From: Natronosalvus caseinilyticus
GTDB lineage: Archaea > Halobacteriota > Halobacteria > Halobacteriales > Natrialbaceae
Assembly: GCF_017357105.1 (NCBI RefSeq)
Contig: NZ_CP071596.1
Location: forward strand, 3,100,001 to 3,164,000
Direction: 5' to 3'
Length of the DNA: 64,000 bases
Shown here: positions 1-64,000 of the stretch, in pieces
Numbering within the stretch: position 1 is the stretch's first letter
Layout of the letters: the number at the start of each line of letters is the position of its first letter
The notes under the pieces: model-generated
Databases searched by the model: none
What the model was told of the DNA's origin: nothing
Seen by the model: only the letters and a program-made list of their open reading frames with translations
Translations under genes and position numbers: made by a program

Positions 1-1
1 C

Positions 2-295
2 GCCGGCGCGCGGTTCGAAATTGGCGATTCGGATCTCGAGTTGCTCGAAGCCGGCATTGCGGGCTGTGACCACTACGCGGACACCCAGCTCACCGGCGAC
101 GCGTCGGTAACCGGACACTACGAACAGGATCGAGTCTTCCTCGAGACGGTTGCCGCGGGCGAGGAAGCGACGGTCAACACGGTCGACGAAGCCCTGGCCG
201 TTCAGCGGGTCATCGACGCGATCTATCGCTCGAGCGAGACGGGGCGCGCGATTCGTCTCGAGGACACGCGTAAGGCGACCCGTCCGATGGACTGA
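2..295 (+). CDS. Gfo/Idh/MocA-type oxidoreductase, C-terminal end (partial)
   Basis: The open frame enters from the left edge and ends in TGA, so only the last 97 residues are present. The tail, with AVQRVIDAIYRSSETGR, is typical of the C-terminus of Gfo/Idh/MocA NAD(P)-dependent sugar or inositol dehydrogenases, where 'VIDAIYRSAETGR' closes the alpha/beta domain. The nucleotide-binding N-terminus lies outside the window, so substrate and exact family cannot be judged. It is codirectional with the lipoprotein gene that starts about 70 bp later. Confidence 0.7.
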   Translation, partial: AGARFEIGDSDLELLEAGIAGCDHYADTQLTGDASVTGHYEQDRVFLETVAAGEEATVNTVDEALAVQRVIDAIYRSSETGRAIRLEDTRKATRPMD

Positions 296-367
296 CTCAG
301 GTCATCCCGGCGCTCGTATCATTCAGAAATACTTTTCGTCCTGTATTCAAGAGTGAGACGCATCGTA

Positions 368-1696
368 ATGAATGATGCTGGCCGAAGAAGGTTGTTGCAA
401 TCGCTGGCCCTCGGTGGAGTCGCCGCGGTCTCGGGGTGCCTGACGTCCGATTCTCGAGACGGTGACGGCGACGCGAACGACGACCCCTCGAATACCACCG
501 TCGACACCGACGGCGTCGACGGCGAGTCCGAAAGCGACGACCAGTCCAACACCGACGACGAGGCCGAGGAGACCTACGAAGCACGTGACGAACCGCTCTT
601 TCGCCAGTGGACGCCGGCGATGGATACCTACGATTACGAGGGGACTCCGGGATTCCTCGAACTCGACGTCCAGGCCTCCTACGACCTGGCTGACACGGCT
701 TCGAGCGTCGACCGCGCCGAACTCGAGAAGGCCGTCGAAGCGTACAGCGCACTCGGCATCTCGAGTGGAGAGTTGGACCGGTACCTCAATCTAAACGTCG
801 GTGAGATTCTTTACGGTTCGTTCGATTCGAGTGTCGTCACCGACGCCATCGAAACAGCAGGGTACGCCGACGCGAGCAGCCACGGAGCGTACGAAGTGTA
901 CGACGGCGTCTCCATCCAGGACGGCGACAGGGAACTGCTGGAGGACTCGGCCGTTGCCGTCGGTCCGTCCACCCTCGTTGTCGCGCCCACAGCGGGGCTG
1001 ATCGACGAGAACGCTGCGGATTCGTCGACGTTGTCGGTTGGGTCGCTCCTGGAAACGGGAGGGGCGTCAGGCGCCGCACTTCCCGAGACACACGACGACG
1101 TCGGCACGCTCCTGGAGGTGCTCGAGGAAGCGGTCGTCCCGAGCGGGGAAAGTTCGTATTTATTTTGTCTCGCTCCTGATAGTACCGGGCGACCATCGTA
1201 CGAACCGGGTGGGTTCGTCGTTTCCTGGTCGTTTGGGGGCGAACGCACGGAGCTATCGACCGCCTGGATATACGAAGATCTGGAAACGCTCCACGAAGAG
1301 CGCCCACGCTCCCATATCGAATCGTGGCTTCCACTCGAGTACTACAACGAGACGTCGATGTGGACGACCGACCGCGTGGCTGTCTACGAGGGGTGGATCG
1401 AGACCACGGCGTTCAACTATTTCGAACCGCCGGCGGACGCGACGCGCCATACCCGACCACAGGCGGGCCTCAGCCTGGACGAGGAGGATGGCGAGGCCGT
1501 GATCACGATCACCGCGATCGAACACCTCGACGGTCTGTGGATCGAACGAAACGGAGAGACGGTTCGAGTCGACGACGATCCCTCGGTCGGCGCAACCTAC
1601 ACGATATCGATCGAAGCGGAAGACCGGATCGTCGTCATCGGTTCGTACGAACGGACGGAGTCGGTCCTGCTCGAGCACGTCGCCAACGGGTACTGA
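368..1696 (+). CDS. Haloarchaeal lipoprotein of unknown function
   Basis: Predicted secreted, membrane-anchored protein of about 442 residues. The N-terminus has a twin-arginine-like NDAGRRRLLQSLALGG followed by a hydrophobic stretch and a lipobox ending in VSGC, then a long Asp/Glu/Ser-rich linker (about residues 25-70) typical of haloarchaeal surface lipoproteins. No catalytic motif is visible in the body; it has many acidic residues and aromatic repeats such as SYDLAD and AYSALG. I chose the ATG because it sits directly before the Tat-like region; an in-frame GTG lies 15 bp upstream. The gene is convergent with psmB. I do not recognise a function. Confidence 0.8.
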   Translation: MNDAGRRRLLQSLALGGVAAVSGCLTSDSRDGDGDANDDPSNTTVDTDGVDGESESDDQSNTDDEAEETYEARDEPLFRQWTPAMDTYDYEGTPGFLELDVQASYDLADTASSVDRAELEKAVEAYSALGISSGELDRYLNLNVGEILYGSFDSSVVTDAIETAGYADASSHGAYEVYDGVSIQDGDRELLEDSAVAVGPSTLVVAPTAGLIDENAADSSTLSVGSLLETGGASGAALPETHDDVGTLLEVLEEAVVPSGESSYLFCLAPDSTGRPSYEPGGFVVSWSFGGERTELSTAWIYEDLETLHEERPRSHIESWLPLEYYNETSMWTTDRVAVYEGWIETTAFNYFEPPADATRHTRPQAGLSLDEEDGEAVITITAIEHLDGLWIERNGETVRVDDDPSVGATYTISIEAEDRIVVIGSYERTESVLLEHVANGY

Positions 1697-1830
1697 GTCG
1701 CATCGGCTTCGGGTTACTTACGGATCGATCGACACGATCACTCGAAGAGACGTCCGGGCCACCTCAGGAAAGATGCGACGGTCATTATTCGTCGAGGGTG
1801 GGAAAATGGGCTTGCTCAGACCTCGCTCGC

Positions 1831-2562
1831 TCAGATGACTTCTTCGAAGTCGTTGTGGCCGTGGATCTCGACGCCGTCCTCGGTGATTTCACAGAGGAAG
1901 ACGCCGTTGCCGGAGCCGGTGTCGCGCTCGGCGGCAGACTTGATGCTCCGGGCCGCGATGGTCATCGCCTCGTCGTTCGAGAGGCCCTCCTCGTAGGCCT
2001 GCTCGAGGTGGCCGTAGGCGAGTTGCATGCCCGAACCGGTGACGGTGTAGTCGTCCTCCATGACGCCGCCGGCGGGGTCGATGCTGTAAACGTGGCTCCC
2101 TTCCGCGTCGACGCCGCCCAGGATGGGGTGGATGGCGAAGAACGGGCCGCCACGGGCGAAGTTGCCCGCGAGGGTGGCGAGTGCGTCGATGCTCATCTCC
2201 TCGCCACGGCGGGCGTTGTAGAGGTTGACCTCGGCGCGCAGGCTCTTGATGAACGACTGGGCGCCGCCGACGCTGCCGACCATCGTCAGCGCGCCGGTCG
2301 GGTGGATCTGCTCGACCTTCTGGACGTTCTTGTTCGAGACGAAGCGACCGCCGAGGCTCGCGCGCATGTCGGTCGCGATGACGACGCCGTCGGCCGTCGT
2401 GATGCCGATCGTCGTGGTCCCCGTCTTGTTCACGTTGTCCAGTTCGGCCTGCGAGAGGCCGTTCTGGGGGAGCGAGCCGAGTTCCGGTTCGTACGGCGAG
2501 GGCTCGTTCGCCAGCTGGTCGACGGTGCGAGAGAACTCGGAGTCGTGGGATGGCGTTCGCAT
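1831..2562 (-). CDS. psmB: Proteasome beta subunit precursor
   Basis: Catalytic subunit of the archaeal 20S proteasome; beta rings flank the proteolytic chamber between alpha rings. The 243-residue precursor has a propeptide ending in KTG, and the maturation site before TTTIGI frees the nucleophilic Thr (residue 49). Asp and Lys of the beta active site lie in VVIATDMRAS and the following segment. The MRTPSHD start matches the usual haloarchaeal PsmB start, and a TATA-like box about 27 bp upstream would give a leaderless mRNA beginning at this ATG; two longer in-frame starts (MRIM 9 bp up, and one further) are less likely. No alpha subunit or PAN ATPase gene is in the window. Confidence 0.97.
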   Translation of the reverse strand: MRTPSHDSEFSRTVDQLANEPSPYEPELGSLPQNGLSQAELDNVNKTGTTTIGITTADGVVIATDMRASLGGRFVSNKNVQKVEQIHPTGALTMVGSVGGAQSFIKSLRAEVNLYNARRGEEMSIDALATLAGNFARGGPFFAIHPILGGVDAEGSHVYSIDPAGGVMEDDYTVTGSGMQLAYGHLEQAYEEGLSNDEAMTIAARSIKSAAERDTGSGNGVFLCEITEDGVEIHGHNDFEEVI

Positions 2563-2585
2563 TATCCGCATGTTACGGCCGACAG

Positions 2586-2595
2586 GGTATAAAAC
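2586..2595 (-). promoter_or_regulatory. TATA-like promoter of psmB
   Basis: On the minus strand GTTTTATACC lies about 27 bp before the MRTPSHD start of psmB. This is the normal TATA-to-start spacing for haloarchaeal leaderless genes, and it supports the shorter of the possible starts. Confidence 0.6.
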
Positions 2596-2744
2596 ATCGG
2601 CGGTCACCGTGCTTCGTTCCGGTTTCGCCGCGTCGCGTAACGCGGTGGCTCGAAGTCGGTTGTCACCGGTGGCTCGAGGTCGGGTCGTTCACGACGGCTC
2701 GAGGGTCGAGGATCGAGGTATGGAAGGGTAGAAACAGTGTACGT

Positions 2745-2921
2745 TCAGGGCTCGGGCTGGGCGTTCTCGTAGGCCTCACCGACGCTGGCGAGCACCTTGT
2801 GGACTGGAATCGAAATTCCGGCCTGGCGGGCGGCGACCGCGAGCGGCATCATGACGATGCCGGCTGCGATGCACAGTTGATACAGTGCGAACAGGGACGC
2901 GTGGTACACGCGGGATATCAT
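2745..2921 (-). CDS. Small membrane-associated protein, 58 aa, unknown function
   Basis: A 58-residue protein begins MISRVYHASLF and ends in AYENAQPEP. It has one hydrophobic segment (about residues 8-30: FALYQLCIAAGIVMMPLAVA), followed by an amphipathic tail, so a single-pass membrane protein is likely. Codon choice is strongly G/C-ending, as in real genes here. An excellent TATA-like box lies about 34 bp upstream of the ATG. Short proteins of this shape are common in haloarchaea, but I cannot assign a function. It is codirectional with psmB but separated by about 180 bp, so it is probably its own transcript. Confidence 0.65.
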   Translation of the reverse strand: MISRVYHASLFALYQLCIAAGIVMMPLAVAARQAGISIPVHKVLASVGEAYENAQPEP

Positions 2922-3248
2922 CGGCGTTCGGTCGATGGTCAGACCAGGTGTATATATAAGCCTTGTTGCCCCGATAGCGGGTTGATGATTAATCAGGAAG
3001 GTTTGAAGTCCGCGCAGTCTTGCGGTTCAAGTACAGTTGTGGAAAGGGAAATCGAATCCGCGTTTCCGCTCGAGGGATGGGTATCCAGAAGCCAATACAC
3101 CGGGGCAATTTCCAAAACTTATGGCCAACATAGGCCAACCGTGCGCGGTGATCAGCCGTACGAGCACTCGGCTCGAGGATCGGTTTCGGCGACGAACGGA
3201 GCGCGGCCAAACCGCAAAGCAGGAAACCCCGGGGCCCGACCAGGGAGT
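2922..3248. other. Intergenic region between divergent genes, no gene seen
   Basis: This 327-bp stretch separates the 58-aa membrane protein gene from the UPF0212 gene. Besides the leftward TATA box, it holds a short direct repeat (GGCCAAC three times between about 3123 and 3254) and no credible coding frame or RNA gene. Open frames across it have poor codon bias. Confidence 0.5.
2951..2960 (-). promoter_or_regulatory. TATA box of the 58-aa membrane protein gene
   Basis: The minus strand reads CTTATATATA about 34 bp before the ATG. The match to the haloarchaeal TTTATATA consensus is strong and the spacing would give a transcript with a very short leader. Confidence 0.6.
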
Positions 3249-3605
3249 ATGGCCAACTATCTCGTCGCGATGGAAGCCGCGTGGCTCGTTCGCGACGTCG
3301 AAGCGATCGACGATGCAATCGGCGTCGCCGTCAGCGAAGCCGGAAAGCGACTCAACAGCGAGAACATGGAGTACGTCGAGGTCGAGGTCGGCGCGACGGG
3401 CTGTCCTGCCTGTGGCGAACCGTTCGACTCCGCGTTCATCGCGGCCGAAACCGCGCTCGTCGGGCTCGCCCTCGAGATGGACGTCTTCAACGCCGACAGC
3501 GAGGAGCACGCCTCTCGGATCGCGAAGAGCGAGATCGGCGGGGCGCTTCGAGACGTCCCGCTGTCGGTCGTCGAAATCTTCGAACTCGACGACGACGAGG
3601 ACTGA
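3249..3605 (+). CDS. UPF0212 / DUF555 family protein
   Basis: A 118-residue protein that matches the archaeal UPF0212 (DUF555) pattern: an N-terminus NYLVAMEAAWLVRDV, the run DDAIGVAVSEAGKRLN, and a CPACG motif near residue 57 that may bind a metal. The protein is full length for the family. The function is unknown; the family is nearly restricted to euryarchaea. The ATG is preferred over the longer upstream frame because family homology begins exactly there. The HTH-CBS gene starts 67 bp downstream with its own promoter. Confidence 0.85.
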   Translation: MANYLVAMEAAWLVRDVEAIDDAIGVAVSEAGKRLNSENMEYVEVEVGATGCPACGEPFDSAFIAAETALVGLALEMDVFNADSEEHASRIAKSEIGGALRDVPLSVVEIFELDDDED

Positions 3606-3645
3606 CCTCGAGGCGAGTTCTCGAGACCATCCCACCCAAACACAT

Positions 3646-3653
3646 TTCTATAA
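3646..3653 (+). promoter_or_regulatory. TATA-like promoter of the HTH-CBS gene
   Basis: TTCTATAA lies with its centre about 24 bp before the ATG, consistent with a leaderless transcript start. Confidence 0.5.
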
Positions 3654-3672
3654 CCCGCGGTTATGTGCCGGT

Positions 3673-4212
3673 ATGGACCTGCCGACGCCGACGGATCTCA
3701 GACAGCGCCGGAACGAACTGGAACTCACCCAGAGCGAACTGGCAAATCGGGCCGACGTCTCCCAGCCACTGATCGCCCGCATCGAGGGCGGCGACGTCGA
3801 CCCGCGACTCTCGACCTTGCGTCGGATCGTCAACGCCCTCGAGGACGCGGAGGGCGACATCATTCGCGCGGACGACCTCATGCACGAGGACGTGGTCAGC
3901 GTCGCCCCCGACGATCCGGTTAGCGAGGCCGCCCACCAAATGGAACGGGAGGCGTACTCGCAACTGGCGGTCATCCAGGACGGAATTCCGGTCGGGTCGA
4001 TCAGCCAGACGGAACTGGTACACCTGGACGAGGACGACCGCAACGAACCCGTCGCCGAACACATGGCTGAGAGCTTTCCGACCGTCTCGAAGGACGCGAC
4101 CCTCGACGAGATTAGCAACCTCCTCGAGCACTACAAGGCCGTCATGATCACCGAGGCAGGCCAGACCGTGGGCATCATCACCGAGGCGGATCTGGCGGCG
4201 CGACTGTCCTGA
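3673..4212 (+). CDS. HTH transcriptional regulator with paired CBS domains
   Basis: A 179-residue fusion. Residues about 5-55 are an XRE-type helix-turn-helix (LRQRRNELELTQSELANRAD then VSQPLIARIEGG), so it should bind DNA. Residues about 65-179 form two CBS motifs (DLMHEDVVSVAPDDPVSEAA and HMAESFPTVSKDATLDEIS), which commonly sense adenosine nucleotides or SAM. The order HTH-CBS-CBS is the usual one for archaeal regulators of this class. No target operon is indicated by the context; it may be autoregulated because it has its own TATA box. Length is normal and no motif is broken. Confidence 0.9.
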   Translation: MDLPTPTDLRQRRNELELTQSELANRADVSQPLIARIEGGDVDPRLSTLRRIVNALEDAEGDIIRADDLMHEDVVSVAPDDPVSEAAHQMEREAYSQLAVIQDGIPVGSISQTELVHLDEDDRNEPVAEHMAESFPTVSKDATLDEISNLLEHYKAVMITEAGQTVGIITEADLAARLS

Positions 4213-4224
4213 GGCCGCGGTCCG

Positions 4225-4443
4225 TCATCGTTCGTCGGCAATTCGTTCGACGGCGACCACCAATCGGTAAAAGAGAGACACCAGTACGACGCCGAGGCCG
4301 AGCGAAACGACGACGGCAACGCTCAGGAACCAGAGGAGGATGTGGGCGGTGATCAACGCGTACGCGAGACTCCCACCCAACGCCGTGAGCAAGAGGATTT
4401 GATACGGAAGGGGGACGGCTTGCCGTAATTGCGCTGTTGGCAT
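4225..4443 (-). CDS. Small two-TM membrane protein
   Basis: A 72-residue protein with two predicted membrane helices (about residues 15-34, ILLLTALGGSLAYALITAHI, and 36-60, LLWFLSVAVVVSLGLGVVLV) and a short basic/acidic tail VERIADER. The frame has good haloarchaeal codon bias, an ATG start and ends 12 bp from the convergent HTH-CBS gene. I recognise no family and propose no function; it could be a short component of a membrane complex. Confidence 0.65.
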   Translation of the reverse strand: MPTAQLRQAVPLPYQILLLTALGGSLAYALITAHILLWFLSVAVVVSLGLGVVLVSLFYRLVVAVERIADER

Positions 4444-4645
4444 ACGACCATTTCATAATACTCAACCTACATAGACTTGTACGAATGCAGTCCGGAGTGG
4501 CGTCGACGAGGGAACGCGACGCGGGAACCGAGGGCGAATATTTCAGTGAACGTGATCTCGGCGCCAGGCAAACCGGTCGTCAGCCGCTTCCAGTCCACAG
4601 AGCAGAATCGAAACGTCCATTTCGAATCGCCCTCGCTCTTCTGTA

Positions 4646-5302
4646 ATGACAACGACGGTGTATTTCGACCTCGACGGCACGCTCCTCGAGTACACGACGC
4701 CGTTCGACGAGCTGCTCGCTGGCGTCCTCTCCGAGGACCCGTCCCCGGAACTGGCCGAGTTCTTCTCCGATCGAGTACTCGAGGGCATTACCGAAATAGA
4801 ACCGGATCCCTACGAACGGGCGTTCGAAGCCGCCTGTGATCGCTACGGGGTTTCGGGTGATCCGCCGTCGCTCGCCGCCGACTACGTCGCTCTCGAGGCA
4901 GCGTCGATGACCATCGACCCGGCGGTTCGACGCCTCCTCGAGAGCGTCGCCGACCGGCATCGGACGGGCATTCTCACCAACGGCGACGGGCCCATGCAGT
5001 GGCGCAAGATCGAGGAGCACGGCCTCGACGAGATCGTTGACGAAGTCATCGTTTCGAACGACCTGGGAGCGCGAAAGCCCGACCCCGCCATTTTCGAGGA
5101 AGCGAAGGTGCGCTTGCCGGCAGACGCGTACCTCTACGTCGGAGATACGTACGAACACGACATCGTCCCGGCCCGTGAGCAGGGATTCGAGACGGTGTAC
5201 GTCGGCGACGAGGAGCGACCCGAGGCGTCGGTTACCGCCAGCGGAACGAACGCCCTCGCCTCCCTGCTCCTTCCGCTACTGGAGACCGACGACGATCGGT
5301 AA
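4646..5302 (+). CDS. HAD-superfamily hydrolase
   Basis: A 218-residue haloacid-dehalogenase-type phosphohydrolase. Motif I is YFDLDGTLL (nucleophile Asp8, acid/base Asp10), motif II is ILTNG (near residue 112), motif III Lys lies in ARKPDPAIF, and motif IV is YVGDTYEHDI. A helical cap fills residues 15-90, giving a subclass I enzyme of phosphoglycolate phosphatase/haloacid dehalogenase type. The substrate cannot be predicted. It is convergent with a second HAD gene that begins just downstream on the opposite strand. Confidence 0.9.
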   Translation: MTTTVYFDLDGTLLEYTTPFDELLAGVLSEDPSPELAEFFSDRVLEGITEIEPDPYERAFEAACDRYGVSGDPPSLAADYVALEAASMTIDPAVRRLLESVADRHRTGILTNGDGPMQWRKIEEHGLDEIVDEVIVSNDLGARKPDPAIFEEAKVRLPADAYLYVGDTYEHDIVPAREQGFETVYVGDEERPEASVTASGTNALASLLLPLLETDDDR

Positions 5303-5320
5303 TTGCTGGGCCAGACGTCG

Positions 5321-6022
5321 TTACGACTCGAGCCAGGGCGGCTGCTCGAGATCCGCCAGTGACTCGAGCGTGTAGTCCGGGCGGGGCGTCGGCTCCGCGG
5401 GAACGTCTGGCTTAGGGGGCACCCAGACTGACCGAATCCCGGCCGCTCGAGCACCTGCGACGTCGCTCGAGAGGGAGTTCCCGACGTACACTGCGCGCCC
5501 GGGATCCGTCTCGAGGGTCTCGAGCACCCGCCCAAACGGCTCCGGGTCGGGCTTCGGCGCCGTGTCGTAGCCCGCGAAGACCGTCGTCTCGAACGCGTCG
5601 GTGAGGCCGATGGCGTCGAGTTTCTCGCGTTGCATCTCGGGGTTGCCGTTGGTGACGAGGCCGAGACGATACTCCTCACCAAGCGCCTCGAGGACGTCGG
5701 GAACGCCCGAGAGCGGATCGACCGCTCGCTGGTCGCGCTCGGCGGCGAACGCCTCCGCGACGGCGACGCCGACGTCCCGGTCGAAGCCCGATTCGACCGC
5801 CAGGTCGCCGAAGCACCGTTCGCGCAGGTCGGCGACGCTCGAGCTATCTTCCAGGTAGTCGCCGTACCGATCGTGGTACGTCGACGGCTCGAAGAGTGTG
5901 TCGACGCCGGCACGCTCGAACGCTCGCTCGAGGACCGTCGCCGGCGACCGGCGGTAGCGACAGAGGGTGTCGTCCAGGTCGAACAGCACGGCGTCGACGG
6001 GCATCGTCGTGGGCGCGGTCAT
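5321..6022 (-). CDS. HAD-superfamily hydrolase
   Basis: A 233-residue HAD phosphohydrolase with motif I VLFDLDDTLC, motif II LVTNG, motif III Lys in APKPDPEPF and motif IV VYVGNSLSSDV. The DNSxxSD form of motif IV and the DDTLCRY start resemble haloarchaeal HAD-IA hydrolases of unknown substrate. The start codon overlaps the stop of the preceding minus-strand gene in an ATGA, which fixes the start and implies translational coupling. Confidence 0.9.
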   Translation of the reverse strand: MTAPTTMPVDAVLFDLDDTLCRYRRSPATVLERAFERAGVDTLFEPSTYHDRYGDYLEDSSSVADLRERCFGDLAVESGFDRDVGVAVAEAFAAERDQRAVDPLSGVPDVLEALGEEYRLGLVTNGNPEMQREKLDAIGLTDAFETTVFAGYDTAPKPDPEPFGRVLETLETDPGRAVYVGNSLSSDVAGARAAGIRSVWVPPKPDVPAEPTPRPDYTLESLADLEQPPWLES

Positions 6023-6525
6023 CCCTCCCCTCGCCCGACGTCTCGAGCGTACCCCTCGGGCGTTCGCTCGACGAGGTCGAACAGGACCGCCCACTCGAGC
6101 AGTCTGCGGACGCGCTCGCCCCAGACTTCCTGGAGGCGGGTCCGGTGTTTGTGCTGTTCGTAGGCCGGGATTTCGTCGCGGAACGCCTCGAAGACGGCGT
6201 CGGCCGAGAGCGGTCCGTCGGCGGCCTCGAGAACGTCGAGGACCACGGGCACGCCGTAGACGCGCTCGCGGAACGCCTCGCGGAGGTGGTCGGGGTCGGG
6301 ATCGACCCGTTCGCGGTAGAACCCGGCCTGTCCCTCTCGAGCGAGTTCGAGCGCCCGGAGGAAGGTCAGCCAGGTCCGGGCCTCGTCTCGCGGGCCGATT
6401 CCCGTCTCGCGCATGATCCGGGCACAGCAGTCGTCCTCGGTACCGGGAACGAGGGGGACGGCTCGCTGGACGGTCTCGACGTACGCGAGGTCGTCGGGTG
6501 CCTCGGGGACGAGTTTGAACTGCAT
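6019..6525 (-). CDS. Conserved haloarchaeal protein of unknown function
   Basis: A 168-residue soluble acidic protein starting MQFKLVPEAPDDLAYVETVQ. It is predicted mostly alpha-helical, with a C-terminal part (LQEVWGERVRRLLEWAVLFDLVER) that resembles a winged-helix segment. It is placed between mch (7 bp upstream) and the HAD gene (4-bp overlap), so the three very likely form one leftward operon. I do not recognise a domain by name. Confidence 0.8.
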   Translation of the reverse strand: MQFKLVPEAPDDLAYVETVQRAVPLVPGTEDDCCARIMRETGIGPRDEARTWLTFLRALELAREGQAGFYRERVDPDPDHLREAFRERVYGVPVVLDVLEAADGPLSADAVFEAFRDEIPAYEQHKHRTRLQEVWGERVRRLLEWAVLFDLVERTPEGYARDVGRGEG

Positions 6526-6532
6526 ACGGACC

Positions 6533-7477
6533 TCAGCGGTCGGCGTCGAGGCCGAAGGAGTCGACCAGGACGTCCTCGTCCGTCTCGCCGTAGACGTACG
6601 TCGGGCCGCCGAGGACGTCCACGGTCACCTTCGCCGGGCCGAACAGGTCGGCCGACGTCTCCTCGAACGACCAGTCTCGATCCTCGAAGATGTCGGCGAA
6701 CGGCGTGCCGTACTCCTCGCGCGCGCTCGAGACGACCGCGTCGAAGGCGTCGAAGTCCTCCCGAACCACGAGGTGAGCCGTCCCGCCGTACGCGACGGCG
6801 TCGTTCGTCCGGCCGATGGCCGTCTGCTCGTCGCTGGCGACCGGCGGCACCGGCGCACGCCCGGTCGCGGAGACGACGTCGAGCGGATCGTAGCCGAGTT
6901 CGACGAGGTTGAACGTCGCGTGCTCTGCCACGCGGGCCGCGTTCGTGACGCTCCCGACGACGCTGGCGGTAGGGTAGGCCAGCAGGAAGACGCCGCTGGT
7001 CTCGACGCCCGTGAGGGCGGCCACCTGTTCGGAAGCGGCCTCCGTCGGCTGTTCGTCGGTCTCGACCGCGAGCGCCGTCAGGTCGAAGGCGTCGGTGTAG
7101 CCGATGCGGCGGAACTCCGTCTCCTCGGCGACGAGTGCGCGGGCGGGACCGCTCCCCAGCGCCTCGAAGTCCTCGGTCGTGAGTTCCCAGCTCGCTTTCT
7201 GTGAACAGAGCAACGCGAGTCCCGGTTGGTCCGTCGAGAGTTCGACGTGCGGGATGGGCGCGCCGCCAATCTCCGTGAGGTCGCGACTCGGCGTCGCGAG
7301 TCCAGCCGTCTGGATCTCCGTACACAGCAGTCCCGCTTCGATACCGCCGTCGAACTCGAGGCCGAAGTCGAGCACCGTCGTCTCGTTCTCGAGTTCGTAC
7401 GCGCCCACGTTGAGCTCCTCGGTGAACTCGAGGGCCTCGTCGACGAGTTCGATGGCCATCCGGTTGAGACTCTCCAT
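6533..7477 (-). CDS. mch: Methenyltetrahydromethanopterin cyclohydrolase
   Basis: A 314-residue Mch homologue. In methanogens this enzyme converts methenyl-H4MPT to formyl-H4MPT; in haloarchaea the C1 carrier is thought to be a folate, so the true substrate here is inferred only. Diagnostic segments are SLNRMAIELVDEAL at the start, GGIEAGLLCTEIQTAGLAT (residues about 50-68), GSGPARAL and a C-terminal TYVYGETDEDVLV. I chose the ATG before ESLNRM, which matches where Mch homology starts. It heads an apparent three-gene leftward operon. Confidence 0.93.
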   Translation of the reverse strand: MESLNRMAIELVDEALEFTEELNVGAYELENETTVLDFGLEFDGGIEAGLLCTEIQTAGLATPSRDLTEIGGAPIPHVELSTDQPGLALLCSQKASWELTTEDFEALGSGPARALVAEETEFRRIGYTDAFDLTALAVETDEQPTEAASEQVAALTGVETSGVFLLAYPTASVVGSVTNAARVAEHATFNLVELGYDPLDVVSATGRAPVPPVASDEQTAIGRTNDAVAYGGTAHLVVREDFDAFDAVVSSAREEYGTPFADIFEDRDWSFEETSADLFGPAKVTVDVLGGPTYVYGETDEDVLVDSFGLDADR

Positions 7478-7552
7478 GGCTCGGGCTACTCGCTCCGCCT
7501 TCAAACCGTTTGTTAGTTGTGGTCAGGGGCGATTACTCGCGACTACTTGCGA

Positions 7553-7864
7553 CTATTCGCCACTTCTCGCCGGCCGCTCGAGGTGGGACTCGACGGCGTC
7601 GACCTTCGCCGCCGCCGACTCGTCGCTCGTCCGCTTGTCGTCGATCTTGAGGAAAGTGCTGACGCGGTCGCCGCCGACCGCCTCGTGGGCCGCCTGCGCC
7701 GCGGCGAACAGTTCGTCGACGTTTTCGGCCTCAATGGTCGTTCCCATCGGCCCGGTTTCGTACTCGACGTCGTAGTCCTCGAGCGCGTCGACAGCTTTGG
7801 CCACTTCAGACGACATGCTGTCCTCGACGACCGGTGCCGTGCTCAGAAATCCGATGACCGTCAT
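7553..7864 (-). CDS. MTH1187-type thiamine-binding protein (UPF0045)
   Basis: A 103-residue protein of the MTH1187/YkoF-like UPF0045 family. It starts VIGFLSTAPV and contains the family segment YETGPMGTTIEAEN and a C-terminal DRVSTFLKIDDKRT. Members form ferredoxin-like tetramers and have been reported to bind thiamine, though a physiological role is unsettled. TenA, another thiamine-salvage protein, is encoded much further on in this window, with no operon link. The start is the ATG at which homology begins; the longer upstream frame is shadow coding. Confidence 0.88.
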   Translation of the reverse strand: MTVIGFLSTAPVVEDSMSSEVAKAVDALEDYDVEYETGPMGTTIEAENVDELFAAAQAAHEAVGGDRVSTFLKIDDKRTSDESAAAKVDAVESHLERPARSGE

Positions 7865-8052
7865 GGTTGACTCGAGACCGAGAAGGGAGAAATAGCTGTC
7901 CGTTGCGCGGGACTGTAATTGGCGCGACGCGGAGACTGGTGCCTCGATAGCCTCGATAACGGGGCCGACGACGAATCGGGAACGTCGTGTATCCCGGGTC
8001 GGTACCGACGCGTACGGGCTCGCTATCGGTATCGAGAGACAGGGGAAGAGGC

Positions 8053-8403
8053 TCAGCGAAGCGGTGACTGGCCGCTGCCAGCCGGTGGATAGACGAAGAT
8101 GTCGCCGTTGGCGAAAACGTACACCTCGTGCTCGAGGGCCCTGAAGCACACGTGGCCGTCGAGTCGTCGTTCGCCGTCGTTCTTCCGGCTGAACAGTTGC
8201 TCGAGCGCGTCGGGGTCGATGCTGTCGTACAGGGAGAACTCGCCCTGGGAGACGTCGACGTTCGCGATGCTCGAGAGGGCGTGTACGATGGTCGTCGTCA
8301 ACGTCGCCGTGCCGTCGGGGTCGTAGCGAAAGACGTACCGATCGTTCGCCTGGTCGTAATTCGAGTCGTGCGTGCTGTCTGGGGGAGGGATTTCAGTTTG
8401 CAT
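8053..8403 (-). CDS. HalOD1 output-domain protein
   Basis: A 116-residue stand-alone haloarchaeal HalOD1 domain: YDPDGTATLTTTIVHALSSI near residue 27, then LYDSIDPDALEQLF and the C-terminal beta segments CFRALEHEVYVFANGD. HalOD1 domains are found as outputs of haloarchaeal signalling proteins, and free-standing copies are frequent; their molecular job is not established. A 12-bp perfect palindrome lies about 42 bp upstream and could be a regulator's site. Confidence 0.85.
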   Translation of the reverse strand: MQTEIPPPDSTHDSNYDQANDRYVFRYDPDGTATLTTTIVHALSSIANVDVSQGEFSLYDSIDPDALEQLFSRKNDGERRLDGHVCFRALEHEVYVFANGDIFVYPPAGSGQSPLR

Positions 8404-8444
8404 ATCGGTACAAAGGGCTAGGCAGTTGCGCAGGTGTCCGTATC

Positions 8445-8456
8445 GTGTCCGGACAC
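8445..8456. promoter_or_regulatory. 12-bp perfect palindrome upstream of the HalOD1 gene
   Basis: GTGTCCGGACAC is its own reverse complement and is preceded by a second GTGTCC half-site 12 bp before it, so the site looks like an operator for a dimeric regulator. It lies 42 bp from the HalOD1 start, about where transcription would begin. Occupancy is inferred only. Confidence 0.35.
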
Positions 8457-8709
8457 AAAAGTCAATCGGCCCGAGAAACGGTTCGACGGCCTGTATTGCT
8501 CTCGAGAGACACCGTCAACACTTCGTGACGGTTTCCTGGGTCAACCTGAAAACTGCGATCGTTCAGATCAGACGCGCCCTCGTCAACACAGTGCATGCTC
8601 GAGTGTGGTGCCAAGAGACCATCCTGGTGGGTTCACTCTAACCATCGAATTGGCTGGTACCTACCAGAGGAACCCCGTGTCTGGCCATTCACCAGAGCCA
8701 GCAACAATG
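8457..8709. other. Intergenic stretch upstream of the HalOD1 gene, no gene seen
   Basis: About 250 bp between the palindrome and the end of the lipoprotein gene. Frames on both strands have poor codon bias and no start-site signals. No RNA gene or repeat is evident. Confidence 0.5.
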
Positions 8710-9552
8710 TCACCTGGAAGTGGTTACTGTGTCACACTTCTCGACTACCTGCTGGCTGGCAGCCCCATCGGTCTCGCCACCGACAACGACAGGGCCACCA
8801 CTCGCACTATATGTGAACGAATACGAAGCTATCTTGCCGGACGAATGGAAGATGCCGATCTCTCCGTTGCGTTCTGTGCCGTCATCACAAGCACCGTCAG
8901 GTGCGCTACCCACAAACGCAAAGGGGCGATATATTGTCTCGAACGGAACGGTCTCGCCCGGGCCAACAACGAGATCTGTCCTCGATGGACTGAGCGGCCG
9001 GCTACGACCAGCGCCAACGACACCTGGTCCCAGTTCGAAAGAACCGCGATCAAACGACTCGCTCTGAAGATCGACAGTGGGGTTTGGAACGTTCCCATAC
9101 ATTCCGACAAACCGGACCAGAAGAGGGGCGGTGCCTGTATTGTGAATATCGAAGGAAGCCCTTCCGTCTGATTGCACCTCAATATTTTGTGCGACTCCAT
9201 GGACTGGTTCCCAAACCCACTGACTAACCCAACCATCGGAGGTTTTAGCTTCCACGTAGAGGTCTTTCGAAATATACGACGCTAGTCTGTCAGGGAACAC
9301 GACATCAAAACGAACACTATCGGAAGGGTGACTAACAGTTTGATATTGCTCATCAGCGGTTCGGTCGACCAGCACGGCCTTCTCGACCGTAGCCTCGTCT
9401 TGGAATCTTACCACTAGCTCTGTTCGCTCGTAACTATAGCTCTGGAAGACGTCTGAACTGTGTTGGTTGCTAACTGTTGACGATAACCTTGTACAGCCAC
9501 TTGTCAGTGATAACCCACTGACAAAGATAACAGCAAATTGCCTTCTTTTCAT
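8710..9552 (-). CDS. Lipoprotein of unknown function, atypical composition
   Basis: A 280-residue predicted lipoprotein. The N-terminus MKRRQFAVIFVSGLSLTSGC gives a short basic region, hydrophobic core and lipobox Cys at about residue 20. No catalytic motif is visible. The codon use is visibly less GC-rich than its neighbours and it carries fewer acidic residues, so recent transfer is likely. An opposite-strand frame of 245 codons in the same DNA lacks a signal peptide and is rejected. The gene lies just downstream (on the minus strand) of the tRNA-Leu repeats, the usual site for integrated DNA. Confidence 0.65.
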   Translation of the reverse strand: MKRRQFAVIFVSGLSLTSGCTRLSSTVSNQHSSDVFQSYSYERTELVVRFQDEATVEKAVLVDRTADEQYQTVSHPSDSVRFDVVFPDRLASYISKDLYVEAKTSDGWVSQWVWEPVHGVAQNIEVQSDGRASFDIHNTGTAPLLVRFVGMYGNVPNPTVDLQSESFDRGSFELGPGVVGAGRSRPLSPSRTDLVVGPGETVPFETIYRPFAFVGSAPDGACDDGTERNGEIGIFHSSGKIASYSFTYSASGGPVVVGGETDGAASQQVVEKCDTVTTSR

Positions 9553-9842
9553 AATTCTATTAATGTGTAAGAGTCCATACATCCATCGGCCAAGCTGGAG
9601 AAGATATCTAAACCCAAGTGGTGTTCAAATGTGCCGTCTACAATCTTCATCGAAAAGGTAGATATCCGTGGGATCGACCCCCCGTATCTCGCTTTCTCAC
9701 TGACGGGTAAATCAGTGGACACCGAAATCAGGCTTCGGCTAGCGAGTCTATGAACCACAATACTTGCGTTCACTTCACAGATTGTACGAAGTACGGATAC
9801 CGGCCACGAGAGACAATACTCGCGCTCGAGAGACAAATGGCC
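9553..9842. other. Intergenic region upstream of the orphan lipoprotein, no gene seen
   Basis: About 290 bp of relatively AT-rich DNA upstream of the lipoprotein gene. It has short frames on both strands that run into the tRNA-like repeats and are not credible genes. The start-proximal part (CATAATTCTATTAATG on the plus strand at about 9550-9565) may hold a leftward promoter. Confidence 0.4.
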
Positions 9843-9943
9843 CACCGGCAAATTCCTACGGAACAGCGCCGTCGCTCGACTGAGTGGTTCGTCGGAAAGG
9901 ATTATGCGTGGGTGATGTCCGCGAAGGGAAATCACCTGCATCG
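9843..9943. repeat. Direct repeat copy A with decayed tRNA-Leu sequence
   Basis: This 101-bp segment aligns without gaps to copy B (284 bp further on). The last 60 bp are almost identical (one difference, AAATC versus AGATC). The first 35 bp resemble the interior of the tRNA-Leu gene (CCTACGGRACAGCGCC) but carry many changes. It looks like a degenerate tRNA-derived duplication left from an integration or recombination event. Confidence 0.75.
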
Positions 9944-10004
9944 TCTCGTTCGGCGGCGTTGCCGCCTCACGTTTCGCGGTCGTGTATACAACCGCGCATG
10001 CAGC

Positions 10005-10021
10005 GCAAATCGGAGATTTGC
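10005..10021. other. Small hairpin GCAAATC-GGA-GATTTGC
   Basis: Perfect 7-bp inverted repeat with a 3-nt loop, located between the two 101-bp repeats. It is followed a few bases later by a second hairpin. It could be an RNA terminator or a recombination-associated structure. Confidence 0.4.
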
Positions 10022-10025
10022 TGGC

Positions 10026-10048
10026 ATGCAAATTCTCCAAATTTGCAT
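10026..10048. other. Small hairpin ATGCAAATT-CTCCA-AATTTGCAT
   Basis: A 9-bp perfect inverted repeat with a 5-nt loop that ends two bases before the 24-nt duplicate of the tRNA-Leu 3' end. Confidence 0.45.
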
Positions 10049-10049
10049 A

Positions 10050-10073
10050 CGATGCGTGGGACCGGATTTGAAC
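10050..10073. repeat. 24-nt duplicate of the tRNA-Leu 3' end (att-like)
   Basis: The 24 bases match the segment at 10251-10274 exactly. That segment is the 3' end of the tRNA-Leu gene plus four downstream bases. Duplicated tRNA 3' ends are the hallmark of att sites of tyrosine-recombinase elements. Here only about 200 bp lie between the copies and no integrase is present, so this would be a remnant. The copy is separated by about 55 bp from a further tRNA-like segment (GGCGGACCCCTATGGGACAT) that belongs to copy B, as if a tRNA copy had been split. Confidence 0.6.
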
Positions 10074-10126
10074 TTCCGTCGTTTCGCTTCGCTCACGACG
10101 ACGTTCGCAGTCGACGGGCGACTGCT

Positions 10127-10227
10127 CACCGGCGGACCCCTATGGGACATCGCAGTTGCTCAAGTAAGTGGTTCGTCGGAAAGGATTATGCGTGGGTGAT
10201 GTCCGCGAAGGGAGATCACCTGCATCG
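10127..10227. repeat. Direct repeat copy B with decayed tRNA-Leu sequence
   Basis: Second copy of the 101-bp repeat. Its left part (CACCGGCGGACCCCTATGGGACA) is closer to the intact tRNA-Leu than copy A is. The right part is shared with copy A almost base for base, including ATTATGCGTGGGTGATGTCC. It ends 25 bp before the tRNA 3' end region. Confidence 0.75.
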
Positions 10228-10254
10228 AGTGGTGGGATAATCCACCGTTGCGAT

Positions 10255-10338
<84 letters not shown>

Positions 10339-10430
10339 TCGCGGCGTCTTTCTGCACTTTCCGATATCCAACGGGCATATAAAAGCCCTTTCTTTTGCCG
10401 CCGGCTCTGGGGGGCCGTCACATAGAAACG

Positions 10431-10514
10431 AGTGTTGTGTCAAGCCTGATGTGATGAGACGAACCGATACCTTGTGTCCGGTTCGTCTCATCGATTGACG
10501 CTTGACGGAACACT
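10431..10514. mobile_element. 84-bp palindromic MITE-like element
   Basis: Two 36-nt arms flank a 12-nt centre. The arms match at 14 of 14 positions in the inner block (GATGAGACGAACCG against CGGTTCGTCTCATC) and at 13 of 15 in the outer block, which begins AGTGTT and ends AACACT. Only a 7-nt interior segment is clearly mismatched. It lies between the divergent tRNA-Leu and MBF1 genes, so it is not an ordinary terminator. No obvious target-site duplication was found. A non-autonomous insertion element is the favoured reading; a strong operator or structured RNA is an alternative. Confidence 0.5.
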
Positions 10515-10570
10515 AGTAATCGACAGGCAGTGAACGGTGCCTTGAAATGTCGGACCGGCCAATGGTAGTC

Positions 10571-11095
10571 ATGGCAAAATACTCGACCGGCTCGTCGTCC
10601 GGCGGCGGCGGGACGAACTGCGAGCTCTGTGGCGCCGAAAGCGACTCGCTGCGTCGAGCGACCGTCGCCGGCGCCGACCTCGAGGTCTGCCCGAACTGTG
10701 CCCCCCACAGCGACGAACAGAAGCAGCGTAGTCGTCGGTCGGGGGGCTCCGGCTCGAGCGGCTCGCGATCGCAGGACGAACCCAATCGCAAGAAGAAAGC
10801 CGCCCAGAACGTCGCCCGTGCGAACCCAATATGGGACGGCGACTCCGAACACTGGGAGAAGGAGGGAACGAACTACAACGACGACCCGCTGCCGTACCTC
10901 GTCTCCGGCTACGGTGAACGCGTCGAGGCAGCCCGCCAGGAGGCCGGACTAAAGCGCGAGGAACTCGCCGAGGAACTCGGCTGTCGCGAGTCCGACCTGC
11001 TGGCCGTCGAACAGGGGCGAGCGACCCAGGCTGGCGTCGGCGGCGGGCTCATCACGGCCCTCGAGTCGGTTCTCGACGTCGAACTCGCCGAATAG
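10571..11095 (+). CDS. aMBF1-type transcription factor (multiprotein bridging factor 1)
   Basis: A 174-residue protein with an N-terminal zinc ribbon (CELCG near residue 16 and CPNC near residue 40), a Gly/Ser/Arg-rich linker, and a C-terminal helix-turn-helix (GERVEAARQEAGLKREELAEEL then CRESDLLAVEQGR). That layout is the archaeal TIGR00270/MBF1 family, which bridges regulators and TBP in eukaryotes and associates with translation in some archaea. Two other ATG codons lie 9 and 24 bp upstream; the chosen start begins AKYSTGSSSGG as family members do. Confidence 0.88.
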   Translation: MAKYSTGSSSGGGGTNCELCGAESDSLRRATVAGADLEVCPNCAPHSDEQKQRSRRSGGSGSSGSRSQDEPNRKKKAAQNVARANPIWDGDSEHWEKEGTNYNDDPLPYLVSGYGERVEAARQEAGLKREELAEELGCRESDLLAVEQGRATQAGVGGGLITALESVLDVELAE

Positions 11096-11150
11096 TGCCC
11101 GGACTCGTGCTAACACGCTCCCCAGAATGGGAGACGCCGCGGCGAGCAGA

Positions 11151-11157
11151 CTTTTAT
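11151..11157 (+). promoter_or_regulatory. TATA-like promoter of the AlaX gene
   Basis: CTTTTAT lies about 27 bp before the chosen ATG, fitting a leaderless transcript and supporting that start over the upstream in-frame one at 11127. Confidence 0.45.
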
Positions 11158-11180
11158 CGGAGGCCGACGGAGTCCCACCA

Positions 11181-12407
11181 ATGAGCGGTCAACGGGCAGC
11201 GGCCGAGCCCTACACAACGCGATTCGAAACCGAGGTGACGGCAGTCGACGGGAAGCGCGTCTGGCTCGAGACGACGTACTTCTACGCCGAGGGCGGCGGC
11301 CAGCCAGCCGACCGCGGGCGGATTGGCGACGTTCCCGTCGAGGACGTCCAGATCGTCGACGGCGAGCACGTCCACGTCCTCGCGGATCCAGCGTCGTTCA
11401 AGGCCGGGCACCGCGTCATGTGCTCGATCGACTGGTCGTTCCGGATGTACTGTATGCGCGCACACACCGCCAGCCACGTCCTCTACGGCGCAGGGCGCCG
11501 CCTCCTCGAGGACCTCGGCTACGGCGGGTTCGACATCGGCGAGGAGAAGATCCGCGTCGACCTCGAGACGACGACCGAGATCGACGACGACGTGCTGATC
11601 GAACTCGACGAACTGGTCAACCGGGCAGTCTGGGAGTCTCGACCGGTCTCCTGGGAGGACGTCCAGGTCGCGGACGCGCGCGAACGCGACGAGATTGCGT
11701 TCAACGAAGCCACGGAGGAAGGTGCCTTTTCCAGGGGCCAGGTCCGCGTCGTCACGATCGGCTCGAAAGACGACAACGGCCGGACGACCAATGGCTCGAG
11801 CAACCCCTGGGACGTCGCGGCCTGCGGCGGAACCCACGTTCGAAACACCCGGGAAATCGGGCCCGTCACAGTCCTCGACCGGTCGAACCCCGGAGAGGGA
11901 CTCACGCGCGTCGAGTTCGCCGTCGGCCCGCGAGCGATCGAGCGCCGGGCAGCCGAAAAGCGAGCGGCGTTCGCGGCGAAGCGGACGCTGGGGGCGGACG
12001 TCACCTCGATATCGGACGCCCTCGAGGAGACCGTCGAGCGCCAGGACGCTCTCGAGGCCGACACGCGTGCCCTCGAGGCCGAACTCGTCGAACGAGCGCT
12101 CGAGGCGGTCGATCCCGTCGAACGAGACGGCGAGACGTGGCTCGTGACGAGCGTCGACGGGATCGAACCGGACGCGCTCGCCGACGCCGTTCGCGGCGTC
12201 ACCGACTCGCGCGCGGACGTTCTCGCTGTGGTCGGCGAAACCGACTACCCGTTCGTCGTGATCCGGAGCGAGGGTGGTGCCGACGCGGGTGCAGTGGTCG
12301 AGGATCTGACGGCCGAGTTCGGCGGCGGCGGCGGCGGTTCGTCGTCGTTCGCCCAGGCGGGTGGCTTCGACGTCGCTGCCGAGGACGTCCTCGAGGCGCT
12401 CGGCTGA
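11181..12407 (+). CDS. AlaX-type alanyl-tRNA editing protein with DHHA1 domain
   Basis: A 408-residue trans-editing enzyme that hydrolyses mischarged Ser- or Gly-tRNA(Ala). The zinc-binding editing core is intact: H95-T-A-S-H99, then C215-G-G-T-H219. Residues about 1-80 form the threonyl/alanyl second additional domain beta-barrel with the phrase YFYAEGGGQPADRG. The C-terminal third carries a coiled coil (about 265-310) and a DHHA1-like domain ending GGGGGSSSFAQAGGF, which in alanyl-tRNA synthetases contacts tRNA. It is thus a longer AlaX (AlaX-L type) rather than the short form. It is convergent with the next gene. Confidence 0.9.
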   Translation: MSGQRAAAEPYTTRFETEVTAVDGKRVWLETTYFYAEGGGQPADRGRIGDVPVEDVQIVDGEHVHVLADPASFKAGHRVMCSIDWSFRMYCMRAHTASHVLYGAGRRLLEDLGYGGFDIGEEKIRVDLETTTEIDDDVLIELDELVNRAVWESRPVSWEDVQVADARERDEIAFNEATEEGAFSRGQVRVVTIGSKDDNGRTTNGSSNPWDVAACGGTHVRNTREIGPVTVLDRSNPGEGLTRVEFAVGPRAIERRAAEKRAAFAAKRTLGADVTSISDALEETVERQDALEADTRALEAELVERALEAVDPVERDGETWLVTSVDGIEPDALADAVRGVTDSRADVLAVVGETDYPFVVIRSEGGADAGAVVEDLTAEFGGGGGGSSSFAQAGGFDVAAEDVLEALG

Positions 12408-12425
12408 GAGGCCGTGCTCGAGGCT

Positions 12426-12445
12426 AAAAACGAAACCGGATTTTT
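12426..12445. terminator. Probable bidirectional terminator
   Basis: Between the convergent AlaX and dehydratase genes an A5 tract and a T5 tract are 10 bp apart, so each strand carries an oligo-T run just after its stop codon, which suits archaeal T-rich termination. Confidence 0.45.
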
Positions 12446-12459
12446 GAACGAGTTCGGGA

Positions 12460-13611
12460 CTACGGACGCTTGAGCGCGCCTTCGGCGTCGAAGAGGCTGT
12501 GGCTGTCCTTCGGTTCGCCGGGGTACTGGCGAGCTGCCTCGGCGTCGAACTCGACGCCCAGCCCGGGTTCGTCCGGAACCTTGAGCGTCCCGTCCTCGAC
12601 CTCGAAGTCGTGATCGATGATCTCGTCACCCCACTCGACGTCGCGGCTCATGTGCTCGAGCACCTCGAGGTTCTCGATGCCCGCACAGAGGTGGAGGCCG
12701 GCGGCGGTGCTGATGCCGGAGTTGGGGTTGTGAGGCGCGAACGTCATGTAGCGCGCCTTCGCCATCTCCGCAGCGTGCTGTAGCTCGGCGAGGCTGCCGT
12801 AGTTCGTCAGGTCCGGCTGGATGATGTCGCACGCACCCTTCCGGATCAGGTCATCCATGGTCTCGTTGTTGTAGATGCGTTCGCCGGTCGCGACGGGCAT
12901 GGTGACGCGGTCGGCGACCTTGGCCATCGCTTCACGGTCCTCGAGTTCGACCGGCTCCTCGAGGAACATGATGTCGTACTCTTCGAGCGCCTCGGCGACC
13001 TGAATCGCCCCTCGGACCGAGAAGCGGCCGTGACAGTCGAGGGCGATGCCGACGTCCCAGCCGACGGCCTCGCGGACGGCCTCGAGCAGGTCGGCAACCT
13101 CCTCGATTTGCGCGTTCGAGAGGGAGTACTCGTAGTGAGCGAACGGATCGCACTTCAGGGCGGGGTACTCCTGTTCGAAGACGGCCTTTTCGGCGTGGCG
13201 GGCATAGTTTTCGGGCGTGCGCTCGCCGATGTGCCAGCCGTTTGCGTAGACGGGAATCTCGTCGTGAACCTTCCCACCGAGGAGCTTCCAGACCGGCTCG
13301 TCGTAGTATTTGCCCGCGATGTCCCAGAGGGCGATGTCGAACGCCGAAGCGACGGCGTTGATGAGCTTGCCTGCCCGCCACGCGAACGGGTACCGGGTAA
13401 GCCGTCGGTTGAGTTTCTTGCGGTTCAGCGGGTCTTCGCCGATGAGGTAGTGTTTGTGGGCTTCAGCCGTGGCCTCGAGCGCGGCGGTGAGACCCTCACC
13501 GCTCAGGGCCTCGCCGACACCCGTGATGCCCTCGTCGGTCGTGACCTGGACGAAAAACCAGTTGCGCCAGTCCGCGTCAACGACGAACGTTTCGACGTCA
13601 GTGATCTCCAT
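12460..13611 (-). CDS. Sugar-acid dehydratase, enolase superfamily
   Basis: A 383-residue member of the mandelate racemase/muconate lactonizing group. N-terminal capping domain: ITDVETFVVDADWRNWFFVQV; barrel: ALKCDPFAHYE (catalytic KxD), IALDCHGRF (metal Asp), FLEEPVELEDREAM (metal Glu), TGERIYN (metal Glu), and APHNPNSGI (catalytic His). The KxD plus His pair suits gluconate/galactonate/xylonate-type dehydratases acting in the semi- or non-phosphorylated Entner-Doudoroff routes of haloarchaea. The exact sugar acid cannot be read from sequence. It is transcribed divergently from a second dehydratase. Confidence 0.85.
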   Translation of the reverse strand: MEITDVETFVVDADWRNWFFVQVTTDEGITGVGEALSGEGLTAALEATAEAHKHYLIGEDPLNRKKLNRRLTRYPFAWRAGKLINAVASAFDIALWDIAGKYYDEPVWKLLGGKVHDEIPVYANGWHIGERTPENYARHAEKAVFEQEYPALKCDPFAHYEYSLSNAQIEEVADLLEAVREAVGWDVGIALDCHGRFSVRGAIQVAEALEEYDIMFLEEPVELEDREAMAKVADRVTMPVATGERIYNNETMDDLIRKGACDIIQPDLTNYGSLAELQHAAEMAKARYMTFAPHNPNSGISTAAGLHLCAGIENLEVLEHMSRDVEWGDEIIDHDFEVEDGTLKVPDEPGLGVEFDAEAARQYPGEPKDSHSLFDAEGALKRP

Positions 13612-13723
13612 GGTCGAATATTTACTCGGGTTCTAATACTATTTTCGATCAGTGGCTCGTCGTGGCCTCGACGACTTCCGGTTCCGGCAGGGGATTCTTA
13701 CGGGTAACCGATGTATCCCGACT

Positions 13724-14956
13724 ATGGGCATCGATTACTCGCAACTCCACGACCCGAACGCGGAGTATACGATGCGAGAGTTGTCGGCGGAGACGATGGG
13801 TGTCGCGGCGAAACGCGGCGGCGGCCGAGACGTCGAGATTACCGACATCCAGACGACGATGGTCGACGGGAACTTCCCGTGGACGCTCGTCCGCGTCTAC
13901 ACCGACGCGGGAATCGTCGGCACCGGCGAGGCCTACTGGGGCGCCGGCGTCAGTGAACTCGTCGAGCGGATGAAACCCTTCCTCAAGGGCGAGAACCCGC
14001 TCGACGTCGACCGACTCACCGAGCACATGGTCCAGAAGATGTCTGGCGAAGGGTCGCTCGCGGGCGTCACCGTGACGGCAATTTCGGGCATCGAGGTTGC
14101 CCTCCACGACCTCGCCGGGAAGATCCTCGAGGTGCCGGCCTACCAGCTGCTGGGCGGGAAGTACCGCGACGAGATGCGGGTCTACTGCGACTGTCACACC
14201 GAGGAGGAAGCCGATCCGATCGCCTGTGCCGACGAGGCCGAACGCGTCGTCGACGAACTCGGCTACGACGCGCTGAAGTTCGACCTGGACGTGCCCTCGG
14301 GCCACGAGAAAGACCGGGCGAATCGCCACCTGCGCGACGTCGAAATCGAGCACAAGGCGAGCATCGTCGAGGCCGTCACCGAGGCCGTCGGCCACAGGGC
14401 CGACGTCGCCTTCGACTGCCACTGGACGTTCTCCGCCGGCAGCGCGAAGCGACTGGCCAGGCGCCTCGAGGAGTACAGCGTCTGGTGGCTCGAGGACCCC
14501 GTCCCGCCGGAGAATCACGACGTCCAGCGGGAGGTCACCCAGTCGACGACGACGCCGATCACGGTTGGCGAGAACGTCTACCGAAAACACGGTCAGCGTC
14601 GCCTCCTCGAGGGGCAGGCCGTCGACATCATCGCGCCCGACCTGCCGAAAGTCGGGGGAATGCGCGAGACGCGCAAGATCGCTGACCTGGCGGACATGTA
14701 CTACGTTCCCGTCGCGATGCACAACGTCGCCTCGCCGGTCGCGACGATGGCCGCGGCGCACGTCGGTGCGGCCATCCCGAACTCCCTGGCCGTCGAGTAC
14801 CACAGCTACGAACTCGGCTGGTGGGACGACCTCGTCGAAGAGACGGTCATCGAGGACGGCTACATCGAGATCCCCGAGGAGCCGGGACTCGGTGTCACCC
14901 TCGATCTGGATGCTGTCGAAGAGCACCTGGTCGACGGCGCTGAGTTGTTTGACTGA
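13724..14956 (+). CDS. xacD: Xylonate/arabinonate dehydratase
   Basis: A 410-residue enolase-superfamily dehydratase with close similarity by eye to the haloarchaeal XacD that dehydrates D-xylonate and L-arabinonate in oxidative pentose degradation. Signature segments are YSQLHDPNAEYTMRELSAE, EITDIQTTMVDGNFPWTLVR, ALKFDLDVPSG (KxD), AFDCHWTFS, WLEDPVPPEN, VGENVYR, and MHNVASPVAT (catalytic His). The ATG fits homology; an in-frame codon 72 bp upstream is not supported. The adjacent divergent homologue suggests a small sugar-acid locus, although the xylose dehydrogenase and later pathway genes are not in the window. Confidence 0.9.
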   Translation: MGIDYSQLHDPNAEYTMRELSAETMGVAAKRGGGRDVEITDIQTTMVDGNFPWTLVRVYTDAGIVGTGEAYWGAGVSELVERMKPFLKGENPLDVDRLTEHMVQKMSGEGSLAGVTVTAISGIEVALHDLAGKILEVPAYQLLGGKYRDEMRVYCDCHTEEEADPIACADEAERVVDELGYDALKFDLDVPSGHEKDRANRHLRDVEIEHKASIVEAVTEAVGHRADVAFDCHWTFSAGSAKRLARRLEEYSVWWLEDPVPPENHDVQREVTQSTTTPITVGENVYRKHGQRRLLEGQAVDIIAPDLPKVGGMRETRKIADLADMYYVPVAMHNVASPVATMAAAHVGAAIPNSLAVEYHSYELGWWDDLVEETVIEDGYIEIPEEPGLGVTLDLDAVEEHLVDGAELFD

Positions 14957-15303
14957 GCGTAGCGAAGTCAAACTCGAAAATCTTCGATTTTCTTGTTCGA
15001 CGAAGCGTGAGCTTCGTCGTGCTCGCTGCGTTCTGCTCAACGGTGTTTGACTGGGCGTATGCGTTATCGTAGTTCACTGGGCGCGCATAGTATCGTTCGG
15101 GTGAGTTAGCGGACGAGTTATCGGAACTCGAGTGTATCTCGACTCCTGGACGCTCGACACCCTTACTATAAAAAATGTAGTATTATGTCAGAGCCACCGT
15201 CTTTTGAAAGACAGCGGCTCGTGTTGGGAAGTTGGCCCTGTCGAACTCTCCTCCGCTCGAGGCTCGAGCAGGCGATAGGAGTGCTCGACTGTCGCCTCAG
15301 CCG
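14957..15303. other. Intergenic region with three hairpins and a TATA-like box
   Basis: It holds a GAAAATC-TTC-GATTTTC hairpin (14976-14992), a 9-bp stem CGACGAAGC-GTGA-GCTTCGTCG (14998-15019) and a GAGCC...GGCTC hairpin with inner GTCTTT/AAAGAC stem (15191-15220). GTTTGACTGAGCG and GTTTGACTGGGCG form a direct repeat around the first two (14947 and 15045). TTACTATAAAAAATG at about 15163-15177 is a rightward TATA-like box with no gene after it. The first two hairpins may terminate xacD. A small RNA starting near 15200 is possible but unproven. Confidence 0.5.
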
Positions 15304-15483
15304 TCAGGACTCGTCGTCCGCTTGACGTTCCTCGTCCGCTCGGCGTGGCGCACTCTGCTTGCCGAGGTCGCTCCCCTCGTCGACCTCCTCTGGGTCGCGA
15401 TCGATTCGCTCGAGTTCGTCCTCGATCTCTGCCTCTCGTTCGGCCACGTACTCGTCGGATCGGTCGGTATCGTCTTCGGCCAT
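15304..15483 (-). CDS. Small acidic hydrophilic protein, 59 aa
   Basis: A 59-residue protein MAEDDTDRSDEYVAEREAEI..., very rich in Asp, Glu and Arg, predicted to be a charged coiled coil (residues about 12-35) with a disordered tail. The strong acidic bias and codon use match genuine haloarchaeal proteins rather than antisense noise. An opposite-strand hydrophobic frame of 85 codons in the same DNA is considered a shadow. No function is proposed. Confidence 0.6.
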   Translation of the reverse strand: MAEDDTDRSDEYVAEREAEIEDELERIDRDPEEVDEGSDLGKQSAPRRADEERQADDES

Positions 15484-15626
15484 ACGTGAAGTGCGCAGTC
15501 CAGGGTCAGGAAAGCGCGGCCGTCATCTGCAACGTGGGGGTGGGGGCGCTCCAGTGGGTACAGCCCAGCGATTGACCCCCGGAAGAGAAAGACAGATAAA
15601 AGGCCCCGCATTGTGAACACACAGAT

Positions 15627-15803
15627 ATGGACGTTCCCTACGATCTCACCTCGTACGTGCGGGTACTGAAGATGGCGACGACCCCCACACGGGAGGAATT
15701 CGTGCAAGTGTCGAAGATCGCCGGGGCGGGAATCCTGCTCGTCGGCCTGCTCGGATTCCTCATCGGCGTGGTCATGCTGTTCCTCACTGGTGGGGGCTTC
15801 TGA
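15627..15803 (+). CDS. secE: Preprotein translocase subunit SecE
   Basis: A 58-residue protein with a short amphipathic N-terminus ([20 protein letters not shown]), the conserved helix ([16 protein letters not shown]) and one transmembrane helix (residues about 34-54). This is the expected size and shape of archaeal Sec61-gamma/SecE, which clamps SecY. Its stop overlaps the start of spt5 by one base (TGATG). The secE-spt5 pairing is conserved in archaea and supports the call. Confidence 0.93.
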
Positions 15804-16240
15804 TGCCGATCTACGCAGTCAAAACGACGGCCAGCCAGGAACAGACCGTCGCGGACATGATCATCAACCGCGAGGAGCCAGAGGTACACGCCGCGCTCGC
15901 CCCCGACTCGTTGACCTCCTACGTGATGGTCGAGTCCGACGGCCACGCCGTTCTCGAGCGGATCCTGGAGGACATCCCTCACGCTCGAACGGTCATCCCG
16001 GGCGAGTCCGACATCTCGGAAGTCGAGCACTTCCTCTCGCCCAAGCCGGACGTCGAGGGCATCGCCGAAGGCGACATCGTCGAACTCATCGCCGGGCCGT
16101 TCAAGGGCGAGAAGGCGCAGGTTCAGCGCATCGACGAGGGCAAGGACCAGGTGACCGTCGAATTGTACGAGGCGACGGTGCCGATTCCGGTGACGGTTCG
16201 CGGGGACCAGATTCGCGTCCTCGACTCCGACGAGCGATAG
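15803..16240 (+). CDS. spt5: Transcription elongation factor Spt5 (NusG)
   Basis: A 145-residue archaeal Spt5: NGN domain at residues 1-85 ([20 protein letters not shown] at the start, with VMVESDGHAVLERILEDIPH) and a KOW domain at about 87-120 (IVELIAGPFKGEKAQVQRID). It binds the RNA polymerase clamp to increase processivity. It is translationally coupled to secE through a one-base overlap, and a T5 run follows the stop. Confidence 0.95.
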   Translation: MPIYAVKTTASQEQTVADMIINREEPEVHAALAPDSLTSYVMVESDGHAVLERILEDIPHARTVIPGESDISEVEHFLSPKPDVEGIAEGDIVELIAGPFKGEKAQVQRIDEGKDQVTVELYEATVPIPVTVRGDQIRVLDSDER

Positions 16241-16249
16241 CGTTCGGCG

Positions 16250-16254
16250 TTTTT
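16250..16254 (+). terminator. Oligo-T terminator after spt5
   Basis: A T5 tract begins 10 bp after the spt5 stop, in a GC-rich context, as expected for archaeal termination of secE-spt5. Confidence 0.4.
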
Positions 16255-16376
16255 CTGGGACAGTCGAGTTTCGCCCCTCCGACTCGAGGCTCTCCTGCCG
16301 AGCTCAACGATTCGTGAGCAGGTACCGTCTGACCGAATCGGTGGCGTTCGAGACTTCGGAGGCCGTTCGAAGGAAC

Positions 16377-16670
16377 CTAGCTCTCGAGGTGGTCGGCCAG
16401 TCGTTGTTGATCGACGACCTCGTCGATTTCCTCAAGGAGGTCCTCGCGCTGGCGTACGTCCTCCGCTCCGGCGCCGTACGCCCGGACGTACTCCGCGCGG
16501 CTGTGTTCGGAGAAGACGTGGCGGATCGCCAGGTAGCCGTCGGGGACGATGGTTCCACAAACGCCACACTCGAGGCGTTCGTGAGCGGTTACCTGGTGGG
16601 CGATAGCCGACTCGACGTCCTCGAACACCGAGCCGCAGTCGTCGATCCCACATTCCCAGGCCGTGTCCAT
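16377..16670 (-). CDS. Zinc-finger protein of unknown function
   Basis: A 97-residue protein. It has a C2H2-like finger at residues 7-30 (CGIDDC with HQVTAHE) followed by a second Cys pair (CGVCGTIV) and HVFSEH, so two zinc sites are likely. The C-terminal half is helical and acidic. The fold resembles other haloarchaeal small zinc-finger proteins, but no partner is indicated. It faces away from the PHP-like gene; the spacer between them would hold both promoters. Confidence 0.75.
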   Translation of the reverse strand: MDTAWECGIDDCGSVFEDVESAIAHQVTAHERLECGVCGTIVPDGYLAIRHVFSEHSRAEYVRAYGAGAEDVRQREDLLEEIDEVVDQQRLADHLES

Positions 16671-16854
16671 TCAATCGTGATACTCGGGCGGGTCATAAAG
16701 GTTCTTTCGGCAATAGTTCGCTCTGGGAGCGCGTCGTCGTGATACGATCGGTAGTGCCAGGGGAGGGGGTGCCGAGGAAAACGCGTCGCCAATGGCGATT
16801 CCGGGGAGCCGACAAATCAGAATTCATAACTCCTCGGTTGGCCTACTGCGAACT

Positions 16855-17619
16855 GTGAGCGACGGAGAGCAGGTCCGGGTCGACCTCCACGTGAAGGTGT
16901 TAAACGAGCGGGTAATCGAGAACGCCCGCCGGGCGGGAATCGACGTGGTCGTCTACGCCCCCCACTTCACTCGCCTCCCCGAGATTCGAGAACGGGCAAG
17001 CACGTACAGCACCGACGACGTGACCGTCGTCCCCGCACGCGAGGTGTTCACCGGCTCCTGGAACGACCGAAAGCACGTCCTCGCGATCGGACTCGAAGAG
17101 CCCGTTCCCGATTTCATCACCCTCGAGGGGGCGATGGCGGAATTCGAACGACAGGGGGCCGCAGTGCTGGCGCCACATCCCGAGTACCTGACGGTGTCGC
17201 TGACGGAAGGCGACATCCGGCGCTTTCAGAACGGTATCGACGCCGTCGAAATCTTCAATCCGAAACACCTTCCCGCGCACAACCGTCGAGCGAGCGACCT
17301 GGCCGACCGTCTCGACCTCGCCCCGTTTACCTCGTCGTACGCCCACCTCTCGAGTTCGGTTGGCGTCGCCCACGTCGCGTTCGAGCGGGCGATCGAGTCC
17401 GAGGCCGACCTCGTCTCGGCGCTCAAAGCCGATGCGCCCCGACGGGTCGTCTACGCCAACGGCCTCCGGCGCTGGCGGACGACGGCGGCCGAACTGGCCC
17501 ACCTCGCCTACGAGAACACCTGGAAGAAGGTCGATCGGCTGTACCTCTCCGGCACGGAGCCGACGCACGCGAATCACGTCTTCTACGACGGGCGGTTCGA
17601 CGACGTCTCGGTCTACTGA
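16855..17619 (+). CDS. PHP-domain-like protein with an incomplete metal motif
   Basis: A 254-residue PHP-fold protein. The usual DLHxHT entry motif appears as DLHVKVL, so the second His is replaced by Lys. Further PHP-type segments are YAPHFTRLPEI, VVPAREVF, APHPEYLT and NPKHLPAHNRRASDLAD. Homologues in haloarchaea are annotated PHP-associated proteins. With one metal ligand changed, catalysis may be altered or lost. GTG start chosen where homology begins; an ATG 63 bp upstream is less likely. The 3' end overlaps the convergent Mut7-C gene by 7 bp. Confidence 0.8.
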   Translation: MSDGEQVRVDLHVKVLNERVIENARRAGIDVVVYAPHFTRLPEIRERASTYSTDDVTVVPAREVFTGSWNDRKHVLAIGLEEPVPDFITLEGAMAEFERQGAAVLAPHPEYLTVSLTEGDIRRFQNGIDAVEIFNPKHLPAHNRRASDLADRLDLAPFTSSYAHLSSSVGVAHVAFERAIESEADLVSALKADAPRRVVYANGLRRWRTTAAELAHLAYENTWKKVDRLYLSGTEPTHANHVFYDGRFDDVSVY

Positions 17620-18188
17620 TCGCTGCCGTTTTCGTCGCCCTTGCGGTCGCTGTGAGTCCCTTCGAGGCTGTTTTCGTCGCCCTCGAGGTCGCGTCCGCCC
17701 GTCGGTTCGCTGCGTCGCACCGCTTCGAGCGTCCGCCGAACCCGATCCCAGTGACTTCCTTTCCAGAAGTGCTGGTCACAGTCCCGACAGACCCACACCG
17801 CCACCTCGCTCGAGTTGGGTGCGTACGACGGCGTGTCGGCTGTTTCTGTTCCCGTTCCCGTTTCGGGCGCGCGCTCGAGCGGGCCGTTACACCGGCCACA
17901 CCGGCGCGGTTCGTCGGGGAGCGTCAGGTCGATCCCGCGGTCGTGGAGCGTTCGCAACTGCTCGTGTGTATCGCGTGACTCGAGCAGGATGGCACGCTCG
18001 CCACGGGCGGCCAGGTCGACGTCTCTCGTGACGATCGTTCGATCCGTAGCGGCGGCGACGTCGAGGAGTCGGGTGTCGTCCTCGAGGTCGAGGTTGCTGT
18101 CGCCCGCGTACAGCGTGTCGTGGCCGCACATCCGGCAGTAGGCGACGATGCCGCCGCACATACCGTCGACGAGGAGTCGGTCGGTCAC
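17613..18188 (-). CDS. Mut7-C PIN-like RNase domain protein
   Basis: A 191-residue protein. Residues about 1-90 match the Mut7-C (PIN-like) domain, with a Rossmann-type LLVDGMCGGIVAYCRMCG, a DTLYAG segment and TIVTRDVDLA carrying the acidic nuclease residues. It continues with a zinc ribbon (CGRCNGPL near 116 and CRDCDQHFWKGSHWDR near 151). This architecture is common in archaea and is taken to be an RNase. It is followed 47 bp upstream (minus strand) by polX and probably shares its transcript. The last 35 residues are a low-complexity acidic tail. Confidence 0.88.
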   Translation of the reverse strand: MTDRLLVDGMCGGIVAYCRMCGHDTLYAGDSNLDLEDDTRLLDVAAATDRTIVTRDVDLAARGERAILLESRDTHEQLRTLHDRGIDLTLPDEPRRCGRCNGPLERAPETGTGTETADTPSYAPNSSEVAVWVCRDCDQHFWKGSHWDRVRRTLEAVRRSEPTGGRDLEGDENSLEGTHSDRKGDENGSDQ

Positions 18189-18235
18189 GGTGGATCACGT
18201 GGTCAGTGCGTCAGTGCAGTAACGGAACCAGTACA

Positions 18236-19987
18236 TCAATGCAGGAACTCCCGCAACTCCTCGAGGTCCCAGGCGTTGATCACGTTCGCGGGTTCGGCCC
18301 ACCCGCGGCGAGCCGTGTTGACCCCCCAGCGGACGTACTCGAGGGTCGCCGGGCTGTGCGCGTCGGTGTTGACGGCGATCACCGCGCCCTCGTCGATCGC
18401 GGCCTGGACGGCGCTCCCCCACAGGTCGAGTCGGTGGGGGTTGCTGTTGACCTCGAGGGCGGTGTCGTTCGCCGCTGCGGCCTCGCCCAGCGCGGCCGCG
18501 TCGATCGCGAGGCCCTCACGCTGATTGAGCAGTCGGCCGCTCGGGTGGCCCAGCACGTCGACGGCCGGGTTCTCGATCGCTCGGATCAGGCGCTCGTTCG
18601 CCGCGTCCGAATCCTGGTCGAGCGCACTGTGGGGGGAGGCGACGATCACGTCCAGGGCGTCGACGACGTCCTCGGAGAGGCCGATTTCCCCCTCGGCGTC
18701 GACGTTGGCTTCGATCCCCGCAAACACCTCGAGGTCGGCCTCGGCGCCGACCTCACGGATCTCCTCCACCTGCTCCAGGATCTCGGCGTCCGTGAGTCCC
18801 ATGCCGCCGACGACGCCCGGCCCCTCCGCGTGGTCCGCGATCGCGTAGTAGTCGTACCCCCGTTCTTCGGCGGCGGCCACCATCTCGTCGATCGAGTTGT
18901 TGCCGTCGGACCACTCGGTGTGGGTGTGCAAGTCGCCGCGGATATCCTCGCGCGTGAGGAGGTCGGGCAGCGTCCCCGAGGCCGCGGCGTCGATCTCGCC
19001 CCGATCCTCGCGCAGTTCCGGAGGCATCCACTCGAGGTCGAGCGCCTCGTACATCCCTTCCTCGCGCTCGCCGGCCACCCGGTCGCCGACGCGCTGGCCC
19101 GCCTCGTGGTCCTCGACGTTGGAAACGTCGAAAGCGCCGTACTCGTTGAGTTTCAGCCCGCGGTCGATCGCGTAGTTCCGCAGGGTCACGTTGTGATCCT
19201 TGCTCCCCGTGAAGTACTGGAGGGCGGCACCGAACTCCTCTGGCACTACGACGCGCAGGTCGACGCGGACCTCGCCGACGCGGACGCTCGCCTTCGCCGG
19301 CCCGGACTCGATCTCGTCGTCGACGGAGTCCCAGGCGACGAACGCATCGACGACGTCCTCGGCCTCGTCGGTGGCCGCGAGCACGTCCACGTCGCCGATC
19401 GTCTCGCGCCACCGACGGATCGAGCCGGCGACCTCGCAGCGTTCGACCGACTCGAGCGATTCGAGGAACGCGAGCACGTCGTCCGCGAGCGGGCGGGCCT
19501 CGCCGAGCAGTTTGCGCTCGCCGATTTCGCGGGCGAACGGGATGTTCTCGAGGATATTCTGTTCGGTCTTGGCGCCGAATCCCGACACTTCGCGGATCTC
19601 GCCCGCCTCTGCGGCCGCCTCGAGATCGTCGAGTGTTCGGATCTCGAGTTCGCGGTAGAGCGTGCCGACCGTCTTCGGACCGACGCCCTCGACGCGAGTG
19701 AGGTCGGCCATGTCTACGGGGAGATCCGCCCGTAGCTCCTCCAGTTCCTCGATCTCCCCGGTTTCGACGTACTCGACGATCTTCGACCCGATGGCGTCCC
19801 CGACGCCGTCGATGTCCTCGATCGCCTCCTCGTTGCCCGCGTTCACCAGGTCGGCAATCGGCGCAGGATGGGCGCCGATTGCCTCGGCCGCCCGTCGGTA
19901 GGCCCGCGGTTTGTACTCCACGTCGTCGGCCTCGAGCAGGTCCGCGAACTCCTCGAACCGGGCGGCGAGTTCGGCGTTGGTCGCCAT
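18236..19987 (-). CDS. polX: DNA polymerase X (with PHP domain)
   Basis: A 583-residue PolX. Residues about 1-110 hold the N-terminal 8-kDa-type region with helix-hairpin-helix motifs (IEDIDGVGDAIGSK and VEGVGPKTVGTL); 130-320 the polymerase core with catalytic Asp199/Asp201 (GDVDVL) and Asp243 (VDLRVV); 350-583 the PHP phosphoesterase domain beginning DLHTHTEWSDGNNS, with metal ligands through ADHAEGPG and NTDAHSP. It fills gaps in base-excision repair; the PHP part gives 3'-5' exonuclease or 3'-phosphatase activity in other PolX enzymes. The start overlaps the preceding gene's stop (TGATG), so they are coupled. Confidence 0.97.
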   Translation of the reverse strand: MATNAELAARFEEFADLLEADDVEYKPRAYRRAAEAIGAHPAPIADLVNAGNEEAIEDIDGVGDAIGSKIVEYVETGEIEELEELRADLPVDMADLTRVEGVGPKTVGTLYRELEIRTLDDLEAAAEAGEIREVSGFGAKTEQNILENIPFAREIGERKLLGEARPLADDVLAFLESLESVERCEVAGSIRRWRETIGDVDVLAATDEAEDVVDAFVAWDSVDDEIESGPAKASVRVGEVRVDLRVVVPEEFGAALQYFTGSKDHNVTLRNYAIDRGLKLNEYGAFDVSNVEDHEAGQRVGDRVAGEREEGMYEALDLEWMPPELREDRGEIDAAASGTLPDLLTREDIRGDLHTHTEWSDGNNSIDEMVAAAEERGYDYYAIADHAEGPGVVGGMGLTDAEILEQVEEIREVGAEADLEVFAGIEANVDAEGEIGLSEDVVDALDVIVASPHSALDQDSDAANERLIRAIENPAVDVLGHPSGRLLNQREGLAIDAAALGEAAAANDTALEVNSNPHRLDLWGSAVQAAIDEGAVIAVNTDAHSPATLEYVRWGVNTARRGWAEPANVINAWDLEELREFLH

Positions 19988-20427
19988 CAGCGCCCCCTCC
20001 GCGTACCCGCGTCGGTCTCCCGACCGAGCGCTTTCTTCAGGAAGGACATCCAGCGCTTCTTGTCTGCCGTGTTCTGGGCCCGCTGCTCGCGCTCGAGATC
20101 CGTCGGGCCGAGGTTCTCGAGGGCGTTGAGCGCCCGGTCGATGCCGACGATCGACCGGACGAGTTCCTCGCCTTCCTCCCGACTGATGTCGCCTTCTTCG
20201 ATCAACTCGAGCCGCTCGATGCGCTCTCGCCTGAGGTTTCGTTTGGCCTGCTCGACGCGCTCGCGTTCGCCCGCTGGCACCGTCTCCCGGCGCTTGATCT
20301 CGAAGACGAACTGCCGGAGATCGATGGGTTCGCCCTGGATCGTGATCTCCTCGGGAATGTCCGCGCCGATCGTCGCGCCCTCCCGATTGACGCGCTCGAG
20401 CAACTGTTTTCGCTCGTAGTCTTGCAC
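19987..20427 (-). CDS. DUF5788-like haloarchaeal protein
   Basis: A 146-residue, highly charged, largely helical protein beginning VQDYERKQLLERVNREGATI at a GTG; a longer ATG start 27 bp upstream is possible. Features are the segment EITIQGEPIDLRQFVFEIKR and the C-terminal helix pair around LEREQRAQNTADKK. I would place it in the DUF5788 group with moderate certainty. It directly precedes polX with an overlapping stop/start, so a role in repair is plausible but unproven. Confidence 0.7.
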   Translation of the reverse strand: MQDYERKQLLERVNREGATIGADIPEEITIQGEPIDLRQFVFEIKRRETVPAGERERVEQAKRNLRRERIERLELIEEGDISREEGEELVRSIVGIDRALNALENLGPTDLEREQRAQNTADKKRWMSFLKKALGRETDAGTRRGR

Positions 20428-20577
20428 ACGTCGTCGTGGGACTCGAGGGGGCAAAAATCCTCGTTACGCGCTCGCACGGTTGCCGACGTCCTTTCCAGTC
20501 CCGAAGGCCGGGAGACCGGGGACAGAAGACGGGAGAAACCCCAAACCCCATAGCGACGCGCCACATACGGGGCGCCA

Positions 20578-21504
20578 ATGGCAACGTGTGACGCGTGTGG
20601 GAAAAACGAAAGCATGCCGTACAACTGTCGGCACTGCGGGGGGACCTTCTGCAGCGACCACCGGCTGCCGGAGAACCACGACTGTACGGGGCTGCGAAAC
20701 TGGAACGATCCGCAGGGGGTCTTCGACAGCGGATTCGACGACGGCGTCGATAGCCGGGGGAAGACGGCCTCGAGTCTGGGCGACAAATTGCCGTTCAACA
20801 CGGGCCCCGGCGGGCCGCTGGGGTACTTCCGGGGGAACATGACGTACACGTTCCTGGCGCTGATATGGATCACGTTTCTGGCGCAGTGGATTGTCCTTCT
20901 AGTTGCCGGGACAACCGCTCACCGTGCTGTCTTCATGCTCTCGACTGCAAACCCGGAGTACGTGTGGACGTGGATGACCTCGATTTTCGCCCACTCACCG
21001 GTCAACATCTTCCACATCGTGTTCAATAGCATCGTGATTTTCTTCTTCGGGCCGCTCGTCGAGCGGTACGTCGGTTCGAGAAAATTCGCGATCCTGTTCG
21101 TCGTCAGCGGCGTTCTCGCCGGCCTCGGTCAGATCGCAATCTCCGCTTACCAGGGCGTTCCCTCGAACGTCCTTGGAGCGAGCGGCGCCGCCCTCGCGAT
21201 CATGGGCGTTTTGACGATTCTAAATCCGAACCTCAAGGTCTACCTGTACTTCATCCTCCCCGTGCCGATCTGGCTCCTTGCGGCCGGAACCGCTCTCGTC
21301 AGTATCTTCTTTATCGGCGGCGGAAGCGCTGGCGGTAGCGGCGTTGCACACGCAGCCCACCTTGTCGGTCTCGTGGTCGGTCTCGCCTACGGCGAGTACA
21401 TCAAACGGACGCAGAACGTGCGAACGGCGAATCAATTCCAGCTCGGCGGCGGGGGTCCGGGTGGCCCCGGCGGTCCCGGCGGACCAGGCCGCAGACGATT
21501 CTAA
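20578..21504 (+). CDS. Rhomboid-family intramembrane serine protease with AN1 zinc finger
   Basis: A 308-residue protein. Residues 4-36 are an AN1-type zinc finger (C4, C7, C17, C20, C25, H28, H34, C36). About six hydrophobic segments follow from residue 90. Catalytic Ser202 lies in GASG, and His261 in the HAAHLVG segment completes the dyad; the FNSIVIFFFGPLVE segment is the rhomboid loop. The C-terminus is a Gly/Pro repeat ending GGPGRRRF. The family cleaves transmembrane substrates. The finger probably binds ubiquitin-like proteins (SAMPs) or nucleic acid, but this is inference. The AN1-rhomboid pairing is known in haloarchaea. Confidence 0.93.
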   Translation: MATCDACGKNESMPYNCRHCGGTFCSDHRLPENHDCTGLRNWNDPQGVFDSGFDDGVDSRGKTASSLGDKLPFNTGPGGPLGYFRGNMTYTFLALIWITFLAQWIVLLVAGTTAHRAVFMLSTANPEYVWTWMTSIFAHSPVNIFHIVFNSIVIFFFGPLVERYVGSRKFAILFVVSGVLAGLGQIAISAYQGVPSNVLGASGAALAIMGVLTILNPNLKVYLYFILPVPIWLLAAGTALVSIFFIGGGSAGGSGVAHAAHLVGLVVGLAYGEYIKRTQNVRTANQFQLGGGGPGGPGGPGGPGRRRF

Positions 21505-21589
21505 CGTGTCCGTCCCCGAGTGTCATCGTACTCTCCGCTTCCGACCGATTCACGACGCACACGCCACTAGTTTCACACATACTACGCCT

Positions 21590-22432
21590 ATGATACGAAT
21601 TCACCGTCCTGACCTCGTTCCCGACCCCGCGCTCTCGAGAGCCGACATGGAGGCCATGCAGCACGAAATCGCCCGCGAGGCCGTCTTCGAGGACGACTTC
21701 GCGTTCGACCTCGAGGCGCTGACGAATCCGCTGGCGGCGACCTCGGCCTCGAGCGGGAGCGGAGGTGGTAGCGGTAACGGGAGCGGCAGCAGCCGCGATA
21801 CCGGGTCTACCACCCAGCCAGTCGTTGCCGGCGTCGACCAGTCGTTCCTGCTCGATTCGGAACCCGAACGCGCACTCAGCGCCATCGTCGTCATGCAAGG
21901 TGGCGAGGTTCTCGAGCGCGTCTTCGCCGTCACGCCCCTCGAGATCCCCTACGTTCCGGGCCTGCTCTCGTTCCGCGAGGGCGGCCCGATCCTCGAGGCC
22001 GTCGGGGAACTGACGACCGACCCCGATGTGTTCCTGTTCGACGGGAGCGGCCGCATCCACTTCCGGGAAGCCGGCATCGCGACGCACATGGGCGTCGTCC
22101 TGGACGTCCCCAGCGTCGGCGTCGCCAAGAGCCTGCTCTGTGGCGAGGCGACGGACGACATAGAGAACCTCCCAGCCGGCACCCGCGTGCCGATCGAAGC
22201 GAACGCGCGCGTCGAAACCGACCCGGGAACGCTGCTCGGCTACGCCGTCCAGACGAAGCAGTACGACTCGCCGAATCGCTACGTCAACCCGCTGTACGTC
22301 AGTCCTGGCCACCGCGTCGGCCCCGAAACTGCGGCCGACCTCGCCCTCGCGCTCTCGACGGGCTACAAGCTCCCGGAACCGGTTCGACTGGCCGACGGTT
22401 ACGCCGACGAGGCGAAAGGTGAGTTGGACTAA
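21590..22432 (+). CDS. nfi: Endonuclease V
   Basis: A 280-residue repair nuclease acting at deoxyinosine sites. The family signature is intact: catalytic Asp in VAGVDQSF, Tyr and Glu in PYVPGLLSFREG, Asp and His in FDGSGRIHFREAGIATHMGV and VDVPSVGVAK (here LDVPSVGVAK). Residues 1-80 include a Gly/Ser-rich low-complexity insert (about 45-65) not seen in bacterial Nfi, and the C-terminus has an acidic tail. The start is the ATG where homology begins. It is 86 bp from the rhomboid gene on the same strand. Confidence 0.93.
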   Translation: MIRIHRPDLVPDPALSRADMEAMQHEIAREAVFEDDFAFDLEALTNPLAATSASSGSGGGSGNGSGSSRDTGSTTQPVVAGVDQSFLLDSEPERALSAIVVMQGGEVLERVFAVTPLEIPYVPGLLSFREGGPILEAVGELTTDPDVFLFDGSGRIHFREAGIATHMGVVLDVPSVGVAKSLLCGEATDDIENLPAGTRVPIEANARVETDPGTLLGYAVQTKQYDSPNRYVNPLYVSPGHRVGPETAADLALALSTGYKLPEPVRLADGYADEAKGELD

Positions 22433-22528
22433 CCACCTCGAGTCGTCCAACGTATCGTGAAACCAGGGACCAACGGTTGACATTCTCCGACCCCACCAGT
22501 TATCCGCCCGGACGGAATACCTCAACCG

Positions 22529-23071
22529 ATGACGGTACGCGACGATCTGAACGTGCGCGACGACCTGAGCGCCGGAATCAACGTCGTCCTCCACTTCGCG
22601 TTTCTCGGTGGCATCGCCTGGGCGACCGGCCGGCCGTTCCTCTTCCCCAGTCTCGGTCCCTCGGCGTACTTGCTGGCGACCGGCGAACAGCCGCGAGCCG
22701 AGGGTGCCTACCACGTCGTCGGCGGTCACGCCATCGCAGCCGTCTGCGGACTGGCGACCTACGTGGTGTTCGCCGACGGATTGCTCGTCACCGACGCGTT
22801 CACCCGCGCCGGATCGTTCTCCCCGGCGGTCGGTCGGCTCGTGGTGAGTTCGATCGTCGCCATGGTTCTGACGACCGTCGGCATGCTCTGGTCGGACACT
22901 AACCACGCGGCCGCCTGCGCGACGACGCTGATCGTCGCCCTCGGTCTCATGTCGACGCCCCTCGACACGGGGATCATCGTCGTCTCAGTCGCCCTCCTCG
23001 TCGTATTCCACGGGAAAATTGTCGAACCCCTCCAGGATCGCTATGGCGTCGAACCGCAGGACGCACGCTAG
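22529..23071 (+). CDS. HPP-family membrane protein
   Basis: A 180-residue protein with four or five hydrophobic segments. The family motif FLFPSLGPSAYLLAT (about residues 37-51) and SDTNHAAACATTLIVALGL (about 125-143) mark the HPP transmembrane family, linked to nitrite transport in some organisms. The substrate here is unknown. An acidic tail follows after residue 165. Confidence 0.9.
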   Translation: MTVRDDLNVRDDLSAGINVVLHFAFLGGIAWATGRPFLFPSLGPSAYLLATGEQPRAEGAYHVVGGHAIAAVCGLATYVVFADGLLVTDAFTRAGSFSPAVGRLVVSSIVAMVLTTVGMLWSDTNHAAACATTLIVALGLMSTPLDTGIIVVSVALLVVFHGKIVEPLQDRYGVEPQDAR

Positions 23072-23109
23072 TTCGGCGATGGGACCCGGGCTCGAGTTGC
23101 GACGTACGA

Positions 23110-23796
23110 TCACTCGACAGAGTGGGGGGTATCGTCCTGTTCTCGTGTCGTTTCCGCCTCACGGTCGGATTCGTCGGTGGCTGCGTCGAGTGCTCCGTCG
23201 CCGTCGGTTGTGCCCTCGGCGTTGCTTCGCTCGCTCGAGGCCGAGTCCGGACTCGGACGCGGACCCGAGTCCGTCATCGTCGTCGCCGGCACCCCTGCCA
23301 CGAGTTCCCCCGGCGGGACGTCCCGCGTCACGAGCGAGTTCGCCGCGACACTGGCGCCGGCGCCGATCTCGACTCCCGGAAGGATAATCGCCCCGGCGCC
23401 GATCATCGCCCGCTCGCCGACGACGACCTCGCCCGTTCGATACTCGTCCTGCAGGAACTCGTGACAGAGAATTGTGGCGTCGTAGCCGACGATGGCGTGA
23501 TCCTCGAGCGTGATGAGGTCGGGCCAGAACACGTCCGGCGTGGCCTCGAGGCCCCACGAGACGCCCTCGCCGACCGTGACGCCGAGGCGTCGCATGAGCC
23601 AGCGCTTGCACTTCAGGCTCGGCGAGATGCGGATCAGCCAGACGACGACGTAATTGATCGCCACGCGGAGGGGATGGCGAGCGTTCGTCCAGTGGCCCAG
23701 GGAGTTCACCGGGCCGGGCGTCGGGTGGCGGCGGACGCGGTCGTGTCTGCGTGTCTGGTTGGACTCGTGTCTCGAGGGGTCGTCGGTCACTGCCAC
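23110..23796 (-). CDS. Left-handed beta-helix acyltransferase
   Basis: A 228-residue transferase of the hexapeptide-repeat (LbetaH) group. The repeat region (residues about 85-165) has WGLEATPDVFWPDLITLED, ATILCHEF and the acyl-CoA-type run IGAGAIILPGVEIGAGASVAANSLVT. The N-terminus is a membrane-associated stretch (NYVVVWLIRISP). The C-terminus (from about 170) is a long acidic low-complexity tail. A GTG start is preferred; another GTG lies two codons further in. Targets such as sugar or glycan acylation are only inferred. Confidence 0.85.
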   Translation of the reverse strand: MAVTDDPSRHESNQTRRHDRVRRHPTPGPVNSLGHWTNARHPLRVAINYVVVWLIRISPSLKCKRWLMRRLGVTVGEGVSWGLEATPDVFWPDLITLEDHAIVGYDATILCHEFLQDEYRTGEVVVGERAMIGAGAIILPGVEIGAGASVAANSLVTRDVPPGELVAGVPATTMTDSGPRPSPDSASSERSNAEGTTDGDGALDAATDESDREAETTREQDDTPHSVE

Positions 23797-23858
23797 GGCG
23801 TTCGTTCCAATCCTACAAGAAACCAACTGAACGGGGGAGCGGGTCGGCTTTTTGCTCC

Positions 23859-23919
23859 GCCACCTCCCCGTCACCTCCCCGCCACCTCCCCGCCACCTCC
23901 CCGCCACCTCCCCGCCACC
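23859..23919. repeat. 11-bp tandem repeat (GCCACCTCCCC)n
   Basis: Five full 11-bp units and a partial sixth stand in tandem; the second unit differs at one base. It lies between the acyltransferase start and the next minus-strand gene. The arrangement is a simple repeat that can slip, not a CRISPR array. Confidence 0.8.
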
Positions 23920-23926
23920 GACTCGT

Positions 23927-24166
23927 TCAGAGCCGCCCGAGTCGGATCTCGTCGTCGCCGATGTGGTCGACGGTGCCCGCGTCGAGTTCGTACGTGTCCT
24001 CGCTGGCGTCGCCCCAGCCGAGTTTGGACTTGATCGTGTCGGTCATCCCCGGATCGGGGTTGACGTGCGCGGTATCGCCGTGGACGGATTCGACGATCCC
24101 GATTCGGTCGCCGTTTTCGTTTACGACTGGCTTTCCTTCGTCGTCGTCCGTGAAGCGTGCGGACAT
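23927..24166 (-). CDS. PRC-barrel-like small protein
   Basis: A 79-residue acidic protein with two PRC-barrel-like beta segments (VVNENGDRIGIVESVHGDTAHV and GTVDHIGDDEIRLGRL) and a basic-poor middle. It resembles haloarchaeal PRC-barrel/DUF2171 proteins that bind partners or RNA. No direct role is shown. It starts 130 bp upstream (minus strand) of the acyltransferase gene, across the tandem repeat. Confidence 0.75.
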   Translation of the reverse strand: MSARFTDDDEGKPVVNENGDRIGIVESVHGDTAHVNPDPGMTDTIKSKLGWGDASEDTYELDAGTVDHIGDDEIRLGRL

Positions 24167-24238
24167 ACGACACCCTCCACCGTTCGGTTGAATATAACGC
24201 GGGCTTGAAACTGCGCGGGGGTGAGTACAGTTGCAGGT

Positions 24239-25639
24239 TTACTTCCCGCGAAGTTCGTCCATGTGGTCGATCCGACGCTGAACCAGGTCGGCTTTCCCGA
24301 TGTCGTGACGCACGTGCAGCCCTTCTTCGCCGGCGTCGGCGAGCGCGTCTTCCGCGATTCTCTCGGCTTCGGCGATGGTATCCGCGAGCCCGACGACGGC
24401 GAACGACCTCGAGGTGGTCGTGTAGATGCCGTCCTCGCGCTCGTCCTCGTCATCAGAACTCTCCGAGTTCTGATTGCCCGAAGAGTTCCACTCTTCGACG
24501 CTGGCGTAATAGATCAGGGCGTCTTCGGTGGTCTCTCGCGACTCGTCGCCGCTCGAGTCGTCCGTGGCCCCCGCCGCGCGCGCCACGCTCTCTTCGTCCA
24601 CCTGCACCTTCGCTCCCGCCTCGGGATCGGTGGGGTACCCCGCAGGAACCGCGTACTTACAGACCGTGGCTTGCTCGGCGAACTCGAGTTCGGGCAACGG
24701 ATCGCGGTTTCGGGCCGCGGTGAGGACCTCGAGGAAGTCGGTCTCGAGAACCGGCAGGGTGTTCATCGCCTCGGGGTCGCCGAAACGAGCGTTGAACTCG
24801 ACGACCTTTGGCCCCTCGGCGGTGAGCATGAACTGGCCGTAGAGGATGCCCTTGTACCCCTCGAGGGCGTCGACGGTCTCCTCGATGATGTCGACGGCAG
24901 CCTCGTAATCGGCATCCGTCATGAACGGCAGTTCGCGCGTCGCGTCCGAATAGCTCCCCATGCCGCCGGTGTTCGGCCCCTCGTCGCCCTCGTAGGCACG
25001 CTTGTGGTCTTGCACCGCGGGTGCGGTGCGAACGTCGCCGTTGGCCACGAACGCCTGGACGGTGAACTCCTCGCCGACGAGTCGCTCCTCGAGGACGAGG
25101 CGGTCGTAGTCGGACTCCCGGATGTACTCCTTGCCCTCCTCCGCGGTTACCTGGTCCCCGATGACCTTGACGCCTTTCCCGCCCGTGAGTCCGGCGGGCT
25201 TGATCACGAGGTCCCCGTCGTAGCTGTCGATGTAGTCGCAGGCGGCCTCGCCGTCGTCGAACGTCTCGAAGTCGGGACAGCCCGAGATGCTGTTCTCCTG
25301 CATGAACCGGCGCTGAAAGGCCTTGTCCGTCTCGATTTTCGCCTCGGCTTGGTTCGGCCCGAACGCGTAGACGCCCGCGTTCTCGAGCGCGTCGGCCACG
25401 CCGGCCTGGAGCGGCGCTTCCGGACCGACGACAGCAATGGTCGCGTCGATGGACCGGGCGTACTCGACCACCGCGTCGGGATCGGTCGTCTCGAGCGTCT
25501 CGAACCCGCTCGCCAGGTCGGCGATTCCCGGGTTTCGGTTCCCCGCGCAGGCGTACAGGTCGGCCTCGCTGTCGGCTAGGGCGCGCGCGATGGCGTGTTC
25601 GCGCCCGCCGCCCCCGATCAGCAGTACGTGTTCGCGCAT
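24239..25639 (-). CDS. purD: Phosphoribosylamine-glycine ligase
   Basis: A 466-residue ATP-grasp enzyme catalysing step 2 of purine synthesis (phosphoribosylamine + glycine + ATP to GAR). N-domain with GGGGREHAIARAL at residue 9; ATP-grasp region with IKPAGLTGGKGVKVIGD and LVLEERLVGEEFTV; and EFNARFGDPEAMNTLP, the metal-binding signature. The C-domain has an acidic haloarchaeal insert (about 385-405, DDSSGDESRETTED). It is divergent from thyA. Confidence 0.96.
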   Translation of the reverse strand: MREHVLLIGGGGREHAIARALADSEADLYACAGNRNPGIADLASGFETLETTDPDAVVEYARSIDATIAVVGPEAPLQAGVADALENAGVYAFGPNQAEAKIETDKAFQRRFMQENSISGCPDFETFDDGEAACDYIDSYDGDLVIKPAGLTGGKGVKVIGDQVTAEEGKEYIRESDYDRLVLEERLVGEEFTVQAFVANGDVRTAPAVQDHKRAYEGDEGPNTGGMGSYSDATRELPFMTDADYEAAVDIIEETVDALEGYKGILYGQFMLTAEGPKVVEFNARFGDPEAMNTLPVLETDFLEVLTAARNRDPLPELEFAEQATVCKYAVPAGYPTDPEAGAKVQVDEESVARAAGATDDSSGDESRETTEDALIYYASVEEWNSSGNQNSESSDDEDEREDGIYTTTSRSFAVVGLADTIAEAERIAEDALADAGEEGLHVRHDIGKADLVQRRIDHMDELRGK

Positions 25640-25820
25640 GGTCGAAATCGGTACGCAGGAACCTGTAAAGGTTGTCCTTTCTCGAGACCCGTCTGTACAC
25701 GAACGTGCCTTGTTGAGCGCCCGCTCGTCGATCGCGTCCTGGGTCGGCCGACCCCGTCGAGCGGTCGGACTCGACTCGGATGGATCACGATTATAGGCAT
25801 CCGCTCGAAACCCAGTCTCA

Positions 25821-26900
25821 ATGCAACAGTACCTCGACCTCGTCGATTCGGTGCTCTCGGAGGGCGCCTACAAGCCCAACCGGACCGGCGTCGACACGAT
25901 CTCGTCGTTCAGTCAGCACTACGAGATCGATCTCGCCGCAGGCTACCCACTCCTGACGACCAAAAAAATGGACGGCTACCGCTGGAACTCGATGATCCAC
26001 GAGATGTGCTGGTACCTCTCGGGCGAGGAGCACATTCGCGACCTGCGCGAGGAGACGAAGATATGGGACGCCTGGGCCGACGACGATGGGCGACTCGACA
26101 CGGCCTACGGTCGCTTCTGGCGCCGGTTTCCGATTCCCGACGACGAGAGCCGGCTCGAGGGCGAGACATGGGCGGACGCCGCGTCTGGATCCGCGGACGC
26201 CGCCCCCGACGACGTCGCCAGTGGAGAGCCCGTCGGAAGCCAGTGGGTCACTCGTGAGGCCGACGGCCGTCAGACCTTCGACCAACTTCAGTACGTGATC
26301 GACCAGCTTTCGGACAACCCGAACTCCCGTCGACTGGTCGTCAACGCCTGGCACCCCGCGAACGCCGCCGTCTCGACGCTTCCACCCTGTCACTACTCCT
26401 TCGTCTTCAACGTCCAAGGCGACCGACTCAACTGCCACCTCACCCAGCGCTCGGGTGACGTGGCCCTCGGCATCCCGTTCAACATCGCAGCCTACGCGCT
26501 GCTGACGAACGTCGTCGCTCAGCAGACGGGCCTCGAGGCGGGCACTTTCGGCCACACCATCGTCGACGCCCACGTCTACTGTGGGACCGGCGAGCGCGGC
26601 GCGTGGTACGCGGACAACCTCGAGGCGCTGCAGGATCGCCTGGCCGCGGTCGACCCTCGAGAGGACCGCGAGGCCTACGCCGACGTCCGCGAGTGGCTCC
26701 TCGAGGAAGCCCCGGACGAAGCCGAGGGCGAGGAACGGTACGATCACGTCCCCAATCTGCTTCGCCAGTGTACGCGTGAGCCCCTCGAGCGCCCGCGGTT
26801 GCAACTCGCGGACGTGACGATCGACGACCTCTCGGCCGACGACGTCGAACTGGTCGACTACGAGTCCCACGACGGACTTCGGTTCGCGGTTGCCGAATGA
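25821..26900 (+). CDS. thyA: Thymidylate synthase (ThyA)
   Basis: A 359-residue ThyA that makes dTMP from dUMP using methylene-tetrahydrofolate, yielding dihydrofolate. Motifs seen: SDNPNSRRLVVNAWHP, active Cys190 in PPCHYSF, and the dUMP-binding RSGDVALGIPFNIAAY. Two insertions relative to the 264-residue bacterial enzyme (about 40 residues after residue 100, and about 40 in the segment around residues 265-305) enlarge the protein. Its stop overlaps the folA start in ATGA. Confidence 0.96.
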   Translation: MQQYLDLVDSVLSEGAYKPNRTGVDTISSFSQHYEIDLAAGYPLLTTKKMDGYRWNSMIHEMCWYLSGEEHIRDLREETKIWDAWADDDGRLDTAYGRFWRRFPIPDDESRLEGETWADAASGSADAAPDDVASGEPVGSQWVTREADGRQTFDQLQYVIDQLSDNPNSRRLVVNAWHPANAAVSTLPPCHYSFVFNVQGDRLNCHLTQRSGDVALGIPFNIAAYALLTNVVAQQTGLEAGTFGHTIVDAHVYCGTGERGAWYADNLEALQDRLAAVDPREDREAYADVREWLLEEAPDEAEGEERYDHVPNLLRQCTREPLERPRLQLADVTIDDLSADDVELVDYESHDGLRFAVAE

Positions 26901-27445
26901 CGGGGTCGTCGCCTGATCCCGACTCGGCCCTCGAGACCGACCTCGAACTCGTGGGCATCGTCGCCGTGGCCGAGAACGGTATCATCGGCCGCGACGGCGA
27001 GATGCCCTGGCACGTCCCCGAGGACCTTGCTCACTTCAAGCGCTGGACGACGGGCCACCCAGTCATCATGGGTCGCGTGACCTACGAGGGAATCCTCGAG
27101 GGACTGGGCGAGCCCCTGCCGGAACGAACCTCCATCGTCCTCACGAGCCGAGACCTCGAGACGCCCGAAAACGTCACCGTCGCGCACGGACTCGAGGCTG
27201 CGCTCGAGGCGGCCAAACGCGCCGCAGAGGAGCGCCACGACGGCACCGAACGGACGTTCGTCGCGGGGGGCGCCACGGTCTACGAGCAGTTCCTGCCTGC
27301 GCTCGACCGACTGGTCGTCACCAAGATTCGGGATCGTCCCGAAGGTGACACCTCCTTTCCGGAGTGTGACCGCGAGGCGTGGACCGAAGTCGAGCGCGAC
27401 GACCGTGACGGCTTCTCGTTCCTCGAGTACGTCAGGCGGTCCTGA
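26897..27445 (+). CDS. folA: Dihydrofolate reductase
   Basis: A 182-residue DHFR that regenerates tetrahydrofolate after ThyA. Motifs: VGIVAVAENGIIGRDGEMPW (the catalytic Asp/Glu region near residue 25-45), VIMGRVTYEGI, and FVAGGATVYEQFLPAL. Start overlaps thyA (ATGA), so both are one coupled operon. Length is close to the usual 160-180 residues, with an acidic haloarchaeal N-terminus. Confidence 0.95.
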   Translation: MTGSSPDPDSALETDLELVGIVAVAENGIIGRDGEMPWHVPEDLAHFKRWTTGHPVIMGRVTYEGILEGLGEPLPERTSIVLTSRDLETPENVTVAHGLEAALEAAKRAAEERHDGTERTFVAGGATVYEQFLPALDRLVVTKIRDRPEGDTSFPECDREAWTEVERDDRDGFSFLEYVRRS

Positions 27446-27688
27446 ATCGTCGGGCGAGGCCGCGGGCGTGCGATGTTCGGAGTACGCGCCGCCCGAGACC
27501 GGAGGTTGGCGACGCTCGAGGGTGCTCGCCGCACGAGGATGCGAAACTCGCGTCGCCGTCGAGAGAGGCGGTGCTCGTTCCCGACGAATCGTCAGCAATA
27601 TAGCCGCTTTTCGAACGTGTTCGGCAAGATTTGCACCGGGATATCGATAGGTTCACACCCGCCTATTTCCTCAGTTTAACCAATATCG
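27446..27688. other. Intergenic region before aconitase
   Basis: A 243-bp spacer with no credible gene. The segment CAGCAATATAGCC at about 27592-27604 is a weak TATA-like candidate on the plus strand and CCTATTTCCTCAGTTTAACC lies just before the aconitase start. I see nothing else in it. Confidence 0.4.
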
Positions 27689-30424
<2,736 letters not shown>

Positions 30425-30473
30425 GCTCTCGAGGCTCGAGGCTGGAGAACGCATCGTTCGGCGATGTGATCGA

Positions 30474-30478
30474 TTTTT
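30474..30478 (+). terminator. Oligo-T terminator after aconitase
   Basis: A T5 tract about 50 bp after the stop, in GATCGATTTTTCTG, is the first T-run downstream of acn and is a plausible termination site. Confidence 0.3.
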
Positions 30479-30613
30479 CTGACTCTGTTGAAATAGTTGG
30501 TGAGAGACATGATGTGGCTGCTGAATATAGAGGATGAGTTCAGCACGGTGCCCACGTTCATTTCACATGTTCAGGCCGAAACCAACCAACACAGTCGGAT
30601 GCTTACTATTCAA

Positions 30614-30982
30614 CTACGATTCCTTCTTCTCCTCTCTTGAAAAATAACGAGGTTTCGCTTCTACTGTGTCAATCTTGATCCCCTCTCGTTCATCTGGAAT
30701 CTCTTCAATAGACTCTGTATTGATGAGTTCTATTTCCACTTTAAACGGATTGTCCCCTGTGGTCTTCTGGTCATTTTTCGTATAGGCGACTCGTGTGATA
30801 TTTGGATTCGATTGATATTCCTCCGCCAGCTCATCTACTACTCGTTTAATTTGCTGGAAATGTTCAAACCACTCTTTGGTCACTTCCTTTGTTTCGATTA
30901 CTTCATCACTTCGATATGCATACGGAATTGTGACGTACTCTTGTTTGGTGTCACCTTTTTCTTGCTTGTCGTTCTCTCCCAT
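30614..30982 (-). CDS. AT-rich orphan protein, possible stand-alone N-terminal domain
   Basis: A 122-residue protein, visibly richer in Lys, Ile, Asn and Tyr and less acidic than its neighbours (for example IPYAYRSDEVIETKEVTKEW). The codons are A/T-ending, unlike flanking genes, so recent transfer is likely. Its C-terminal part (NPFKVEIELINTESIEEI then IDTVEAKPRYF) resembles the small domain that precedes trypsin-like peptidases in some archaea; the peptidase part is absent, so it may be a truncated fragment. This likeness is an impression only. Confidence 0.6.
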   Translation of the reverse strand: MGENDKQEKGDTKQEYVTIPYAYRSDEVIETKEVTKEWFEHFQQIKRVVDELAEEYQSNPNITRVAYTKNDQKTTGDNPFKVEIELINTESIEEIPDEREGIKIDTVEAKPRYFSREEKKES

Positions 30983-31220
30983 ACAGGTGTAATCTTCAGA
31001 CGTAGGAATAGATGTTACGGGTCTTTCATTTGGATATCATGATATTGCCAGCCTGTACTGACCGACCATCACCTTCGCAGATCGGGCCAAACCTCGTGCA
31101 ACATTCGCGCCCTGTATTCAGCAATCATCCCGAAACGTATCACCGACCGAGGGGTTCGACAAGCCCGTTTACTGTATTTTCTTGCTGGCTCGGTAGCCAC
31201 GGACTCGAGGCGTACGCCGC
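30983..31220. other. AT-rich spacer upstream of the orphan gene
   Basis: About 240 bp between the divergent orphan gene and DUF255 promoter. It has low GC, poly-T runs and TGATATTG-like sequence, consistent with a transferred islet. No gene or RNA is evident. Confidence 0.4.
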
Positions 31221-31228
31221 GCTTTTAC
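31221..31228 (+). promoter_or_regulatory. TATA-like promoter of the DUF255 gene
   Basis: GCTTTTAC lies about 27 bp before the ATG, suggesting a leaderless transcript. Confidence 0.45.
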
Positions 31229-31252
31229 AGCGCCCGAACGTAGACGACGGTA

Positions 31253-33433
31253 ATGAACACACCCACCGAGCGCAACCGCCTCGAGGACGCGGCCAGTCCC
31301 TACCTGCGCCAGCACGCGGACAATCCCGTCAACTGGCAGCCCTGGGACGAACAGGCCCTCGAGACGGCCAAGGAGCACGACGTCCCGATCTTCCTCTCGA
31401 TCGGATACTCGGCCTGTCACTGGTGTCACGTCATGGCCGACGAGAGCTTCGAGGACGACGGTGTCGCCGAGTTACTCAACGAGCACTTCGTCCCGATCAA
31501 GGTCGACCGCGAGGAGCGCCCGGACGTCGACAGCATCTACATGACCGTCTGCCAGCAGGTCACCGGCCGCGGCGGCTGGCCGCTGTCGGCGTGGCTCACC
31601 CCCGACGGCCGCCCGTTCTACGTCGGGACCTACTTCCCGAAGGAACCCCAGCGCGGCATGCCCGGCTTCCGGGACCTGCTCGAGAACATCGCCCACTCGT
31701 GGGAGGTCGACCGCGATGAGATGGAAAATCGGGCGGACCAGTGGACGGCCGCGGCGAGCGACCAGCTCGAGGCCACGCCCTCGCCCCCGGAGGGCGTCGA
31801 GACGCCGGGCAGCGAGTTGCTCGAGTCGGCCGCGGGGACGGCCCTCCGCGGCGTCGACGAACAGTACGGTGGCTGGGGCTCGAGCGGCCCGAAGTTCCCC
31901 CAACCCGCGCGGCTCCACCTCCTGCTGCGGGCGGCCGACCGGACGGGCCGAAGGCAGTACCTCGAGGCGGCGGTCAGGACCCTCGACGCGATGGCGGGCG
32001 GCGGGCTGTACGACCACGTCGGCGACGGCTTCCACCGCTACTGCGTCGACCGGGACTGGACGGTGCCCCACTTCGAGAAGATGCTCTACGACAACGCCGA
32101 GCTGACGCGTGCCTACCTGGCAGCCTACCAGGCCGTCGGCGACGAGCGCTATGCGGACGTGGCCCGGCGGACCCTCGCGTTCGTCGAGCGCGAACTGACC
32201 CACGAGGACGGGGGCTTCTTCAGCACGCTCGACGCCCAGAGCGAGACCGAGGCCGGCGAGCGCGAGGAGGGCGCGTTCTACGTCTGGACGCCCGACGAGA
32301 TTCGGGACGCGCTCTCGGGTCTGAATCCTCGAGACGAAATCGACGCCGAACTCGACCTCGAGCTCGACCAGGACACGCTCACCGAACTCGTCTGTGACCG
32401 GTACGGCGTCACTTCCGGCGGTAACTTCGAGGGACAAACGGTGCTCACGCTCTCGACCTCGCGATCGGACCTGGCCGAGGAGTACGACCTCGAGCCGTCG
32501 GCGGTCGAGACGGTACTCGAGGCCGCCCGGGATCGGTTGTTCGAGGCTCGCGAGGAGCGTCCGCGACCGAATCGTGACGAGAAGGTGCTCGCCGGCTGGA
32601 ACGGCCTGATGATCGCCGCGTTCGCGGAGGCGGCGATCGTGCTCGGTGACGACGCGTACGCCGAGACGGCCACCGAGGCGCTGGCGTTCGTTCGCGAGCA
32701 CCTCTGGAACGCCGACGACGGCACCCTGAACCGGCGGTACGAGGACGGCGAGATCGGTATCGACGGCTACCTCGAGGACTATGCGTTCCTCGCTCGGGCG
32801 TCACTCACATGTTACGAGGCGACGGGCGACCTCGAGCACCTCTCGTTTGCGCTCGAGCTGGCTCGAGCTATCGAGTCCGAGTTCTGGGACGCCGATCAGG
32901 AAACGCTGTACTTTACCCCCTCTAGCGGGGAGTCGCTGGTCACGCGGCCCCAGGAACTCACCGACGCCTCGACGCCCTCGTCGACGGGGGTTGCCGTCGA
33001 GACGCTGCTCGCGCTCGAGCACGTCGCCAACGAATCGTTCGGTGCGGTTGCGGAGTCGGTCCTCGAAACCCACGCCAGCCGGATGCGCTCGAGCCCACTC
33101 GAGTACACCTCGCTCGTGCTCGCGGCTGATCGACTCACGACCGGTTCGCTCGAGTTGACGGTTGCCGCGGACGAGGTTCCGCGGGACTGGCGCGACGAAA
33201 TCGGTTCGACGTTCCTCCCGGACCGCCTGCTCGCCAGACGGCCGCCGACCGACGACGGACTCGAGGCCTGGCTCGAACGACTCGACCTTGCGGAGGCGCC
33301 GCCGATCTGGGCCGGACGCGAGGCGAGAGACGGCGAACCGACGCTCTACGCCTGCCGCCAGCGGACCTGCTCACCGCCCAGCCACGACGTCGACGAGGCG
33401 CTCGAGTGGCTACTGGGGAATTCCGAGAACTGA
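31253..33433 (+). CDS. DUF255 thioredoxin-domain protein (YyaL/SPATA20 type)
   Basis: A 726-residue two-part protein. Residues about 1-160 are a thioredoxin-like domain with the redox motif C55-H-W-C58-H, in the family signature YSACHWCHVMADESF, preceded by SPYLRQHADNPVNWQPW. The rest (from about 190) is an alpha/alpha-barrel of six-hairpin glycosidase type with ARLHLLLRAADRTGR, GDGFHRYCVDRDWTVPHFEKMLYDNA and KVLAGWNGLMIAAFAEA. Relatives exist in bacteria and animals; the biochemical role is unknown. It is complete and of normal length. Confidence 0.93.
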   Translation: MNTPTERNRLEDAASPYLRQHADNPVNWQPWDEQALETAKEHDVPIFLSIGYSACHWCHVMADESFEDDGVAELLNEHFVPIKVDREERPDVDSIYMTVCQQVTGRGGWPLSAWLTPDGRPFYVGTYFPKEPQRGMPGFRDLLENIAHSWEVDRDEMENRADQWTAAASDQLEATPSPPEGVETPGSELLESAAGTALRGVDEQYGGWGSSGPKFPQPARLHLLLRAADRTGRRQYLEAAVRTLDAMAGGGLYDHVGDGFHRYCVDRDWTVPHFEKMLYDNAELTRAYLAAYQAVGDERYADVARRTLAFVERELTHEDGGFFSTLDAQSETEAGEREEGAFYVWTPDEIRDALSGLNPRDEIDAELDLELDQDTLTELVCDRYGVTSGGNFEGQTVLTLSTSRSDLAEEYDLEPSAVETVLEAARDRLFEAREERPRPNRDEKVLAGWNGLMIAAFAEAAIVLGDDAYAETATEALAFVREHLWNADDGTLNRRYEDGEIGIDGYLEDYAFLARASLTCYEATGDLEHLSFALELARAIESEFWDADQETLYFTPSSGESLVTRPQELTDASTPSSTGVAVETLLALEHVANESFGAVAESVLETHASRMRSSPLEYTSLVLAADRLTTGSLELTVAADEVPRDWRDEIGSTFLPDRLLARRPPTDDGLEAWLERLDLAEAPPIWAGREARDGEPTLYACRQRTCSPPSHDVDEALEWLLGNSEN

Positions 33434-33571
33434 CCGACACATCGGTCCGAATCCGGCAGAGGAGTCGATCGCCCTCGCTGCTCGATAATACTCACGCTCA
33501 CTCTCGTCCTCGTCCGCTCGAGCACGCTCACTTTCGTCTTCGTTCGCCCGATACCCTCACACAATTTTATA

Positions 33572-33585
33572 GATTATATATAAAA
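33572..33585 (+). promoter_or_regulatory. Strong AT-rich TATA-like region
   Basis: GATTATATATAAAAG stands out from GC-rich surroundings and is about 45-110 bp before the small zinc-ribbon gene on the plus strand. A palindromic ACACGTGT lies just after at about 33600. It is the likely promoter for that gene if translation starts at the upstream ATG. Confidence 0.4.
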
Positions 33586-33686
33586 GACGCACATTTTCAC
33601 ACGTGTGTCTAGAATTACTATTCTCAATGGCCGAACGTTCACAAAGTATTTACCGTCCGACCCGCGACTGCCGGACGAACGCCCAC

Positions 33687-33854
33687 ATGACACTGACTAC
33701 TCTCGCGGCGAACTGGATCCGGCGAATCTGGGCCCGTCATCGCCAGTCGTCTCTCTATCACGAGTGCCGTCGATGCGGGACGTCACTGAGCCACCCTCGA
33801 CACTCCTGCCCAGCGTGCGGGTCGGGTGACGTCGCTGCGATTTCTTTGCGATAG
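33687..33854 (+). CDS. Small zinc-ribbon protein
   Basis: A 55-residue basic protein with a classic rubredoxin-like zinc ribbon: CRRCGTSL near residue 29 and CPACGSGDV near 45. The N-terminal half (TLTTLAANWIRRIWARH) is an amphipathic basic helix. An in-frame ATG 60 bp upstream would lengthen it by 20 residues; which start is used is undecided. Small zinc-ribbon proteins are common in haloarchaea, with mostly unknown targets. Confidence 0.65.
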   Translation: MTLTTLAANWIRRIWARHRQSSLYHECRRCGTSLSHPRHSCPACGSGDVAAISLR

Positions 33855-33911
33855 GCTGTCTCGTGTCTGTCTGGTAGTGTCTCAGGCCGTCTCGTACCCG
33901 ACTGGTACGTC

Positions 33912-34277
33912 TCAGGCCGTCTCGAGCGCGCTTTCGATCTGTTCCGCGAGGTACACCGACGGAGGCAGCGACTCGCTCTCGACGAACCGGGTGACCTCTG
34001 TCCCGTCGTCGTCGAGCACGACGACCGTCGGAATGTACTCGACGTCGTAGTCGTCGACCTTCGGACCCTGCTTGTCCGTGTCGACGGCGAGTTCCTCGAT
34101 CCGGTCGTCCGGAACGTCGGCGGCCTCGAGCGCCGCCGCGAAGTCGGGCAGGAGCGCTCGGCAGTCCTTACACCAGTCGCCGCCCCAGACGAGGTACGTC
34201 AGGTCCTCGCGGTGGGCCGCGAGCGTGGAAACGGTGTCTTCGTAGGCGGCGCTGTCCCAGGTCGGGTTTGGTCGCAT
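33912..34277 (-). CDS. Thioredoxin-like protein
   Basis: A 121-residue thioredoxin-fold protein with active-site motif W-C-K-D-C (near residue 34) within YLVWGGDWCKDCRALLPDF. It has the cis-Pro before the strand in YIPTVVVLDDDG. The dipeptide in the motif (KD) differs from classic GP, so its redox potential may be unusual. It is oriented divergent to the cysteine synthase gene; the 138-bp gap would house both promoters. Confidence 0.85.
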   Translation of the reverse strand: MRPNPTWDSAAYEDTVSTLAAHREDLTYLVWGGDWCKDCRALLPDFAAALEAADVPDDRIEELAVDTDKQGPKVDDYDVEYIPTVVVLDDDGTEVTRFVESESLPPSVYLAEQIESALETA

Positions 34278-34415
34278 CGTCTCGAGTGTCACGAGCGATA
34301 GTTTCGACGCGAACGGCTTAACGGATTTGTTCGTGCCGTCCCGTTCTATTTCGTCACCGGCACGTCCTGCCGGGGTCCGCCACGCGTTTACCGCTCGAGT
34401 TCCTACCGATGGACG

Positions 34416-35402
34416 ATGAAAGGCAGTATCCTGGACACGATCGGATCGCCGCTGGTCCAGGTCGACTCGCCCGAGGGGGTGACGGTCGCCGCCAAGATCG
34501 AGTCGTTCAACCCCGGCGGATCGGCCAAGGACCGCCCCGCACTGGCGATGGTCCGGGCCGCCGAGCGCGACGGACGGCTCGAGCCGGGCGACCGTCTCGT
34601 CGAACCGACGAGCGGCAACACGGGCATCGGCCTCGCGCTCGTCGCGGCCGCCCGGGGCTACGACCTGACGATCGTGATGCCAGCCTCGAAGTCCGAGGAA
34701 CGGCGCCGGATCATGGCCGCCTACGGGACCGACCTCGAGCTCGTCGACGGTGACATGACCGACGCTCGCGAGCGTGCCGACGAACTCGAGGCCGACGGCG
34801 CCGTTCAGCTTGGACAGTTCGAGAACGCGGCGAACCCCGAGGCCCACTACCGGACGACCGGCGAGGAGATCGTCGACCAGGTCGGCGAGCGCACGGTCGA
34901 CGTCTTCGTCGCCGGCGTCGGCACCGGCGGGACGCTCTCTGGCGTCGGCCGTCGGCTTCGCGAGGAGTTCCCCGACGTGGAGATTGTCGCCGTCGAACCT
35001 GAACGCAACGCCGTGCTCTCGACGGGGGTGCCCGGAAACGACGAGTTCCAGGGCATGGGCCCCGGCTTCGTCAGCGACAACCTCGACACCGATCTGATCG
35101 ACCGCGTCGAGACTGTCGCACTCGAGGACGCCGAGGACGAGTGTCGTCGCCTCGCCCGCGAGGAAGGGGTCCTCGTCGGCCAGTCGAGCGGCGCGACGAG
35201 TCTGGTCTCGCAGAAGGTGGCTCGCGAGGTGGCCGATCCCGACCTCGAGTGTCCGGAACTCCCCGATGTGTTTGACGGCCCGCTCACGCCGGCGACCCAG
35301 ACCCGGACCGACGGCGGTCAGACGGAAGACGACTGCCCGATGGTCGTCACCGTCTTCTGGGACAGCGGGGAACGATATCTCTCGACGGGGCTGTTCGACT
35401 GA
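34416..35402 (+). CDS. cysK: Cysteine synthase (PLP-dependent)
   Basis: A 328-residue fold-type II enzyme forming cysteine from O-acetylserine (or O-phosphoserine) and sulfide. The PLP Lys38 is in SFNPGGSAKDRPAL, the phosphate loop is VGTGGTLSGVG (residues about 167-177), and the substrate loop is EPTSGNTGIGLAL. The usual active-site lid QFENAANPEAHYRTTG is present. The C-terminus carries an extra acidic extension (TQTRTDGGQTEDDC). Adjacent genes for thioredoxin and the SufS-SufU fusion suggest a sulfur/cysteine neighbourhood. Confidence 0.94.
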   Translation: MKGSILDTIGSPLVQVDSPEGVTVAAKIESFNPGGSAKDRPALAMVRAAERDGRLEPGDRLVEPTSGNTGIGLALVAAARGYDLTIVMPASKSEERRRIMAAYGTDLELVDGDMTDARERADELEADGAVQLGQFENAANPEAHYRTTGEEIVDQVGERTVDVFVAGVGTGGTLSGVGRRLREEFPDVEIVAVEPERNAVLSTGVPGNDEFQGMGPGFVSDNLDTDLIDRVETVALEDAEDECRRLAREEGVLVGQSSGATSLVSQKVAREVADPDLECPELPDVFDGPLTPATQTRTDGGQTEDDCPMVVTVFWDSGERYLSTGLFD

Positions 35403-35492
35403 CGGTTCCGATTTCTGCCGGGATCGGCACCACGAACGTCGCTGCGCGCGTATTCCTCGCTCGCCCTCGAGGCGTCCGTCTCGACGGGCGAC

Positions 35493-35693
35493 TTACGTGT
35501 CGATGTGATGGACTGCGTTCGGGGAGAGGAGTCGACCGGTGGGAAGTTCGACCCATCCGTTCGCTAGCAGTCGAACGTCCCCTTCGTGCAGGATCGTTTC
35601 CTGCTCGAGATCTCCGTACACGACCGCGTCCTGATACTCCCGTCCGAGTCCGTCGACGAGTTCCTTCCACGCTGGCTCGGTCGAGATGACCAT
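35493..35693 (-). CDS. Small haloarchaeal protein of unknown function
   Basis: A 66-residue acidic protein beginning MVISTEPAWKELVDGLGREY and containing LANGWVELPTGRLLSPNAVHHI. It has codon bias typical of genuine genes and is convergent with cysK. I recognise no domain; the conserved-looking core may be a small beta-rich fold. Confidence 0.55.
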   Translation of the reverse strand: MVISTEPAWKELVDGLGREYQDAVVYGDLEQETILHEGDVRLLANGWVELPTGRLLSPNAVHHIDT

Positions 35694-35804
35694 GGAGTGT
35701 GTTTCTCGAGCGGGTTAGTGAATGTTCGGTCGTTGTGTGTATCCGCAACGAACCGACGAGCCGACGAACCGACGAAATCCGGTCGAGCGACGGTAAAGCT
35801 CGAG

Positions 35805-36446
35805 CTACGGCGAAAATTCGGACTCGGTGAGTCGCACGATCAGTGTCTCCTCGACGTCCCTGAGGTCGTACGTGGGCGTCTCGCCGTCCGTTCGGCGGAC
35901 GTAGAGCGGTTCGACGAGTTTCGGCGGGCCGACTGGTTCGACACCGTCACCGGCCTGAATCGTCGTCTGTGCAGGCCCAGCACTCGAGTCGGCGTCGGTC
36001 GCTCGTTCGTCTCCCTCGCCGACGGGTTCGACGTTTGGCGCGTCGGTCGCACGCTGTCGATCGTCGGGCTTCCCGCCGTCACCCGTCGAAGCCTCGAGCC
36101 CCGGCACGTCGGGTCGCTCGAGTCCGAATATCTTCAGGTGCTCGCCGGTCTCCGCGGGCTGGAGGTCGCCGTTTCGAAGCGCGACGGCGAGGTCCCGCGA
36201 GAGCCACTCGTCGTCGCTCACGCTCGGTTCCTGGATCAGGACCTCGTCGACGAACCGGACGAGGTACCACTGGAGGTCGTTACACAGCGAGACGGCGGCC
36301 CCGAGGCTCACCGTCCGAACCGCCAGCGAGTTCTCGAAGGGGCGAGCTAGGTCGTACGTGGACAGAGCCTCCCGAGACGTCTCTCGAGAGAGGAGTTCGT
36401 ACTGGAGTGAGACGTCGGGCGAGCCGACGAGGCAGACGCGCGTCAC
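35805..36446 (-). CDS. DUF5804-like haloarchaeal protein
   Basis: A 213-residue protein beginning TRVCLVGSPDVSLQYELLSR at a GTG (an ATG 93 bp upstream is less likely). The N-terminal two-thirds contain LQWYLVRFVDEVLIQEPSVSD and the central DRQRATDAPNVE acidic linker; the C-terminus ends EETLIVRLTESEFSP. It fits a haloarchaeal DUF5804-type protein with moderate certainty. Function unknown. It is oriented away from the sufSU gene, and the 164-bp spacer holds the latter's promoter. Confidence 0.7.
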   Translation of the reverse strand: MTRVCLVGSPDVSLQYELLSRETSREALSTYDLARPFENSLAVRTVSLGAAVSLCNDLQWYLVRFVDEVLIQEPSVSDDEWLSRDLAVALRNGDLQPAETGEHLKIFGLERPDVPGLEASTGDGGKPDDRQRATDAPNVEPVGEGDERATDADSSAGPAQTTIQAGDGVEPVGPPKLVEPLYVRRTDGETPTYDLRDVEETLIVRLTESEFSP

Positions 36447-36580
36447 TGTTCGTTCGTTGGTACTGTCGTGCGTCCGGGTAATGTGGGTTTCGTCTCGGCA
36501 CCCGCGTACGTTGCATCTCGTCTTGGCATCCACGCCCACCGTCCCCTCTCGAGCGATGCGTAATTCGACGCCGTCACAAC

Positions 36581-36588
36581 TATTTTAA
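36581..36588 (+). promoter_or_regulatory. TATA-like promoter of the sufS-sufU fusion gene
   Basis: TATTTTAA lies about 27 bp before the ATG, with a purine-rich CACAAC upstream (BRE-like). A leaderless start is expected. Confidence 0.5.
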
Positions 36589-36610
36589 TCAATTGGCGTA
36601 ATCACGAGAT

Positions 36611-38230
36611 ATGACCGATTCCGTTCGATCAGACTTTCCGATCCTCGAGCGCGACGTCGATGGGCAGGACCTCGTCTACCTCGACAACGCGGCGACGACC
36701 CAGACGCCGCGGCAGGTCTACGACGTGTTCGAGGAGTACTTCTCGACGTACAACGCGAACGTTCACCGCGGGATTCACACGCTGAGCCACGAGGCCTCGA
36801 TCGCCTACGAACAGGCCCACGACCGACTCGCGGCGTTCGTCGGCGCCAGCGGCGGGCGCGAGGAACTCATCTTCACGAAGGGGGCGACCGAGAGCATCAA
36901 CCTCGTCGCCTACGGCCTGGGGCTCAACGAACTGGGCCCTGGCGACCAGGTCGTGACGACGGAGATGGAACACCACGCCTCGGTCGTGACCTGGCAGCAG
37001 GTGGCGAAGAAGACCGGTGCCGACATCGACTTCATTCGCGTGACCGACGACGGCCACCTCGACCTCGAGCACGCCAGCGAACTCATCGGTCCGGACACCG
37101 CGGTCGTTTCGGTCGTCCACGTCTCGAACGTCCTCGGGACGATCAACCCGGTCGCCGAGCTGGCCGAGATGGCCCACGAGCACGACGCCTATGTGGTCGT
37201 CGACGGCGCCCAGTCCGCCCCGAACCGACCTATCGACGTCGAGGCGATGGGCGCGGACTTCTTCGCCTTCTCGGGCCACAAGATGGCCGGACCGACGGGC
37301 ATCGGTGCCCTCTACGGCAAGCGGGAGATCCTCGAGGAGATGGAGCCGTTCCTCTTCGGCGGCGAGATGATCCGTCACGTCACCTTCGAGCACTCGACCT
37401 GGAACGAACTCCCCTGGAAGTTCGAGGCCGGCACGCCGCCCATCGCGGAGGGAATCGCGCTCGCGGCCGCGGCGGACTACCTCGAGGAGATCGGGATGGA
37501 CGCGATTGCGGCCCACGAGAACGAGCTCGCCCAGTACGCGCTCGAGCGACTCGAGGCGCGCGACGACGTGACGACCTACGGGCCGCCTGCGGGCGAGGAG
37601 CGATCCGGCCTGGTTGCGTTCAACGTCGACGGCGTCCATGGCCACGACCTCTCGTCGCTGCTGAACGACCGCGGGATCGCCGTCCGGGCGGGCGATCACT
37701 GTACCCAACCGCTGCACGATGCCCTCGACATTCCCGGCTCCGTCCGCGCGTCGTTCTACGTCTACAACACGCGCGAAGAGGTCGACGCCTTGCTCGACGC
37801 AATCGACGACGCCCGCGCGAAGCTGGACGCATACCTGCGGTCCGATCGATATCACGACGTCCTCTACGACCATCACTGCGACCCCCGGAACGCGGGCGGC
37901 CTCAAGAACCCCGACCTCGTCAAGTCCTCCGAGGAGACCTCCTGTGGCGACGACGGGGAGTTCCACGTCGACGTCGCCCCCGACGGCACCATCGAGGCTA
38001 TCGCCTTCGAGAGCGAGAGTTGCGCCGTCAGCAGCGCCGTCGCGAGTATCCTCTCGACGGAACTCGAGGGGATGACCGTCGAGGAGGTCGCCGCCATCGA
38101 CGGCCTGATCGCGGACCGTCTCGAGGGCCAGTACCCGCAACTTCGCCGGGACTGCGTCGAAGGGCCCGAGGACGTCATCCGGATCGCGGCCCAGGACTAC
38201 CTCGACGCGCAGGTCGCTGGAGCCGACTGA
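36611..38230 (+). CDS. sufS: Fused cysteine desulfurase SufS and scaffold SufU
   Basis: A 539-residue single frame joining two Fe-S assembly enzymes. Residues 1-410 are SufS: DNAATTQTPRQVYD at the start, PLP Lys224 in FSGHKMAGPTG, and catalytic Cys364 in RAGDHCTQPLHDAL. After a short linker (AKLDAYLRSDRYHDVLYDHH), residues about 420-539 are SufU-like: Cys445 in TSCGDDGEF, Cys471 in ESCAVSSAVASI and Cys515 in RDCVEG, the three expected zinc/sulfur-accepting cysteines. In most haloarchaea the two are separate neighbouring genes. No stop, frameshift or repeat is seen at the junction, so it is a true fusion, with sulfur transfer presumably within one chain or homodimer. Confidence 0.93.
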   Translation: MTDSVRSDFPILERDVDGQDLVYLDNAATTQTPRQVYDVFEEYFSTYNANVHRGIHTLSHEASIAYEQAHDRLAAFVGASGGREELIFTKGATESINLVAYGLGLNELGPGDQVVTTEMEHHASVVTWQQVAKKTGADIDFIRVTDDGHLDLEHASELIGPDTAVVSVVHVSNVLGTINPVAELAEMAHEHDAYVVVDGAQSAPNRPIDVEAMGADFFAFSGHKMAGPTGIGALYGKREILEEMEPFLFGGEMIRHVTFEHSTWNELPWKFEAGTPPIAEGIALAAAADYLEEIGMDAIAAHENELAQYALERLEARDDVTTYGPPAGEERSGLVAFNVDGVHGHDLSSLLNDRGIAVRAGDHCTQPLHDALDIPGSVRASFYVYNTREEVDALLDAIDDARAKLDAYLRSDRYHDVLYDHHCDPRNAGGLKNPDLVKSSEETSCGDDGEFHVDVAPDGTIEAIAFESESCAVSSAVASILSTELEGMTVEEVAAIDGLIADRLEGQYPQLRRDCVEGPEDVIRIAAQDYLDAQVAGAD

Positions 38231-38361
38231 CTGGTGTGGGAGACCTCGTCGACCACGTCGACCGCCTCGTCTACGCCGACCACGGCGTCCAGTGAACCGT
38301 GAGCGCCGACTCGAGTGAGTGACGTGAGGCTTAACCGGTCGCGGTCCGAAGGAGACTACCA

Positions 38362-38808
38362 ATGACCACCGTGACCCTCCTCGGGACGCGCCTCGCCGAC
38401 CCCGGCACCGAGTTCGTCTACGAGGGCGAGGCCGATGGCTGCGCCGGCTGTCCCTATCGAAGCCAGTGTCTCAACCTCGAGCCCGGCCGCCGCTACCGCG
38501 TCACCGACGTCCGCGAGAACGCCCAGACGCTCGAGTGTGCGATGCACGACGAGGGCGTCCGCGCCGTCGAGGTCGAACCGGCGACCGTCGCGGCGAACGT
38601 CCCCTCGAAGGGCGCGTTCAGCGGGAGCAAGGCGAGCCTGAGTGGCCCGTGCCCGTACATCGACTGCCCGAGCCACGCCTACTGCGAACCCGACGGCGTC
38701 GAGTTCGATCGCGAGTACCGGATTCAGCAACTGCTCGGCGACCCGCCACACGAGGTCTGCCACCTGAATCGTTCGCTCGAGCAGGTCGAACTCGATCCGG
38801 CGGAGTAG
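38362..38808 (+). CDS. UPF0179 cysteine-rich protein
   Basis: A 148-residue protein of the archaeal UPF0179 family. Cys residues cluster in GCAGCPYRSQCLNL, an internal ECAMHDEG, SGPCPYIDCPSHAYCEP and VCHLNR, enough to bind one or more metal clusters. Family function is unknown. It begins about 130 bp after sufS-sufU on the same strand, and an Fe-S cluster is a natural guess but not shown. Confidence 0.88.
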   Translation: MTTVTLLGTRLADPGTEFVYEGEADGCAGCPYRSQCLNLEPGRRYRVTDVRENAQTLECAMHDEGVRAVEVEPATVAANVPSKGAFSGSKASLSGPCPYIDCPSHAYCEPDGVEFDREYRIQQLLGDPPHEVCHLNRSLEQVELDPAE

Positions 38809-38922
38809 TCGAACTCGAGTCCGTAGTTCTTACCGATTCTGTCGCGTTCGCCTCCGAAGCAACGGTGAAATCGTCGTTTGACCTTCCAGAGAGCACTTAT
38901 CGTCTCCGGGAAGAGTACCGGT

Positions 38923-40095
38923 ATGGACCCCTCCAGACGAACGATTCTTCGCTCGAGCGCACTCGGTGTCGGACTCGCCGTCGGCGGCTGTCTCGACGCC
39001 AGTCCGACCGGCTCGAGCCCCGACGACGACGGTGAGGACGACCCGAACGACGGTGACGGAGCGAACGGCACTGACAGTACCAACGGTACCGACGGTACCG
39101 ACGACTCGAATACCAACGACGGCACTGGTTCGAGTCCCGAAATTACTACCGTCGAAACCATCGACCTCGAGCCCCGAACCGACGAACCGCCCTGGGCCTC
39201 GGACGGGATCGGCACAGTCGCGCTGATCACCGACGCCGACGTCCTCGAGCGGCTGGACGCCGTCCCGACGAACCGAACCGCCGAAACCGTGGACCCCTTC
39301 CTCGAGGAAACGGACTTCGAGACGGAGGTGCTCGTGCTCGTCGAATCCGGCGGTCCGACGATGTGCCACGACAGCATCGAGGTCGACGACGTGACCTTCG
39401 ATGCCCAGGAGAGCGCGATCACGGCGACGGCGACGGTCGTCGACTCGAGCGAGGGCGGCTGTGGAGAGGCGCTGGCCTACCCGGCGTCGCTCACGCGCGT
39501 CTCGTTCGACGACCGGATGCGACCCCACGACGCCGTCGTCACGCTCACCGACGGCTGGGGAGAAACCGAAACCGTCGAAGCGGCCCACGAGCGCGTCATC
39601 GATCCGTCGGGACTCGAGGGCGGCGTCGAGCCGGACGGCGATCCGGCGACGATTCCGGAACCGCTCGAGTGCTCGGACGACGACTTCAAGCGCCTCTCAT
39701 CCGCCGAGTCGGTTCACTGGGGCGACGCCGACGCGTTCGCCATGCGCGTCGACCCCCTCGAGGTCGCTCACGGCGAGTCGGTGTCGATCACGATGGCTAA
39801 CCTCACCAGCGTCAAACAGGGCACCGGCAACGACCGGAAGTTCTCGCTCGAGGTCCGGACCGAAGCGGGCTGGCAGGAGGTTCGCGGCTACCGGGCCGAA
39901 CACGGTATCGGCTACACGGACGAGGGAATTATTCATCCGCCCGGCGAGGGATTCGACTGGGAGATCGAGCTATCCGAAGCAGCCGTCGAGGACCTGTACT
40001 CGGGGCTCGAGGTCTGCCCGGGGCTCCCGGCCGGCCGGTACCGATTCGTCTACTGGCCGCTCGACCTGGCGGTGGCGTTCGACGTGCTCGAGTGA
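38923..40095 (+). CDS. Haloarchaeal lipoprotein of unknown function
   Basis: A 390-residue lipoprotein. The signal peptide DPSRRTILRSSALGVGLAVGGC has a Tat-like RR and a lipobox Cys near residue 23, then an acidic/Thr-rich linker (about 28-65). The body has beta-rich segments with WASDGIGTVALITDADVLERL and a C-terminal part (SVSITMANLTSVKQGTGNDRKFSLEV) that looks immunoglobulin-like. No enzymatic motif is found. It may sit near the cupredoxin and sulfite oxidase genes that follow. Confidence 0.75.
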   Translation: MDPSRRTILRSSALGVGLAVGGCLDASPTGSSPDDDGEDDPNDGDGANGTDSTNGTDGTDDSNTNDGTGSSPEITTVETIDLEPRTDEPPWASDGIGTVALITDADVLERLDAVPTNRTAETVDPFLEETDFETEVLVLVESGGPTMCHDSIEVDDVTFDAQESAITATATVVDSSEGGCGEALAYPASLTRVSFDDRMRPHDAVVTLTDGWGETETVEAAHERVIDPSGLEGGVEPDGDPATIPEPLECSDDDFKRLSSAESVHWGDADAFAMRVDPLEVAHGESVSITMANLTSVKQGTGNDRKFSLEVRTEAGWQEVRGYRAEHGIGYTDEGIIHPPGEGFDWEIELSEAAVEDLYSGLEVCPGLPAGRYRFVYWPLDLAVAFDVLE

Positions 40096-40210
40096 TTGGT
40101 CTCTAGTTGGAAAAGAGCTCCCCGGCCAAATTCGTTCTCGAAACGCTGTCAGTCACGTACTCATGGAATAGCATCTTTGTCGGCGCCACCTTTGGGTAGA
40201 TTGGATTTAC

Positions 40211-41551
40211 ATGACCGACGCGAGCACTCGACGGCGCTTTCTGCGCTGCCTCGGAGCGGGCAGCGCCCTGACCGCAGCTCTGGCCGGCGAGGTTGGTGGG
40301 GCGGTCGGCAATCGATTCCAGGACGAGGGAGACGGTGATGGAACGGAGGACGAAGGTGAAGGCGAAGACGAGGGAGACGGCGACGAACGGGACGGATCAG
40401 ATGGCGAAGAGGGCGACTCGAGCGACGACCCCGCCGTCACGCAGGTCGTCGCCGGTCCCGACGGCGCCTGGCGGTTCGAACCCGAGGACGTCGAAATCGG
40501 TCTCGGAGAGGCGATCGAGTGGACGTTCGCCAGCGCGGGCCACAACGCCACCTCCCTTCCCGGGGCGTCGGACAGGAATCGAAACCCGCCGAACGCGGAG
40601 CCGTTCGCCTCTTACGAGGGCGACGCCCACTTCTCGGTCGTTCCGGAGGGAGAGACGTACCGCCACGTATTCACCACCCCCGGTGAGTACGCGTACGTTT
40701 GCGTCCCCCACGAGAACACGATGGTCGGTACCGTGCAGGTCGACGCCTGCGCGGACGAAACCGTCGTCGTCGCCCACGACGGCGACCACCGATTCGAACT
40801 CGACGCGCTCGAGATCGGGCTCGGGGACACGGTGGAGTGGCAGTTCGAGGAAGAGGGGCACAACGTGACCGCCCACCCGGAGGCGTCCGAGAACGCATCG
40901 GTGCCGGAGGACGCCGAGCCGTTCGCCTCCTACGGCCTCTCGAGTGGCGAGGGCGAGACCGAGGGAACCGAGGAGGAAGAAACGGACGAAATCGACCACG
41001 AGGTCACCCGCGAGGCCGACGAAACGTACGCCTACGCGTTCGAGACCCCCGGGACGTACGAGTACGTCTGTTCGATCCACGACGAAGAGATGGTCGGCAC
41101 GGTCGAGGTCCTGGACGAACCGGACGCGACCGTCACCGTCGCACCGGACGGCGAGCTCGCGTTCGAACCGGAATCGGTCTCGCTCGAGGTCGGCGACGTC
41201 GTCCGCTGGACGTTCGAGGAGGAGGGGCACAACGTAACCGCTCACCCGGAGGCGTCCGACAACGCGTCGGTACCGGAGGGGGTCGAACCGTTCGCCTCCT
41301 ACGACCTTTCGGCCGGTGAGGACGGTAACGGAGAGGGAACACACGAAACCGACGACGGAGACGAAGAGGGCGACACCGACGAAATCGACCACGAGGCCAC
41401 CCGCGAGAGCGGAGAGACGTTCGACCATCGCTTCGTCGCCGTCGGGCAGTACGAGTACGTCTGCGCGATCCACGACGAGGAGATGGTCGGGACTATCGAG
41501 GTCGAACCGTGTAGCGACGACGACGAGTCGAGCGAAGCGGCCGACGACTAG
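40211..41551 (+). CDS. Triple-domain cupredoxin (halocyanin-like)
   Basis: A 446-residue exported copper protein. The N-terminus STRRRFLRCLGAGSALTAAL is a Tat signal, then an acidic linker (about 35-75). Three cupredoxin domains follow (about 78-180, 180-300, 300-430), each with a copper-site pattern of His, Cys, His and Met: for example GHNAT/YVCVPHENTM, GHNVTAHP/YVCSIHDEEM and GHNVTAHP/YVCAIHDEEM. Domains two and three are near-duplicates of each other, so recent tandem duplication is likely. Multiple type-1 sites in one chain would carry several electrons. The gene precedes the sulfite oxidase by 168 bp. Confidence 0.88.
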   Translation: MTDASTRRRFLRCLGAGSALTAALAGEVGGAVGNRFQDEGDGDGTEDEGEGEDEGDGDERDGSDGEEGDSSDDPAVTQVVAGPDGAWRFEPEDVEIGLGEAIEWTFASAGHNATSLPGASDRNRNPPNAEPFASYEGDAHFSVVPEGETYRHVFTTPGEYAYVCVPHENTMVGTVQVDACADETVVVAHDGDHRFELDALEIGLGDTVEWQFEEEGHNVTAHPEASENASVPEDAEPFASYGLSSGEGETEGTEEEETDEIDHEVTREADETYAYAFETPGTYEYVCSIHDEEMVGTVEVLDEPDATVTVAPDGELAFEPESVSLEVGDVVRWTFEEEGHNVTAHPEASDNASVPEGVEPFASYDLSAGEDGNGEGTHETDDGDEEGDTDEIDHEATRESGETFDHRFVAVGQYEYVCAIHDEEMVGTIEVEPCSDDDESSEAADD

Positions 41552-41719
41552 CCGTTTCCTCGACCTCCAGCAACGGTTCGTTCCGAACTCGAGAGGTCGG
41601 AAGCCGGTCAATCCGCACGATTCTCTATTGGAGTGATCGGTAGACCGTTTATCGAGCGGGATTCGATACGGCAGGATTATGTTAGCTATATCGCCATCAG
41701 TGGTGTGCGTGGTTTTGTC

Positions 41720-43138
41720 ATGCAAAGACAGTCAACGAGCGGCGGGGACGAGCGGTCGGGCGAGACCGGGCGACGACGACGGCAGTTGCTCGACCGGCGA
41801 AAGTTCATGATGGCATCGGGCGCGCTCGCCGGATTGAGCGTAACCGGGTCGGCAGTAGCGAGACAGGAGCAAGAGGAATCGGAGTCCGACGAGGGCGAGA
41901 GCGAGGGCGACGGCGGACCCGAACGGGGGACGCCCGAGTACCTGGAGGAGCACTATCCAGGACTGCGCATCTACTCACCGGATCCGGAGAACGCGGAGGC
42001 GGCGGCCCGCGAGACCTACACGAGTTACCTCACGCCGAAGGAGGAACACTACATCAGGAACCACTACCTGTCGCCCCAGCTCGACGCCGAGGAGTGGGAG
42101 ATCGAACTCCGGCTGGGCGAGGAGACCGTCTCGCTGTCGATGGACGACCTCGAGCGGGAGTACTCGACCGAGTCGGTGGCCCACACGATGCAGTGTTCGG
42201 GCAACGGTCGATCTTACTTCGACCCCGAGGTGGCGGGCAACCCCTGGACCTTCGGCGCGGTCGGCAACACCATCTGGACCGGTGCGCCGGTGAGCGAGAT
42301 CCTCGAGGCCCACGACGCCGACACGAGCGACGGGAAGTGGCTGATGGCCGCCGGGGGTGATCACCCGGAGGGCGAGCGAATCTTCGCGCGCTCCATCCCG
42401 ATGCAGAAGGTGATGGACGACTGTCTGCTCGCCTACGAGATGGACGGAGAGCCGCTGAGCGCCGAACACGGCCACCCCGTTCGGCTCCTCGTCCCAGGCT
42501 GGATGGGGAATAACAACGTCAAGTGGCTCCGCGAACTCGAGGTCATGGACATGATGATGATCGGCGAGGAGTGGGAACAGTACCTCCACTGGCAACAGAA
42601 CTCCTACCGGATCATCCCCGAGGGCGAGGAGGCCGAGCACAACGAGACGATCGACGAGTTCGACACCTGGGCGCAGATGGAAGCGGCCGCCAACGGCGAA
42701 CTCGACCACCTGCCGTACATCTACGACCAGGTCGTCAAGTCGATCATCGGCTATCCCGGCGAGGAATCGACGGTGTCGCCGCGCGCCCAGGACGGCAGCG
42801 TCGAGGTGCTCGGGGTCGCCTGGGCTGGCGACGACCGCGTCGAGTCCGTGGAAGTTTCCACCGACGGTGGCGAGAGCTGGGAGGAAGCGGAGTTCTTCGG
42901 CCCCGACCTCGGCCCTGGCGGCTGGCGACAGTTCCGTTACCTCTGGGAAGCCGAACCGGGCGAGCACGTCCTGTACTCGCGAGCGACGGACGAGAACGGA
43001 TACACGCAGTTCGGCCCGATCTCAGATCCCGAGGCGGGACTCGAGGCCATTTCCGACGAGCAATTCCCCTGGAACCAGGACGGGTACGCCTGTAACGCCT
43101 ACGAACCGCACGGGGTGACGGTGACCGTCGAGGAGTGA
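41720..43138 (+). CDS. Tat-exported sulfite-oxidase-type molybdoenzyme
   Basis: A 472-residue periplasmic-side protein. The N-terminus QRQSTSGGDERSG then DRRKFMMASGALAGLS gives a Tat signal. The molybdopterin domain has the Mo-ligating Cys159 in HTMQCSGNGRSYF and NPWTFGAVGNTIWTGAPV; the C-terminal Mo-co dimerisation domain is present from about residue 375 (VEVLGVAWAGDDRVESVEVSTDGG). Such enzymes oxidise sulfite to sulfate and hand electrons to a cytochrome or, here plausibly, the cupredoxin encoded just upstream. The ATG chosen sits directly before the Tat region; earlier ATG codons give a poorer start. Confidence 0.9.
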   Translation: MQRQSTSGGDERSGETGRRRRQLLDRRKFMMASGALAGLSVTGSAVARQEQEESESDEGESEGDGGPERGTPEYLEEHYPGLRIYSPDPENAEAAARETYTSYLTPKEEHYIRNHYLSPQLDAEEWEIELRLGEETVSLSMDDLEREYSTESVAHTMQCSGNGRSYFDPEVAGNPWTFGAVGNTIWTGAPVSEILEAHDADTSDGKWLMAAGGDHPEGERIFARSIPMQKVMDDCLLAYEMDGEPLSAEHGHPVRLLVPGWMGNNNVKWLRELEVMDMMMIGEEWEQYLHWQQNSYRIIPEGEEAEHNETIDEFDTWAQMEAAANGELDHLPYIYDQVVKSIIGYPGEESTVSPRAQDGSVEVLGVAWAGDDRVESVEVSTDGGESWEEAEFFGPDLGPGGWRQFRYLWEAEPGEHVLYSRATDENGYTQFGPISDPEAGLEAISDEQFPWNQDGYACNAYEPHGVTVTVEE

Positions 43139-43159
43139 ACGGATCTCGAGAGCGAAGCG

Positions 43160-43762
43160 TTAATCCGCCTCTTCTTCGGCTGCCTCGTTCGCCTTCGGCT
43201 CGTCAGCACCCGCCTCGTCCGCATCGACCTCCTTCAATCTCGAGAGCGGACGCTCGTCTGCGTCGGTCTCGTCCGCCGTCCGGCTCGAATCGTCGCTCAC
43301 CGCCAGCACGTGGAGGTCGCACTCGATCGTCGTCCCGGCGAGTTCGTGATTGAAGTCCACGACGGCGCGTCCGTCGTCCTCGACCGCCTGAACCCAGCCG
43401 GTCCGGCCGTTGTCGTCCCGGACCAGCGTTCCGGGTTCGAGGTCGGACGGATCAGATGCCAGCGTTCCGGTGGGCACCTCGAGCACGCGCTCCTCGCTGT
43501 AGGCCCCGAACGCCTCTTCGGGTTCGAGTTCGACGGTTCGTCGCTCGCCGACGGCCATCTCCCGGAGTGCGCGGTCGATGCCCGGGAGAATCTTCCCCTC
43601 GCCGACCCTGACCTCGAGTGGCTTGTAGTCGCGGTGGTCATGATAGATGCCCTCCTCGAGGGCGACGTCGACGTCGGTCGTGTCGAAGACCTCGCCTGAG
43701 GCGTCCCCCTCGGCGATGCGACCGGTGAAGTGAATCGCGGCGACGCGTCCGGGGGCTACCAT
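43160..43762 (-). CDS. FKBP-type peptidyl-prolyl isomerase (SlyD-like)
   Basis: A 200-residue isomerase. Residues about 1-60 carry the FKBP half domain VAAIHFTGRIAEGDASGEVFDTT and the KILPGIDRALREMAVGERRTVELEPEEAFG motif; an insert-in-flap domain follows (about 75-130), then FNHELAGTTIECDLHVLAV. The last 50 residues are a charged, low-complexity tail. Such chaperones assist protein folding and sometimes metal delivery. It is convergent and nearly abutting the sulfite oxidase gene. Confidence 0.92.
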   Translation of the reverse strand: MVAPGRVAAIHFTGRIAEGDASGEVFDTTDVDVALEEGIYHDHRDYKPLEVRVGEGKILPGIDRALREMAVGERRTVELEPEEAFGAYSEERVLEVPTGTLASDPSDLEPGTLVRDDNGRTGWVQAVEDDGRAVVDFNHELAGTTIECDLHVLAVSDDSSRTADETDADERPLSRLKEVDADEAGADEPKANEAAEEEAD

Positions 43763-44002
43763 GGGTCGAATAGTGGGTAATGGTGATAGTGATGGGTCAT
43801 CGTTCGTGTGCGAGCGTACCGCACGTCTCCCACTCGTGGCGCCATCAATCATTTCGTCAGCATCCGTGACTGACTCGAGTATCGACCCGTGATTCGGCGG
43901 CGATCTGCGAGAAGACAGACTGGATGGGAACGACGTCGTGTTCATAGAATCGTTGAACACGCAAGGGCCACGCCAATTTTTCGAACCGGTGAATTTGCCT
44001 CC

Positions 44003-44344
44003 ATGACCGACTACGAAATGCACGAACCCGACTTCTCGGGAACGACGACCGAGGACTGGGACGACCCCCAATTAGAAGACTTCGACACTGACGACCTGGA
44101 CGAGGTCGCGGACCACTTCATCCTCTCATCGTCGGGCTTTCCGCCGGAGAACTTCACGGATCTCAAACTCCCCGTGGTCGATCCCGACGGGAACCTGAAC
44201 AAGAACGCCCTCGCCACGGCGAAAAGCGGTGGGCGCGGCGTCGGCGCAGTCGAGGATCTGGACGACGAGACGGCGGACGAGGTCACGGAGCTGATCGACG
44301 ACCTGGCCAACGAGCACTTCGACGACGCCGACTTCGGGGAGTGA
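44003..44344 (+). CDS. Small acidic protein of unknown function, phage-like segment
   Basis: A 113-residue, very acidic protein (pI surely low). The N-terminal 38 residues are Asp/Glu/Thr-rich, then DHFILSSSGFPPENFTDLKL, VVDPDGNLNKNALATAKSGGRG and a C-terminal helix ETADEVTELIDDLANEH. The central phrase recalls short domains of head maturation proteases of tailed viruses, but that is a weak, by-eye resemblance. Not part of an evident operon. Confidence 0.6.
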   Translation: MTDYEMHEPDFSGTTTEDWDDPQLEDFDTDDLDEVADHFILSSSGFPPENFTDLKLPVVDPDGNLNKNALATAKSGGRGVGAVEDLDDETADEVTELIDDLANEHFDDADFGE

Positions 44345-44362
44345 TTCGTATCGGCGACGACT

Positions 44363-44430
44363 CGGCAGGCCGCGGTCGACGGAGCGTCCGGCAGGCCGCG
44401 GTCGACGGAGCGTCCGGCAGCTCGCGGTCT
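44363..44430. repeat. 26-bp tandem repeat, two and a half copies
   Basis: The unit CGGCAGGCCGCGGTCGACGG followed by AGCGTC is repeated exactly at 44363-44388 and 44389-44414, then recurs partly as CGGCAGCTCGCGGTC. It lies between convergent genes and is noncoding. Confidence 0.75.
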
Positions 44431-44439
44431 CGACAGGCG

Positions 44440-44841
44440 CTACTCGTCCCCGGACGCCGACTCCTCGAGCCAGCTGCCCGCCCAGCACTCGATCTCGTCG
44501 AAGACCGGTTCGAGCGAGCGCCCCTTCGGCGTCAGGCTGTAGTAGGTCGCGATGGGCGCGTCCTCCTCGATTCGCCGGTCGACGAATCCGAGTTCGCCCA
44601 GGTCCTCGAGCACCCGCGAGAGCGTCCTGGCGTTGGCGTCGGTCGCGCGCTTGAGTTCGTTGAAGCGGTACTCGCCTTTCTGGAGTTCGTGGAGGACGGC
44701 GAGGCGCCACTGGGAGCCGATCTGCTCGATCGAATCGATGACGGGGCACGGAGAGTCCTCGGGTTCGGATCCGACGGCGACGTCGCCGTCAGTGGACGTT
44801 TCAGCGCGCTCGACCTCGAGTGGAGTGGAGTCGGATGACAT
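44440..44841 (-). CDS. HxlR-family transcriptional regulator
   Basis: A 133-residue winged-helix regulator: residues about 35-115 with CPVIDSIEQIGSQWRLAVLH, ELKRATDANARTLSRVLEDL and the wing DAPIATYYSLTPKGRSLEP. The conserved N-terminal Cys is present (SPCPVID). HxlR proteins often respond to aldehydes, redox or flavin-related stress and control a divergent oxidoreductase gene; here the divergent gene is a flavin reductase 239 bp away. The N-terminal 25 residues are acidic linker. Confidence 0.9.
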   Translation of the reverse strand: MSSDSTPLEVERAETSTDGDVAVGSEPEDSPCPVIDSIEQIGSQWRLAVLHELQKGEYRFNELKRATDANARTLSRVLEDLGELGFVDRRIEEDAPIATYYSLTPKGRSLEPVFDEIECWAGSWLEESASGDE

Positions 44842-44922
44842 CGTGGGTATCTGGTTTCCCTTCGTCTCGAAAGCCTATAGCAGTTCGGTATCGTACCAGC
44901 TAACACGAGGCAATCACTAACG

Positions 44923-45084
44923 ATGATAGCCGGCCCAACCGAGCAACCGACGACGGAACTGCACGACGACACCGACAGCTGTACCGACGTAGAAACTACG
45001 ATGGCGTTCTACGAGGGCGTTCCTGGAAGTAGTTTCGTCGATCCGCGAAACGAGAGTCGCAACGGAGGCGCTGATCGGCAGTGA
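44923..45084 (+). CDS. Possible 53-aa upstream ORF overlapping the flavin reductase
   Basis: An ATG-started frame of 53 codons whose TGA overlaps the GTG start of the flavin reductase (GTGA). The product begins MIAGPTEQPTTELHDD and holds VPGSSFVDPRNESRNGGADR. Overlap of this kind is typical of coupled genes, and the frame has acceptable bias, but no homology is recognised and the opposite strand also has a frame. It could be a leader or simple chance. Confidence 0.35.
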   Translation: MIAGPTEQPTTELHDDTDSCTDVETTMAFYEGVPGSSFVDPRNESRNGGADRQ

Positions 45085-45698
45085 TCGATTCCTCGACGTC
45101 AACCGACGCGATCGAAATCGACGTCGACGAACGGGAGGGGTCGCTCTATCGAGTCCTCTCGAGCGCGGTCGTCCCGCGCCCGATTGCGTGGGTCAGCACC
45201 CGAAGCGAAGCCGGCGTCGACAACCTGGCCCCCTACAGCTTTTTCACCGTCGCCTCGGTCGAGCCGCCGGTCGTCGTCTTCGCACCGGTCGACGGTGCGG
45301 ACGGCCCCAAGGACACGCCGCGGAACGTTCGCGACACCGGCGAGTTCGTCGTCAACCTCGTGACCGAGGACCTCGCGGAAGCGATGAACGATACCAGCGC
45401 CACCCTCGAGGCCGGCGACAGCGAGTTCGAGTACGCCGGTCTCGAGCGCGCCGAGTCGACCGTCGTCGCGCCGCCGCGAGTCGCGGATTCGAAGGTTGCC
45501 CTCGAGTGCACCCGGAGAGACCTGCTCGACGTTGGCGGGTCCACGCTCGTCCTCGGCGACGTTCGCTACGTCCACCTCGACGAGGAGGTGACGACCGATG
45601 GGAAAATCGACGTAGCAAACGTCGACGCCGTCGGACGATTGGCCGGGAGCTGGTACGCGAAGACCGACGAACGATTCTCGCTCGAGCGACCACCGTAG
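45081..45698 (+). CDS. Flavin reductase-family protein
   Basis: A 205-residue FMN-binding split-barrel protein: SSAVVPRPIAWVSTRSEAGV, NLAPYSFFTVASVEPPVVVF and KDTPRNVRDTGEFVVNLVTE match the flavin reductase domain that binds FMN at about residues 25-110. The C-terminus ends GRLAGSWYAKTDERFSLERP. Such proteins reduce FMN with NAD(P)H or act on flavin-dependent substrates. A GTG start follows from the family start; the HxlR regulator lies divergent upstream. Confidence 0.9.
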   Translation: MIDSSTSTDAIEIDVDEREGSLYRVLSSAVVPRPIAWVSTRSEAGVDNLAPYSFFTVASVEPPVVVFAPVDGADGPKDTPRNVRDTGEFVVNLVTEDLAEAMNDTSATLEAGDSEFEYAGLERAESTVVAPPRVADSKVALECTRRDLLDVGGSTLVLGDVRYVHLDEEVTTDGKIDVANVDAVGRLAGSWYAKTDERFSLERPP

Positions 45699-45774
45699 CC
45701 GGGTTCGACGGACTCGAGTCTCGCGAACGGTCCCGAAGAAAGTTTTTCGACGTACGGGACAATCCCCGAGTAAC

Positions 45775-46371
45775 GTGAGCGACCGACGAGGTAATGTTTC
45801 TGGCGAGAATTCGGCGACTTCCCACGAGAATTCGGCGGCTTCCGGCGAGAACTCGGCGGCCACCGAGGAGGTGGACTCTCGAACGGAGACGCTGCCGCTC
45901 GTCGACGTCCTCGAGACGGTCGCCGTCGGTGCCGCACCGCCGCTGGCGCTGGGTCTATTCGCGTTACTGGTTCCGTCGGTGCCGGTCGGCCAGGCGGTCT
46001 TCGTCGGCGTACTGTTTGGCGCGATCCTCGCGTCGTACCGACGAGGCATCGAGGCCGTCCGAACCGAAGACGGGGACGGGGACGGGGACGGGATAACGCG
46101 TCGCCTCCGCGTCCCCGACGCCGACAACCCCCGGAGCGACGGATCCGCGCTACTCGCTCGCCTCGACGCCCGAGTCGAGGGCACCGCCCTCGAGTGGGTC
46201 GTCGTCGGGGTCGTGGGAGCGATCGGACTCGTTTCCGCCGTCGAACTCGCCACCGTCGGGTTCGAACGGGTTGCCCCTCGAGTGCTCCTGTACGGCCTGC
46301 TGTGTGGGCCGGCGGCACTGTTCGCGGTCGTGGTGCGATTCGGTGCGCCGGATAGGCAGGGTTCGGGTTAG
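45775..46371 (+). CDS. Membrane protein with N-terminal repeat
   Basis: A 198-residue protein with four hydrophobic segments after residue 45 (ALGLFALLVPSVP, AVFVGVLFGAILA, WVVVGVVGAIGLVSAVEL, VLLYGLLCGPAALFAV). The first 40 residues contain a tandem GENSATS/HENSAAS/GENSAAT repeat encoded by three 21-bp units. A GTG start is used. A haloarchaeal membrane protein of unknown role; the acidic loop GDGDGDGI is typical. Confidence 0.75.
   Translation: MSDRRGNVSGENSATSHENSAASGENSAATEEVDSRTETLPLVDVLETVAVGAAPPLALGLFALLVPSVPVGQAVFVGVLFGAILASYRRGIEAVRTEDGDGDGDGITRRLRVPDADNPRSDGSALLARLDARVEGTALEWVVVGVVGAIGLVSAVELATVGFERVAPRVLLYGLLCGPAALFAVVVRFGAPDRQGSG
45802..45864 (+). repeat. Three 21-bp tandem units inside the membrane protein gene
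   Basis: Three in-frame 21-bp units, each 14-18 identical bases to the consensus GGCGAGAATTCGGCGGCTTCC, encode GENSA(T/A)S-type heptapeptides. They lie inside the coding sequence without breaking the frame. Confidence 0.7.
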
Positions 46372-46515
46372 AGGCGGGAATAGAGGATAGAGATAGTGAT
46401 AGGTACAGGGAAAGCCACCCCGTAGGACGTCCTTACGCTCCGCAATTTGTGCTCGCTCGAGCCCCGACCGGCCGCTAGCCTTTTCTGCGGGGTCTCCTTC
46501 TATCGATACAATTGA

Positions 46516-47427
46516 ATGATTGACGTTGCGGACCTTCGCAAGGAATACGGCGGCTTCGTCGCCGTCGACGGCAGTTCGTTCTCGATCGACCGCGGCGAGG
46601 TGTTCGGCGTCGTCGGTCACAACGGCGCCGGCAAGACCACGACGCTGAAGATGCTCGCCGGACTGATCGAACCGACCGACGGGACGGCGGTAGTGGCCGG
46701 ACACCCCGCCGGATCGTCGGCGATGCAGCGTCGTCTGGGCTTCCTCCCCGAGGAGTCGCCGCTGTACGAGGAGATGACCCCCATCTCCTACCTCGAGTTC
46801 TTCGCCGATCTCTACGACGTGCCGGACGACGTGGCGAGCGAGCGCATCACCGCCCTGCTGGACCGCCTCGACCTCGAGCACCGTGATCGAGAACTCGGGA
46901 ACATGTCGAAGGGTATGAAGCGCAAGGTCGCCATCGCTCGCGCGCTAGTCAACGACCCCGACGTGCTCATCTTCGACGAACCCGCCTCGGGGCTCGACCC
47001 GCTGACGACGAACGCCATCCTGGAGTTTACGCGGGAACTCAGCGAGGAGGGGAAGACGGTCATCTTCAGTGCACACAACCTCTTTCACGTCGAGAGCGTC
47101 TGTGATCGCCTCGTCATCATGGCCGAGGGCGAGATCGTCGCTCGCGGAAGCATCGAGGTCATCCGCTCGACCTACGGCGGGACGAGCTACCACGTCTTCG
47201 TCTCCACCGAGGGGGACGACGTGGTGGGAAGCGACGCGATCGCCGCCCCGGTAGCCGAGATCGGTCGCGAGAACGGCGATCTTCGATACGTGGTTCGAGA
47301 CCTCGAGGGCGTCGACGCCGTCCGCGACGCCGTGGAGGCGGCCGGCGGCTCCGTCACCGACATCCAGACGAAGACGCCGAGCCTCGAGGAGATCTTCCTC
47401 GAGGTGGCCGGGGAGGCGGCCGCGTGA
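46516..47427 (+). CDS. ABC transporter ATP-binding protein
   Basis: A 303-residue ABC ATPase of NatA/ABC-2 type: Walker A GHNGAGKTT near residue 34, Q-loop region, signature NMSKGMKRKVAIARAL (variant of LSGGQ, as in CcmA/NatA ATPases) near 135, Walker B VLIFDEPASGLDP near 152, and H-loop FSAHNLFHVES. A C-terminal regulatory portion after about 215 ends in EEIFLEVAGEAAA. It heads the operon; its stop overlaps the next start in GTGA. Confidence 0.95.
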   Translation: MIDVADLRKEYGGFVAVDGSSFSIDRGEVFGVVGHNGAGKTTTLKMLAGLIEPTDGTAVVAGHPAGSSAMQRRLGFLPEESPLYEEMTPISYLEFFADLYDVPDDVASERITALLDRLDLEHRDRELGNMSKGMKRKVAIARALVNDPDVLIFDEPASGLDPLTTNAILEFTRELSEEGKTVIFSAHNLFHVESVCDRLVIMAEGEIVARGSIEVIRSTYGGTSYHVFVSTEGDDVVGSDAIAAPVAEIGRENGDLRYVVRDLEGVDAVRDAVEAAGGSVTDIQTKTPSLEEIFLEVAGEAAA

Positions 47428-49310
47428 CGGCTGGTCCGGCGTCGAGCGACCCTCGAAGCCAGCGCCAGGACGCGAACGACAGCCCGTCGAGAGCGGACGC
47501 CGTTCGCGGCTTCGTCCGCCGAACGGCCCGAATCGCGCGCTGGGAAGTCTCCCGGAGCGCCGGGACTGTCGACCGAAAGACGGTCCTGATCGTCCTCGCG
47601 CTCGCGCTCGTCGTCGGTGCGGTGGGTGTCGCGACCCTCGACGAGGGCGTGGGTCTCGAGGATGGCCTCTACACGGTCTCGGTCGACGAGGAGAGCCCCT
47701 ATCACGCGGTCGCCGTCGAGAACCCGACGTTCACGGCCGTCGAACCGGGTACCGACGCCGACGTGCGGGTGTACCGCGGCGACGTGATCGATCCCGACAG
47801 GGCACAGACCTCGAAGGAGAAGGCCGCCTACGCCGCGTTCGCCGACGCCGTCGAGGCGTACAACGAGGAGCGGATGTACGCGGAGGACGACCTGAGCGCC
47901 GCGTTCCCCGTCTCCGTGACGCTGACCTACCAGCAGCGATCCAGCCCCGATTCGGCGAGCGGAGGGAGCGACTCGAGTGACGGCGGATCGACCGGATCCG
48001 GCGCCGATTTGACAGGAGGTCCGGATGGCGACGGGTCGACTGGCGATGGCGACGGCTCGACGGACGGTGGCGGCGCTCCCACGGACTCGAGCGACGGATC
48101 TGGCTCGGGTATCAGCGTGCCGGAGTTCGGCGGCGGCTCGATCGAGGACTCGAGCCAGCCCCAGACCCCGGGCTCGATCACGCCGCCGTTTCCCTTCAGG
48201 TCGCTCGTACTCGCGTTCCTGTTCGTCGTCCCGATGAACGTCGTGATCCAGTCCTACGGGAGCACGATCATGGACGAGCGGATCAAGCGCCGCGGCGAGT
48301 TGCTGCTGGTCTCGCCCGCCTCGCGGTACGAGATCGTCGCCGGAAAGACACTCCCGTACCTGCTGGGACTCCTGGGAATCGTCGTCGCCATCGCGTACGG
48401 GATCGAGGGGAGCTGGCTGTCGGTCGCCGCCGTCGTTCCCATCGCGCTGGTCTTTCTCGCGGCCACGTTCGTCGGGGCGATGTTCGCCCGCTCGTTCAAG
48501 GAACTCACGTTCGTCACGGTGACGGTTTCGGTGGTGCTGACGACCTACACGTTCGTACCGGCAATCTTCACGAACGTCACGCCGATCTCGCTCATCTCGC
48601 CGCTGACGCTCGTCGTCCTCGACCTCCAGGGCGAGAGCGTTCGCCTCGGGGAGTACCTCTTCTCGACGGCGCCGCTATCTCTCGGCGCGCTCGTCCTGTT
48701 CGGGCTCGGCCTCGGGAGCTACCGCGAGGAGGACATGTTCACCCAGAAGCCGATCCCGTCGAAGGCGCTCGACGCCGTCGCCGCCCACGTCCGCGGGTAC
48801 GCCAGCGTGCTCGCGATGCCGGTCGTCTTCATCCCGTTCGTCTTCGCCGGCCAGTTGCTCACCGTCGCGCTCGTCTTCGCGCTCCCGCAGACGGTGTCGC
48901 TCCCGATCGTCTTCGTCGTCGCCGCGCTCCTCGAGGAACTCGCGAAGAGCCTCCACGTCTACGCGGGCTACGCCCACTCGCGGTTCGAATCGTCCGTCCG
49001 AACGGCGGTCGTCCTCGGCGCGCTCTCGGGGCTCGGCTTCTTCCTGGGCGAGAAACTCACCCACGCCGTCCAGTTCGTCGGGCTTCCCGACCTGCTCGAG
49101 GGGCAGGCCGCGTTCGGTCCCTCGCTGTCCGGCGCCCCCGTTGCCGTGGTAGTTGCCGTCTTCCTCGCACCGCTGGCGTTGCACGCCGTGACGGCGATCA
49201 TCGGGGCACTCGGCGCCAGTCGAGGACGGACCGCGTACGCACTCGGTCTCACGGCCGCGACGCTCGTTCACGCGGTCTACAACCTCGGGGTGATCGCGCT
49301 TGTCGCGTGA
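47424..49310 (+). CDS. ABC-2 permease fused to PrsW-like intramembrane protease
   Basis: A 628-residue fusion. Residues about 30-440 form an ABC-2 permease: one N-terminal TM helix (about 52-72), a large extracytoplasmic loop with an acidic, Ser/Gly-rich low-complexity section (about 170-250), then several TM helices beginning PFRSLVLAFLFVVPMNVVIQ and MDERIKRRGELLLVSPASRYEIVAG. Residues about 460-628 form a PrsW/CAAX-protease-like unit with LLEELAKSLHVYAGYAHSRF, ALHAVTAIIGALGASRG and the C-terminal HAVYNLGVIALVA, giving the Glu-Glu and His motifs of PrsW-type metallo-proteases. GTG or ATG start overlaps the ATPase; it ends in an overlap with the next permease. It may release or process a signal or substrate while exporting it. 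Confidence 0.85.
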   Translation: MTAGPASSDPRSQRQDANDSPSRADAVRGFVRRTARIARWEVSRSAGTVDRKTVLIVLALALVVGAVGVATLDEGVGLEDGLYTVSVDEESPYHAVAVENPTFTAVEPGTDADVRVYRGDVIDPDRAQTSKEKAAYAAFADAVEAYNEERMYAEDDLSAAFPVSVTLTYQQRSSPDSASGGSDSSDGGSTGSGADLTGGPDGDGSTGDGDGSTDGGGAPTDSSDGSGSGISVPEFGGGSIEDSSQPQTPGSITPPFPFRSLVLAFLFVVPMNVVIQSYGSTIMDERIKRRGELLLVSPASRYEIVAGKTLPYLLGLLGIVVAIAYGIEGSWLSVAAVVPIALVFLAATFVGAMFARSFKELTFVTVTVSVVLTTYTFVPAIFTNVTPISLISPLTLVVLDLQGESVRLGEYLFSTAPLSLGALVLFGLGLGSYREEDMFTQKPIPSKALDAVAAHVRGYASVLAMPVVFIPFVFAGQLLTVALVFALPQTVSLPIVFVVAALLEELAKSLHVYAGYAHSRFESSVRTAVVLGALSGLGFFLGEKLTHAVQFVGLPDLLEGQAAFGPSLSGAPVAVVVAVFLAPLALHAVTAIIGALGASRGRTAYALGLTAATLVHAVYNLGVIALVA

Positions 49311-50385
49311 GCCACGAGCGGACGAGGATGACTCTACCCTGCACGCTCGACTGGCCATCGTCCGCCGCGAGTGGCGCTCCCTGCGCTCGGAGAAGACCAT
49401 CGTGCTCGCGCTGGCGATCCAGCTGGTCATCGCCGGCTTCTCGGGCTTCCTCGTCGTCGGCCTCGTCTCGCTGTACGACCCCGGCGCGGTCGAGGGCCAG
49501 GAGATGACCGTCGCGCTCACCGGTGACGACAGGGACGCCTTGCTCGAAGCCGTCCACCATCGAGAGGCCATCGAACCGCGGCTCTACGACGACCGCGGAG
49601 CCGCCTACGCGGACTTCGATCGGCGAGCCGTCGCCGCCGTCGTCGAGACCAACCGCCTCGAAAACGGCCGGCTCTCGATCGTGGTCACGGCACCCGACGA
49701 GGGGATCGGGACGACGCTGTTGATCTCGGAACTCCAGGAGACGTTCCGCACGGTGGAGTTCGAGGAACGGCAGGCGAACGCCGACCGACTCGAGTCGCCG
49801 CCCCTGTCCGTGCCCGAGACGAGCGCGACCCCGTACTTCGGGTTCACGTATACCATCCTGGTGCCGCTCCTGTTGTTCCTGCCGGTGTTCATCAGCGGCT
49901 CGATCGCCGTCGACTCGCTGATCGAGGAGCGCCAGCGCGGCACGTTAGAGTTGCTCCGGGTGGCGCCGCTGTCGTTCCCGGACGTGGTCGACGCGAAACT
50001 CGTCGCGACGGCCAGCCTGGCCCCGCTACAGGGACTCGCCTGGCTCCTCTTGCTCGCGTTCAACGGGACGGCGATCGCCAACCCGGCGGCCCTGGTGATC
50101 TTCGTCGCCGCGCTGGCGTTGCTCATCGTCGCACTCGGAATGGGCGTGGCGCTGTACGCCCCGGATCGACGCCAGGCGCAGTTGCTCTACTCGGCGGGCA
50201 TCGTCGGCCTGCTGGTCGTCACGTCTCTGCTGCCGGAACACCCCGCGAACACGGTCGCGAAACTGGCCATCGGAAGCGAGACGCCGACGACCTGGCTCCT
50301 GTTCGCCGGCTACGTCGTGGCCGGTCTCGGGGCGTACCTGCTGCTTCAGTGGTGGCTCGAGCGGGTCGATCAGGCGGCTCTGTAA
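49300..50385 (+). CDS. ABC-2 type permease
   Basis: A 361-residue permease with an N-terminal TM helix (about 35-60, IVLALAIQLVIAGFSGFLVV), a long outside loop (about 60-175) and five to six C-terminal TM helices from about 185 (FGFTYTILVPLLLFLPVFISGS) with the typical DSLIEERQRGTLELLRVAPLS coupling loop. A TTG start overlaps the fused permease's end by 11 bases. The two permeases and the ATPase would make one exporter. Confidence 0.88.
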   Translation: MSREPRADEDDSTLHARLAIVRREWRSLRSEKTIVLALAIQLVIAGFSGFLVVGLVSLYDPGAVEGQEMTVALTGDDRDALLEAVHHREAIEPRLYDDRGAAYADFDRRAVAAVVETNRLENGRLSIVVTAPDEGIGTTLLISELQETFRTVEFEERQANADRLESPPLSVPETSATPYFGFTYTILVPLLLFLPVFISGSIAVDSLIEERQRGTLELLRVAPLSFPDVVDAKLVATASLAPLQGLAWLLLLAFNGTAIANPAALVIFVAALALLIVALGMGVALYAPDRRQAQLLYSAGIVGLLVVTSLLPEHPANTVAKLAIGSETPTTWLLFAGYVVAGLGAYLLLQWWLERVDQAAL

Positions 50386-50464
50386 ATAGGGCCGGGATGC
50401 GGTCGGCACGTCCGCTGACCCCTTCCCACCGCCGCGACCCGAGTAGTTATACGCCACCCTGCGA

Positions 50465-52963
50465 ATGTCACCGGCCGTGAACGAAGGAATGACGCGACGG
50501 GGCGCGCTCGCCGCGGCCGTCCTCGCGGGCGTCGCCGGCCTCTCGCTCTCGTCCGCGAGCGACCTCCTCGAGCAGTTCGCGCCGCTCTCGGGCGATGCGT
50601 GGAACGCCGCCGACCGGGAACGTCCGGAACGCGTCGAGAGCCCCTACGGGGACGCGACCGTTCGAATCGACGACGAGGGCGTCCCCCACGTCGAGGCGGA
50701 CGACGAGCGGGCGGCGTACTTCGCCATAGGCCACCTCCATGGGTTCGACCGCGGCTTCCAGCTCGACCTCCAGCGTCGCCAGATGCGGGGCGAACTGTCG
50801 TCCGTCGTCGGCGAGGCCACCCTCGAGAGCGACGAGTTTCACGTCCGGATGGACTTCGCCGGGGCCGCCGAGGCGACCTGGAACGCCCTCGAGGAGACCC
50901 ACGCCGGGTCGCTCGTCGAGGCCTACGCCGACGGCGTGAACGCGGCGTTCGAGGGCACGACGTTCCCCCTCGAGTTCGAACTGCTCGAGTTCGAGCCGGA
51001 CCCGTGGGTGCCCGCCGACACGCTCTTGATGGAGAAACAGATCGCCTGGACGCTCACGGGGAACTTCAGTGCCCTTCGACGCCAGGTGCTCGAGGATCGG
51101 CTCGAGCCGGCGATTCTCGAGGCGCTGTTCCCCGAACGGATGGACCACGACACGCCGGTGCTGCGAACGGACCCCGAGCACGTCGACGGCCTCGGTGAAT
51201 TGCGTGGCGTTCGAATCGGCGAAAGTGGCGCGAGCGAAGGAAGCGACGAAACGGGGACAGAGAGTACAGCGGACGCCCACGACTCGAGTACCCCCTCCCT
51301 GGCGACGTGGCTTTCGCGGTTCGAATCGCCGCCCGGCGTCGGCTCGAACAGCTGGGTGGTCTCGGGCGAGCACACCGAGAGCGGGACCCCCATCGTCGCG
51401 AACGACCCGCACCTCCAGTTGATGACGCCGCCGCTATGGTACGAACAGCACGTCGAGACAGCCGAGACCTCGGTTCGCGGCGTGACGTTCCCGGGCGTCC
51501 CTTTCGTCATCATCGGCGCCAACGAGGCCGCCGGCTGGGGCTTCACGAACGTCGGCGCGGACGTCCTCGACTGTTACACCTACCAGATCGACGACGAGAA
51601 CGAGCGCTATCGGTATCGGAGCGAGTGGCGCGAGTTCGAGACCGAGGAACGCGAGATCGCCGTCTCGGGTGGCGAAAACCGAACGATCACCGCCAGGAAG
51701 ACCGTCCACGGCCCCCTGCTCGAGCGTGAGGGCGAGACGGTCGGCGTCGCCTGGACGGGACTCAGCGCGACCCGGACGACCGAGGCCGTCTACGACCTGA
51801 CGGTCAGCGAGGGCGTCGACGACGCACTCGAGGCCGCCCGGCGATTCGACGTGCCGACTCAGAACCTCGTGTACGCGGACGCGAACGGACGAACGCTGTA
51901 CGTCGCCGCCGGTCAGTTCCCGATTCGCCGGGATGGCGACGACTCGAGCGGCGAACCGATCGCAGGAAATCGCGTCTTCGACGGTTCTGCGGGCGAAGGC
52001 GAGTGGGAAGGATACGAGCCCTACGGCGTCTCCGATTGGGAGGGCGATGGATTCGTCCCCTTCGAGGAACAGCCCGCGGCGATCGATCCCGACCTGCTGG
52101 CGACGGCGAACCAGCGGACTGCAGACGACCCCGAGCACTACGTCGGTACCGCCTTCGCGATGCCCTATCGTGGTCGACGGATCTACGACGAGCTCGATGC
52201 CGCGGCCGGTGAGGAACGCGGAACGGACCTCGAGTTTCACCGAACCCTCCAGACCGACCGTCGCGACGAGCGCGCTGTCGACACGGTTCCCGACCTGCTC
52301 GAGGCCGGAACCGCGGCACTCGAGGACGGGACGGTCGACGATCCCGACCAATTCGAGGACGCCATCGATACGCTCGAGGACTGGGGTCCGGAGTACGAGA
52401 TGGTGCGCGACTCCCGCGGGGCTCTGCTGTTCGCCCGCTGGTTCGAACACCTCCGAGCGGGTGTCCTCGAGCCGGTCTTCGACCCCGCCGATCTCGGTTC
52501 CGAGTACTACTCGAACGACTGGATCGTCGCGACCCTGCCCGCCGAGAACCCGGTCTTCGAGGACCGCTCACGGGACTCGATTCTCGTCGAAGCGCTCGAG
52601 ACGACCCTCGTGGAACTCGAGGATGAGGGGTGGGACACCTACGGCGACTGGAATACTACTGAGCCCGTCGCGCACCCCTTCGGCAGCGAGGCGCCGTTTC
52701 TCAGTTACGACGAGCGACCGACCGACGGGTCGCGGGCGACGGTCGACAACTACCGCGTCGAGAGCGCCGTCGGCGCCAGCTGGCGGATGGTTGTCGAACC
52801 CGGTGGCGAAGCCTGGGCGATTCTCCCCGGCGGGAACTCGGGTGACTACTTCTCGCCTCACTACGACGACCAGTTCGAGCGGTGGGCCGACGGCGAGTAC
52901 AAGTCGATGGACCTCGAGGCGAGCGGCGAGACGGCGACGCGGTTCGAGGGGGTGGAGCGATGA
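50465..52963 (+). CDS. Penicillin acylase-family hydrolase
   Basis: An 832-residue Ntn hydrolase precursor. The N-terminus TRRGALAAAVLAGVAGLSLSSA is a Tat-like or signal anchor. The alpha part (about 50-290) contains GIPHVEA-like VPHVEADDERAAYFAIGHLHGFDRGFQLD; the autocatalytic nucleophile is Ser294 in GVGSNSWVVSG at the start of the beta chain, which continues with NDPHLQLMTPPLWYEQHVE and ANEAAGWGFTNVGADV. The family cleaves amide bonds of penicillins or acyl-homoserine lactones. The substrate here is unknown. It follows the ABC exporter genes with a 79-bp gap and precedes a small membrane protein that overlaps it (ATGA). Confidence 0.92.
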   Translation: MSPAVNEGMTRRGALAAAVLAGVAGLSLSSASDLLEQFAPLSGDAWNAADRERPERVESPYGDATVRIDDEGVPHVEADDERAAYFAIGHLHGFDRGFQLDLQRRQMRGELSSVVGEATLESDEFHVRMDFAGAAEATWNALEETHAGSLVEAYADGVNAAFEGTTFPLEFELLEFEPDPWVPADTLLMEKQIAWTLTGNFSALRRQVLEDRLEPAILEALFPERMDHDTPVLRTDPEHVDGLGELRGVRIGESGASEGSDETGTESTADAHDSSTPSLATWLSRFESPPGVGSNSWVVSGEHTESGTPIVANDPHLQLMTPPLWYEQHVETAETSVRGVTFPGVPFVIIGANEAAGWGFTNVGADVLDCYTYQIDDENERYRYRSEWREFETEEREIAVSGGENRTITARKTVHGPLLEREGETVGVAWTGLSATRTTEAVYDLTVSEGVDDALEAARRFDVPTQNLVYADANGRTLYVAAGQFPIRRDGDDSSGEPIAGNRVFDGSAGEGEWEGYEPYGVSDWEGDGFVPFEEQPAAIDPDLLATANQRTADDPEHYVGTAFAMPYRGRRIYDELDAAAGEERGTDLEFHRTLQTDRRDERAVDTVPDLLEAGTAALEDGTVDDPDQFEDAIDTLEDWGPEYEMVRDSRGALLFARWFEHLRAGVLEPVFDPADLGSEYYSNDWIVATLPAENPVFEDRSRDSILVEALETTLVELEDEGWDTYGDWNTTEPVAHPFGSEAPFLSYDERPTDGSRATVDNYRVESAVGASWRMVVEPGGEAWAILPGGNSGDYFSPHYDDQFERWADGEYKSMDLEASGETATRFEGVER

Positions 52964-53325
52964 CGGCTTCGGAGAATAGAGACGAGACGGCGACGACGGG
53001 ACGAACGACGCTGGCTCGAGTTCGAACCGAGCGCCTGCCCCACCTCCTCGCGCTGTTCGTCGCCGTCGGCCTCGGCCTCGCCCTCTCGTGGCTCCACTGG
53101 GCCGGCCTCGTCGTCGGGGGCGTTCTGGTTGGTCTCGTCGCCCGCAGCCTGCTGAAGGCGCTCGGCTACGGGCTCGGATTCGGCCTCGTCGTGCTCGTCG
53201 TCTTCGCGTTCGTGCTCGGTGGTGGTCGAGGTCCGGCGCTCGAGATGGCACCCGCTATCTACCTCACTGTCGGTGCTGCGCTCGGACTCCCCATACTTGG
53301 GTCGCTGGCTCGCGGCGTCGTCTGA
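52960..53325 (+). CDS. Small membrane protein in the exporter-acylase operon
   Basis: A 121-residue protein with three to four hydrophobic segments (HLLALFVAVGLGLALSWLHW, AGLVVGGVLVGLVARSLLKA, GLVVLVVFAFVLG, and a C-terminal PAIYLTVGAALGLPILGS) and a Ser/Thr-rich polar N-terminus. The start overlaps the acylase stop in ATGA, so it is coupled to it. No domain is recognised; an accessory role for the acylase or exporter is inference. Confidence 0.8.
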   Translation: MTASENRDETATTGRTTLARVRTERLPHLLALFVAVGLGLALSWLHWAGLVVGGVLVGLVARSLLKALGYGLGFGLVVLVVFAFVLGGGRGPALEMAPAIYLTVGAALGLPILGSLARGVV

Positions 53326-53364
53326 AACGAGTGGCTATTTGGCCCCGATACTCGATTATCCCGC

Positions 53365-54339
53365 ATGGAGTACACGACCCTCGGCTCGACCGGCATGGAC
53401 GTCAGCCGCCTCTGTCTGGGCTGTATGAGCTTCGGCTCGAGCGACTGGCGATCGTGGGTGCTCGACGAGGAGGAGAGCCGCGAGATCATCGACCGAGCGA
53501 TCGACCTCGGAATCACCTTCTTCGATACGGCAAACATGTACTCGCGGGGCGAGTCCGAGCGGATTCTCGGGAACGCGCTCGAGGTCCACCGCGACCAGTC
53601 GGTCGTCGCCACGAAGTGTTACTTCCAGATGGACGAGGACGACCCGAACTCGGGCGGACTCTCGCGGAAGGCCATCGAGCAGGAACTGACGGCCAGCCTC
53701 GACCGGCTGGGGATAGACACGATCGACCTCTACCAGATTCACCGCTGGGACGAGGACACGCCGATCGAGGAGACCCTCCGGACGCTCGACGACGCCGTCC
53801 GACGGAACCAGGTTCGGTACCTGGGTGCCTCCTCGATGTTGGCCCACCAGTTCGCGGACGCGTTGCACGCGAGCGAGCGACTGGGCCTCGAGCGGTTCGT
53901 CACGATGCAGAACCACTACAACCTCGTCTACCGCGAGGAGGAACGAGAGATGCTACCGCTGTGTCAGAAGCAGGGCGTCGGCGTCCTTCCCTGGTCGCCA
54001 CTGGCTCGCGGCTACCTGACCCGGCCGGACGAACGGGTGGATGCGACGACCCGCGGCGATGCCGAGGAACAGCTGTACGCCCACCCGTACCGCGAGGGCG
54101 GCGGCCGTGAGATCAACGAACGCGTCGAGGAACTCGCCGACGAAAAGGACCTCACGATGGCCCAGGTGTCGCTGGCGTGGCTCCTCCACCAGGAGTGGGT
54201 CGACGCGCCGATCGTCGGCACGACGAGCGTCGAGCACTTAGAGCAGGCCGTCGAGGCGCTCGACGTCTCGCTCTCGCGTTCGGACCTCGAGTACCTCGAG
54301 GAACCGTACGAGCCCGTTCGCGTGTCCGGTCACGACTGA
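53365..54339 (+). CDS. Aldo/keto reductase
   Basis: A 324-residue NAD(P)H-dependent oxidoreductase. Catalytic tetrad residues are visible: Asp in FFDTANMYS, Tyr in the same run, Lys in VVATKCYFQ and His in YQIHRWDED. Further AKR signs are SLDRLGIDTIDLYQI and ITGTTSVEHLEQAVEAL (here IVGTTSVEHL). Length is normal for the group. The substrate is not clear. The short spacer to the small membrane protein may hold its own promoter. Confidence 0.94.
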   Translation: MEYTTLGSTGMDVSRLCLGCMSFGSSDWRSWVLDEEESREIIDRAIDLGITFFDTANMYSRGESERILGNALEVHRDQSVVATKCYFQMDEDDPNSGGLSRKAIEQELTASLDRLGIDTIDLYQIHRWDEDTPIEETLRTLDDAVRRNQVRYLGASSMLAHQFADALHASERLGLERFVTMQNHYNLVYREEEREMLPLCQKQGVGVLPWSPLARGYLTRPDERVDATTRGDAEEQLYAHPYREGGGREINERVEELADEKDLTMAQVSLAWLLHQEWVDAPIVGTTSVEHLEQAVEALDVSLSRSDLEYLEEPYEPVRVSGHD

Positions 54340-54363
54340 TGGTCTCAAGCTACGACCGAGCGG

Positions 54364-55062
54364 TTACTGCGAGTCAACGCGGCTCCGGTCCTCCATCGCT
54401 CGCGACAGCCCCCAGTCTTCCCGCTGGTAGGCCATCTCCCAGAACCGGTACTCGAGTTTCGCGCTCGTCAGGAACGCGCGTTCCATCGACTCGCGCTCGC
54501 CCGGGTACCGTTCGCCACAGCGGTCGACAAACGCGCGCATCCAGGCGACCGAGTCGCGAAACTCGTCGCTCGTGTACTTCTCGATGAACGGCGTGTAGCG
54601 GTTCTCCTCCGTCGCGAGGTCGTCCATGTGGGCCGCGATGTCGAGGTAGCCCTGGCCGCAAGGGTAGATCGCGGCGGCGATTTCGGCGATCGACCCCTCG
54701 TAGGCCGTCCGAAGGAGGAAGTTCGTGTACGCGACGCACGTCGGCGCCTTCTTGGCGGTCTCGAGGTCCGCCTGCGAGAGGCCGTACTCTGCGGCGAACG
54801 AGCGGTGTAACTCGAGTTCGTCGTCCAGGATCGATCTGGCGACCGAGAGCAAGTGCCCCCGCGTGTCGGGGTCTCGCGCCTTCGATCCTGCGATGGAGAA
54901 CGTACGCGCGTAATCGAGCAAGTATCGGTAGTCCTGGCGTACCCACGCGCGGAACGCCTCGTCCGCGAGCGTTCCCGCCGCGAGCTCCCTCACGAAGGGG
55001 TGGGTCTGCTGGGCCTCCCAGATCGGCGCGCCGGTTTCGAGTAGCTGGTCGCTAAACGCCAT
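54364..55062 (-). CDS. tenA: TenA-family thiaminase II / aminopyrimidine hydrolase
   Basis: A 232-residue TenA protein that salvages the pyrimidine part of degraded thiamine. The nucleophile Cys135 lies in AIYPCGQGYLDIA, and active-site acids are in the DDELELHRSF and LATEENRYTPFI segments; a C-terminal Glu-rich region LEYRFWEMAYQRED completes the pocket. Length is normal. It is convergent with the aldo/keto reductase gene; a UPF0045-type thiamine-binding gene lies elsewhere in the window. Confidence 0.92.
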   Translation of the reverse strand: MAFSDQLLETGAPIWEAQQTHPFVRELAAGTLADEAFRAWVRQDYRYLLDYARTFSIAGSKARDPDTRGHLLSVARSILDDELELHRSFAAEYGLSQADLETAKKAPTCVAYTNFLLRTAYEGSIAEIAAAIYPCGQGYLDIAAHMDDLATEENRYTPFIEKYTSDEFRDSVAWMRAFVDRCGERYPGERESMERAFLTSAKLEYRFWEMAYQREDWGLSRAMEDRSRVDSQ

Positions 55063-55170
55063 CGTGGGGGACTCCGCGCTCGAGTGGTATAACTTGGTGG
55101 TATTCGCCGAGAATACTCCACTCGAGACCGGGGTCGTTTACCCGGATGGCCACGGGGCGTCAGGGAGTGG

Positions 55171-55830
55171 CTACAGATTCAGCGGCCGATCGGCGGAGAT
55201 ACAGTCGACGCCGCGATATCCCAATGCTCGGGCGAGGAGTTCGTGTTCGATCGACCAGGCGTGAACCTCGAGGCCAAGCGCCTTCGCCCGCGGCACCAGC
55301 TGAGTGAACAGACAGCGCCAGTAGTTCGCCCCGATCACGTCGCAGTCGAGTTCGATGGCGGTCGTCACCGGATGTTCGAGGTGGCGACTGGCCAGGAGGC
55401 CGGTCGGCTGGTCGCGATCGAGTTCGCGTACTCGTCGAAGCTCGGGGTGGAGAAACGAGGTCGTCACGACACGGTTTTCGACCCCCTCGAGCGCCTCGAG
55501 TACGTCCGCGGCGATGCCGAGTTCCTTCATCTCGAGGTTGACCTCGAGGGACGGTGGTAGCGCCTCGAGGACCTCATCGAGCGTCGGAATGGTCTCTTCG
55601 GAGTCGAGGACGGTGAGCGCTCGCAGTTCCTCGAGGGGCCGATCTGAGAGGGCACCGGACTCGACGGTGACGCGCTCGAGCGTGTCGTCGTGGAAGACGA
55701 CGAGTTCGCCGGAGCCACATCGCCGAACGTCGAACTCGACGGCATCGGCGTACTCCGCTGCCGATCGAATTGCGGTGATCGTGTTTTCGGGGGCCGTCCG
55801 GGCGAATCCGCGGTGGGCGATGAGTCGCAT
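55171..55830 (-). CDS. Glycerophosphodiester phosphodiesterase
   Basis: A 219-residue GDPD enzyme: IAHRGFARTAPENT at the N-terminus (catalytic His and Glu), EFDVRRCGSGELVVFHDDTLERVT with the metal-binding Glu/Asp and second catalytic His, and a C-terminal EVHAWSIEHE. It cleaves glycerophosphodiesters from lipid turnover to glycerol-3-phosphate (or, for archaea, glycerol-1-phosphate) and an alcohol. A short form with no signal peptide, so cytosolic. The ATG is chosen where HRGF homology starts. Confidence 0.94.
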   Translation of the reverse strand: MRLIAHRGFARTAPENTITAIRSAAEYADAVEFDVRRCGSGELVVFHDDTLERVTVESGALSDRPLEELRALTVLDSEETIPTLDEVLEALPPSLEVNLEMKELGIAADVLEALEGVENRVVTTSFLHPELRRVRELDRDQPTGLLASRHLEHPVTTAIELDCDVIGANYWRCLFTQLVPRAKALGLEVHAWSIEHELLARALGYRGVDCISADRPLNL

Positions 55831-55992
55831 TGCCTGTGTGGACACACTGGACGAGCGTGCTTGAAGTCTGCCCCGTCGACTGCGGTTGTGGTCGTTGCGT
55901 ACCGGAGTGCGACCTTGGTCGACTCGCCCTCGAGTACGATACCACTCTACGCGCCCTCTAGTTTGATTCGGCTGGACGTGGACGGGTCGCTC

Positions 55993-56706
55993 ATGTCGAC
56001 ACCGACACTCGAGTTCGACGGAACCGTCGCAGTCATCACGGGCGCCAGCGGAGCCCTCGGAAGCGCCGCAGTCGACCGCTTTCGGGACGCCGGCGCGACA
56101 GTCTGTGCCGTCGACGTCGTCGAACCCGACGACGAGGACGCCCAGCTCGACCCAGACGCGGACACCCACTTCTACCAGGCAGATCTCACTGACGAGTCGA
56201 CCGTCGAATCCCTGTTCGAGACGATACTCGACGACCACGGTCGGATCGATCATCTGCTGAACATCGCCGGGACCTGGCGCGGCGGGAACCACGTCGAGGA
56301 GACGCCACTCGAGGAGTTCGAACTGCTGGTCGACGTCAACCTCAAATCGGCGTTCCTGGCGTCGAAATACGCTCTTCCGCACCTTCAGGAGACCGGGGGC
56401 GCCATCGTGAGCGTAAGCGCCCGCTCGGGGCTCGAGGGTGGGTCGGGCGATGGTCCCTACCGGATTACCAAAGCCGGCGTGAAGATCCTGACCGAGACGC
56501 TGGCCGAGGAGAACCGCGGGACGGTCAGGGCGAACTGCGTCCTCCCCAGCGTGATCGACACGCCGGCCAACAGGGAGATGATGCCCGACGCGGATCACGA
56601 CTCGTGGGTCGACCCGGCCAATATCGCCGAAGTCATGGCGTTTCTCTGTAGCGACGGCGCCTCGGTGACCAGCGGCGCGGCTGTTCCGGTGTACGGCGAG
56701 GCCTGA
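55993..56706 (+). CDS. Short-chain dehydrogenase/reductase
   Basis: A 237-residue SDR. Nucleotide-binding motif TGASGALGSAAVDRF near residue 16, NIAG near 90, catalytic Ser in IVSVSARSG, and the Tyr-x-x-x-Lys motif in PYRITKAGVKIL. C-terminus with SDGASVTSGAAVPVYGEA is typical of SDRs. The substrate cannot be predicted. It sits 202 bp before the livHMGF operon and transcribes the same way, but with an independent promoter gap. Confidence 0.92.
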   Translation: MSTPTLEFDGTVAVITGASGALGSAAVDRFRDAGATVCAVDVVEPDDEDAQLDPDADTHFYQADLTDESTVESLFETILDDHGRIDHLLNIAGTWRGGNHVEETPLEEFELLVDVNLKSAFLASKYALPHLQETGGAIVSVSARSGLEGGSGDGPYRITKAGVKILTETLAEENRGTVRANCVLPSVIDTPANREMMPDADHDSWVDPANIAEVMAFLCSDGASVTSGAAVPVYGEA

Positions 56707-56865
56707 CGTTCGCGTCACTCGAGACTCGGATGAGGGGCCTTTTATAGCCCACTCGGAACCGATCCGACCGTCCACGCGGTGCGGACCGATCGACGAATCC
56801 TCAACTGGGCTAACTGTTTTGTACCCCGACACTGTCTCGTGATCTCGTGGCTTGAGACCGAAGAG

Positions 56866-56875
56866 TTATTTATAT
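56866..56875 (+). promoter_or_regulatory. TATA-like promoter of livHMGF
   Basis: TTATTTATAT lies about 39 bp before the chosen livH ATG, so a short leader is expected. It is the clearest TATA box in the surrounding spacer. Confidence 0.55.
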
Positions 56876-56908
56876 CTGCACTCGCTTGGTTACGTGATAG
56901 CTTCACAC

Positions 56909-58039
56909 ATGGGAGGTTCAGAATCACTAACTTGGGGAGCCCGCATACGCGAGCAGCCGTTTCTGTTCGTGGCGATTCTTGCGGGGGTGTTGCTGGTGCT
57001 CGACCTGATAGCCAGGCTCGCAGGGGTCGAAATACCGATGATCGGCGGGCGAACGTTCGGTGGGCAACTGACGTTCGGTCGATTCAGAGGACTCGTCTGG
57101 AACGGCATCGTCGTCGGCCTCATCTTCGGCCTCGCCGGTATCGGACTCTCGATGACGTACAGCATTCTTAACTTCGCGAACTTCTCTCACGGCGATCTGG
57201 TGACCACGGGTGCGTTCACCGGCTGGGGTGCGGCGCTACTGGTCGCCGGATGGGGAACGGCGGATACGGGATATCTGTTGCTGGTCCGCTCGGGAAGCGG
57301 CCCGAACGTAAACGAAATCGGCGGCTCCATCGTCGAAGCACCGCTCGGTATCTTCCTCGGTGTCGTCGTTGCCGCCGTAGCCACCATCCTCGTGACGGTG
57401 CTCATAGATAGGCTCGTCTACAAACCGATGCGCGACAGGGGCGGCATTTCCCTGTTGATCGCCAGCATCGGTGCGGCGCTCGCGCTCCGGTACGTCATCC
57501 AGCTCGTCTACGGTGGCTCCAACCGCGGCGTCACCTCGACACGAGACGTCGAAACGGAGCTCCTCGGTCTCTCCATCGACCTCCACGAGGCGTCGCTGGT
57601 CATCGTCGCTGTCGGGTTGATGCTCGGCATGCACCTCATGCTCCAGCGAACGAAACTGGGGAAGGCAATGCGGGCGATGGCCGACAACAAGGACCTCGCG
57701 CTCGTCACCGGGATTCCGACCGAACGCGTCGTCACGGCGACCTGGATCATCGGCGGAGCGCTCGCCGGGATCTCCGGCTACCTGTACGTCCTCGAGCGCG
57801 GAACCATCGAGTTCAACCTCGGTTGGTTCCTCCTTCTGTTTATCTTCGCCGCGGTCATCCTCGGCGGGATCGGCTCGATTTACGGGGCGATCGCGGGCGG
57901 GTTCGTCATCGGCTTCGTTCACGAGGTCTCGCTCGTCTGGATCCCCTCGGACTTCAACGCCGCCGCGGCGTTCGTCATCATGATTCTCGTCCTGCTCTAC
58001 CGTCCGCAGGGCATCTTCGGCGGGGTGACGACCGCATGA
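56909..58039 (+). CDS. livH: Branched-chain amino acid type ABC permease LivH
   Basis: A 376-residue inner-membrane permease with eight to ten TM segments. LivH-type markers are FGLAGIGLSMTYSILNFANFSHGD, LVYKPMRDRGGISLLIASIG and GKAMRAMADNKDLALVTGI with GAIAGGFVIGFVHE at the C-terminus. It forms the membrane channel with LivM. Its stop overlaps the livM start (ATGA). An earlier GTG 18 bp upstream is possible. Confidence 0.93.
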   Translation: MGGSESLTWGARIREQPFLFVAILAGVLLVLDLIARLAGVEIPMIGGRTFGGQLTFGRFRGLVWNGIVVGLIFGLAGIGLSMTYSILNFANFSHGDLVTTGAFTGWGAALLVAGWGTADTGYLLLVRSGSGPNVNEIGGSIVEAPLGIFLGVVVAAVATILVTVLIDRLVYKPMRDRGGISLLIASIGAALALRYVIQLVYGGSNRGVTSTRDVETELLGLSIDLHEASLVIVAVGLMLGMHLMLQRTKLGKAMRAMADNKDLALVTGIPTERVVTATWIIGGALAGISGYLYVLERGTIEFNLGWFLLLFIFAAVILGGIGSIYGAIAGGFVIGFVHEVSLVWIPSDFNAAAAFVIMILVLLYRPQGIFGGVTTA

Positions 58040-59343
58040 GCGTCGAGACCGAAAGCGGCGGACCGTCGGGCGCCGACGACCCTTCGAGCGACGAACCGAC
58101 CAACGTTCGCGCTGTCTTGGCCCAGGAACTGGCCGCGACAGATTTCCGGCTCATCCTGGTCACGCTCCTCGGCGTGTATGCGCTGTTCGCCGTCTTCACG
58201 TTCGCCTCGGGTAACGGTATGGGGGCACTCAAATCGCAGTACACCCGGTTGTCGTTCCTGTTCGCCGCCTACGCCGTCCTCTCGCTAGCTCTGAATCTCC
58301 AGTGGGGGTACACCGGCCTGTTCAACATCGGCGTCGCGGGGTTCATGGCCGTCGGCGTCTACACCATGTCGCTGCTGTCGACGCCTCCAGACGCGATTTC
58401 GGGTCAGGGTCTGGGCCTTCCGCTACCGATCGGCATCGTCGCCGGTATGATCGTGGCCGCGCTGGTTGGACTCATCGCAGCCGTCCCAGCGTTGCGCCTT
58501 CGGGCCGACTACCTCGCCATCGTGACCCTCGGCCTTTCCGAGATTATCCGCCTCACGGCAAATTCAAAGACGCTCTCGGACTGGACGATAGCGACCTTCG
58601 GGTTCGGTACCGGCGGCGGGAGCGGGACGGACCTTCCAGCCCGCCCGACCAACACGCTCGTCGAGACCTACTATGCGGCCAACAACACGCTCGCTCAACG
58701 CGCCGCGTGGGTCATCGTAATGCTCGGATTCGTTATCGCCATCTACTGGCTCCTGGTTCGTGTGGGGAACTCCCCGTTCGGGCGGGTCCTCAAAGCGATT
58801 CGCGAGGACGAACTCGTCGCCCAGTCCCTCGGTAAGGACACCCGCTGGTTCAAGATCAAGGTGTTCATGCTCGGGTGTGCCCTGATGGGGCTCGGCGGCA
58901 TCCTCTGGCAAGGGTCCCAGAGCTACGTCAGTCCGGACTCGTTCCGACCCATCGTCACGTTCTACGTGTTCATCGCCGTCATCATCGGCGGCTCGGGATC
59001 GAACACGGGTAGCGTCATCGGATCGATCCTCTTCGTCGGCCTCCTGTTCGAGGGGCCGCGGACCCTCGGAAACATCGTCTCGAGCGCGGTCAACCTCGGA
59101 TCGCCACCGGGGACGTTCGCCGGCGCGGTCGAGCCCCTGTTGGTCTTTAACTTCGCGCCGTTCCTGGCGTTCCTGATCGACAACATCTCGGCGTTCCGAT
59201 TTATCCTGCTCGGCATCGTTCTCGTTATCATCATGCAAAAACGACCGGAAGGGATGCTGGGTCACCGAACCGAGTCGGCCGCCGCAATCGACCTCGGCCG
59301 CGACACTCCTGGCGGAACCACCGGAGGTGACCACGATGAGTGA
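58036..59343 (+). CDS. livM: Branched-chain amino acid type ABC permease LivM
   Basis: A 435-residue permease: LFAAYAVLSLALNLQWGYTGLFNIGVAGFMAVGVYT near residue 75, ALRLRADYLAIVTLGLSEIIRLT, and GRVLKAIREDELVAQSLGKDTRWFKIKVFMLGC, the usual coupling region. An acidic N-terminal tail (about 1-25) is a haloarchaeal extra. The start overlaps livH and the end overlaps livG, so the genes are coupled. Confidence 0.93.
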   Translation: MSVETESGGPSGADDPSSDEPTNVRAVLAQELAATDFRLILVTLLGVYALFAVFTFASGNGMGALKSQYTRLSFLFAAYAVLSLALNLQWGYTGLFNIGVAGFMAVGVYTMSLLSTPPDAISGQGLGLPLPIGIVAGMIVAALVGLIAAVPALRLRADYLAIVTLGLSEIIRLTANSKTLSDWTIATFGFGTGGGSGTDLPARPTNTLVETYYAANNTLAQRAAWVIVMLGFVIAIYWLLVRVGNSPFGRVLKAIREDELVAQSLGKDTRWFKIKVFMLGCALMGLGGILWQGSQSYVSPDSFRPIVTFYVFIAVIIGGSGSNTGSVIGSILFVGLLFEGPRTLGNIVSSAVNLGSPPGTFAGAVEPLLVFNFAPFLAFLIDNISAFRFILLGIVLVIIMQKRPEGMLGHRTESAAAIDLGRDTPGGTTGGDHDE

Positions 59344-60187
59344 CGCGACCAGCACCGACGCGGAGGATGCGGCGCGGGCGGCGGGGACGACCGACGATCG
59401 CCCCGGTCTGTCCACCGACGTCCCGCTCCGAATCGAAAACCTGCGGAAGACGTTCGGCGGTATCGTCGCCGTCGACGACGCGACCTTCGAGGTCGAGGCC
59501 GGATCGCTCACCGGACTCATCGGTCCGAACGGGGCCGGAAAGTCGACGACGTTCAACTGCATCGCCGGTGCACACACGCCCGACTCGGGTACGGTCACGT
59601 TCCAGGGCGAGGACATCACGGGACTTCGCCCCGAACAGATCGCCAACCGAGGGCTCGTTCGAACGTTCCAGATCGCACGCGAACTCGAGGAGATGACCGT
59701 CCTCGAGAACCTGATGCTCGCTCCAAAGGGCCAGGTCGGCGAATCGCTCTGGCGCTCGGTGACACCGTTCGCCCGCGGCGAAGTTATCGAACAGGAGATC
59801 GAGATACGCGACCGCGTCTGGGAGATGCTCGACTTCTTCGAGATCGATCACATCGCCCATACACAGGCGGGCACTCTCTCGGGCGGCCAGCGAAAGCTGC
59901 TGGAGATGGCGCGAGCACTGATGACCGACCCCGAAATGTTACTGCTCGACGAACCGCTCGCGGGCGTCAACCCGACGCTCGAGGAAAAGTTGCTCGATCG
60001 AATTCACGAACTGCGCGGGCAGGGATACACGTTCCTGCTCGTCGAGCACGACATGGACGTTATTATGGAAAACTGCGAACACGTGATCGTGATGCACCAG
60101 GGGTCAGTTCTGGCGGAAGGCGAACCGGAAACGATCCAGGAGAACGAACGAGTGATCCAGGCGTACCTGGGGGAGATGGACGTATGA
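59336..60187 (+). CDS. livG: ABC ATPase LivG
   Basis: A 283-residue ATPase with Walker A GPNGAGKST near residue 63, signature LSGGQRKLLEMARAL near 182, Walker B MLLLDEPLAGVNP near 202 and H-loop LVEHDMDVI. The length and the long acidic N-terminus are usual for haloarchaeal LivG. ATG chosen over one three codons upstream; it overlaps livM and its end overlaps livF (ATGA). Confidence 0.93.
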   Translation: MSDATSTDAEDAARAAGTTDDRPGLSTDVPLRIENLRKTFGGIVAVDDATFEVEAGSLTGLIGPNGAGKSTTFNCIAGAHTPDSGTVTFQGEDITGLRPEQIANRGLVRTFQIARELEEMTVLENLMLAPKGQVGESLWRSVTPFARGEVIEQEIEIRDRVWEMLDFFEIDHIAHTQAGTLSGGQRKLLEMARALMTDPEMLLLDEPLAGVNPTLEEKLLDRIHELRGQGYTFLLVEHDMDVIMENCEHVIVMHQGSVLAEGEPETIQENERVIQAYLGEMDV

Positions 60188-61017
60188 GCGCCGATCAGTC
60201 ACAAACGAAATCGCAATCGCAATCAGCCGAGACGGAAACGAACCGAGCCGCCGAACCGACCGGAGATGACGCCGTCTCCGCCCTCCGCGACCCGCTCGCG
60301 ACGGTCCCCGAGGAGACCATCCTCACCGTTCGCGACCTCGACGCCGGCTACGGCGACCTCCAGATCCTGACCGACATCGACCTCGACGTCGGCGAGGGCG
60401 AGTACGTGACCATCGTCGGACCGAACGGCGCCGGGAAGTCGACGCTTATGAAATCCGTCTTCGGATTGACGGCACACATGGGCGGATCGATCACGTTCCA
60501 GGGAGAGGAAATTCATCCCCTCGCCCCCGAGGCGATCATCCACAAGGGCATCAGCTACGTCCCCCAGAACGAGAACATCTTCGGGACGCTCACGGTCGAG
60601 GAGAACCTCGAGATGGGCGCGTACATCCTCGACTCGGTGCCCGAGGATCGACTCGAGGCCGTCTACGATCGGTTTCCGGTGCTGCGAGAGCGCAAGGATC
60701 AGAAGGCCGGAACGATGTCCGGTGGGCAGCGACAGATGGTAGCGATGGGCCGAGCGTTGATGCTCGACCCCGACTTGCTCCTGCTGGACGAGCCATCGGC
60801 CGGCCTCGCTCCCGACCTGGTCCAGGATATGTTCGACCGCATCGACCGGATCAACGACGACGGGACGGCAATCTTGATGGTCGAGCAGAACGCCAAAACC
60901 GCGCTCAGGCGCTGTGATCGAGGCTACGTGCTCGCCCAGGGCGAGAACAGCTACACCGACACCGGGGACCGGTTGCTGGCCGACGACGAGGTGCGCCAGC
61001 AGTTCCTCGGTGGGTGA
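60184..61017 (+). CDS. livF: ABC ATPase LivF
   Basis: A 277-residue ATPase. Walker A GPNGAGKST near residue 80, signature MSGGQRQMVAMGRAL near 180, Walker B LLLDEPSAGLAPD near 200 and H-type QNAKTAL with VEQ. The Gln/Ser-rich N-terminal 35 residues are low complexity. Last gene of livHMGF; its end faces livJ. Confidence 0.93.
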   Translation: MSADQSQTKSQSQSAETETNRAAEPTGDDAVSALRDPLATVPEETILTVRDLDAGYGDLQILTDIDLDVGEGEYVTIVGPNGAGKSTLMKSVFGLTAHMGGSITFQGEEIHPLAPEAIIHKGISYVPQNENIFGTLTVEENLEMGAYILDSVPEDRLEAVYDRFPVLRERKDQKAGTMSGGQRQMVAMGRALMLDPDLLLLDEPSAGLAPDLVQDMFDRIDRINDDGTAILMVEQNAKTALRRCDRGYVLAQGENSYTDTGDRLLADDEVRQQFLGG

Positions 61018-61130
61018 TCGGTTCCCTGGAATCGGCGAACCCCTTTCGTGCGGTGTTTTGCGGGCACACTGTTTCTCGAAGGCGGATCTCGAACTCGTGA
61101 TAGCCTCGGCTCGAGTCGGGCACCGAACGG

Positions 61131-61135
61131 AAAAA
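61131..61135 (-). terminator. Oligo-T terminator after livJ
   Basis: On the minus strand a T5 run lies 19 bp beyond the livJ stop, in the 136-bp gap between the convergent livF and livJ genes. Confidence 0.4.
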
Positions 61136-61153
61136 TAGCCCGCGGACGACCGA

Positions 61154-62440
61154 TTATTCGGCCTCGAAGTCGATCGTATCCTGCACTTCGATGGTGCCAC
61201 CCTGGTATCGCATGACGTCGTAAGCGACGCTTACCTGGTCACCGTTGTCGTCGAAGTCGACGGGCGAGGAAGCACCCACGTAGTCGATTTCCTCGCCACC
61301 AGCCACTGCGGCGGCGGCGTCGGCGAGTTCGCTCGGTCCGTACTGTTCTCCCTCGGGGTTCGCGACCTCGGGGATGGCGTCACGGACTGCCGTTCCATCG
61401 ACCTCGTCATCGCCCGCGGCGATCGTTGCGAGGGTGATGACGGCAGCGGCGTCGTACGACTGCGCGTTGAAGACCTCCGGGGCGGAGCCGAACTCCTCCT
61501 CGTAGAGGTCGGCGAAGAAGTCCGCACCAGGGCCGGCGGCGCTCGGGGCCGTCCCCCAGACGTCTTCCATGTCGTTCCCGACTTCGCCCGGCAGTTCCGA
61601 GTCGATGAGTCCGTCGGGAACGATGATGGAACCGTCCCAGTCGTCTGCGTAGTCGCTGTAGTAATCGCGGAAGAGGGTAATGCCCGACTGCGGGAAGCCG
61701 ACGACCATGAGTACGTCCGGTTCCCCGTCGAGGGCGTCACCAATCTGTGAACTGTAGGTGGATTGTTCGGCCTCGAACGACACCTGGTTCATCACTTCGC
61801 CACCGGCTTCCTCGAACGCGTCGACGTACGAAGACTCGAGCGCCTGTCCGTAGTCGTCGTTCAGATAGAGCGTCGCGGTCGAACTGCCCTCGAGGTCCTC
61901 CTCGACGACCTGCGCCATGACGGGGCCCTGGAGCGCGTCGCTCGGACACGTCCGGAAGATGAAGCCGTCGTCGTCGAGGTCCGTGACCGCCGGTGCGGTC
62001 GAGGAGGGCGACATACCGACGACCTGGTTCGGGATGAAGGCCTGTCGGGTCACCTGCAGGTTGACGTTCGAGGCGGCCGGACCGACGACGGCGGGCATGC
62101 CGCTGTCGACGAGGCTCTGTGCGGCAGACTGACCGGCGGAGGGGTCAGTTTCGGTGTCGCCGGTCTGGACGTCGAAGTCGAGGGAGTCGCTAAGCTGGCG
62201 TTCGACCAGTAGCGCCCCGTCACGCATCGTTCCACCGAGGCTGCCGAGGTCGCCCGTCTCGGGCATCAAGACCCCATATCGAACCGTTCCACCGTAGTCG
62301 ATCTCAGCACCGCCGTTGTCGGTATCGTTCCCGTTCCCGTTGCCGCCGTCTCCCTGCCCATCGAGACAGCCAGCAACACCGAGTGCACCTGCCGCACCGA
62401 TACCGGTTAGCACCTTTCGTCGTGGTAGCTTATGTACCAT
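61154..62440 (-). CDS. livJ: Branched-chain amino acid type substrate-binding lipoprotein LivJ
   Basis: A 428-residue binding protein. The signal LPRRKVLTGIGAAGALGVAGC has Tat-like RR and the lipobox Cys near residue 25, with an acidic Gly/Asn linker after it. The body is a periplasmic-binding-protein type 1 fold: VLMPETGDLGSLGGTMRDGA, VVGPAASNVNLQVTRQAFI, MVVGFPQSGITLF and NAQSYDAAAVITLATIA. It delivers the substrate to LivHM. Unlike the usual order it is on the opposite strand, convergent to livF. The ATG is chosen just before the Tat region; another lies 51 bp upstream. Confidence 0.9.
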   Translation of the reverse strand: MVHKLPRRKVLTGIGAAGALGVAGCLDGQGDGGNGNGNDTDNGGAEIDYGGTVRYGVLMPETGDLGSLGGTMRDGALLVERQLSDSLDFDVQTGDTETDPSAGQSAAQSLVDSGMPAVVGPAASNVNLQVTRQAFIPNQVVGMSPSSTAPAVTDLDDDGFIFRTCPSDALQGPVMAQVVEEDLEGSSTATLYLNDDYGQALESSYVDAFEEAGGEVMNQVSFEAEQSTYSSQIGDALDGEPDVLMVVGFPQSGITLFRDYYSDYADDWDGSIIVPDGLIDSELPGEVGNDMEDVWGTAPSAAGPGADFFADLYEEEFGSAPEVFNAQSYDAAAVITLATIAAGDDEVDGTAVRDAIPEVANPEGEQYGPSELADAAAAVAGGEEIDYVGASSPVDFDDNGDQVSVAYDVMRYQGGTIEVQDTIDFEAE

Positions 62441-62468
62441 GGTTCTTGATATCGCGGGGGATACAAAG

Positions 62469-62476
62469 ACTTTATG
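62469..62476 (-). promoter_or_regulatory. TATA-like promoter of livJ
   Basis: The minus strand reads CATAAAGT about 32 bp before the livJ start. It is a fair TATA match in an AT-rich patch. Confidence 0.4.
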
Positions 62477-62726
62477 CGTGAAATTGATCACGTTCCGATA
62501 TATGGCGAGGGTTCGGCGATGATCGCTTCCTCCCGACGATCACCGCCGACCGATTCTCGATGATAGACGGAGATCAGCGATGTTCCGATGCGATGGGTCC
62601 GTTCGGTGCTACGCCGAGAGTACGGGCGCCGATAGGCAAATACAACCGGCAAACGACCATCCCAGAACGTTTTTTGTGCCCCTGGTCGTTCCCTCGGGCA
62701 ATGAGCGGACACGGGTGGAACGACCG

Positions 62727-64000
62727 ATGACGATGGAAGAGCGTATCGAGGAACTCGAGTCCATGCGCGAGGAGGCGCTGCTCGGCGGCGGCGAGGAACG
62801 GATCGAACGCCAGCACGAGAAAGGGAAGATGACCGCGCGAGAGCGCATCGAGTATTTCCTCGACGACGACACCTTCACCGAGTTCGACCAGCTCCGGACC
62901 CACGAGGAGCGCAACTTCGGGATGGAAGAGCGCAAGGTCCTCGGCGACGGCGTCGTCACGGGCTACGGCGAGGTCGACGGACGAAACGTCTTCGTCTTCG
63001 CCCACGACTTCACCGTCTTCGGGGGCTCGTTAGGCGAAGTCTTCGCCGAGAAGGTGACGAAGGTGATGGACATGGCGATGGAGGTCGGCGCCCCCATCGT
63101 CGGCCTGAATGACTCCGCGGGCGCGCGGATCCAGGAGGGCGTCAAGAGCCTCGCGGGGTTCACCGAAATCTTCCGGCGGAACCAGCAAGCCAGCGGCGTC
63201 GTTCCCCAGATTTCCTCGATCATGGGGCCGTGTGCCGGGGGCGCCGTCTACTCCCCCGCGATCACCGACTTCATCTTCATGGTCGAGGACTCGAGTCACA
63301 TGTACATCACGGGGCCTGGCGTCACGAAGACCGTCACCGGCGAGGACGTCACCCACGAGGAACTCGGCGGGGCGCTCACGCACGCGAACGAGACGGGCGT
63401 CGCCCAGTTCGCCTGCGAATCCGAGGAACAGGCCTTAGACGACATCCGGCGACTGCTCTCGTATCTCCCGTCGAACAACGTCGAGGACCCGCCCCGCGTC
63501 GAACCGTGGGACGACCCCGACCGTCGAGACGAGGCCCTCGAGTCCATCGTCCCCGACAACCCTCAGAAGCCCTACGACATGACCAACGTCATCGAGACGG
63601 TGATGGACGAGGGCTCGTTCTTCGAGGTGGCCGAGAACTACGCGAAGAACCTCGTCGTCGGCTTCTCGCGGCTCGACGGCCGATCGGTCGGCGTCGTCGC
63701 GAACCAGCCGCGGGTCAACGCCGGGACGCTCACCGTCGACGCCTCGATGAAGGGGTCGCGGTTCGTCCGCTTCTGCGATTCGTTCAACATCCCCATCGTG
63801 ACCTTCGTCGACGTGCCCGGCTACATGCCCGGGACCGACCAGGAACACCGCGGGATCATCCGACACGGGGCGAAATTGCTGTACGCCTACTCCGAGGCAT
63901 CGGTTCCTCTGCTCACCGTCATCACCCGCAAGGCCTACGGCGGGGCCTACTGCGTGATGGCCTCGAAGAACCTGGGGGCGGACATCAACTACGCCTGGCC
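62727..64000 (+). CDS. pccB: PccB-type acyl-CoA carboxylase carboxyltransferase subunit (partial)
   Basis: An open frame starting ATGACGATGG with 424 residues before the window edge. The product matches the carboxyltransferase beta subunit of propionyl/acetyl-CoA carboxylases: RERIEYFLDDDTFTEFDQLR, VFVFAHDFTVFGGSLGEVFAEK, IVGLNDSAGARIQEGVKSL, PQISSIMGPCAGGAVYSPA and ITRKAYGGAYCVMASKNLGAD. In haloarchaea it works with a biotinylated alpha subunit to make methylmalonyl-CoA. Spacing suggests its own transcript. A second ATG lies two codons in. A 9-codon upstream ORF (62701) ends in an ATGA overlap, probably fortuitous. Confidence 0.93.
   Translation, partial: MTMEERIEELESMREEALLGGGEERIERQHEKGKMTARERIEYFLDDDTFTEFDQLRTHEERNFGMEERKVLGDGVVTGYGEVDGRNVFVFAHDFTVFGGSLGEVFAEKVTKVMDMAMEVGAPIVGLNDSAGARIQEGVKSLAGFTEIFRRNQQASGVVPQISSIMGPCAGGAVYSPAITDFIFMVEDSSHMYITGPGVTKTVTGEDVTHEELGGALTHANETGVAQFACESEEQALDDIRRLLSYLPSNNVEDPPRVEPWDDPDRRDEALESIVPDNPQKPYDMTNVIETVMDEGSFFEVAENYAKNLVVGFSRLDGRSVGVVANQPRVNAGTLTVDASMKGSRFVRFCDSFNIPIVTFVDVPGYMPGTDQEHRGIIRHGAKLLYAYSEASVPLLTVITRKAYGGAYCVMASKNLGADINYAW

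Follow-up and report, generated by a model that had tools for sequence, protein, structure and literature searches.

In Sinorhizobium meliloti, sorT lies in an operon with genes for a cytochrome c and a pseudoazurin (azu2), both named as possible electron acceptors in the accessible part of the report (PMC3511301). According to the text available to us, SorT has been shown to pass its electrons to the cytochrome c, SorU (PMC4760952). In Thermus thermophilus, the partner of the sulfite:acceptor oxidoreductase is a di-heme cytochrome c550, described in the accessible text as a shuttle and not a wire, with a suggested storage of two electrons (PMC3561395). For haloarchaea, the available part of one article describes the one-electron carrier as halocyanin, not cytochrome c (PMC8305020). 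With respect to maturation, E. coli SlyD binds twin-arginine signal peptides (PMC11198818, accessible portion), and a 2023 review states, in the part available, that no enzyme-specific chaperone has been found for the sulfite oxidase family (PMC10609526).

Here we describe a three-gene haloarchaeal locus in the window (the whole stretch of 64,000 nucleotides that was analysed). It encodes a cupredoxin with three copper domains, a heme-free molybdoenzyme and an FKBP-type prolyl isomerase. Like SorT-SorU-Azu2, in which a heme-free periplasmic sulfite dehydrogenase shares an operon with a blue-copper protein, the locus joins an enzyme and a cupredoxin. It differs in that the cupredoxin gene lies upstream, that its product usually has a lipobox and in the window has three domains, and that an FKBP joins the locus. 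With the Thermus system it shares a multi-domain partner that would take the sulfite electrons, but this partner carries copper instead of heme and three domains instead of two. PF00127 domains with H/C/H/M ligands are common to the cupredoxin and to halocyanins and plastocyanin-type cupredoxins, from which it is set apart by three domains, a C-x2-H-x3-M loop and the lack of a lipobox. The FKBP recalls the redox enzyme maturation proteins (NarJ, TorD, DmsD, NapD) as a proposed dedicated cytoplasmic helper beside a Tat-exported molybdoenzyme, although it belongs to another protein family and its client would be a member of the sulfite oxidase family. The trio is probably a haloarchaeal sulfite-oxidation module with a freely moving copper shuttle and an FKBP helper. 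It is mostly a new version of the known pairing of enzyme and copper protein, with the FKBP as a possible missing helper for the enzyme family.

The cupredoxin contains three complete copper sites

The cupredoxin gene (40211..41551, + strand) encodes a protein of 446 aa with a Tat-type signal and without lipobox. The NCBIfam Tat model was not listed for it, and no C-terminal membrane segment was seen on reading its sequence. Domain D1 (type A; 40430..40750, + strand) provides the ligands H111, C164, H167 and M171. It is followed by D2 (type B with an acidic insertion; 40751..41113, + strand) with H217, C287, H290 and M294, and by D3 (type B; 41114..41509, + strand) with H340, C418, H421 and M425; the linkers between the domains are only a few residues each. 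A Pfam search returned three PF00127 stretches (whole-protein E 1.9e-37), which scored 51.4, 42.9 and 43.7 bits for D1, D2 and D3 in the genome scan (cut-off 21.2). By family score and by the H/C/H/M set of each domain, the protein is classified from its sequence as a type-1 copper cupredoxin. In the five triple-domain orthologues (52-86% identity to the window protein) the twelve ligands were unchanged in the alignment (15/15 domains). Identity between the triple proteins of the window's genus and Halobiforma is just 52-54%, yet the copper ligands are kept in all these domains. The first-pass annotation had reported three H...C..H...M sets; they are complete in each domain, its coordinates are correct, and no ligand was lost on careful alignment.

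The copper loop of the window cupredoxin reads C-x2-H-x3-M. That of plastocyanin, CxPHxxxxM, is one residue longer. The protein scored above the cut-off of the NCBIfam plastocyanin model (100.5 bits, cut-off 87.85) and below that of the halocyanin domain TIGR03102 (77.7 bits, cut-off 93.8). Structure prediction of the triple cupredoxin by AlphaFold2 (five orthologues) gave a mean pLDDT of 37.7. Multicopper oxidases are three-domain cupredoxin enzymes as well, with a trinuclear type 2/3 site and HxH motifs. This assignment was rejected for the window protein, which matched no such Pfam or NCBIfam model and showed no HxH pattern on reading of the translation.

A molybdoenzyme of the sulfite oxidase family is encoded downstream

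The molybdoenzyme gene (41720..43138, + strand) encodes a heme-free protein of 472 aa with a Tat-type signal and no lipobox. Its start was set at the ATG at 41720, 168 bases past the cupredoxin stop; the open reading frame start at 41633 falls upstream of the conserved part. The Pfam families PF00174 (E 6.3e-48, 163 bits, cut-off 24) and PF03404 (41 bits, cut-off 22.7) were both matched. In an alignment of 21 orthologues R113, C159 and Y296 are invariant, and they align with the SorT and chicken sulfite oxidase chains; the aligned C159, the Mo-ligand cysteine of a QCSGNGR motif, has its codon at 42194..42196 (+ strand). Arg, Cys (the Mo ligand) and Tyr have catalytic roles in sulfite oxidases. 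Family models and active-site residues thus assign the protein to the sulfite oxidase family, as the sulfite-oxidase context seen in the first reading had suggested. The RR motif of the signal is likewise invariant in the 21 orthologues. On this motif the enzyme is a putative Tat substrate; the Tat model TIGR01409 scored 11.7 bits, below its cut-off of 16.7.

The cupredoxin accompanies exported enzymes throughout haloarchaea

To analyze co-occurrence, a census of haloarchaeal enzyme loci was drawn from the best matches to the window enzyme and is therefore not a random sample; regions were taken for 40 order-level matches. Merging enzyme places with an identical core brought their number from 117 to 83. 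One locus without a recognizable core motif (L172) was left out of the pairing count, giving 60 exported and 22 non-exported enzymes; export status was set by hand for L069 (exported) and for L168, L172, L060, L061, L063 and L111 (non-exported). A same-strand cupredoxin gene lies directly upstream of 57/60 exported enzymes and of 0/22 non-exported relatives (Fisher p 5e-17, without phylogenetic correction). For L094, with just ~0.5 kb of upstream sequence, absence of the cupredoxin is weakly tested. The three exported enzymes without adjacent cupredoxin are L044, L089 and L107. The pair is thus widespread in other haloarchaea, and this contrast argues for a functional and not an accidental pairing, in line with the earlier reading. 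No cytochrome gene was found among the recurrent neighbours of the exported enzyme. In the literature searched, with most subscription journals outside its scope, neither the enzyme-cupredoxin pair nor the FKBP link occurred in a title or abstract start among the matches listed.

An FKBP gene is linked to the exported enzyme

The gene for an archaeal FKBP26/SlyD-like prolyl isomerase lies at 43160..43762 on the - strand, convergent with the molybdoenzyme gene. This third member of the locus was absent from the first-pass annotation. The FKBP domain PF00254 scored 45.8 bits (cut-off 21.1) and the inserted chaperone (IF) domain PF22199 17.1 bits (cut-off 27). The structure matches were 3prb (E 3.2e-24, alignment spanning residues 18-165) and SlyD structures. 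We take 3prb to be an archaeal FKBP26-type structure. While the window FKBP matches both SlyD and FKBP26 structures, its clade is separate and tied to one exported enzyme: a single branch (SH-aLRT 90) splits it from ten other haloarchaeal FKBPs.

The FKBP gene lies directly downstream at 51/60 exported loci and is near the enzyme gene at 0/23 non-exported loci; L172 was included again in this count, and 22/23 non-exported loci had 1 kb or more of sequence downstream. The gene is convergent in 31 of the 51 loci and shares the strand of the enzyme gene in the other 20, of which 19 show gaps of 0-11 bases. The enzyme-linked FKBP hence shows the gene linkage used as a criterion for redox enzyme maturation proteins. 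Genomes of the family were scored as having the exported enzyme at a match of at least 560 bits (n = 21). The next matches were at most 430 bits; nine of these were viewed as loci (L056-L064) and showed no signal peptide, cupredoxin or FKBP. The clade FKBP is present in 21/21 family genomes with the exported enzyme and in 7/104 without.

These data make the FKBP a candidate for a chaperone dedicated to the sulfite oxidase family. We tentatively suggest that it binds the apo-enzyme at its twin-arginine signal and frees it only once the enzyme is folded with its molybdenum cofactor, as a dedicated maturation and export chaperone. If true, the family would have its first enzyme-specific chaperone, and an FKBP would have been recruited to the job done by NarJ/TorD-type proteins for the DMSO reductase family. 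A serious alternative is that the FKBP is a mere passenger, co-transferred with the pair, or serves many Tat substrates. The seven enzyme-less genomes with the clade FKBP, all of one genus, fit this alternative; in five of them the gene, on reading, comes after that of a different protein with a Tat-type signal, which in the single case tested carried PF01522. Moreover, the FKBP is missing from four genomes with the exported enzyme (G311, G419, G385 and G377) and lies away from the enzyme locus in three (G348, G413 and G121). Against this alternative, the adjacency to the enzyme outlasted at least two orientation changes on a quick enzyme tree, and FKBP presence tracks the enzyme exactly in 7/8 mixed genera (genomes with and without enzyme). 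Even the loci without cupredoxin keep the FKBP, downstream in L044 and upstream within ~2 kb in L089 and L107. The module provides a concrete candidate that can be tested genetically in culturable archaea.

Proposed electron transfer and the identity of the substrate

In the mechanism that we propose, the molybdoenzyme would take up its cofactor and fold in the cytoplasm before Tat export, and the FKBP would work there on the enzyme precursor, by signal peptide shielding or pre-export folding. Outside the cell the enzyme would turn sulfite to sulfate and hand the two electrons singly to its own cupredoxin, from which they would enter the respiratory chain at the level of halocyanin or the terminal oxidase. 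Most of the haloarchaeal pairs examined have lipoboxes on both partners and a one-copper carrier. The triple cupredoxin would instead be a free shuttle that holds both electrons of a turnover, and not a fixed wire. A soluble protein with three copper sites is compatible with such storage of one turnover's two electrons. The module would point to a haloarchaeal sulfite oxidation route with a copper carrier.

The enzyme might have another activity of the sulfite oxidase family, e.g. it might take electrons from the cupredoxin to reduce an oxidised substrate, but we consider this unlikely. Family names are no proof of substrate, and the window enzyme scored below every curated equivalog cut-off: it reached 251.1 bits with the NCBIfam SorT model NF052247 (cut-off 570), and is therefore named SorT-like and not SorT, and it stayed far below the NCBIfam cut-offs for SorA and SoxC as well. 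Against another activity, the nearest solved structures are 4pw3/4pw9 (putative sulfite oxidase), presumably SorT of S. meliloti, and vertebrate sulfite oxidase, whereas the MsrP model gave just 20.7 bits. In addition to the aligned Arg/Cys/Tyr set, the window enzyme has the HWQxxxY segment seen in chicken sulfite oxidase.

Extra domains occur in pairs without lipoboxes

In the census, 42/57 cupredoxin partners have a single domain and a lipobox. Extra domains were found in 15/15 pairs that lack the lipobox on both partners and in 0/41 pairs that carry it on both. The lipobox pattern missed eight proteins, which were corrected by eye (cupredoxins L053, L084, L086, L092, L106 and L113; enzymes L164 and L166), and a second motif match in L110 was discounted for its position upstream of the signal peptide. 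The pairs of the window's genus and of Halobiforma are without a lipobox on either partner, and their carriers are built of three abutting copper domains. In two Halorussus species (L075 and L105, set by hand to 'extra domain' and confirmed by Pfam) the extra domain is a PEBP and no second copper domain is present. PEBP is not known to hold copper. Among the two-motif Halorussus proteins, three were tested for PF00127 stretches, of which L069 had two and L072 and L099 one each; the remaining second copper domains were assigned by motif and reading. By reading, the second copper-motif region of Halorussus looks like another cupredoxin subfamily. The carriers form a natural series, from a single copper domain to two or three and including a PEBP fusion, that allows the value of additional redox sites to be measured.

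The extra domains could also be mainly non-electronic, standing in for the lost lipid anchor through size retention at the S-layer, or docking to a partner. The link between missing lipoboxes and extra domains favours this, as do the PEBP and the likeness of the second Halorussus region to another subfamily. Further support comes from other cupredoxins without lipobox in three genomes, 13 by reading, of which 7 have a terminal membrane segment and each of the remaining 6 is a large protein. Nevertheless we regard this explanation as doubtful. The 15 pairs come from just two independent clades and thus provide two independent contrasts only (median sign test p 0.5), and L071 lost the enzyme lipobox and gained no domain. 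The copper ligands are kept in 15/15 domains of the triple proteins, and by reading the H/C/H/M set is present in 8/8 N-terminal regions of the Halorussus group. As a rule for all cupredoxins, the absence of an anchor with an extra domain was rejected in the three genomes: L206, a cupredoxin outside the sulfite oxidase module, has two domains and is lipidated.

The first-pass annotation had proposed that the tandem sites could act as a multi-electron wire, but a fixed wire, entered at one domain and left at another, is very improbable, even though three intact sites lie in one chain with linkers of few residues and the two domain types could mean entry and exit roles: one copper domain suffices in 42/57 pairs, the PEBP as extra domain in two Halorussus species makes a pure wire role unlikely, the type order is reversed between the window's genus and Halobiforma, which is odd for a directional wire, and the two-domain Thermus analogue is, in the accessible text, reported not to be a wire (PMC3561395).

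History of the triple cupredoxin

The triple cupredoxin is a derived variant, found in 5 genomes of the haloarchaeal census. D2 and D3, described as nearly the same in the first-pass annotation, are indeed the closest pair (66% identity; D1-D2 50%, D1-D3 49%), but the wording was too strong. They agree well over the central segment (45/61) and over the copper loop and end (11/15), and poorly over the N flank (14/32) and the strand that precedes the loop (7/14). This patchwork of like and unlike segments suggests exchange between domains. The domain tree (106 columns; few forks resolved) separated two domain types, in the order A-B-B in the window's genus and B-B-A in Halobiforma; the type B clade was starred at 99, the type A clade reached just 83. 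The window's D3 resembles Halobiforma D3 in its last strand. Matches to the positional counterpart in Halobiforma were 21/32 for the N flank of D2 and 11/14 each for the last strands of D1 and D3. Positional matching was rejected as a rule for all flanks, as the N flanks of D1 and D3 and the last strand of D2 fit other positions better. A single triplication followed by exchange between domains is therefore the preferred rather than the established history, and two separate triplications could account for the domains as well. The region of the domain tree in which D1 (type A) falls contains most of the single-domain partners as well.

A putatively exported molybdoenzyme and its cupredoxin partner

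Window positions 40211-41551 (plus strand), part of a 4.24 Mb haloarchaeal host genome whose family is represented by 29 genera in the set searched, encode a protein of 446 residues. It combines a twin-arginine type signal (RRRFL) with an acidic spacer and a row of three cupredoxin domains (D1 to D3), with only a few residues between successive domains. Pfam found three PF00127 stretches, each above cut-off when scored singly, and H, C, H and M are present in every domain. The next gene on the plus strand (41720-43138) encodes a heme-free molybdoenzyme of 472 residues with Oxidored_molyb and Mo-co_dimer domains. Its closest structures are 4pw3/4pw9, which we take to be SorT, followed by vertebrate sulfite oxidase; it scores well below the curated cut-offs for SorT, SorA and SoxC. 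The first-pass annotation of a three-domain cupredoxin beside a sulfite-oxidase-type enzyme was thereby confirmed. Directly 5' of the cupredoxin gene, 38878-40095 (plus) encodes a Tat-type lipobox protein with no family above cut-off and, among 44 loci compared, relatives in the two nearest congeners only. A single 539-aa protein (36611-38230, plus) combines a SufS-type cysteine desulfurase with a NifU_N/IscU-like scaffold domain (PF00266 and PF01592).

Orthologues matching through the signal peptide (aligned, at least 560 bits) were found in 21 of 125 family genomes. In 20 of these, the exception being G095, a same-strand cupredoxin lies directly upstream (5 three-domain, 15 single-domain). 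A census of 83 distinct enzymes combined the family loci, a named-genome scan (47 loci) and an order-level search (392 genomes, 40 regions taken). Here, a cupredoxin partner accompanied 57 of 60 exported enzymes (all except those of loci L044, L089 and L107) versus 0 of 22 non-exported relatives, which supports a functional pairing. Within the window's genus the pair is present in 3/8 genomes. One non-exported sulfite-oxidase-like paralogue of the host (L056, G000:C1:2174615-2175730) and its relatives L057-L064 differ from the exported enzyme at two motifs: the catalytic-Arg segment reads VCHRN instead of YIRNHY, and ECAGNGR replaces QCSGNGR. The pair itself is a variant of an already known enzyme/carrier pairing; the added interest of the module lies in a linked FKBP and in a natural series of partner architectures.

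Partner architectures and proposed electron transfer

According to lipobox counts that include corrections by hand, 41 pairs have a Tat-type lipobox on both proteins and a partner with one copper domain, and 15 pairs have no lipobox on either protein and a partner with extra domains. In one pair (L071, Halomicrococcus) the enzyme has no lipobox and the single-domain partner has one. The extra domains are of three kinds. Three copper domains occur in five pairs of the window's genus and Halobiforma. Eight Halorussus-group proteins have a second region with a copper motif, similar to a different subfamily of cupredoxins; by reading, its H, C, H, M set is present in 8/8, and Pfam counts it as a second stretch in 1/3 proteins tested. 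A phosphatidylethanolamine-binding-protein (PEBP) domain (PF01161) is present in L075 and L105, both Halorussus (L075:4887-5864, L105:4883-5869). The association of extra domains with lipobox absence is complete in counts, yet the extra-domain pairs form two separate clades on the enzyme tree, so that it amounts to only two contrasts (median sign test p 0.5), beyond statistical test.

In the domain tree of the triple proteins, type A (support 83) joins window D1 with Halobiforma D3, and type B (starred at 99) joins window D2 and D3 with the first two Halobiforma domains, D1 and D2; the two B copies of a genus group with each other. The interdomain stretches 1-2 and 2-3 and the tail show position-by-position likeness between the two genera, as do D2's N flank (21/32) and D1's last strand (11/14), but not the N flank of either D1 or D3. 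D2 and D3, previously described as nearly the same, are a patchwork with 66% identity overall. They match in the middle (45/61 identical) and over the copper loop with the end (11/15). Agreement is lost in the N flank (14/32) and in the last strand (7/14), which in D3 shares 11/14 with Halobiforma D3. A single triplication in the common ancestor, followed by exchange between domains, would be the tentatively preferred history. All twelve ligands are kept (15/15 domains), which speaks for working copper sites in these proteins.

In the sulfite oxidase and carrier families, sulfite is oxidised at molybdenum, and one-electron steps lead to a mobile carrier. For the present pair, the most likely working would be sulfite oxidation at Mo with single electrons handed to a mobile cupredoxin carrier. 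Direct precedent for such an enzyme paired with a cupredoxin is the S. meliloti sorT operon, which includes a cytochrome c and a pseudoazurin (PMC3511301), and haloarchaea are described with halocyanin in cytochrome c's place (PMC8305020). As to what multiple redox domains may be for, the best analogue is the Thermus two-domain di-heme c550 (PMC3561395): just one of its domains is reduced by the sulfite enzyme, either can donate onward, and the authors conclude that it is a shuttle rather than a wire and suggest two-electron storage. A live alternative is that a soluble carrier is kept by its size once the anchor is lost. Retention by size explains the PEBP fusions more readily than electron storage would, and it also agrees with the 13 other lipobox-less cupredoxins from three genomes, which by reading end in a membrane segment (7) or are large (6). 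L206, with two domains and a lipobox, shows that anchor loss is no precondition for extra domains. The earlier proposal that the tandem copper sites could act as a multi-electron wire from sulfite to the respiratory chain is unlikely: the reversed order of domain types between the two genera, the single-domain majority of partners and the PEBP fusions all speak against an obligate wire, as does the Thermus analogue.

A linked FKBP-type prolyl isomerase

A scan for recurrent neighbours revealed a third gene, overlooked in the first-pass annotation. It encodes an FKBP-type prolyl isomerase (43160-43762, minus strand), is convergent to the enzyme gene and has relatives in 39/44 loci, the window's included. 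The nearest structure is an archaeal FKBP, presumably of the FKBP26 type, and the protein is related to SlyD. Such an FKBP gene is the direct downstream neighbour in 51/60 exported loci, in convergent orientation in 31 and in the direction of the enzyme gene in 20, 19 of the latter with a gap of 0-11 bases. It occurs at none of 23 non-exported loci, 22 of which extend 1 kb or more past the enzyme gene. On a quick enzyme tree, adjacency was kept through at least two orientation changes. A single branch with SH-aLRT 90 sets apart ten FKBPs encoded elsewhere, of which eight belong to the window's genus, one to G088 and one to G007.

All eight genomes of the window's genus encode another FKBP (36-39% identity); the enzyme-linked clade (at least 120 bits; next matches at most 88.2) is confined there to the three enzyme-bearing genomes. 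Across the family it occurs in 21/21 genomes with the exported enzyme versus 7/104 without (Fisher p 3e-18, kinship not corrected), and presence of the two coincides exactly in seven of the eight genera holding both kinds of genome. Counting against the link, four genomes have an exported enzyme without the clade FKBP (G311, G419, G385, G377) and three have it elsewhere in the genome (G348, G413, G121).

For the related SlyD of E. coli, binding to twin-arginine signal peptides is described (PMC11198818). According to a 2023 review, no enzyme-specific chaperone has come to light for members of the sulfite oxidase family (PMC10609526), and the yedYZ region contains none according to a 2013 paper (PMC4228395). 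The FKBP is therefore, by inference from its linkage, a candidate enzyme-specific chaperone for this family.

The exceptional genus, g20, has the FKBP in seven genomes without the enzyme, five of them with the gene adjoining another Tat-type-signal protein, hinting at a wider Tat-client role. At these loci (L229, L237, L241, L242, L246) the FKBP follows a Tat-type-signal protein other than the sulfite enzyme; that of L237, the sole one tested, contains a polysaccharide-deacetylase domain.

Follow-up and report, generated by a model that had tools for sequence, protein, structure and literature searches.

A PrsW-type protease fused to an ABC-2 permease in a haloarchaeal exporter, and an adjoining acylase pair that is probably a separate module

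Five genes on the forward strand, at 46516-53325 of the window (the whole stretch of 64,000 nucleotides analysed here, from the 4.2 Mb haloarchaeal genome of Natronosalvus caseinilyticus), very probably represent two independent modules placed side by side: an exporter triple, and an acylase together with a small membrane protein. The adjacency of exporter and acylase is accordingly read as positional and not functional. This reading is based on chance-level co-occurrence of the two, on their adjacency in a minority of genomes, on the variants of one chromosomal slot, on the acylase tree, on a promoter-like box of the acylase's own, and on exporter loci elsewhere in the phylum that are free of an acylase. 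The joint interpretation of exporter and acylase, put forward in an earlier note, finds no support here, and the interest lies in a family of exporter-fused proteases.

Gene layout and predicted transcription units

The first gene (46516..47427) encodes an ATPase of the DrrA/NatA type, recognized by Pfam ABC_tran at 105.8 bits and carrying a DrrA1-3_C domain (36 bits). It overlaps by 4 bp the gene of the fusion protein (47424..49310), in which an ABC-2 permease, with a weak ABC2_membrane_3 match, is followed by a C-terminal PrsW-type intramembrane protease at residues ~455-628. The fusion gene in turn overlaps by 11 bp that of permease 2 (49300..50385), a second ABC-2 permease with a TTG start and an ABC2_membrane_3 score of 56.8 bits. 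Downstream lies the gene of a Tat-exported Ntn hydrolase of the penicillin-amidase family (50477..52963, with an alternative start at ATG 50465; PF01804, 617 bits), overlapped by 4 bp by the gene of a small helical membrane protein (52960..53325). Among the genomes scanned, the closest named relative was Natronosalvus hydrolyticus, whose fusion protein is 70% identical.

The five genes and the overlapping starts described in the earlier note were borne out by the coordinates of the gene calls. Nearly the whole ATPase gene (46516-47427) falls outside the interval assigned to them, 47424-53325. The overlaps agree with the described five-gene run, but the run is broken once, where 79 nt separate the end of permease 2 from the acylase gene. 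This gap holds a predicted TATA-like box, AGTTAT, at 50446..50451 on the forward strand upstream of the acylase GTG at 50477.

TATA-like boxes were scored at 24-32 nt upstream of in-frame starts, with 200 shuffles as the control. A box was found before 26 of 47 acylase genes, against a shuffled mean of 3.4 and a maximum of 8, and before 7 of the 9 linked acylase genes. The ATPase genes gave 10 of 52 (shuffled mean 3.1, maximum 9), while the same scan found none before the fusion, permease-2 or small-protein genes. Because a box precedes the acylase and none precedes the fusion, permease 2 or the small protein, this motif count suggests two transcription units, one of the ATPase, fusion and permease 2, and the other of the acylase and small protein. 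The predicted box at 50446-50451 would drive a leaderless acylase transcript from GTG 50477. This GTG is considered the better acylase start, since a close relative (G045) keeps both the box and the GTG and lacks a counterpart of ATG 50465.

Linkage of exporter and acylase across genomes

When 242 haloarchaeal genomes, all of one class, were each searched with four of the five proteins, both exporter and acylase turned up in 83 genomes, where independent occurrence would give 84.6 (Fisher p = 0.66, in a test that ignores phylogeny). Adjacency, scored by script as a distance within ~3 kb, was observed in 12 of the 72 genomes that have both and usable coordinates, and not in the other 60; all 12 belong to the window's own family. 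One more genome (G099) has the two 7.7 kb apart, and in another nine genomes with both they are unlinked. The exporter-acylase arrangement was seen in 10 of 80 named haloarchaeal loci. Outside haloarchaea, neither an acylase nor a small-protein homologue was found near the exporter in 20 regions from across the phylum. In 11 of the 12 linked genomes the spacer between exporter and acylase measures ~55-200 nt, and the two lie on a common strand. Short spacers and a common strand would allow read-through transcription, and some co-regulation of exporter and acylase may exist, the arrangement having persisted in about a dozen genomes.

The history of the locus was followed by a comparison of regions from 60 places. 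In the window's family, one slot of variable content is flanked by an HxlR-type regulator on one side and, on the other, by an aldo/keto reductase that is often followed by TenA. This slot contains the exporter with the acylase pair (L127-L131), the exporter without the acylase (L118-L123), or the acylase pair without the exporter (L132, L134, L135 and L137). The acylase pair's place in this family is downstream of the exporter, at a position where gene content varies. In other families the aldo/keto reductase can directly follow the exporter (L081, L084, L085), with the acylase pair elsewhere. The acylase tree mixes linked and exporter-less genomes: the linked G116 is placed with the exporter-less G166, and the linked G085 and G052 group with the exporter-less G062 and G105. 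From this interleaving it follows that the exporter was repeatedly lost or gained beside a retained acylase. In this slot, a Natrinema-type genome has a formate/nitrite-transporter-like gene (L118:7453-9324) between the exporter and the aldo/keto reductase, replacing the acylase pair; its product, as read from the translation, carries apparent C-terminal universal-stress-type repeats.

The earlier note had expected the five genes to co-occur and to remain linked in relatives, as parts of an operon that may produce, process and export a signal of acylated or peptide type, or may instead inactivate a signal from outside. Such an operon is favored by the common strand, the overlaps and the short gaps, and by the persistence of the arrangement in the 12 related genomes and the ten named loci. 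However, a conserved five-gene unit failed the test of co-occurrence among the 242 genomes and that of linkage in the locus comparison: co-occurrence does not exceed chance, exporter and acylase were lost separately within the family, the acylase has a promoter-like box of its own, and the exporter is conserved across the wider phylum with no acylase nearby. Unlinked genes in relatives had been named in the note itself as evidence that would speak against it. With linkage missing and co-occurrence at chance level, a single signal operon was ruled out as the working explanation and is regarded as highly improbable; the two-module reading is retained.

The acylase and its small partner

The acylase is a peptidase S45 / Ntn family enzyme, in which, with residues numbered from ATG 50465, G293, the nucleophile S294, H316 (beta23) and N549 are present in 61 of 61 sequences, as in Ntn hydrolases of family S45. 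A twin arginine, the Tat signal, occurs in 59 of the 61. Both the autocatalytic serine context and the secreted-type Ntn hydrolase proposed from the window hold up, the former being invariant in relatives and the latter having an intact active site and a Tat signal. Because the Tat motif is conserved, the exporter is not needed as the acylase's secretion route, and this candidate role was discarded. Within the penicillin amidase family (PF01804/S45), the acylase has in common with D-succinylase (7eby, its closest solved structure), cephalosporin acylase and PvdQ the Ntn fold family, a Ser after Gly, His beta23 and an oxyanion Asn; it differs from these relatives in being archaeal and Tat-exported and in having, in nearly every case, a small membrane protein as its partner. 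No direct study of a haloarchaeal penicillin acylase was found in the literature.

A quorum-quenching activity on acyl-homoserine lactones seems rather unlikely for this enzyme. In PvdQ, roles were assigned to His beta23 and Val beta70 and to the pocket residues Phe beta24 and Trp beta162/187 (PMC5474475). His beta23 and a residue beta70 that is mostly Val (47 of 61 acylases) match PvdQ, and the Tat signal points to an extracellular location. Against this, beta24 is Leu where PvdQ has Phe, and beta162/187 of the window's protein are Leu/Val where PvdQ has Trp, in a gap-free numbering that is approximate that far along the chain; the PvdQ equivalog score is 46 bits against a cut-off of 950, and the nearest solved structure is D-succinylase. 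A PvdQ-type acylase was thereby rejected on the equivalog score and the acyl-pocket residues, although the oxyanion-type residues do agree. Judged from its residues, the acylase is likely to be a functional hydrolase of N-acyl amides that works outside the cell. Following a predicted self-cleavage in front of Ser294, the Tat-exported enzyme would act on external N-acyl amides, and the small protein would serve as its putative anchor or helper.

The link of the acylase to the small protein, not singled out in the earlier note, is strongly supported: the small protein was found in 113 of 115 acylase genomes, and in 112 of the 115 it is encoded by the next gene downstream on the same strand. It is membrane-spanning by sequence and helical in an AlphaFold model (pLDDT 91). 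A His-Trp pair is conserved in it, and its N-terminal segment is basic; no Pfam family scored over its cut-off and no PDB fold matched. The small protein probably anchors or assists the acylase.

The exporter and its fused protease

Of the 80 named haloarchaeal loci, 79 have the complete triple of ATPase, fusion and permease 2. The ATPase gene lies upstream of the fusion and co-directional with it in 79 of the 80, and permease 2 directly follows the fusion in 79 of the 80 and in 20 of 20 loci elsewhere in the phylum. A profile search of 247 genomes of the phylum revealed full-length fusions in many genomes outside haloarchaea, which are probably mostly methanogens, and in nearly all of 20 regions outside haloarchaea an ATPase gene adjoins the fusion and permease 2. 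Relatives were also found in Haloferax. With regard to orientation, the ATPase is mostly divergent from the fusion/permease-2 pair outside haloarchaea (L242-L261), and the three genes are co-directional in haloarchaea.

An ATPase and two permeases encoded together, as here, are characteristic of an ABC-2 (type V) exporter; the fold assignment comes from the fused permease, and permease 2 was assigned by Pfam. In the AlphaFold model, the permease half of the fusion adopts an ABCA/ABCG/NosY fold (Z 14-16). The likeness to the type V transporters NosFY, ABCA and ABCG lies in this fold, but no fused protease is reported in the matched entries, unlike in the fusion here. A sequence search of the fusion profile against solved structures gave no match, and no direct study of an ABC-2/PrsW fusion was found in the literature. 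The triple is thus read as an ATP-driven, ABCA/ABCG-like exporter of one ATPase and two permeases, one of which ends in a PrsW/CPBP-type intramembrane protease domain. It would flip or extrude hydrophobic or peptide material, and where transport takes place the protease would cut either this material or a partner in the membrane.

Upstream of the exporter, an HxlR-type regulator and a flavin-reductase gene occur at 44440-46371 of the window, and both recur beside the exporter elsewhere in haloarchaea (in 38 and 18 of the 80 named loci, respectively); at some loci a DoxX-like gene for a small membrane protein accompanies them. Also encoded upstream of the ATPase is a 198-residue predicted membrane protein (45775-46371) that matched nothing in Pfam or NCBIfam and was not found next to the exporter at any other locus in the comparison.

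The protease fused to the ABC-2 permease, proposed earlier from its EE and His motifs, was upheld. The window's fusion scores 27.1 bits with Pfam PrsW, over the cut-off of 23.5. It carries the PrsW-type motifs EExxK, GFFxxE, H and HxxYN. The residues E504, E505, K508, E543, H587 and H616 are present in 75 of 75 sequences, and these six and K544 are the positions of the protease half that never vary; over this half, distant fusions are only ~31% identical to the window's protein. The AlphaFold model of the fusion has a pLDDT of 78, exceeding 90 over most protease helices, and places the motifs in consecutive helices. By hhalign, the protease half aligns with 20 stand-alone haloarchaeal PrsW proteins at a probability of 88.6% (E 2.6e-6), with all motif groups aligned, while the permease half gave no match to stand-alone PrsW in profile-profile comparison. 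Foldseek and VIA-align with the whole fusion as the query returned permease-half matches only, with Rce1 and APH-1 absent among them, an outcome that has no bearing on the protease assignment because the permease half filled the results. A common ancestry is accepted for PrsW, CPBP/Rce1 and APH-1 (PMC6588880).

Scanned as whole proteins, 1 of 36 aligned haloarchaeal fusions gave a Pfam PrsW match; of 9 distant fusions, none did. Run over whole genomes, the same model did reach the fused domain, with scores of 25-33 bits in several close relatives. The fusion resembles the PrsW family (PF13367; Bacillus subtilis PrsW; Haloferax volcanii HVO_0408) in the four motif groups that align with haloarchaeal stand-alone PrsW, but differs in being fused to an ABC-2 permease, divergent, and under Pfam detection in 35 of the 36 aligned members. 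Permease/CPBP fusions are already known in NCBIfam as NF041647 (ABC transporter permease subunit/CPBP intramembrane protease), which likewise combines an ABC-2 permease with a protease of the Rce1/CPBP/PrsW superfamily. Membership was rejected, as the fusion here, with its PrsW-type motifs, is unmatched by that model, and permease 2 is matched weakly (26 bits against a cut-off of 435); by these model scores the exporter fusion falls outside it. A stand-alone PrsW gene is also found in the same genome outside the window (G000:C1:290885-291466, L150); its Pfam match is strong (145.9 bits), in contrast to the weak one of the fused domain.

For the role of the protease, cargo processing and regulation appear about equally likely. 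In bacterial ribosomal-peptide clusters, ABC exporters act alongside CPBP proteases. The exporter might possibly be a transporter that matures peptides or lipopeptides, its fused protease removing a leader or membrane anchor during export. The strictly conserved active site and a permease fold common to lipid and drug exporters are consistent with this, as is the proposal that PrsW, a membrane protease, acts in export-coupled processing of bacterial toxins (PMC3482391); but no conserved precursor or biosynthetic gene was found beside the exporter among ORFs of at least 70 residues in 20 haloarchaeal loci. It is just as conceivable, at the same tentative level, that the protease domain does not process cargo but controls the exporter or disposes of membrane proteins that have failed. 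The missing cargo candidate favors this, together with the stress-signalling function of stand-alone PrsW in Bacillus (PMC9263693), whereas it is weakened by the finding that most lineages have no conserved gene for a regulator next to the triple.

Still more doubtfully, the triple may represent an ancient archaeal family of self-processing exporters, in haloarchaea and other classes of the phylum (probably methanogens), whose built-in PrsW-type protease cuts peptide or lipopeptide cargo during export. If true, such exporters would be an archaeal counterpart of the bacterial leader-cutting exporters, largely overlooked because their protease domain lies under Pfam detection. Under the two-module reading, the analysis separates two units that one genome makes appear as one. 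The exporter-fused intramembrane protease is widely conserved, with an active site invariant across the phylum, and is mostly missed by family databases; its Haloferax relatives, and probably methanogen ones too, should permit direct genetic tests. The acylase/membrane-protein pair, carried by about half of the haloarchaeal genomes in the survey, is another small unit that lends itself to testing.
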